Positions 1-22,263 of a stretch of DNA of 22,263 nucleotides are shown here, piece after piece. Under the pieces are notes generated by a model. It worked only from the letters and a program-made list of their open reading frames with translations, was not told the origin of the DNA and did not search any database. The stretch covers positions 1 through 22,263 of IMG/VR virus record IMGVR_UViG_3300035633_001091. One strand, given 5' to 3'. The position numbers and the translations under genes were made by a program. The stretch comes from a virus. Positions within the stretch are counted from its first letter, which is position 1. Every line of letters starts with the position of its first letter.

Positions 1-553
1 ACCTAGGCTTTGGCAAGGTCGTATCGGTATAACTGACTTTTCTTGGCCCGACTTGTTTTTCCCGTTCTTGCTCATGACTAACAAATATTAAACCCATTCC
101 CTTTTGCGCCAAGTAGTTTATCGGCTTCATAAACTCTTCACGTATTAACGCATAACCCTTACCAAAGCCTAGGTCAGACTCGTGCTCAATCCCATGCTCG
201 CGACAGACGTGCTCCCCGCACCACTTAAATAAAATGTCCGCCGTATCTACAACTAGGCACGAGAAGTTGTGCTGCTCGGTTACAAGCTCACGACAGCATT
301 CTTTAAAATCAGCCCACGTCGTTGGCGATTCATATGTGCTCTCTTCACCTAACTGCTCTATTTCTTTTTGCCACATATATATTTCTTGAAACTTATGTCC
401 AGGTTCTGTTGCAAAAAACAGCACACGGTTATTTTCATCGTCACCAAACTGGCTTGTGATGGTTGTTTTACCCGCCTTTGGTGAACCATATATAAGGTAA
501 GTTTTTTTTAGATAGTTTTTTTCTTTTTCTGATCGCTTTGTTGGTAATGGCAT
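1..553 (-). CDS. Sak4-like RecA-fold ATPase (phage nucleotide-binding protein), 3' end outside window
   Basis: This leftward reading frame is open from an ATG at 553 to the window edge, giving 184 residues without a stop. A Walker A motif, GSPKAGKTT, lies at residues 23-31. A Walker B-like strand, CLVVDTAD, lies near residues 99-106, and a later hydrophobic strand (GLIFVSHEQE) ends in the polar residues expected for a sensor. This arrangement matches the AAA_24/Sak4 group of short RecA-core ATPases, which phages use with a single-strand-binding protein for single-strand annealing and recombination. An AAAGGA ribosome site sits seven bases before the start. The gene begins 21 bases after the small membrane-protein gene, so the two are probably co-transcribed. 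A replicative helicase or a DnaC-like loader is less likely because the protein begins almost directly at the Walker motif. The C-terminus cannot be judged. Confidence 0.8.
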   Translation of the reverse strand, partial: MPLPTKRSEKEKNYLKKTYLIYGSPKAGKTTITSQFGDDENNRVLFFATEPGHKFQEIYMWQKEIEQLGEESTYESPTTWADFKECCRELVTEQHNFSCLVVDTADILFKWCGEHVCREHGIEHESDLGFGKGYALIREEFMKPINYLAQKGMGLIFVSHEQEREKQVGPRKVSYTDTTLPKPR

Positions 554-574
554 ATGTTCATCCTTTTGTTGCCG

Positions 575-760
575 TTATAAAACCTGTAAATAACTGTTTA
601 CTGCAAAAAGTATTGCGATGACAGCAATCATAAACGCATGGTGCATTTCGCCCCTTTTAAGCTGTTTTATCTCGCGCTGTTGTTTTTCAATAATTTCAAT
701 AACTCTTTGGTTAAATTCAACCTGACTGTTGCCGAACTTGACCACACTTTTGTCGTACAT
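575..760 (-). CDS. Small one-pass membrane protein with charged helical N-terminus
   Basis: This 61-residue protein has no family that I recognise. Residues 13-36 are rich in E, K, Q and R with hydrophobics at heptad-like spacing, suggesting an amphipathic or coiled-coil helix. Residues 42-58 form one hydrophobic segment (HAFMIAVIAILFAV core), which is long enough to cross a membrane and lies close to the C-terminus. No signal-peptide cleavage site is evident. An AGGAG ribosome site sits five bases before the ATG at 760, which supports a real gene despite its size. It is the first gene of the leftward unit, ahead of the Sak4-like ATPase, and lies downstream of the hairpin at 782-837. A role at the inner membrane (a host-takeover, exclusion or holin-like peptide) is possible but unproven. 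Confidence 0.7.
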   Translation of the reverse strand: MYDKSVVKFGNSQVEFNQRVIEIIEKQQREIKQLKRGEMHHAFMIAVIAILFAVNSYLQVL

Positions 761-781
761 AAATACTCCTAAATTAAAATA

Positions 782-837
782 AACCTGGCCCGCTAAACGC
801 AGGATGAACAGAGTTGAAAACTTTAGCGAGCCAAGTT
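782..837 (-). promoter_or_regulatory. 16-bp hairpin in the 5' leader of the leftward unit; possible attenuator
   Basis: The arms at 782-797 and 822-837 are inverted repeats over 16 positions with a 24-base loop. There are only two mismatches, at the pairs 791/829 and 785/834. On the leftward strand both mismatches become G-U pairs, so the leftward RNA can form an unbroken 16-bp stem. The downstream arm is followed by a U-rich stretch and then the AGGAG site of the gene at 760. The element could therefore act as a terminator/attenuator, a protein-binding site or an mRNA stabiliser. As DNA it could also be an operator. Confidence 0.5.
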
Positions 838-881
838 CAGCTCTAAACGGATTGTCTTTACCCTTTTAGTGCGTAAATATG

Positions 882-911
882 TTTATAGTTGTAATTCGGT
901 TTAGTAAACAA
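882..911 (-). promoter_or_regulatory. Candidate leftward sigma70-type promoter
   Basis: On the minus strand, TTGTTT (906-911) and TATAAA (882-887) are 18 bases apart. This is the nearest plausible promoter for the leftward genes beginning at 760. It lies immediately downstream of the leftward terminator at 911-946, so that terminator would insulate it. The match is moderate and was made by eye. Confidence 0.4.
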
Positions 912-946
912 AAAAAACCCCATGACTTTTTGGGCCATGGGATTTT
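911..946 (-). terminator. Leftward intrinsic terminator T2
   Basis: CCCATG at 919-924 pairs with CATGGG at 936-941. One mismatch follows and then A-T pairs. On the minus strand the stem is followed by a run of seven T (917-911), the form of a rho-independent terminator. The short T run at 943-946 gives only weak activity for rightward transcripts. Confidence 0.7.
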
Positions 947-980
947 GCACTTAATAGGACACGTCGAACGACGCAGATAT

Positions 981-1009
981 AAAATATTACTTTAGATTTG
1001 ATTTTACAA
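981..1009 (-). promoter_or_regulatory. Candidate leftward promoter between the two terminators
   Basis: On the minus strand, TTGTAA (1004-1009) and TATTTT (981-986) are exactly 17 bases apart. A transcript from about 974 would meet the terminator at 946-911, giving an RNA of roughly 60 bases. The region is AT-rich, so a chance match is possible. Confidence 0.3.
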
Positions 1010-1011
1010 TT

Positions 1012-1039
1012 AAAAAACCCGAGAGTGTTACCCCTCGGG
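1012..1039 (-). terminator. Leftward intrinsic terminator T1
   Basis: CTCGGG at 1034-1039 pairs perfectly with CCCGAG at 1018-1023. On the minus strand the 6-bp GC-rich stem has a ten-base loop and is followed by six T (1017-1012). This is a textbook rho-independent terminator oriented leftward. No leftward gene lies just to its right, so its upstream transcript is unexplained. Confidence 0.75.
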
Positions 1040-1084
1040 CCGTACGACAACAACAACTTAAGATAAGCAGTGGTATAGACTCAC

Positions 1085-1114
1085 TATGTATTAATCCATT
1101 TACGTAGTCAACAA
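1085..1114 (-). promoter_or_regulatory. Possible leftward promoter upstream of T1
   Basis: On the minus strand, TTGTTG (1109-1114) and TACATA (1085-1090) are 18 bases apart. TTGACT at 1106-1111 is an alternative -35 with a short 15-base spacer. This could supply the transcript that T1 stops. Support is weak. Confidence 0.25.
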
Positions 1115-1144
1115 CGAACAGCAACTAGATATAGGGGGTAGCGG

Positions 1145-2506
1145 TTGGATCAACGACACCAGCAGTTAATTGAAATATTAAAAGACGATAAGTTAGAGGG
1201 CGATCTAAAAGACTTTGCAGTAAAGGACTTTGCAGAAAACGTTATTAAGCCTGAGATTGAACTGCCAATTATCTCTGACGTTTTGCGCATACCTGATTAC
1301 GAATCACCGCCGATAACGCCTGAGCTGCAAGAACGATGGAGCGGGCTTGGGTTACAAATGATGGCTAACGGTTACCAGCCGCAGCAAAATTTGTTTAACG
1401 TGTTGCAAATATTAAAAGGCACTGAGGGTACTGATGAGCAGCTGTATTACGACACGTTTCTGCGCTATATCGTTATTAAAGATCCCATAACTAAAAAACT
1501 TCGGCGGTTTGAAGACGAAGACTTAATGCTTGCAACAGCTGCAATTCAAAGCACGTTCGGCTTCCACAAAATATCACCAGCAACGATTCATCAAGCCATC
1601 AACGCCTTTTGCAGGCTTAACCAAAAAGACGTTATGCGCGATTGGCTTATATCGCTGAAATGGGATGGGACAAAAAGAGTTCGCAGGTTTTTTGCCGACT
1701 ATTGTGGAGCTGAAGACAGCGATTACAGCACTATTATTAGCAAAAACTTTTGGGTGTCCTTAGCAGTTAGAGGCTTAAATAGTGTCGATCAAAGCAAGGT
1801 CGATAACATGGTTATCCTTGAAGGCGCTCAGGGCATTCGAAAATCCACCATGTTCGACGCCATTGGCGGAGACTACTACATGGAGGTAAAGGCCGACATA
1901 GACTCTAAGGACTTTTTACAGAGCTTGTCTGGAAAACTTATTGTCGAGTTCGCTGAGCTTGATGCGTTTGCAAAAAAACAAGAACAGCAGGTTAAGAAAA
2001 TGCTGACATCAAAGCGTGACACGTATCGTCAGTCATATGGTCGTTTTGATAAGGACGTTAACCGGCGATGTGTGTTTGTGGGCACGACAAACGATAAAGA
2101 GTATTTAAAAGACGCGACTGGTAACCGTCGATTTTGGCCTATGCCGGTCACATCAATAGATATTGATCAAGTCATTAAAGACCGCGAGCAGCTGTTTGCT
2201 GAGGCTGTTCATATGTATAATATCGGCAAGTCATGGTTCTATGACGATGAAGTTATACACAAAATGCAGGAGTCCAGACGGCAAAAAGATCCGTGGGAGT
2301 ATGTCATTGAGGACTGGTTAGAAGCTCGAGATAATGCGCCGTTTCGTTTAGTCGATCTCTATAAATTATGTTTAGGCATAGACCGGTCTAGGTTACTTCC
2401 CGGGTATCAAAAGAGGGTTACCAGCATACTTAGAAAGAAAAATTGGGAAATAAAGACGTTTAGAGCCGGTAATAAAACGTATAAAAGATGGGCATCTCTT
2501 GAGTAA
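1145..2506 (+). CDS. VapE-family primase-associated P-loop ATPase/helicase
   Basis: This 453-residue protein matches the virulence-associated E (VapE) family, superfamily 3-like helicase ATPases that phages and satellites use in replication initiation. The family pattern RDWLISLKWDG is at about 164-175. Walker A, GAQGIRKST, is at 227-235, with Arg at the usual second Gly, a common variant in this family. An acidic Walker B region, LIVEFAEL, is at 265-272, followed by GTTND at 313-317 and GNRRFWP at 326-332. Residues 385-453 look like a C-terminal winged-helix region. No zinc-binding or catalytic archaeo-eukaryotic primase domain is obvious at the short N-terminus, so a separate primase may be needed. 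The start is a TTG preceded by AGGGGG seven bases upstream. The gene stands alone between the divergent control region and an AT-rich gap. Confidence 0.9.
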   Translation: MDQRHQQLIEILKDDKLEGDLKDFAVKDFAENVIKPEIELPIISDVLRIPDYESPPITPELQERWSGLGLQMMANGYQPQQNLFNVLQILKGTEGTDEQLYYDTFLRYIVIKDPITKKLRRFEDEDLMLATAAIQSTFGFHKISPATIHQAINAFCRLNQKDVMRDWLISLKWDGTKRVRRFFADYCGAEDSDYSTIISKNFWVSLAVRGLNSVDQSKVDNMVILEGAQGIRKSTMFDAIGGDYYMEVKADIDSKDFLQSLSGKLIVEFAELDAFAKKQEQQVKKMLTSKRDTYRQSYGRFDKDVNRRCVFVGTTNDKEYLKDATGNRRFWPMPVTSIDIDQVIKDREQLFAEAVHMYNIGKSWFYDDEVIHKMQESRRQKDPWEYVIEDWLEARDNAPFRLVDLYKLCLGIDRSRLLPGYQKRVTSILRKKNWEIKTFRAGNKTYKRWASLE

Positions 2507-2735
2507 ATCGTTAAATTTTATGAGTGAATGCTTAAATTTTAACCAGCAAAAGTTTAAAAAATAGGCATGTTGCTCTTTTTATTGGTAACAAAATTTATAA
2601 CGCAAAACGTTAAGCATATGATATTAATATATGTTACTTAGTTACTTAAAATTATAGGTAATAAACATTCTATATGAATTGTACTGATAGTTTAATTGTT
2701 ACTACGTTTTTTAGGTATTTTAGGCACATGCTCAA
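2507..2735. other. Very AT-rich intergenic region with short repeats; possible origin or control region
   Basis: Positions 2521-2700 are only about 23% G+C. TTAAATTTTA occurs at 2511-2520 and again at 2532-2541, 21 bases apart. GTTACTTA is repeated head to tail at 2633-2648, and further GTTAC/GTAAC copies lie near 2585 and 2697. A perfect palindrome, ATATTAATAT, is at 2621-2630. There is no convincing gene: a 14-codon ORF at 2520 lacks a ribosome site. The location beside a replication ATPase fits a replication origin or a regulator-binding region, but that is inference. Confidence 0.4.
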
Positions 2736-2770
2736 AAAGGAGGCAGAAAGTGGAAGGTAAAAAACAATGA
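2733..2770 (+). promoter_or_regulatory. Strong Shine-Dalgarno with a six-codon leader ORF overlapping the next start
   Basis: A near-perfect AAAAAGGAGG (2733-2742) sits seven bases before a GTG at 2750. That GTG opens a frame encoding MEGKKQ and stopping at TGA 2768-2770. The stop overlaps the ATG at 2767 as ATGA. The strong site is too far (24 bases) to serve the 2767 start directly. A translated leader coupled to the downstream gene is possible. Alternatively the weaker AAGG at 2754-2757 is the real site. Confidence 0.4.
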
Positions 2771-3030
2771 GCAACGATAAAGCTCCCGCTTTAATCACCT
2801 CTTCACCTGGCGATCGAGAATGCCCGGCATGGAGTTATCGGATTTATTGGGTTGATGGGTCGTGGTATGAAGATTGGGGCCCAGGATGGAGCGCTGAGGA
2901 GCTCAGACAGCGCGTTATTGATATGAACCCAGGGATGGACCCGGGTCGGGTTATCGTTAAGCCAGTGATGCGAGGTGTTAGGCAGGCTCGGTGGGGTGAA
3001 ATGTATGATCGGTTGTGCAGAGAGTCGTAA
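2767..3030 (+). CDS. Hypothetical 87-residue GC-rich protein
   Basis: I do not recognise a family. The 87 residues are rich in Trp, Tyr, Arg, Gly and Pro, with a central YRIYWVDGSWYEDWGPGW-like aromatic patch (about residues 24-41) and a basic C-terminal half. There is no membrane segment or signal peptide. The G+C content in the body of the gene is about 55-60%, far above the adjacent gap and visibly above the other genes, so it may be a recent acquisition. The start follows the leader ORF described separately and overlaps its stop as ATGA. It lies between the replication ATPase and the methyltransferase. A DNA-mimic, anti-restriction or regulatory role is only a guess. Confidence 0.65.
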   Translation: MSNDKAPALITSSPGDRECPAWSYRIYWVDGSWYEDWGPGWSAEELRQRVIDMNPGMDPGRVIVKPVMRGVRQARWGEMYDRLCRES

Positions 3031-3054
3031 TTATACGTTTTATAGAATGTATAA
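3031..3054. repeat. Imperfect dyad upstream of the 3075 promoter; possible operator
   Basis: TTATAC at 3031-3036 and GTATAA at 3049-3054 are perfect 6-bp inverted repeats 12 bases apart, with two further inner matches. The dyad follows directly after a stop codon and lies about 20 bases before the -35 box, a plausible activator or repressor site. Confidence 0.3.
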
Positions 3055-3074
3055 GGTATCGACCCATCGGCGCC

Positions 3075-3103
3075 TTGCTTTAAATGTTTAGTCTAAATAT
3101 GAT
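3075..3103 (+). promoter_or_regulatory. Sigma70-type promoter before the methyltransferase/late gene cluster
   Basis: TTGCTT (3075-3080) and TATGAT (3098-3103) are separated by exactly 17 bases, and transcription would start near 3110. The GGAG ribosome site at 3115-3118 and the GTG start at 3124 follow at once, so the leader is very short. This is the best promoter match seen. From here to the right edge no intergenic gap exceeds about 30 bases. Confidence 0.6.
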
Positions 3104-3123
3104 AGAATTATTTTGGAGCGAAA

Positions 3124-4344
3124 GTGCAAATTCACTGTAAATACGACAAATTAGTGCCCGTGGAACAGGTCATCGGTAACCCTCAAAACACTAACAAACA
3201 CCCAGATAAGCAGGTGGCGTTACTAGCTAAAATCATCGACTACCAAGGCTGGAGGCATCCCATTGTTGTATCTAACCTCTCCGGCTACATCGTGGCTGGA
3301 CATGGACGTCTCGATGCCGCAAAAAAACTAGGCGCTGATACTGTCCCAGTGTCCTACCAGGACTTTGAAAATAAAGCCCAAGAAATGGCATTCTTAGAGG
3401 CCGATAACCTAGTTGCAGACCTGGCCGAACACGATCAAGTTATGATGCTAGATAACATTCGCGCGTTGGATCTTGATGATGACTTTGATTTAGAGCTGTT
3501 CGGTATGCCCGATTTACAGCTACCTGAAGTAAAGGTTTTAAATGAGGAGTCAGAGGATGAGGTGCCAGAGAATGTAGAGACCAGGTGTAAAGAGGGTGAT
3601 CTTTGGATATTAGGTGAGCACAGATTGCTTTGTGGTGATAGCACCAATATTCAGCACGTTGAAAGGCTTATGGGTGGGCAGAAGGCTCAAACTTTTTTTA
3701 CTGACCCACCATATGGCGACAATGTTGGTGGTCTTAAACCTAAGACCGGAAAAGACAAAAAAAAGGCAATTGCTGAAAATCGTGGACTTGTAGATAGAGA
3801 AACATTCATAGAAAACGACAAAGACATTGATTGGCTAAAAGATGTATTTAATTTAGTGCCTTCTTTTTTAGAGAACGTTTCTACTAAGATGGTGTTTTTT
3901 AAGTGGGATAAGTATCAAAAAATAAAAGATTGTGCAGCTTCTTTTGGCGATCCATCAGCGTGTTGTGTTTGGGATCGAGTAAGAAAGTCATCTGCATTTT
4001 TTAGGTTTCAACCGCAACATGAGTTTTGTTTCCATTGGGGGTCACAAGCAGACAAGAAAGAAAAGAGTAGTCTTTCTAATGTTTGGAGAATAGAAAAAGA
4101 GCTTGAAAACAACTCTCTGCATCCAACAGTAAAGCCGATTGCATTGATAGAACCTGTGATAAAAGTTACCACAGATAGAGCTAGTGGTGTACTCGACCTA
4201 TTCGGTGGCTCTGGCTCAACCCTAATAGCCTGCGAAAAAACAAACCGTAAATGCTTTATGATGGAATTAGACCCGCACTACTGTGATGTCATACTCACGA
4301 GGTGGGAGAAGTACACGGGAAAACAAGCTGAACGTGTGGTATAA
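3124..4344 (+). CDS. ParB-like domain fused to beta-class DNA methyltransferase (probably N6-adenine)
   Basis: This 406-residue protein has two domains. Residues about 10-100 form a ParB/Srx-like module with NTNKHPDKQ near 22-30 and GHGRLDAAKKLGA at 59-71. Residues about 155-400 form a SAM-dependent amino-methyltransferase. Catalytic motif IV, DPPY, is at 194-197, HPTVKP is at 333-338, and the SAM-binding DLFGGSGST is at 358-366, followed by ELDPHYCDV at 381-389. Motif IV preceding motif I marks the beta class, and DPPY favours adenine-N6 over cytosine-N4. Such fusions are common in phages and often act as solitary methylases protecting phage DNA from host restriction; no partner endonuclease is visible here. 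The start is GTG with GGAG five bases upstream. The middle (about 3720-4170) is noticeably more A-rich than the ends, suggesting mosaic origin of the target-recognition part. Confidence 0.92.
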   Translation: MQIHCKYDKLVPVEQVIGNPQNTNKHPDKQVALLAKIIDYQGWRHPIVVSNLSGYIVAGHGRLDAAKKLGADTVPVSYQDFENKAQEMAFLEADNLVADLAEHDQVMMLDNIRALDLDDDFDLELFGMPDLQLPEVKVLNEESEDEVPENVETRCKEGDLWILGEHRLLCGDSTNIQHVERLMGGQKAQTFFTDPPYGDNVGGLKPKTGKDKKKAIAENRGLVDRETFIENDKDIDWLKDVFNLVPSFLENVSTKMVFFKWDKYQKIKDCAASFGDPSACCVWDRVRKSSAFFRFQPQHEFCFHWGSQADKKEKSSLSNVWRIEKELENNSLHPTVKPIALIEPVIKVTTDRASGVLDLFGGSGSTLIACEKTNRKCFMMELDPHYCDVILTRWEKYTGKQAERVV

Positions 4345-4373
4345 TGCGGAGAGGCTAAGGCAAAAGGATTCGT

Positions 4374-4739
4374 ATGGGGCGCAAAAAGATAGAGATCAAT
4401 TGGGATAAGCTAGACAGCTATCTACAGTTTAAAGCATCACTGCGTGTGTGTGCTCTATTGCTCGAAGTATCTGAAGACACTATTGAGAGACGCATTAAAG
4501 AAGAAAAGAACTGCACCTTTAGCGAGTATCAAGAAAAGATGATGGCACCACTGCAAATGAAATTAGTAAATAAAGCTATACGTATGGCTTTAGACGGTAA
4601 TGTCACAATGCTCATCTTTTGTTTAAAAAACATTTGTAAATGGACAGACAAGGTAGAGAACTTACACGAGCAGGCTCAAACAATTGTGCTGAATTATTCA
4701 TTGGATGAAGATGGAAAGCTCAACGCCAAGCCTAAGTAG
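4374..4739 (+). CDS. terS: Terminase small subunit
   Basis: This 121-residue basic protein sits directly before the large terminase gene. Residues about 18-50 (FKASLRVCALLLEVSEDTIE) form a helix-turn-helix-like DNA-recognition unit typical of small terminases, which bind the packaging site. Residues about 55-90 are helical and likely mediate oligomerisation. The AAAGGA site before the ATG is well placed. The gene overlaps terL by 35 bases, suggesting translational coupling. Sequence similarity within this family is always weak, so the call rests on fold-like pattern, size and position. A generic regulatory DNA-binding protein is less likely. Confidence 0.8.
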   Translation: MGRKKIEINWDKLDSYLQFKASLRVCALLLEVSEDTIERRIKEEKNCTFSEYQEKMMAPLQMKLVNKAIRMALDGNVTMLIFCLKNICKWTDKVENLHEQAQTIVLNYSLDEDGKLNAKPK

Positions 4740-6069
4740 TTTTAATCCGCTGCCGCAGCAATTAGAGATCCTAAAAGACATAAGACGTAATTTTGATTAC
4801 ACACGCGGTGTGCACGAGGTAATGCTTAGTGGATCAGTTGGTTCTGCTAAGTCGTTATCGCTCGCACACGTTGCTATTACTCATTGTCTTATGTATCCAG
4901 GTTCTCGTTTCGGTATTGGTAGACTTGCACTGCCTCAGTTAAAGGCTACACTATGCATAAAAATAAGAGAGCATTTGCATGGCGAAGGCATCGACTACAG
5001 GTACAACGAAACGACGGGCAGCTTTCGTTTCTCAAACGGATCATCTATACCAGCTCTAAGTTGGTCTGACGCGAACACTGCAAAGCTTGGATCGTATGAG
5101 TTCTCTGGATTTGGCATTGAGGAGCTCACTGAAACAAAAGATAGTAAGGCGTATAATACTCTTAAACAAAGAGTTGGACGACTACCTCACATCCCAGAAC
5201 AAATTCTAATTAGTGCTACGAACCCAGACTCACCGTCGCACTGGGCTTACAAACGTATTATTAATAAGGCAGCTAATAACGACTTGATTAAAGTTTATTA
5301 CTCGAACACGTTTGATAATCCACATCTTCCACCGACTTATACACAAAACCTGCTTGATACACTCGACGAACGTATGGTGAGGCGCATGGTATACGGCGAG
5401 TGGTTGGATTTATCAGAAGAAGTTATCTATTACGCTTACAACCGCGAGCACAACTATCGTGATTACAGCTACCAGGTTAATCCAAACTTTCCAATACACT
5501 TAGGCTTTGATTTTAACATCGGCGTTGGCAAGCCTATGAGCGTTTGTTTTTTGCAGTATATTGGCGGTCAGTTTCACGTGTTCAACGAAGTTGTTGTTGA
5601 GGGTATGCGGACCGAAGATGTGTTAGAAGAAGCTAACGCTAAGGGGTTGTTTCGGTGGCAAACACAGTACATTGTTAATGGTGATGCGACCGGCAGACAC
5701 AATGATACTAGATCAAAAGACAATGACTACGTTATTATCGAAAAGTGGTTAGCGAACGCTAAACGTCGAGATGGTACTCGAATCAGGTTCGATATTGATG
5801 TGCCGAGGGCTAACCCTCCGATTCGTAGGCGCCATAACCTAGTTAATGGTGTTTGCTGCAACGGGCATGGCCGTCGTAATCTTTTTGTTTACAAAGAGGC
5901 CGAAACTGTTGACGATGGTCTGCTAACAACAAAACTCAAAAAAGGCGCAAGCCTGATTGAGGACGACTCGGCAAGGGCGCAGCACATTACTACTGGACTT
6001 GGGTATAGTGTTGTTAGCATTTTGGACGACGAAGAAAATAAAACGGGGGTTTATAGCTATGCGCGATGA
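4705..6069 (+). CDS. terL: Terminase large subunit (ATPase plus RNase H-like nuclease)
   Basis: This 454-residue protein is the motor that threads DNA into the prohead and cuts it. The ATPase domain has Walker A GSVGSAKS at 43-50, an acidic Walker B ending in FGIEELTE at 136-143, and a coupling motif ISATNPDS at 169-176. The C-terminal nuclease domain begins near 260, with the first acidic residue in GFDFN (D269), a second in GDATG (D327) and a likely third at D420/D421 before a helix. Length and motif order are normal for the family. Two in-frame ATGs are available (4705 and 4711), and neither has a strong ribosome site, consistent with coupling to terS. The portal gene follows after one small gene. 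Confidence 0.95.
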   Translation: MKMESSTPSLSSFNPLPQQLEILKDIRRNFDYTRGVHEVMLSGSVGSAKSLSLAHVAITHCLMYPGSRFGIGRLALPQLKATLCIKIREHLHGEGIDYRYNETTGSFRFSNGSSIPALSWSDANTAKLGSYEFSGFGIEELTETKDSKAYNTLKQRVGRLPHIPEQILISATNPDSPSHWAYKRIINKAANNDLIKVYYSNTFDNPHLPPTYTQNLLDTLDERMVRRMVYGEWLDLSEEVIYYAYNREHNYRDYSYQVNPNFPIHLGFDFNIGVGKPMSVCFLQYIGGQFHVFNEVVVEGMRTEDVLEEANAKGLFRWQTQYIVNGDATGRHNDTRSKDNDYVIIEKWLANAKRRDGTRIRFDIDVPRANPPIRRRHNLVNGVCCNGHGRRNLFVYKEAETVDDGLLTTKLKKGASLIEDDSARAQHITTGLGYSVVSILDDEENKTGVYSYAR

Positions 6070-6232
6070 AGAAGCGTTAAGATTAAGAGCATTAATGAGG
6101 CGTGGTATGTCCCGTCGTCGAGCTGAAATGATTATTGAGCACGAGCGAGAGATTGAACAAAAAGCGAAACCAAAAAAGAAAAAAGCGAAACCTACTAAAA
6201 AGGTGGAGCAACCTATTAGCGAGGTTGGATAA
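6059..6232 (+). CDS. Small basic helical protein between terL and portal
   Basis: This product of about 57 residues is highly charged: an Arg/Glu-rich helical half (MRDEEALRLRALMRRGMSRR) followed by a Lys/Pro-rich tail. I know of no confident family. The start chosen is the ATG at 6059, with GGGGG nine bases upstream, because an upstream in-frame ATG at 5957 lies deep inside terL without a ribosome site. The gene overlaps the end of terL by 11 bases, and its stop overlaps the portal start as TAATG, so it is translationally coupled to both. A role in packaging or portal assembly would fit the position. Confidence 0.65.
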   Translation: MRDEEALRLRALMRRGMSRRRAEMIIEHEREIEQKAKPKKKKAKPTKKVEQPISEVG

Positions 6233-7809
6233 TGGGCGCAGAGTTTATACTGGATCAAGGTTATCGAAAGCATATTATCGGCGAAATCGAGAGCGAAGAA
6301 AACATCAAGCGAAAGCAGGAGAGCCTGAGAAGGTATGAGATATATAACGAGCGCTTAGAAGAGTACCTGTTTAATATCCTGCAAAACGATCGTAGTGCTG
6401 ACACTATCGCTGAAATGTCCAACTCTGTAATGTCCAGTATTAATTTGTGTAAGCGAATTATTCAGGAAGAAAGTTCGATATACACAAAAAAACCTGAGCG
6501 TCGGTTTGGTGATACTGAAGAGTCGGTTGAGGCTTTAATAATGGACATTTATAAGCACGGTCGATTTAACTTAAAGTTTAAAATGGCTAACCAGTATTTT
6601 AATCTTCAAGACCAGTGTGCGATGCAGGTTTTGCCAAAGGACGGTAAGCTAAAGCTGCGAGTTTTGCAGCCGCACCATTATGACGTAGTGCCTTCACGTA
6701 TGGACGCTGAAAAGGCTGAGGTATTTATATTATCTCAGTTTGACAAAAACCGTTTGTTTGATCGCACGGATAACCAAAACGATTTTACTCCGCAGCCGAG
6801 TGGAGTTGAGTATCGTATTAATGATCGAATGAACAATAAGATCGCAGACCAGAGCGATTGGGAAGCTGATCGTGGTTTGTATGTGTTTTGGACTGATCAG
6901 TTTCACTTTACCACCAATGCTAATGGCCAAATTATAAATCCAGAAACTATGATGCCTTTTGAGGGTGAAGTGCCGCCTGAAATGTTAGTAAATCCAATAG
7001 GTAAACTGCCGTTTGTTGACGTCAAAGAAGACACGGATGGTGAGTATTGGCAGCGTACTGGTAACAGCACGGTTGATTTCACGGTTCAGTTTGCATTGAT
7101 GCTAAGCGACGTTAATTTTATTAACAAGTACCAAGGGTTTGCTCAGCCTATTGTAAGTGCGATGGAGCCGCCTAAAAACCTTATTATTGGTCCAAATCAG
7201 TTGTTGTTTTTAAAAAAGAGTAAAAACGCTGATCCGGCTGCACAGCCTGAGTTTAGTTTTGCATCGCCTAATCCGGATATGATGGGTTCTATTGAGCTTA
7301 TGAAGTCTATTGTGTCGTTATTTTTATCAAGTAAAGGCCAGGATGCGGGGACGATTACAGCTGATGGTGCGTCGGCACAGAGGTATGCGAGTGCTATTGA
7401 TCGTTTACTTGCAAACATTGAAAAGTTTGAAGCGTCTGAGGACGATTTTGATTTGTTTCGCTCAGTTGAGATGCAGGTGTTTGAGTTAATAAAGCTTTGG
7501 CAGGATGCTTTTTCGGGTGTTACAGAGGGCGGTTTAGAGCTAAGTGGTATTATTCCAGAAGACACTAAACTTGATGTACAGTTTGCTAAGCCTTCGAGTG
7601 AAATTAGCGCTGAAGATAAGTTAAGAATTATTGAGAGAAAACTTGAAATGGGTTTGATGAGTCGAGTGGAGGCCATCGCGATGGATCGTGAAATGGACTT
7701 GGAGACGGCTCGGGAGACGATGGAAGAGATTGATGCAGACCGCACAGACTTAATGCCAATAATGGATATGTTAAATGTCGAAAATACAGACGAGACGGAT
7801 CGGGAGTAA
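6232..7809 (+). CDS. Portal protein
   Basis: This 525-residue protein is called portal from its place after terL, its size, and its layout. A charged helical N-terminus leads into a mixed alpha/beta wing region. A clip/stem-like segment follows, with the pattern GKLPFVDVKEDTDGEYWQRTG (about 261-281) and then a long helical stretch. The C-terminal part (about 380-500) is acidic and helical, like the crown of SPP1-type portals. The dodecameric portal forms the DNA channel at one capsid vertex and docks terminase and neck proteins. The start overlaps the preceding stop as TAATG. No protease or scaffold fusion is seen at the C-terminus. Confidence 0.88.
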   Translation: MGAEFILDQGYRKHIIGEIESEENIKRKQESLRRYEIYNERLEEYLFNILQNDRSADTIAEMSNSVMSSINLCKRIIQEESSIYTKKPERRFGDTEESVEALIMDIYKHGRFNLKFKMANQYFNLQDQCAMQVLPKDGKLKLRVLQPHHYDVVPSRMDAEKAEVFILSQFDKNRLFDRTDNQNDFTPQPSGVEYRINDRMNNKIADQSDWEADRGLYVFWTDQFHFTTNANGQIINPETMMPFEGEVPPEMLVNPIGKLPFVDVKEDTDGEYWQRTGNSTVDFTVQFALMLSDVNFINKYQGFAQPIVSAMEPPKNLIIGPNQLLFLKKSKNADPAAQPEFSFASPNPDMMGSIELMKSIVSLFLSSKGQDAGTITADGASAQRYASAIDRLLANIEKFEASEDDFDLFRSVEMQVFELIKLWQDAFSGVTEGGLELSGIIPEDTKLDVQFAKPSSEISAEDKLRIIERKLEMGLMSRVEAIAMDREMDLETARETMEEIDADRTDLMPIMDMLNVENTDETDRE

Positions 7810-8359
7810 GAAAAGCCCGACCATGGAGTTAGACATAAATTTGCGACAAATGTTTGGGCAGCGAGTTCCAGACTCTGTTGCGTTTCGCGAGGCTGTTGGC
7901 CAAGAAATTATTGATCGTATCGTTTCTCGTACAACTGGAGACAATAAAAGCCGTACTGGTAAGCAATTTAGGGGTTATTCTGAGGCTTATGTTAATTCAG
8001 AGGCTTTTGCTGTGTTTGGCAAGTCTGCGGCGAACGTTAACCTTACTTTGTCTGGTGATATGTTAAATACGCTTGATGTGGTGGACAGTGGGCCTAATTT
8101 TATAACGATTGGTTTTTCTGTTAATGAGGTAAAGGGGCGTGCTCATGGTCATGTTAGGGGCATAAAGCGCCGCATGGGTAATAGTAAAAAGAGCAAAATG
8201 GGTAAAGTTCGCAGGGACTTTTTTGGTTTACCTGACGGTGATTATCGCAGGATTGCTGAGGGTTTTACGATACCTTCGCTTGTTCCAACAGATGCTGAGG
8301 TTGAGGCTACGTCACTTTTAGTTACGTTAAGGGAGTTATTCGGTGGCGAAGAAGGTTAA
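7775..8359 (+). CDS. gpG/gp10-like virion morphogenesis protein, copy 1
   Basis: This 194-residue protein has the pattern of the phage virion-morphogenesis / tail-completion group. It carries NVNLTLSGDMLNTLDV at 87-102, a following beta strand FITIGFS at 109-115, and RRDFFGLPDGDYRRI at 146-160, which resembles the R-x-FFG signature of that group. Its role would be head completion or head-to-tail joining. It is basic, with no membrane segment. The start is uncertain: ATG 7775 overlaps the portal gene by 35 bases with a weak GGA site, while ATG 7823 (MELDINLRQMF) would start cleanly after the portal stop. The next gene is a diverged copy of it. Confidence 0.7.
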   Translation: MSKIQTRRIGSKKSPTMELDINLRQMFGQRVPDSVAFREAVGQEIIDRIVSRTTGDNKSRTGKQFRGYSEAYVNSEAFAVFGKSAANVNLTLSGDMLNTLDVVDSGPNFITIGFSVNEVKGRAHGHVRGIKRRMGNSKKSKMGKVRRDFFGLPDGDYRRIAEGFTIPSLVPTDAEVEATSLLVTLRELFGGEEG

Positions 8360-8882
8360 GGTCTTAGGCGCGTTAAACATAGTAAATACTGTAAATAGTT
8401 TGTTTAATGACCGGCGCACAAAGCAGCGTTTGCTTAGGGAGTCTGGTGGGTTTGTTGTTCAGCGTAATCAGCGTTTTGCGCGTACGGGTAAAAGTTTAAA
8501 GGGTAACAAGACCATTTATAAGTTACCGTTTTTAAAACAATTTACTCTTAAACGTCGCAAAGAGCTATTTAAAACGAGGCCAAGTGAGCTTGGTGAGTTT
8601 TTTAATCCACGTCGTAAGCGGTCGAATGTGACTTTAACGGGTCAGTTGGTTGATAGCTTATCTTTTAAACTAGACAAAGGGTTTATTGCGATTACGATTA
8701 GTGGCCGAAGGCGTAAGTTGGAACCGGACGATGCGAATACGAATCCAGAGCTTTATGAGGAGCTTGAGGACATTAGCGGTAGGGACTTTCAGTTTATTGG
8801 CCTTGATAAAACTGGTCAGCGGGTTGTAAAACAAAAAATTTTAAACCAGCTACGTGCTGAGATAAAAAAGTTATTTAAATAA
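8343..8882 (+). CDS. gpG/gp10-like virion morphogenesis protein, copy 2
   Basis: This 179-residue, strongly basic protein is related to its upstream neighbour. SNVTLTGQLVDSL at 94-106, FIAITISG at 114-121 and GRDFQFIGLDKTGQRV at 146-161 follow the same order and almost the same spacing as in copy 1. Residues about 39-70 (RNQRFARTGKSL and onward) parallel the RTGKQ region there. A head-completion or tail-joining role is inferred from the neighbour and the position before scaffold and capsid. The start is GTG with GGGAG seven bases upstream, and it overlaps copy 1 by 17 bases. A frameshifted single gene is ruled out because each copy carries the full motif set. Confidence 0.65.
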   Translation: MAKKVKVLGALNIVNTVNSLFNDRRTKQRLLRESGGFVVQRNQRFARTGKSLKGNKTIYKLPFLKQFTLKRRKELFKTRPSELGEFFNPRRKRSNVTLTGQLVDSLSFKLDKGFIAITISGRRRKLEPDDANTNPELYEELEDISGRDFQFIGLDKTGQRVVKQKILNQLRAEIKKLFK

Positions 8883-8904
8883 AACTCATAAGGGGGTTAA
8901 AATA

Positions 8905-9522
8905 ATGAGTGATACTAATGAAGTGGGCAGTGCCCAGCCTAACGGTGCAGTCGGTGGCGGCCAAGGTGGATCTAGTGAGAATGCTGGCAGTGCCGGTTCT
9001 CAAGGTAACCAAGGCGAGAGAAGATTACTAGGCGAGGTAAAATCCTTAAAAACTCAGTTAGAAGAAGCGCAACGTCGAGCTGAAGATCTTGATATGCAGC
9101 GGATGCAAGCTGAGGGCGACAAGGATGCACAAATAAAGGCACTGTCAGAAAAAGTTTTTCAGCTCCAAACAGAAAAAAAAGAGCAAGATCAACGACATGC
9201 ATTTAGCGTTCTAGGTAATCAACTCCAAGTTGAGGCTGCCAAAATGGGGTGCGTGGATACGGATCTTTTTATGAAAGCTACGGATCTAAAGGGCATCCCG
9301 GTTGACCCAGAGACTTATAGAGCGAACGAGGAAAACCTTAAAATGGTTGTTGAAGATGTAAAAAGTGCTCGTCCTTATCTTTTTGCAAAAGCAGCCCCGA
9401 ACGTTCAGGACTTTGGTCAGCCAAAAGCCGTTACTAATAACCCGGCTGGTCCTGACTTTAATTCTATGTCTAGAGCTGAATTGCAGGATTGGTTAAAAAA
9501 GAACGGTGATAAAAGTTTTTAA
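8905..9522 (+). CDS. Capsid scaffolding protein
   Basis: This 205-residue acidic protein lies directly before the major capsid gene. Residues 1-38 are Gly/Ser/Gln/Asn-rich and probably disordered. Residues about 39-105 form a long charged coiled coil. Residues about 105-165 form a small helical region, and the C-terminal tail (MSRAELQDWLKKNGD) could be the capsid-binding helix. This architecture is typical of scaffolding proteins that shape the prohead. A strong AGGGGG ribosome site lies nine bases before the ATG. The Gly-rich beginning resembles a linker left after loss of a fused protease domain, but no catalytic residues are present. Confidence 0.8.
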   Translation: MSDTNEVGSAQPNGAVGGGQGGSSENAGSAGSQGNQGERRLLGEVKSLKTQLEEAQRRAEDLDMQRMQAEGDKDAQIKALSEKVFQLQTEKKEQDQRHAFSVLGNQLQVEAAKMGCVDTDLFMKATDLKGIPVDPETYRANEENLKMVVEDVKSARPYLFAKAAPNVQDFGQPKAVTNNPAGPDFNSMSRAELQDWLKKNGDKSF

Positions 9523-9544
9523 CTAATTATTACGGAGGGACATT

Positions 9545-10381
9545 ATGTCTAATTTACCTGCTTTTAAACAGGACCTCATTGCGAGCGTAGTTCAGCGCGA
9601 GCTTGAGTTTTCTGCTAAGTTGTTGCCTTTGATCACGAACGTTTCTCAGTTTGCGGTCCCTGGCGCTCGTTCTATCAGTTTTCCGAAGCTAAGCTCTTTT
9701 GTTGTCAACGATCGTGCTTTTGGTGCTGCGGATACTCCTCAGACTTTGGCTGACACTGTTGATCAGATCCTTATGGATAAGAACAAAATTGTTCAGTACA
9801 TTTTGGATCGTAAAGACAGCGCGCAGACTACTATCAATGAAGAAGTTGAGTATGCGCGTCGTGCAGCCAGTGCTCATGGCCGTGATATGGATGAAGAAAT
9901 CCGAGCGATTTTTGAGTCTGCTGGTCGTACTGACTGGGGTGTTGCTACTGGTGATATCACTCGTGACATTATCCTAGATATGCAGCGTGCAGCGTTTGAT
10001 GCAGAGGCGAACGAAGATGAGTTGTCACTAGTTGTTTCTAACGACCAGTACCAAGCTCTTCTTAAAATTAGTGAATTTACTGAGCATCAAGTTTATGGAC
10101 CAAACCAAGCCATTAGCGCGGGTCAAATTGGTAATGTTTATGGCATGCCTGTAGTGAGACGTTCTAATATGCCGGCTCAAACTTACTACATGGTGGGTAA
10201 AGAAGGTTGCGCACTAGGTATCCAAGTTGCTCCACAAATGGACAGCGATAAGGCGATCGAATTTGGTGCTGGATCAATGCGACACGTTATGGACGTCCTA
10301 TATGGAGTCGATAGCCTTCAGAGAGGCCTCAAGGGCGCTGGACCAACTGAGTCTGCATTGTTGTTTAAGGACAACAACTAA
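9545..10381 (+). CDS. Major capsid protein (HK97-type fold expected)
   Basis: This 278-residue protein follows scaffold and has the best ribosome site of the head genes (CGGAGGG, spaced to the ATG). The N-terminal helix (VVQRELEFSAKLLPLITNV, about 15-33), an E-loop-like segment with RSISFPKL at 42-49, and a later A-domain with VVSNDQYQALLKIS and GNVYGMPVVRRSNMPA near 193-210 match the plan of P22/HK97-like coats without an accessory insertion. It is short for the family, so it probably needs external decoration proteins for stability, which fits the genes that follow. No protease gene is next to it. The mature N-terminus is therefore probably uncleaved or trimmed by another enzyme. Confidence 0.88.
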   Translation: MSNLPAFKQDLIASVVQRELEFSAKLLPLITNVSQFAVPGARSISFPKLSSFVVNDRAFGAADTPQTLADTVDQILMDKNKIVQYILDRKDSAQTTINEEVEYARRAASAHGRDMDEEIRAIFESAGRTDWGVATGDITRDIILDMQRAAFDAEANEDELSLVVSNDQYQALLKISEFTEHQVYGPNQAISAGQIGNVYGMPVVRRSNMPAQTYYMVGKEGCALGIQVAPQMDSDKAIEFGAGSMRHVMDVLYGVDSLQRGLKGAGPTESALLFKDNN

Positions 10382-10396
10382 TCTCGTTATAAAACG

Positions 10397-10609
10397 ATGG
10401 CAGCTAATATTCGACGCATTCCATCTTTTGTAAAAGCCCGGAGTCCACAGCGGCTCCGGGATCTTATGTTAAAGGCCAACTCTGACCGTGGTGTTCAGCA
10501 TGAGTGGTTAAGCATTCAATATGTGCCTGAAGATAAGAGCTGGTATGCATGGTATATGACCATTGTGGACTTTGACATGATTAGAGGGGAGATTGGTGAT
10601 GGCAACTGA
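10397..10609 (+). CDS. Hypothetical 70-residue protein after the capsid gene
   Basis: This 70-residue frame starts 16 bases after the capsid stop. The N-terminal half is basic (SFVKARSPQRLRDLMLKAN) and the C-terminal half is aromatic and acidic (DKSWYAWYMTIVDFD). No family is recognised. There is no clear ribosome site before the ATG, so it may be translated by re-initiation after the capsid gene. A 7-bp GC hairpin (10437-10460) lies inside it. It overlaps the next gene by 11 bases, the pattern of the surrounding operon, which supports it being real. Confidence 0.55.
   Translation: MAANIRRIPSFVKARSPQRLRDLMLKANSDRGVQHEWLSIQYVPEDKSWYAWYMTIVDFDMIRGEIGDGN
10437..10460 (+). other. GC-rich hairpin about 55 bases after the capsid stop
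   Basis: CCCGGAG (10437-10443) and CTCCGGG (10454-10460) are perfect 7-bp inverted repeats with a ten-base loop. No T run follows on the plus strand, so it is not a normal terminator. It could protect the capsid mRNA 3' end or slow transcription, setting capsid above downstream expression. Confidence 0.35.
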
Positions 10610-11033
10610 TGTAATCCCTTCTACCGACAGTTGTGTAACTGTCACTAATGAACAAGAAAAATTTGCTCTCAATTTAAACGGCAAAAAAATCGTTAGGGTT
10701 GAGGATGAAGCTGCGATTGAGGTTTTAGCACAGATACTTGGTGCTTTAGGTGGTTCGGTAGCTGTTGATCCAACAATTACGCCAGTAACCACGATTGCGA
10801 ATACTGAAACGCAAATAACGTTGCCTGCAAATACGATAGAGTTTCGTTTGCAAGCGCGTGGAGATAGTAAAATATTTTTGGCTTACAATGCTGGTGATAT
10901 AGCTAATGGTGACCATGTGACCATATGGCCAGGCAATTGTGAGGTTGTTTCGCGCGAGTTAAATCAGTCTGATATTTTCGTGCAAACATCATTGAGTGAT
11001 ACAATTGAAGTGCATTCTTTTTCTAGAATTTAA
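10599..11033 (+). CDS. Putative capsid decoration protein with C-terminal beta-sandwich
   Basis: This 144-residue protein starts at ATG 10599, nine bases after a GAGGGG site. The in-frame TTG at 10593 is too close to that site. Residues 1-50 hold a short charged helix region (VEDEAAIEVLAQILGAL). Residues about 60-144 are strand-rich with the order TQITLP, FRLQARGDSKIFLAYN, DHVTIWPG and DTIEVHSFSRI. A similar order of strands ending in a short Glu-containing tail is seen in the C-termini of the products at 11046 and 12103. I infer a small trimeric decoration or head-fibre base domain; no catalytic motif is visible. Confidence 0.6.
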   Translation: MATDVIPSTDSCVTVTNEQEKFALNLNGKKIVRVEDEAAIEVLAQILGALGGSVAVDPTITPVTTIANTETQITLPANTIEFRLQARGDSKIFLAYNAGDIANGDHVTIWPGNCEVVSRELNQSDIFVQTSLSDTIEVHSFSRI

Positions 11034-11045
11034 GGAGGAATAACT

Positions 11046-11855
11046 ATGAGTAAGAAGCGACTGGTTTTTGACATTACAGACTCAAACACGATTGCCGATA
11101 GCGATAATGTTGGAGCATACCTAAGAGACAGCGCGGGTAACCTGCTAACGTCTACACTTAACGGCGCTGCTCAAGCGCTAGATGTTAACCTAACTGGGTC
11201 TACTGGTTCTATTGAGGTAACTGCGACTGACCTTGATATCCGCGACCTAACGGCTGCTAGCGATAGCGTTGCTATTGGTGACGGTACTGATTTGTTGGCT
11301 GTTAACGCTGATGGATCAATTAACGTAAACAGCACAAACGTTGGCCCAGTTCGTTTTATTCAAGACGGATCGCCTGTTGATGTGTTGGAGGACACTGTTA
11401 CTCCGGCTAACAACCAGCCATTACCTGTAAAGCTAACCGGCACGACTGGTGACATTAACATTACAGCTGGTGACTTGAACGTGCAGAACGAGCACACTGG
11501 CGCTAACTTTGACTCAATCCGCATCGGTGATGGTACTGAGCTTGTTAACATTACGCCAAACAACGACCTTCAAGTTGTTGATTACTGGGATTCAGCTATT
11601 TTGCCAAGCCTTGAAACTGTTGGTACGAGTGCTGTTCAGTTGGTTTCGTCTGCTTTGGCTAACCGCAAGGAAGTAGTTGTTTGCAATGATTCTAATCAAG
11701 CGGTTTACTTAGGTGGAGACAACACAGTAACCACTGGTTCTGGTTACCCGCTTTATCCAGGTGATGAGATTCGTTTGCCACTTGGGCCGACTGCTCAGCT
11801 TTGGGCGATTGGCGAAAAGGCTGCTCAGGATGTAAGGTTGCTTGAAGGGGCATAA
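11046..11855 (+). CDS. Repeat-containing structural protein, probable head decoration/fibre
   Basis: This 269-residue protein has an AAGGAGG ribosome site. It contains two tandem beta repeats: residues about 22-94 and 99-177. The most similar segments are LTGSTGSIEVTATDLDI (49-65) against LTGTTGDINITAGDLNV (130-146), and VAIGDGTDLLAVN (75-87) against IRIGDGTELVNIT (158-170). Residues about 190-269 form a beta domain (EVVVCNDSNQAVYLGG, PLYPGDEIRLPL) like those in the adjacent small proteins. There are no Cys pairs or membrane segments. Repeated thin beta modules ending in a cap suggest a short fibre or spike, probably on the capsid given the position after the coat gene. Confidence 0.7.
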   Translation: MSKKRLVFDITDSNTIADSDNVGAYLRDSAGNLLTSTLNGAAQALDVNLTGSTGSIEVTATDLDIRDLTAASDSVAIGDGTDLLAVNADGSINVNSTNVGPVRFIQDGSPVDVLEDTVTPANNQPLPVKLTGTTGDINITAGDLNVQNEHTGANFDSIRIGDGTELVNITPNNDLQVVDYWDSAILPSLETVGTSAVQLVSSALANRKEVVVCNDSNQAVYLGGDNTVTTGSGYPLYPGDEIRLPLGPTAQLWAIGEKAAQDVRLLEGA

Positions 11856-12106
11856 TGCAAGAGTTTAAAGAGATTGATATTCGTATACTTAAAAACATCA
11901 AGGTGGCCCTTCAGACGGGCCGCTTTGAAATTACTGGTATAGAGGCCATTGAGCTTGCCAAAATGATGGACTGGTGTGATCAAGTTAATGACTTGATTAT
12001 ATGGCAGCTTAAAAACCCTCGCCCAGTTCAAGTAAAGCCGAAGCCTGTAACGGCAGCTGCTAAAAAAACAGGTACTAGGTCAACTCGAAAGGCCAAGAAA
12101 AAATGA
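11855..12106 (+). CDS. Hypothetical 83-residue basic-tailed protein
   Basis: The start overlaps the preceding stop (TAATG), and the stop overlaps the next start (ATGA), so it is a coupled member of the operon. Residues 1-50 appear helical and amphipathic (IRILKNIKVALQTGRFEI, IELAKMMDWCDQVNDLI). Residues 55-83 are Lys/Ala/Pro/Thr-rich, ending in RKAKKK, a disordered basic tail that could contact DNA or the acidic inner capsid. No family is recognised. A structural or assembly role is inferred only from position. Confidence 0.65.
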   Translation: MQEFKEIDIRILKNIKVALQTGRFEITGIEAIELAKMMDWCDQVNDLIIWQLKNPRPVQVKPKPVTAAAKKTGTRSTRKAKKK

Positions 12107-12378
12107 GCGGTAGATTTAATGCTTTAACTAGTAATGGTGATGAAGCGTTAATTGTTGTGACGACGACACCTCAGGTTGTTACTACACCTCAGTCTCGCCG
12201 TGAATTGTTGTATTTAGAAAACCGCAGCATTAATCCTGTATTTTATGGGCCTAGTGGTACTCCTTTAGCGCGTTTATCGTTTCGGCAGTCGGTTTTTTTG
12301 CCTATTACAAAAGACATTGAAATTACAGTTGTAACTTCGGTTGGAACTGCGGATTTAGTGGTGCAAGAGTATGAGTAG
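12103..12378 (+). CDS. Small single-domain beta-sandwich protein, probable decoration protein
   Basis: This 91-residue protein consists almost wholly of the domain seen at the C-termini of the products at 10599 and 11046. A TTPQVVTTP strand is followed by RELLYLENRSINPVFYGPSG, then a turn, SVFLPI, DIEITVV and a closing LVVQEYE. Small capsid-cementing proteins have this size and strand content. It is coupled to both neighbours by overlap (ATGA upstream; eight bases shared downstream). The function is inferred from fold pattern and location. Confidence 0.6.
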   Translation: MSGRFNALTSNGDEALIVVTTTPQVVTTPQSRRELLYLENRSINPVFYGPSGTPLARLSFRQSVFLPITKDIEITVVTSVGTADLVVQEYE

Positions 12379-13612
12379 TCGTGCATCCAAGTCAGATGTA
12401 GCGATTGCGGTCCCGTTTGATCCTACTGGTTCTAGTTTAATTTCTCAGGATGTTGAGAGCGCGATTAAAGAGATTCAACAGTTAAGTGCGGCTAGCGCTA
12501 GTCCCGGTTTTACGTGGGGTCTTGAGGGCTCTGGTGGTCCGGGTAAGTATTTTAACAACGACGGTGTTGAGTCAAACAAAGCTGGTCGGTTAGTTCCGTT
12601 TAGTGGATTTATATCTGAAATCTTTTTAAACAATGAGGCGACGTCGGGCATGAGGCGTGTTGCTATTCAGCGCAGACGACCAGCTCAGTCTGGTGAGTTT
12701 AGTGACATTGTTACGGTTTCTCTGCCTCCGGGTCAGCCATCAGGTACGTTTGTTGTTAATGTTGCAGTTCTTGAAAACGATGAGCTTGCTGTTGTGGTTG
12801 ACGGCGGATCTAGTGATTTTGAAAACTGTATTCTTGGATTGATTATAAAAAACAATGCTCAGGGCCAAGTTGGCGGGTCTTTTTTGCAGACCCGTAATGA
12901 GGGGGTGTTAATTGAGCAAACAACGACCGAGTACGATTTTACTGGGTCTGGCGTTACAGCCACTAGTAATGGTAACGGTGTTGTAACAGTTGATATTAGT
13001 GGTGGTGCTGGTTCTGGTGAAACCAACACTGCAAGTAATGTTGGCAGTGGAGCTGGTGTATTTTTTAATAAATCAGGTGTTGATTTACAGCTAAGAAGTT
13101 TAACGTCTAGCGGCTCTGGAAGTGTTACGGAGGCTGGCAATGAGATTGTTGTTAACTTTCCTACGATTGATTTAGACGTTAACAAAACAAGTCAGGGGGT
13201 CGACACGGTCGGTGGGCTTAATCTGAATGGCGGCTTTACAGATTTGGTTTTTGATACGATAACAAACAGCAGTGTAGCAACGCTTGTTGGCGCGGACATG
13301 ACAATTAATTTGTCTGGACTGTACGAGATCCATTACGACACAACTAATTTAATTACGGGTGGGGCGAGGACTCGGACGGATTCAAAGCTTCAAGAAAACA
13401 CTGGTGGCGGTTTTTCTGACATACCGGGAACACTTAGATCAATGTATCACAGAAACACTACAACAGACTCTAACTCAGCATCTTGTACAATTATTCGTCA
13501 GTTTACAGCGGGTGACGTGGTTAAGGTACAGACCGGAAGGGTGGCAGGACCTTCAACTGCTTTAACTGTGGCCAATGGCGCTGCTTTTTACGTTAAGTAT
13601 TTAAGGAGTTAG
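12371..13612 (+). CDS. Fibre-like structural protein with C-terminal C1q/TNF-like jelly-roll
   Basis: This 413-residue protein has several modules. An N-terminal segment with DVESAIKEIQQL (about 27-38) resembles the trimerisation linkers of phage fibres. A beta domain follows at about 45-175. Next is a Gly/Ser/Thr-rich shaft with GSGVTATSNGNGVVTVDISG (192-211) and repeated NxGSGAGVF-like turns to about 265. The last 110 residues (GLYEIHYDTTNLI, RTDSKLQEN, CTIIRQFTAGDVVKVQTG, GAAFYVKYLR) have the alternating strand pattern of C1q/TNF-like trimeric heads, which bind ligands in other proteins. Placed between capsid and neck genes rather than after the tail genes, it is a good candidate for a capsid-displayed fibre. 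A side tail fibre is the alternative. Confidence 0.7.
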   Translation: MSSRASKSDVAIAVPFDPTGSSLISQDVESAIKEIQQLSAASASPGFTWGLEGSGGPGKYFNNDGVESNKAGRLVPFSGFISEIFLNNEATSGMRRVAIQRRRPAQSGEFSDIVTVSLPPGQPSGTFVVNVAVLENDELAVVVDGGSSDFENCILGLIIKNNAQGQVGGSFLQTRNEGVLIEQTTTEYDFTGSGVTATSNGNGVVTVDISGGAGSGETNTASNVGSGAGVFFNKSGVDLQLRSLTSSGSGSVTEAGNEIVVNFPTIDLDVNKTSQGVDTVGGLNLNGGFTDLVFDTITNSSVATLVGADMTINLSGLYEIHYDTTNLITGGARTRTDSKLQENTGGGFSDIPGTLRSMYHRNTTTDSNSASCTIIRQFTAGDVVKVQTGRVAGPSTALTVANGAAFYVKYLRS

Positions 13613-13614
13613 AA

Positions 13615-14436
13615 TTGAGTGTAAGGCTTAGAAACACGACAGGTTCGGATATATTTATTAATTCAGCCGGTGAGCTTATTCAGGCTGGAGAGACGCAGGT
13701 TTTTGACCCTAAGTCTTATGCAAGCTTGCAGGGTGGGGTATTAGTTGGTGAGTCAGCTGAAGATCCGGCTTTAATTGCTGCAATAAACAACGGATCACTT
13801 GTTGTTAACGATGGTGATGAAGATTTGTCGCCTGAGGAAGGGTTGCGGTTTTTGGAAGATGGTGGCCAGCTAAAAGTTGCGATTGATGGTGTTATTACGG
13901 GTCGAGCAATACGTAGGCTAAACATTACTGGTGAGGCGACCTTATCTGTTGATGCGGCGGGTATAGCGACGCTAACTGTTGGTAATGAGACTGCAAAAAA
14001 CAAGATATATAGCTTTGAGTTTACAGAGGCTAATAGAGCATCTGACGAATTTTTAGAAGCTAATGGTGATGGCAAAAACTCTGACGCTTCACCGCATGTA
14101 ATACCATTTAACTCTAAAGTTGTAGGATACACACTGACCAACTCGGAAAACGATGCAAATACGGATGTTGAGATTTACAGAGTGGCTGAGGGTAACGGTT
14201 CTGGACCTGCTGTATTGGTTGATACTTGGGTTTTAAGAAGCGTTCGCACGGCGAGAAAAACTAACTTTTCATCTGACATTGTGTTTAGCGCTGGCGATAA
14301 GGTTGTGGCTTTTGTGCGCGACAGAGGAAATGACCCAGACGATGTGGTATTTAAAATGTATTTACAGGTGACGAGTGAGGTGACTGGTGAAAACGTAGAG
14401 AATTGGGCTGGAGATATTAATGTGCCTGGTAGCTAA
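13615..14436 (+). CDS. Structural protein with shared N-terminal module and beta-sandwich C-terminus
   Basis: This 273-residue protein starts at TTG 13615 with AAGGAG six bases upstream. Residues 1-85 form a module also present at the start of the next gene, with the common pattern A..NN..L.VN....DLS......FLED. Residues about 90-130 are a short beta segment. Residues about 130-260 form a strand-rich domain with PHVIPFNSKVVGYTLTN, VDTWVLRSVRTA and FSAGDKVVAFVRDRG. This resembles beta-sandwich modules recurring in phage fibre and decoration proteins. No enzyme motif is seen. I infer a capsid-surface or fibre protein. Confidence 0.65.
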   Translation: MSVRLRNTTGSDIFINSAGELIQAGETQVFDPKSYASLQGGVLVGESAEDPALIAAINNGSLVVNDGDEDLSPEEGLRFLEDGGQLKVAIDGVITGRAIRRLNITGEATLSVDAAGIATLTVGNETAKNKIYSFEFTEANRASDEFLEANGDGKNSDASPHVIPFNSKVVGYTLTNSENDANTDVEIYRVAEGNGSGPAVLVDTWVLRSVRTARKTNFSSDIVFSAGDKVVAFVRDRGNDPDDVVFKMYLQVTSEVTGENVENWAGDINVPGS

Positions 14437-14456
14437 TAAGAGGAGGACGACGACTA

Positions 14457-15215
14457 ATGCGTTTTGTAGCTATAAAAAACGACAGCGGTGTTATGCAGAC
14501 AATTATAGGGCGTCAACTTCAGGATGGTGAGCAGTATCGTTTTTTAACTTACGGTGAGCTTGAGAGGTTCCGTAATGACGAAGCTAATATTGTTTTAGTT
14601 AATAACCAAGAGCTTATAGTGGTTAACGAGTCTGGTGACGTGACTAATTTATCGCTTGCTATGAAATGGTTATTTCAAGACAATCCTAGCGAAATACAGC
14701 TTCAGAAGCGTACTGTGTCACAGCAAATTCAAAAGGTAGCTGTTTACGAGTCAGAGGGTGATTTTGATTCAGTTGTTAGTCATAACTTTGCTGACAATTC
14801 GACTTGGGATGATCCTTTAAATAGTGAGTTTTGGGTGTTGCCCGATCCGGGAAAGGTTAAATTTTTGCGTAAAGCTGAGGTGCAGTTTACACATGATATT
14901 GAACTCGCTGGCATCACGGAGCTTTATTTTGATATTATGGCTTACAACCCGGCTGATCTTCCTAATAGAATTTTAGTTCAGCGCATAACGTATTCGAGTA
15001 TTAAAGACGTTTTAAACTTTGGAAACGCTCATTTTACTATGCCTGCTGTTGATAATTTAACTTCTAGCGCAACCACTGTGCAGTTCAATTATCCAAGGTC
15101 TATACCGTTAAATGCTAACCAGGGCTTGGCTGTAAGGTTAAGTACTCAAAACAATCTGCCTTGTAACGGTCAGTTTGTAACGGTTAGTTTTGTTACGGCT
15201 CAGGAGGACTTATGA
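14457..15215 (+). CDS. Structural protein paralogous at its N-terminus to the upstream gene
   Basis: This 252-residue protein follows an AGGAGG site about ten bases before its ATG. Residues 1-78 match the N-terminal module of the 13615 product (IKNDSG, GRQLQDGEQ, NNQELIVVNESGDVTNLSLA). The rest (about 105-250) is a different strand-rich domain with FDSVVSHNFADNSTW, KAEVQFTHDIELAGI and QGLAVRLSTQN. The shared front end suggests a common anchoring site with different exposed domains. The stop overlaps the start of the membrane-protein gene as ATGA. The function is inferred from organisation only. Confidence 0.65.
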   Translation: MRFVAIKNDSGVMQTIIGRQLQDGEQYRFLTYGELERFRNDEANIVLVNNQELIVVNESGDVTNLSLAMKWLFQDNPSEIQLQKRTVSQQIQKVAVYESEGDFDSVVSHNFADNSTWDDPLNSEFWVLPDPGKVKFLRKAEVQFTHDIELAGITELYFDIMAYNPADLPNRILVQRITYSSIKDVLNFGNAHFTMPAVDNLTSSATTVQFNYPRSIPLNANQGLAVRLSTQNNLPCNGQFVTVSFVTAQEDL

Positions 15216-15421
15216 AGTATGTAAGCAAGATGACTACGACGACTTGGTTTATTATTATCACGGCTTTAGTCTGGTTAGCTTATGACGTAGCGATGTATTT
15301 AGCCGAAAAAGAAACCATATCAGAGGTTATCACTCGGGCTAGTTATTACTCTCCTATGGTACCATTTATAGTAGGTTTGTTGTGTGGGCATTGGTTTTGG
15401 ACGAGTGAAATAAAGGATTAA
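15212..15421 (+). CDS. Two-pass small membrane protein, holin-like
   Basis: This 69-residue protein has two hydrophobic helices, at about 10-31 (TTWFIIITALVWLAYDVAMY) and 47-63 (SPMVPFIVGLLCGHWFW), separated by a short charged loop. The ending PFxxGxxxGHxFW is a pattern I associate with a family of small phage membrane proteins in structural operons. A holin role is possible because of size and topology. However, no endolysin or spanin gene is next to it, and a membrane-associated assembly function is equally compatible. It overlaps the preceding gene as ATGA. Confidence 0.65.
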   Translation: MKYVSKMTTTTWFIIITALVWLAYDVAMYLAEKETISEVITRASYYSPMVPFIVGLLCGHWFWTSEIKD

Positions 15422-15423
15422 AC

Positions 15424-16128
15424 ATGGCTATTTTTCCAAATATTGAAACCGACACATTGGTTCAGGTAAATGATCGTTTTCGCATATTGGCGGAAAAAAG
15501 TTTTATCACGCAAGACGAAACTCCAATTACCGCTGTAAACATAACCCCCGAGCTTGGAGGGCCAACTATCGACGTGTTCGATAATTCGCAAAAAAATTGG
15601 TTCTTAGACTGGGAGTATGCCACGGACGGTACGAAGCTGATCACATTGGAGCTAGTGAACGGTGGAGGCTCCCAGTTTAAGACTTTTAGTGTTGAGGCCA
15701 TAACTGAGGCAGATGACCGTTTATTTTCCACTGATCAAGATTTGGCAGAAGAAGAGTCAGATATTTTGCGTTTTGTGCCAAAGGGCCGAAATACGTTTAA
15801 ATATGCTCACAGAAATGCTCAAAAACAAATTTTAGATTATTTGTATCGCATTGCAGTTACGGACATTGATAGAAATAAAATCACAAAAGAAGCGATTGTG
15901 GACTTAGAAGAAGTTCGCGAGTGGTCCAAGTTTTTGACGCTTAAGCTTATTTTTGCTGACTTAGTATCGACTCCAAATGATCATTTTAGTTTGGAGCGTG
16001 ATCGGTATATGATTGCAGCTAGTGAGTCGGCTAATAAGGCAATTTTTAAGCTAGACTTGGATGGGGACGGCACTGTTGAAAGTAGTGAAACGGTTAACTT
16101 AACTAACAGGCCAATTATTTTACGATGA
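15424..16128 (+). CDS. Neck/head-tail connector protein with EF-hand-like loop
   Basis: This 234-residue protein has an N-terminal Ig-like strand region (about 10-92) and a helical, acidic and basic middle (about 95-200, with KYAHRNAQKQILDYLYR) resembling phage head-tail connector helices. Near the C-terminus it carries D-L-D-G-D-G-T-V-E-S-S-E at 211-222. This is a complete 12-position EF-hand/dockerin-type calcium loop with acidic residues at 1, 3, 5, 12, Gly at 6 and Val at 8. An AAAGGA site precedes the ATG. Its stop overlaps the next start (ATGA). The position between head genes and the tail terminator supports a connector role. Confidence 0.65.
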   Translation: MAIFPNIETDTLVQVNDRFRILAEKSFITQDETPITAVNITPELGGPTIDVFDNSQKNWFLDWEYATDGTKLITLELVNGGGSQFKTFSVEAITEADDRLFSTDQDLAEEESDILRFVPKGRNTFKYAHRNAQKQILDYLYRIAVTDIDRNKITKEAIVDLEEVREWSKFLTLKLIFADLVSTPNDHFSLERDRYMIAASESANKAIFKLDLDGDGTVESSETVNLTNRPIILR

Positions 16129-16547
16129 GTTTAACAGACGTAAGAGATTATTTTAGAACCCGCATGGACGGCTTGGGATTTACCGAGTACGAGGACGGGT
16201 TTGATTTTGAGAATGTCGGCGAGAACATTATCGACCGATTGTATCACTTACAAGTGGGTAATATTACGTTAAATACCCAAAACCAGACGGTGATTGATAT
16301 TAACTATCCAATCGCTGTCCGACTGTATTTGAAGGGTTTTCGTGATCCTGCAAGTGCCGTTGACGATTCTATTTCCGAGGGCGAGCGCATCATTTGCGAT
16401 GTAGTGCGAGTGGCTAATGCACATCAGGCGAACATTAAGGACGTGACGTTTGTAAGCATGGAGCCATTACCGAAAGATGAGTTGCAAGATAATATTATTT
16501 TGCTTGAGATGTTTTTCGATGCACGCGTTGTACTTGATAGACGTTAA
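16125..16547 (+). CDS. Tail terminator / minor tail completion-like protein
   Basis: This 140-residue protein sits just before the tail-tube gene, where siphophages encode the tail terminator that caps the tube and joins it to the neck. The predicted pattern is an N-terminal helix (LTDVRDYFRTRMDGLG), then strands (VGNITLNTQ, TVIDINYPIAVRLYLKG), a helix (ISEGERIICDVVRVANAH) and closing strands (IILLEMFFDARVVLD). This alpha-beta order fits the lambda gpU-like fold. Identity to any family is not obvious by eye. The start overlaps the previous stop as ATGA. Confidence 0.65.
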   Translation: MSLTDVRDYFRTRMDGLGFTEYEDGFDFENVGENIIDRLYHLQVGNITLNTQNQTVIDINYPIAVRLYLKGFRDPASAVDDSISEGERIICDVVRVANAHQANIKDVTFVSMEPLPKDELQDNIILLEMFFDARVVLDRR

Positions 16548-16568
16548 TTAAATTTATGGAGGATTATT

Positions 16569-17459
16569 ATGGCTTCAAGCGCTAACAATATCGTTATCGC
16601 GCCTTCAAACGTGACCTGGAAAATCCAGGGCAACTGGCAGTTTGATTATGCGGGTCTCGCTGCTGCAAGTTTGGATGGCGTTTATTACACGCTAAACTCC
16701 CCTTCTGGGGCTTTTTACGTTTGGCACAACCTAGACTCAAGTTCAGTTGATCCAGCTCCGGCGGGGCTTACAGCTATTGAGGTTGCGGTTACAACTGGCG
16801 ACAGCCCGACTGTAATTGCGACCGCTGCGGCTGCTGCTATTGATGCTGTTGCTGATTTTGCTGCAACGTCGTCTGCTGCTTTAGTGGATGTAACTGCTGC
16901 GGATTTTGGTCAGGCGACTGATCCAGCTGACGTTGACTCTGGTGTAAGTGTTATTATTTGCCGTAAAGGTAAAGAGTATGACTTAGGCTTAATTGAGGGT
17001 GATACTGAAATCGCTTTTACACCTAGCCTGTTTGACGTAACTAGTCAGCAAACTGGAACAACTATCACAGCGTCACTCGTTCAGGGTTTTGAGGCTGAGG
17101 TGACTACTGTTCTTCAAGAAACAACTCGCAGCCAATTGTCTGAAATTTACTCTATTTATGGCGGACAGTTTTTGCCTGGAGGGGGTACAGAGGTTACTGG
17201 TGTTGGTTCAGCTGCTATTGGTAAAAACTTGCTAGTTGAAGCTGGCCGACTTGAGTTCAATCCGGTTAACGACTTGGGGTCTGAGCTTAGTTACAAAGTG
17301 ACGTTGATGCTTTGTGCTCCGGTGCCTGACAGTTTGTTACTTTCTGGTGAGTCTCCGCGTACGCTAAGCGTTACTTGGAGAGCGTTTATTGATGACACGG
17401 TTGCCGATTCTCGTGCAAACTTCTTAGTTATTGGGGATGCTTTTCAAAGCGGGCTATAA
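16569..17459 (+). CDS. Major tail tube protein with inserted domain
   Basis: This 296-residue protein has a TGGAGG ribosome site and precedes the chaperone pair, the normal place for the tail tube gene. The tube fold is split. Residues 1-30 (VTWKIQGNWQFDYAG) and about 126-296 (CRKGKEYDLGLIEG, ASLVQGFEAEVTTVLQET, LEFNPVNDLG, WRAFIDD) form the tube. Residues about 32-125 are a distinct Ala/Asp-rich domain with YYTLNSPSGAFYVWHNLD, DPAPAGLTAIEVAV and a helical run of Ala. I recall similar inserted domains in other phage structural proteins. It would project from the tube surface. Confidence 0.78.
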   Translation: MASSANNIVIAPSNVTWKIQGNWQFDYAGLAAASLDGVYYTLNSPSGAFYVWHNLDSSSVDPAPAGLTAIEVAVTTGDSPTVIATAAAAAIDAVADFAATSSAALVDVTAADFGQATDPADVDSGVSVIICRKGKEYDLGLIEGDTEIAFTPSLFDVTSQQTGTTITASLVQGFEAEVTTVLQETTRSQLSEIYSIYGGQFLPGGGTEVTGVGSAAIGKNLLVEAGRLEFNPVNDLGSELSYKVTLMLCAPVPDSLLLSGESPRTLSVTWRAFIDDTVADSRANFLVIGDAFQSGL

Positions 17460-17473
17460 GCCAAGGGGGATAA

Positions 17474-17725
17474 ATGGAGAGTTTGGATTTAGGCTCTAGT
17501 GTTAACTATTCAGTTAAGTTCGACGGCAAGGAGTACATGCTTGCCGAGCCGACTGTTGCCCAGGTGCAAAAACACCAAGACGGGCTCAGTGATGGCAGCA
17601 TCGAAGCTTTTAACGCTCTACTAGTGGATATCGGTATGCCACAGGACGTTGTATTGCAGCTTGGCATTAGTAAAGTTAAGACTTTAGGTGAGTTCATTCT
17701 CGGGAATTTATCGGAAAAAAAGTAG
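17474..17725 (+). CDS. Tail assembly chaperone, short (G-like) form
   Basis: This 83-residue product lies between tail tube and tape measure, where phages encode the G/GT chaperone pair that coats the tape measure during tail assembly. It starts at ATG 17474 after AAGGGGG. The sequence has an N-terminal beta region (VNYSVKFDGKEYMLAEPT) and C-terminal helices. Its last codons, GAA AAA AAG TAG, contain a slippery A AAA AAG, so part of translation continues in the -1 frame into the following reading frame. Confidence 0.85.
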   Translation: MESLDLGSSVNYSVKFDGKEYMLAEPTVAQVQKHQDGLSDGSIEAFNALLVDIGMPQDVVLQLGISKVKTLGEFILGNLSEKK

Positions 17726-17756
17726 ATCAGGCCACCTTTAATAATGCGAGGGTGGC
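17716..17756 (+). promoter_or_regulatory. Programmed -1 ribosomal frameshift signal
   Basis: The slippery heptamer A AAA AAG at 17716-17722 is in the correct frame, one codon before the stop of the short chaperone. Eight bases later, GCCACC (17731-17736) pairs with GGTGGC (17751-17756). With three more pairs including G-U (17737-17739 with 17748-17750) the stem reaches nine pairs. Spacer and stem fit a stimulatory hairpin. The -1 frame is open from 17722 to the stop at 18030. Confidence 0.88.
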
Positions 17757-18030
17757 ACACTTTTACGGCTGGACTGATGATTATATTCAGTCCATGCCGT
17801 TTTCTCGTTATGTTAAATACTTGTTATCAATTGATGCAATTCAGGCAAAAGCATTTCAGGTACAAAAAAACCTTCACATGTATCCAAACTTGAAAAAAAG
17901 TGGCCGAGATAAGTTGGACCGCTTTTTTAAGAGCATCTATAATAGATTAGTGAAGAAATCGACGGCAGCGAAGCCGACTCCAAGAGCCCAGGCATTGGCT
18001 ATTGCTAAAAGGTTCACAAATGGCAGATGA
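17722..18030 (+). CDS. Tail assembly chaperone, T-like extension made by -1 frameshift
   Basis: This frame has no convincing start of its own: the GTG at 17752 lies inside the frameshift hairpin and lacks a ribosome site. It reads on from the slippery site as VDQATFNNARVAHFYGW. Together with the first 83 codons it yields a fusion (GT form) of about 185 residues. The extension is helical and basic toward its end (KKSTAAKPTPRAQALAIAKR), as expected for the part that recruits the tape measure protein. It ends 11 bases inside the tape-measure gene, consistent with coupled synthesis. Confidence 0.82.
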   Translation, partial: VDQATFNNARVAHFYGWTDDYIQSMPFSRYVKYLLSIDAIQAKAFQVQKNLHMYPNLKKSGRDKLDRFFKSIYNRLVKKSTAAKPTPRAQALAIAKRFTNGR

Positions 18031-20482
18031 AAGCATAATTTTACGAATTGATTTAGATAGCGCTGAGCTTAATAAACAAACGCGCAAAGCGCTTCGTGCG
18101 TTAGAGGCTCAAGCTGAGCGTAGTGGTGGTCGTGTACGTGGCACATTAGGCAAGACTTTTACTGGCATTGGTAATCAGCTAACTGATTTAAAAAACAGGT
18201 TTGCAGGGCTTTTTACGGGTATTGCGATTATTCAGGCTACTCGTGCGTTGGCTCGGTTTGAGCAGCAGTTGGTTGCTGTGGCTAAAACTACTGGATTTAC
18301 TCAGGCTCAGATTGCTCGTTTTAGTGACGAGATTTTAGAGCTGTCAAAGCGTATTCCGGTTACTACTGATGAGCTTTTACGCATTGCAGAGATTGCGGGT
18401 CAGTTAGGTATTAATGGCACAGACAATCTGGCTAAATTTACTGAGACGGTTGCGAGGCTATCGAACTCAGTAAGTGGTGTAGAGGCTGATGAGTTAGCGC
18501 TACAACTTGCTCGAATTACAGAACTAACTGGTGAATCTATTGGTGACGTTGACCGATTAGGCTCAGCGTTAGTTCAGCTTGGTAACAACTTTGCTGTAAA
18601 CGAAGGTCAGATTGCAAGAACGTCACTTGAAGTAGCTAAAATTGCAGGTATTTACGACTTAAGTTCAGCTCAAGTTTTAGGTTTATCAACAGCTCTTGCT
18701 CAGTCTGGTGTGCAGGCTGAGGTTGCTCGAACTACGTTTTTAAAGCTTACGGATGCTTTTGGTAACGCTGTTACTCGTGGCGGCAGGCCGCTTCAAGAGT
18801 TTGCAAAACAGCTTGGTGTTTCGACTGAGGAGTTTCAAAACCTAGTACGTAACGACCCCACGGAGACCGTGTTGCGGTTTATTAGGTCGCTCGCTGACAG
18901 TTCTGAAGGGGCTGTTGATTTAACTCAGCAGCTACGTAACCTAGGGCTTAGTGAAATTCGAGTTCGATCTGGTATTAGTGCCCTTGTTAACACGGTTGAT
19001 TCGCTTGAAGACGCTTTAAGGCAGTCAGAGCAAGCGTTTGACGAAAACACGGCATTACTTGAAGAGTCTGAACAGGCTTTTAATACGTTTGGCAAACAGC
19101 TAAGGCAAACGACTAATATTATTACAGCCTTTGGTAAATCTTTTGCTGACGATTTGTTGCCGCCTTTAACTGAGTTTTTAAGAAACTTAAATGAGCTTTT
19201 GCGTGGTAATTTAAGTGAAAGCACTCGGCAGTTGATTGAGTTTGGCAAGGCACTTGCTCAGATAGCTGTGCAGTTTGCTGCACTAAAAGCATTAAGGTTT
19301 TTACCTGCTTTTGCCGCTAATATTAGGAGTGTATCGACTGTTTTAGCGGGCTTTATTACAGGTAAAAATGGCTTATTATCGTTTGTTCGGGTTTTAACCC
19401 GGATAGGCATTGCGGGTCCTATTGCAGCAAAAGCTATTAGATCTTTTGGTCGAGCTGGTGCAGCTGCTGGTGCTTTGATTAGTAAATCAAACGTTGCGTT
19501 TTTTGCCACCTCAGTTGCAATTGAGCGTATTGTTTCAGCTCTTAATAGAACTCGCGAGCAGGACATACTTGCTAATATAGCTGAACAGGGCCAAAGGTTA
19601 GTTGCGGCTAACGAAGAGCTTGAGAGGTTGCAGGCCAACTTAGGCCGTGTACAGGTGTTAGGTTCTGGTGCAAATCGAGTTGTTTTGCCTGGACCAACGC
19701 AAGAGGACGTTGATCGGCAAAAAGAAAATATAGCTGTGTTGCAGGCTTCGATTGTTGGTTTGGCTAATTCATTTAATCAGCTTAATGCACCGGCAGACGA
19801 AGGTGGCGTTAACGATAATCCGCTTGGTAATTTGCCACAAAATACACAAAACGCATTAGAAGAAACGGCTGTTCAGTTAGAATCTGGGCAAAATATATTT
19901 AGCCAGTTTGGTGGGTTTTTACAGAACACTTTTAAGCAGATTGCTGACGGTATTAACAATAACGTTAAATTTACAGCTGAACAGTTGCAAGCGCTTGATC
20001 AAGCTTTAAAAAACGTTATCGCTCAAGGCATATCTAATACGATTGATGCTGTCGTGACAGCTTTGGCTAATGGTGAGGACGGTTTTAAGGCGTTTGTTGA
20101 TAACGTTGGCCTATTGATTGCGGACCTTGCAACGACTCTTGGTAACTTTTTTATCGCAGCTGGTATTGCGCAGCTTAAATTAACGTCACTCGATCCAACC
20201 GGAACTATTGCGGCTGGCGTGGCCCTCGTTGCATTAGGTTCACTACTTCGAGCTGTATTTTCTGGTGGTGACGATGAGGGTGGGGCTGCCGTTCCAACGT
20301 CAGACACAATTACTGAAGACGCGATTGAGGTTATTGATCCCGAGGACGTTAACGAGCCGCAGGGTGCAATTACTATTAACGTTGAGGGCACAATTGTTAA
20401 CCCACGAGAGACTGGATTAATTATAGCCGACTTATTAAAAGATGTTCAGGACTCTAATGACATTGTTACGGTGAATGTATGA
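18020..20482 (+). CDS. Tape measure protein
   Basis: This protein of about 820 residues is the longest product in the window and sits after the chaperones, as expected for the ruler of a siphophage tail. The ATG at 18020 is preceded by AAAAGG with a seven-base spacer and is preferred over an in-frame TTG at 18002. Residues about 10-330 match the phage tail tape measure core (PhageMin_Tail-type), with ARFSDEILELSKRIP and DELLRIAEIAGQLGI. Long helical stretches follow. Hydrophobic segments near 400-480 and 680-740 could enter the host membrane during DNA ejection. Charged coiled coil appears around 500-580. No lysozyme or peptidase motif is visible. Its stop overlaps the next start as ATGA. Confidence 0.92.
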   Translation: MADESIILRIDLDSAELNKQTRKALRALEAQAERSGGRVRGTLGKTFTGIGNQLTDLKNRFAGLFTGIAIIQATRALARFEQQLVAVAKTTGFTQAQIARFSDEILELSKRIPVTTDELLRIAEIAGQLGINGTDNLAKFTETVARLSNSVSGVEADELALQLARITELTGESIGDVDRLGSALVQLGNNFAVNEGQIARTSLEVAKIAGIYDLSSAQVLGLSTALAQSGVQAEVARTTFLKLTDAFGNAVTRGGRPLQEFAKQLGVSTEEFQNLVRNDPTETVLRFIRSLADSSEGAVDLTQQLRNLGLSEIRVRSGISALVNTVDSLEDALRQSEQAFDENTALLEESEQAFNTFGKQLRQTTNIITAFGKSFADDLLPPLTEFLRNLNELLRGNLSESTRQLIEFGKALAQIAVQFAALKALRFLPAFAANIRSVSTVLAGFITGKNGLLSFVRVLTRIGIAGPIAAKAIRSFGRAGAAAGALISKSNVAFFATSVAIERIVSALNRTREQDILANIAEQGQRLVAANEELERLQANLGRVQVLGSGANRVVLPGPTQEDVDRQKENIAVLQASIVGLANSFNQLNAPADEGGVNDNPLGNLPQNTQNALEETAVQLESGQNIFSQFGGFLQNTFKQIADGINNNVKFTAEQLQALDQALKNVIAQGISNTIDAVVTALANGEDGFKAFVDNVGLLIADLATTLGNFFIAAGIAQLKLTSLDPTGTIAAGVALVALGSLLRAVFSGGDDEGGAAVPTSDTITEDAIEVIDPEDVNEPQGAITINVEGTIVNPRETGLIIADLLKDVQDSNDIVTVNV

Positions 20483-21255
20483 GCATTTCGACTTTTAGCA
20501 CATTTTATTTTGGCTTTACGATTGATGAGACGAACAACCGATTACAGTTTGACGAGGGTGGTGGTGAGCTAACAGCAACGTTAACAGCCGGTACGTATCC
20601 TTTTAACCAAGTTGATACTTTGATTAAAACAGCCATGGAGGCTGTCGGTGCTTTTAATTACACAGTTTCAATCGATCGAGTAAATCGATTTATAACAATA
20701 GCTTCGCCTGGCAACACATTTAGTCTGTTAAACGGTACTGGGTCACAGGTTGGTCTTAGCTGTTTGCCGCTTTTTGGGTTTAACTCTGTGGATAAAGTGG
20801 GTACTGATACATACACTAGTGATTTTGGAGCTGGTGAGGAGTACAAAAACCAGTTTGTGTTGCAGGATTATGTAAGCCCGGACGAGTTTCAAGAGCGCGT
20901 TGATGCGACTAATAATGAAAGTGCATCGGGCGTTATTGAGTCGGTTGCTTTTGGTGTTCGTCGATTTTTTCAGGTTAGTTTTAAGTTTATAACAAATCGT
21001 GTTGATGTGACTGATGGTAAGGTTATTCAAACTAATCCTAATGGCAAGTCTGATTTTGAGCGCTTTATGCAGGTCATTACTCGTAAGGGTCGGTTTGAGT
21101 TTATGCCAGATCGTAATGATCCAAACACGTTTTTTGTGGTTATACTTGAGAGTCTTGAGGGATCTAGCTCAGGGACTGGATATCGTTTGCGTGAGGTTCG
21201 TAACTTACCAAACGTTTATGAGCTAAATAGAGTTAGGTTAAGAGTTACGGTTTAA
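20479..21255 (+). CDS. Tail tip / distal tail-associated protein
   Basis: This 258-residue protein immediately follows the tape measure, the usual site of distal tail genes. Residues about 8-105 form a domain seen in several phage structural proteins, by my recollection: FTIDETNNRLQF, then LTAGTYPFNQVDTLIKTAM, a YTVSIDR strand, and TFSLLNGTGSQVGLS leading to an LFGF turn. Residues about 125-258 form a second strand-rich half (VIESVAFGVRRFFQVSFKFI, FMQVITRKGRFEFMPDR, FFVVILESLEG) resembling tail-tip ring proteins. No enzymatic motif is present. It probably closes the tube or links it to the fibre. Identity as a Dit-type protein is inferred from position. Confidence 0.65.
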   Translation: MSISTFSTFYFGFTIDETNNRLQFDEGGGELTATLTAGTYPFNQVDTLIKTAMEAVGAFNYTVSIDRVNRFITIASPGNTFSLLNGTGSQVGLSCLPLFGFNSVDKVGTDTYTSDFGAGEEYKNQFVLQDYVSPDEFQERVDATNNESASGVIESVAFGVRRFFQVSFKFITNRVDVTDGKVIQTNPNGKSDFERFMQVITRKGRFEFMPDRNDPNTFFVVILESLEGSSSGTGYRLREVRNLPNVYELNRVRLRVTV

Positions 21256-21264
21256 GGGGATAAA

Positions 21265-22263
21265 ATGGCAGTAAGTGACGGTCAGGACGTAAATGCGCTT
21301 GTTTCAAATGCGGCGTTTGCGAGTAAACAGCAAGACAATACACTTGATGGAAAACAAGATCTTAATAACTCAGACGCTGAGTCTGGCGCTCCGGTTACTA
21401 ATGTTCAGCGAGAGTTAAACGGTCTTAACAGTTACACTGGGTCAACGTCTGGTAGTAATGAAGATCGTTTACCGACTTGGGTCGATAATTCTGTGGGTAC
21501 TTCGAGTGACACATTAAAGGGTCGATCTGAAGCACTAACAACGGTTGTAGATGCTAACCGTACTCTTTCACAAACAAACCAAACAAACATTGCGACAAAT
21601 ACTGCAAACATTGCAACTAACACTCAGGAGCTTGCCGATACTCGCAGTGCTCAGGGCACAGCGTTTGGCGAAACTGATATCGGAACTTTTCCAGGCGCTA
21701 TTATTACGGATAATGTGAGTGTAAAAACTGCGCTTACTGAGCTTGAGGCTGCGATCGAGGGTATTCCGTCTGGCTTAAGGCTTCGCGGCAACTGGGATGC
21801 TGCGACTAACACTCCAACTTTGGTTTCGGGTGGCGCTGGTAATGCTGAGGGTGATTACTACAACGTATCGGTTGCGGGATCGACTAACCTTGATGGTGAG
21901 ACCAACTGGGAGGTTGGGGACTGGGCCGTGTTGGTTGACGACGGGGCTGGCGGACAGGTTTGGGATAAAATTGATAACTCTGAAACTGTTACGAGTGTAA
22001 ATGGCCAGACGGGCGTTGTTGTTTTAGATTCTGATGACGTTGCTCAGGGTTCTACAAATCTTTACAACCAAACCCATACCGGTGATGTAACAGGTTCGAC
22101 AGCTTTAACGCTTGAGTCGGTTGCAATTACTGGCCAAACGACTGAGGTGCCTGAAAATGGCGATTTTGTTTTGTTTTCTGATACATCAGACAGTGGATCT
22201 CTTAAAAAAGCTGATTTGGCAGACTTGCTCGGTAGCGGCTCGGGTGTTGGCGGGATTAACTAT
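21265..22263 (+). CDS. Tail fibre protein, C-terminal part outside window
   Basis: The frame is open from ATG 21265 (AAGGGG site upstream) to the right edge, giving 333 residues. Residues about 85-127 form a coiled coil with a seven-residue repeat (TNIATNTANIATNTQ). VKTALTELEAAIEGI (153-167) is a trimerisation-like linker. LRGNWDAATNTPTL (172-185) and EGDYYNVSVAG begin a small beta module of the kind common in tail fibres. TSVNGQTGVVVLDSDDV (243-259) is a very widespread phage fibre motif, followed by HTGDVTGSTALTL. The receptor-binding tip lies beyond the window. A fibre chaperone or second fibre gene may follow. Confidence 0.85.
   Translation, partial: MAVSDGQDVNALVSNAAFASKQQDNTLDGKQDLNNSDAESGAPVTNVQRELNGLNSYTGSTSGSNEDRLPTWVDNSVGTSSDTLKGRSEALTTVVDANRTLSQTNQTNIATNTANIATNTQELADTRSAQGTAFGETDIGTFPGAIITDNVSVKTALTELEAAIEGIPSGLRLRGNWDAATNTPTLVSGGAGNAEGDYYNVSVAGSTNLDGETNWEVGDWAVLVDDGAGGQVWDKIDNSETVTSVNGQTGVVVLDSDDVAQGSTNLYNQTHTGDVTGSTALTLESVAITGQTTEVPENGDFVLFSDTSDSGSLKKADLADLLGSGSGVGGINY

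Follow-up and report, generated by a model that had tools for sequence, protein, structure and literature searches.

A conserved gene cassette of uncultured viruses, most likely a capsid-mounted display module, in an extended copy next to a siphophage coat gene

Introduction

Where a phage attaches before it infects is determined by the proteins on the outside of its virion. We have studied a 22.3-kb virus record, IMGVR_UViG_3300035633_001091, which in its entirety is referred to here as the window, and which covers the structural region of a siphophage. Between the coat gene and a candidate neck gene of this phage lies an island of eight genes, and the question that it raises is whether these genes belong together, what kind of proteins they encode, and on which part of the virion, if any, the products would be carried. 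A prediction made from the letters of the window alone had proposed a previously undescribed kit of surface proteins for displaying fibres on the head.

Results

The gene order in the window runs from a VapE-like protein, a ParB-methylase fusion, a small ORF, the large terminase and a portal candidate, through two more head genes, the scaffold and the coat, to the island, the neck candidate, and the tail genes with a tape measure protein (match to PHROG 13339, E 1.7e-58). The island (10397-15215) consists of eight plus-strand ORFs of 70, 144, 269, 83, 91, 413, 273 and 252 aa, which nearly abut or overlap, the spacing between neighbours being −8 to +20 bases; the tight coupling between coat and neck that had been proposed is thus real, with the term 'neck' for the gene at 15424-16128 suggested by its position and by its relatives in other loci. 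These genes and their immediate neighbours are as follows (L-numbers denote individual loci).

9545-10381, + strand: major capsid protein, context (PHROG 267 major head protein, E 3e-19; Pfam PF19821, E 4e-9)
10397-10609, + strand: p1, 70 aa, small protein; homologues only in siphophages L010, L011 and L016, each directly after the coat gene
10599-11033, + strand: p2, 144 aa, first gene of the core cassette, with a conserved C-terminal domain; beside p3 in 34/34 loci
11046-11855, + strand: p3, 269 aa, N-terminal motif, variable repeats, C-terminal jelly-roll domain (about 11589-11852)
11855-12106, + strand: p4, 83 aa, small, position kept, sequence poorly conserved; an ORF of 55-123 aa directly follows p3 in most loci
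12103-12378, + strand: p5, 91 aa, one domain, a homologue of the p3 C-terminal domain; near p3 in 28/34 loci
12371-13612, + strand: p6, 413 aa, conserved core (12371-12856) plus C-terminal extension (AlphaFold2 model, locus comparison)
13615-14436, + strand: p7, 273 aa, base module (13615-13900) followed by a head akin to the core of p6 (base profile 74 bits)
14457-15215, + strand: p8, 252 aa, diverged version of the base with a head of another kind (base profile 23.1 bits)
15212-15421, + strand: p9, short, apparently membrane-spanning, overlapping p8 by 4 bases
15424-16128, + strand: unnamed gene, neck/connector candidate, context; relatives 3' of the cassette in L010, L011, L023, L048 and L104

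Neither p1-p8 (Pfam, NCBIfam) nor the gene at 15424-16128 matched a named family, and the PHROGs scan of the island returned one strong match, of p3 to a family of unknown function (PHROG 30212, E 2.5e-13). No described decoration or head-fibre family was matched by p1-p8 in Pfam, NCBIfam or PHROGs, in which many such families may lack models. An anti-phage defence reading of the island was dropped, a PADLOC scan having given no match. The island is real, beyond chance, because homologues of p1, p2, p3, p5, p6, p7 and p8 occur in other viral contigs with their order mostly kept.

The island contains, with local extensions, a copy of a conserved cassette, p2-p3-p4-p5-p6-p7, which is colinear in 34 non-redundant loci, the window included. 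Searches via p3 found 6 contigs with a single sequence, 23 with an alignment of three and 40 with an alignment of fifteen; these contigs, one MAG contig labelled Omnitrophota and the window were collapsed to the 34 p3-carrying loci, whose gene maps were drawn with profiles built from the window and its relatives. A relative of p2 stands directly or one gene upstream of p3 in all 34, and downstream of p3 follow a small ORF (p4), p5 (in 28 loci), p6 (in 24) and p7 (in 21). After p7 come a family that we call g213 (17/34) and a family of small, enzyme-like proteins that bear SH and CSEL motifs and match Pfam C92 weakly (18/34); the window has neither, and p8 and p9 occupy their place. The order portal, coat, small ORF, p2, p3, small ORF, p5, p6, p7, neck in L104 is that of the window without p8 and p9. 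As to the coherence of the kit, then, the prediction stands for the core cassette; p1 and the p8-p9 pair lie outside that core.

Since all of these loci had been reached via p3, a second search was seeded with p6 and with the p7 base. It returned the cassette's own neighbourhoods: p7 or p8 is the next gene in 32/36 non-redundant loci found with p6, and p6 immediately precedes p7 in 42/52 found with p7. The p6-p7 half is also seen without a recognisable p2-p3, and is therefore the more widespread part.

Among the individual proteins, p1 is seen in four siphophage loci, all with the coat family of the window, a distribution that suggests that it may be related to the capsid or connector rather than a member of the cassette. 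A relationship of the p2 domain to p5 was considered and found no support in profile comparison. In the L004-type group of podoviruses one domain is common to p2, the nozzle and a putative tail tube protein. The alignment of p3 with its relatives displays a conserved N-terminal motif, KDxLIFD..IADSDxVGA, followed by short repeats whose number varies, so that p3 ranges from 136 to 393 aa across loci (in the shortest, a frameshift may have caused truncation). The p3 end gives a confident model of a small jelly roll; because its best structural match (Z 8.8) is common to the PM2 spike P1 and to unrelated domains, we claim only the fold class. This end is homologous to p5 (hhalign of p5 against the last 90 residues of p3: probability 99.1, E 1.2e-18). 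The description of the set as beta-rich or repetitive surface proteins fits p3, p5 and p6; p4, with about 16% identity to its counterparts in L004 and L008, is not obviously a surface protein.

The core of p6 is predicted to be a C1q/TNF-like jelly roll preceded by a helix, with a confident AlphaFold2 model (pLDDT mostly 75-93) that matches a phage KP1 baseplate protein, 4-1BBL, C1q, adiponectin, BclA and a phage 7-7-1 tail fibre at Z 8-9.3. For residues 43-164 the scores against 4-1BBL, C1q and adiponectin are moderate (Z 8.4-9.2, rmsd about 3-3.6 over 110-116 residues). Scores of Z 8-9 for this core sit only moderately above background. A PDB sequence search with the p5 and p6 profiles gave no significant match. 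The C-terminal extension, for which the model is of low confidence, is particular to the window phage among the sequences aligned; the C1q-like head of the prediction, which had been placed in this extension, has to be moved to the core. C1q/TNF-like domains are frequent in phage tail fibres.

A p6 profile scores residues 99-253 of p7 at 91 bits. That p7 and p8 have a base in common, as anticipated, is supported by the p7-base profile (23.1 bits on the first 84 residues of p8 versus at most 9.9 over 1964 shuffles), although the two proteins show no significant similarity in plain BLAST (E 0.42). The p8 head is present in few loci: in L024 it is carried by a p7-type base, and in LR756511, an uncultured 595-kb phage, it is directly followed by a p9 relative, with the rest of the cassette not nearby. 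Across all loci the base of about 90 residues occurs in 101 non-redundant proteins, 88 of which have a C-terminal part of at least 85 aa; these ends form 26 clusters at E 1e-3. Some of these clusters may merge under more sensitive comparison. Tandem base genes bearing different heads also occur; with no named families among the genes around them, these loci do not settle whether the products belong to head or tail. A constant base with many heads is the way in which adhesive or receptor-binding fibre proteins are built.

The cassette keeps company with at least four coat families (PHROG 267, 14242, 212 and 752) and is linked to siphovirus, podovirus and myovirus tail genes. Tape measure proteins are found in the window, L010, L011 and L023, and a large nozzle-type protein of short tails in 13 records; tail sheath matches in the records of L015, L022, L025 and L030 are over or near the Pfam cut-off, that in L030 being weak. 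The sites at which the cassette is inserted also differ: after the coat gene, as in the window, between portal and scaffold (several podoviruses), between terminase and portal (L041), before the terminase (L031, L033), or before the connector (L004 group). Location among head genes, as predicted, holds in most loci: a head gene lies within 12 genes of the cassette in 27/34 and went unrecognised within the stretch fetched in the other 7/34. The corresponding counts within 10 genes are 11/36 for the p6-seeded and 12/52 for the p7-seeded loci, with shorter flanks and few coat profiles. In the L004-type podoviruses the cassette stands about 11 genes after the coat gene, directly before connector and tail/nozzle genes.

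A tree of p2 and p3 ends pairs podovirus L017 with siphovirus L023 (100/98), places myovirus L030 next to them (97/87), and unites L040, which has a PHROG-212 coat, with myoviruses L015 and L022 (96/90). On this tree, tail type must have changed at least 8 times and coat family at least 10 times (raw counts); the window sits on a long branch, its nearest kin unsure. The phylogeny of the cassette cuts across coat and tail types, which argues that the cassette moves as a unit.

The cassette was not found in cultured phages at the sensitivity of a tblastn search of 50,697 phage records with members of p3, p6 and p7, which returned isolated domains or repeats only; nor was a paper describing such a cassette found in the open-access literature. 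The prediction that the set is undescribed is upheld to this extent. One isolated domain is gp5 of Pontimonas phage phiPsal1 (AUV61414.1, 89 aa), a relative of the p3-end/p5 domain, its gene standing between those for portal and protease. Microbacterium phages OscarSo, Burro and Wesak have only the repeat motif in common with the cassette, and two uncultured podophages gave repeat matches to its queries; the genes examined in these five fail the cassette profiles, and we rejected them as carriers. The coat protein of the window found no relatives in viral_contigs and its terminase one distant contig, while the relatives of both in cultured phages are about 24-41% identical.

Discussion

The proteins of the cassette look made for display, as had been claimed, by virtue of the predicted C1q/TNF-like core of p6 and of the constant base with its many heads. 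We are quite confident that the products form a display or fibre apparatus of the virion, wherever it is mounted. That the island is a mobile cassette of this kind carried most likely on the capsid is a reading that we consider somewhat more likely than not, with the location taken from gene position; these strengths, and that given below to a neck or tail location, are judgements and not computed values. According to this capsid reading, p2 and p3 would form a body, p3 contributing its conserved attachment motif, a repeat stretch of variable length and a jelly-roll end, of which p5 would be a free copy. The knob of p6 would be a C1q/TNF-like trimer, and p7 and its local duplicate p8 would dock on the complex through their common base, leaving their exchangeable heads to touch the outside world, be it host surface, flagella, polysaccharide or mucus. 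Because the coat families differ as much as the tails, docking on the coat itself has no direct support; the capsid might be reached via an adaptor of low conservation, p4 or p1 for example.

A capsid location is favoured by the position of the cassette in head clusters, by its independence of tail type, and by the portal/scaffold site in several podoviruses. It is weakened by the C1q-like domains of known tail fibres and by the L004 group, where the cassette adjoins connector genes, and here the main competitor comes in: the products could be fibres of the neck or tail (collar whiskers or receptor-binding fibres with the p7/p8 heads as tips) whose genes merely lie in the head region. The matches of the p6 core to the phage 7-7-1 tail fibre and the KP1 baseplate protein would fit such fibres, as would a p7 linker in L004 that matches tail-fibre PHROGs, and the domain that p2 has in common with the nozzle and the putative tail tube protein of that group. 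We nevertheless consider them unlikely, since the cassette occurs with three tail types, before or among terminase, portal and coat genes, and since in the window it follows the coat gene directly, with p3 twelve genes from the tape measure gene and not among tail genes downstream of it.

How far the island is one apparatus is a separate matter. A core p2-p7 may have been joined by accessory genes, p1 travelling with the capsid and p8-p9 as a pair; this is compatible with the capsid reading of p2-p7, and we give it a little less than an even chance. It would explain the restriction of p1 to the coat family of the window, the rarity of the p8 head, the p8-p9 pair of the 595-kb phage and the gene order of L104, whereas the diverged p7 base of p8 and the replacement of the p7 head by the p8 head in L024 speak for a common platform. 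It is improbable that the products are proteins of the infected-cell surface or accessory proteins (acting for example in superinfection or lysis) rather than virion parts: the membrane-spanning look of p9 and the SH/CSEL-motif family would suit such functions, but the place of the cassette in structural clusters and its fibre-like architecture do not.

Returning to a virion display cassette, we tentatively suggest, with rather less conviction than for display as such, a wider role: a self-contained, horizontally mobile module compatible with at least four coat families and with each of the three classical tail types. With its core kept constant and its heads freely swapped, it would be a general-purpose platform for outer virion proteins as yet undescribed in cultured phages. 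If phages with otherwise unrelated coats and tails have such a cassette in common, adhesion would be a trait that passes between phages and can be tracked in metagenomes, for which DSDxVGAYLR in p3, PGFxxGRSG in p6 and NDGSxDLS in p7 offer signatures. In addition, proteins that so far carry the annotation 'hypothetical' receive likely roles, and many natural heads on one constant base are put on record.

Published head fibres (phiCrAss001, phage 7-7-1, and those reviewed in PMC7602432) can be regarded as functional analogues of the cassette, not as demonstrated relatives. The exosporium filament BclA and the trimeric heads of C1q/TNF proteins resemble the p6 core in its predicted fold (Z about 8-9); they are cellular proteins, and a common fold does not show function. 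Phage phiPsal1 gp5 resembles the p3-end/p5 domain and differs in being a single domain without a surrounding cassette. T4 Hoc, SPP1 gp12 and phi29 gp8.5 sit on the outside of the capsid, where they contribute little to stability and help in attaching to surfaces (PMC7602432); unlike the cassette, they are single genes. Agrobacterium phage 7-7-1 has capsid fibres of unresolved structure along with linker and decoration proteins (PMC12796354), and is similar in having several outer capsid proteins and a vertex fibre for first contact with the host (PMC12796354), whereas the structural match of p6 is to its tail fibres and not to its capsid fibres. The crassvirus phiCrAss001 carries head fibres gp21, a trimer, and gp29, a dimer, whose docking was determined by cryo-EM (PMC10172136). 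These are encoded by two separate genes, with no p2-p3-p5-p6 body described and no homology to the island detected, but they are like the proposed apparatus in that a small anchor at the N terminus bears an outer domain that is beta-rich or variable, a single capsid carries fibres of more than one type, and binding of outside molecules has been proposed (PMC10172136).

Accessory genes and shared domains

A family of proteins of 153-194 aa, most of which carry the motifs SH(V/T) and (I/N)CSEL, is encoded downstream of the cassette (the colinear genes p2 to p7) in about half of the loci; the window is without it. The member in locus L013 scores weakly against Pfam C92 (YiiX-like permuted papain), and the one in L030 likewise against PHROG 1128. 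In this region, 3' of the cassette, L012 has a small protein with a CKIHDMDY pattern, without a match in Pfam, which we take to be reminiscent of phospholipase A2.

L004:14031-14540; L008:15679-16182; L010:5835-6296; 15 other loci: SH/CSEL-motif family
L012:14525-14791: CKIHDMDY protein

The putative tail tube protein and the nozzle-type protein share a domain with the signature FxVWYNVxGTGVDP...TGIEV, which is also present towards the N terminus of p2 from one group of podoviruses. The p8 head recurs together with p9, an apparent membrane protein, in LR756511, a 595-kb uncultured phage.

Window 16569-17459; L004:8996-9976; L004:15744-19544: FxVWYNVxGTGVDP...TGIEV domain proteins
Window 14457-15421; L027:14713-15968: p8 head and p9 pair

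Because the tblastn match to p3 starts 5' of the intact reading frame in L010 (~2874-2985) and L011 (~3345-3873), the sequences of these contigs suggest a frameshift or sequencing error. L029 (JAJVIE010000002.1), a contig that binning placed in a MAG of Candidatus Omnitrophota, also has the full cassette, which may hint at the host or mean that a virus was misbinned. Finally, one base-module protein (211 aa, L065) ends in FHTHP...SHADI, reminiscent of a JAMM-type metalloprotease motif.
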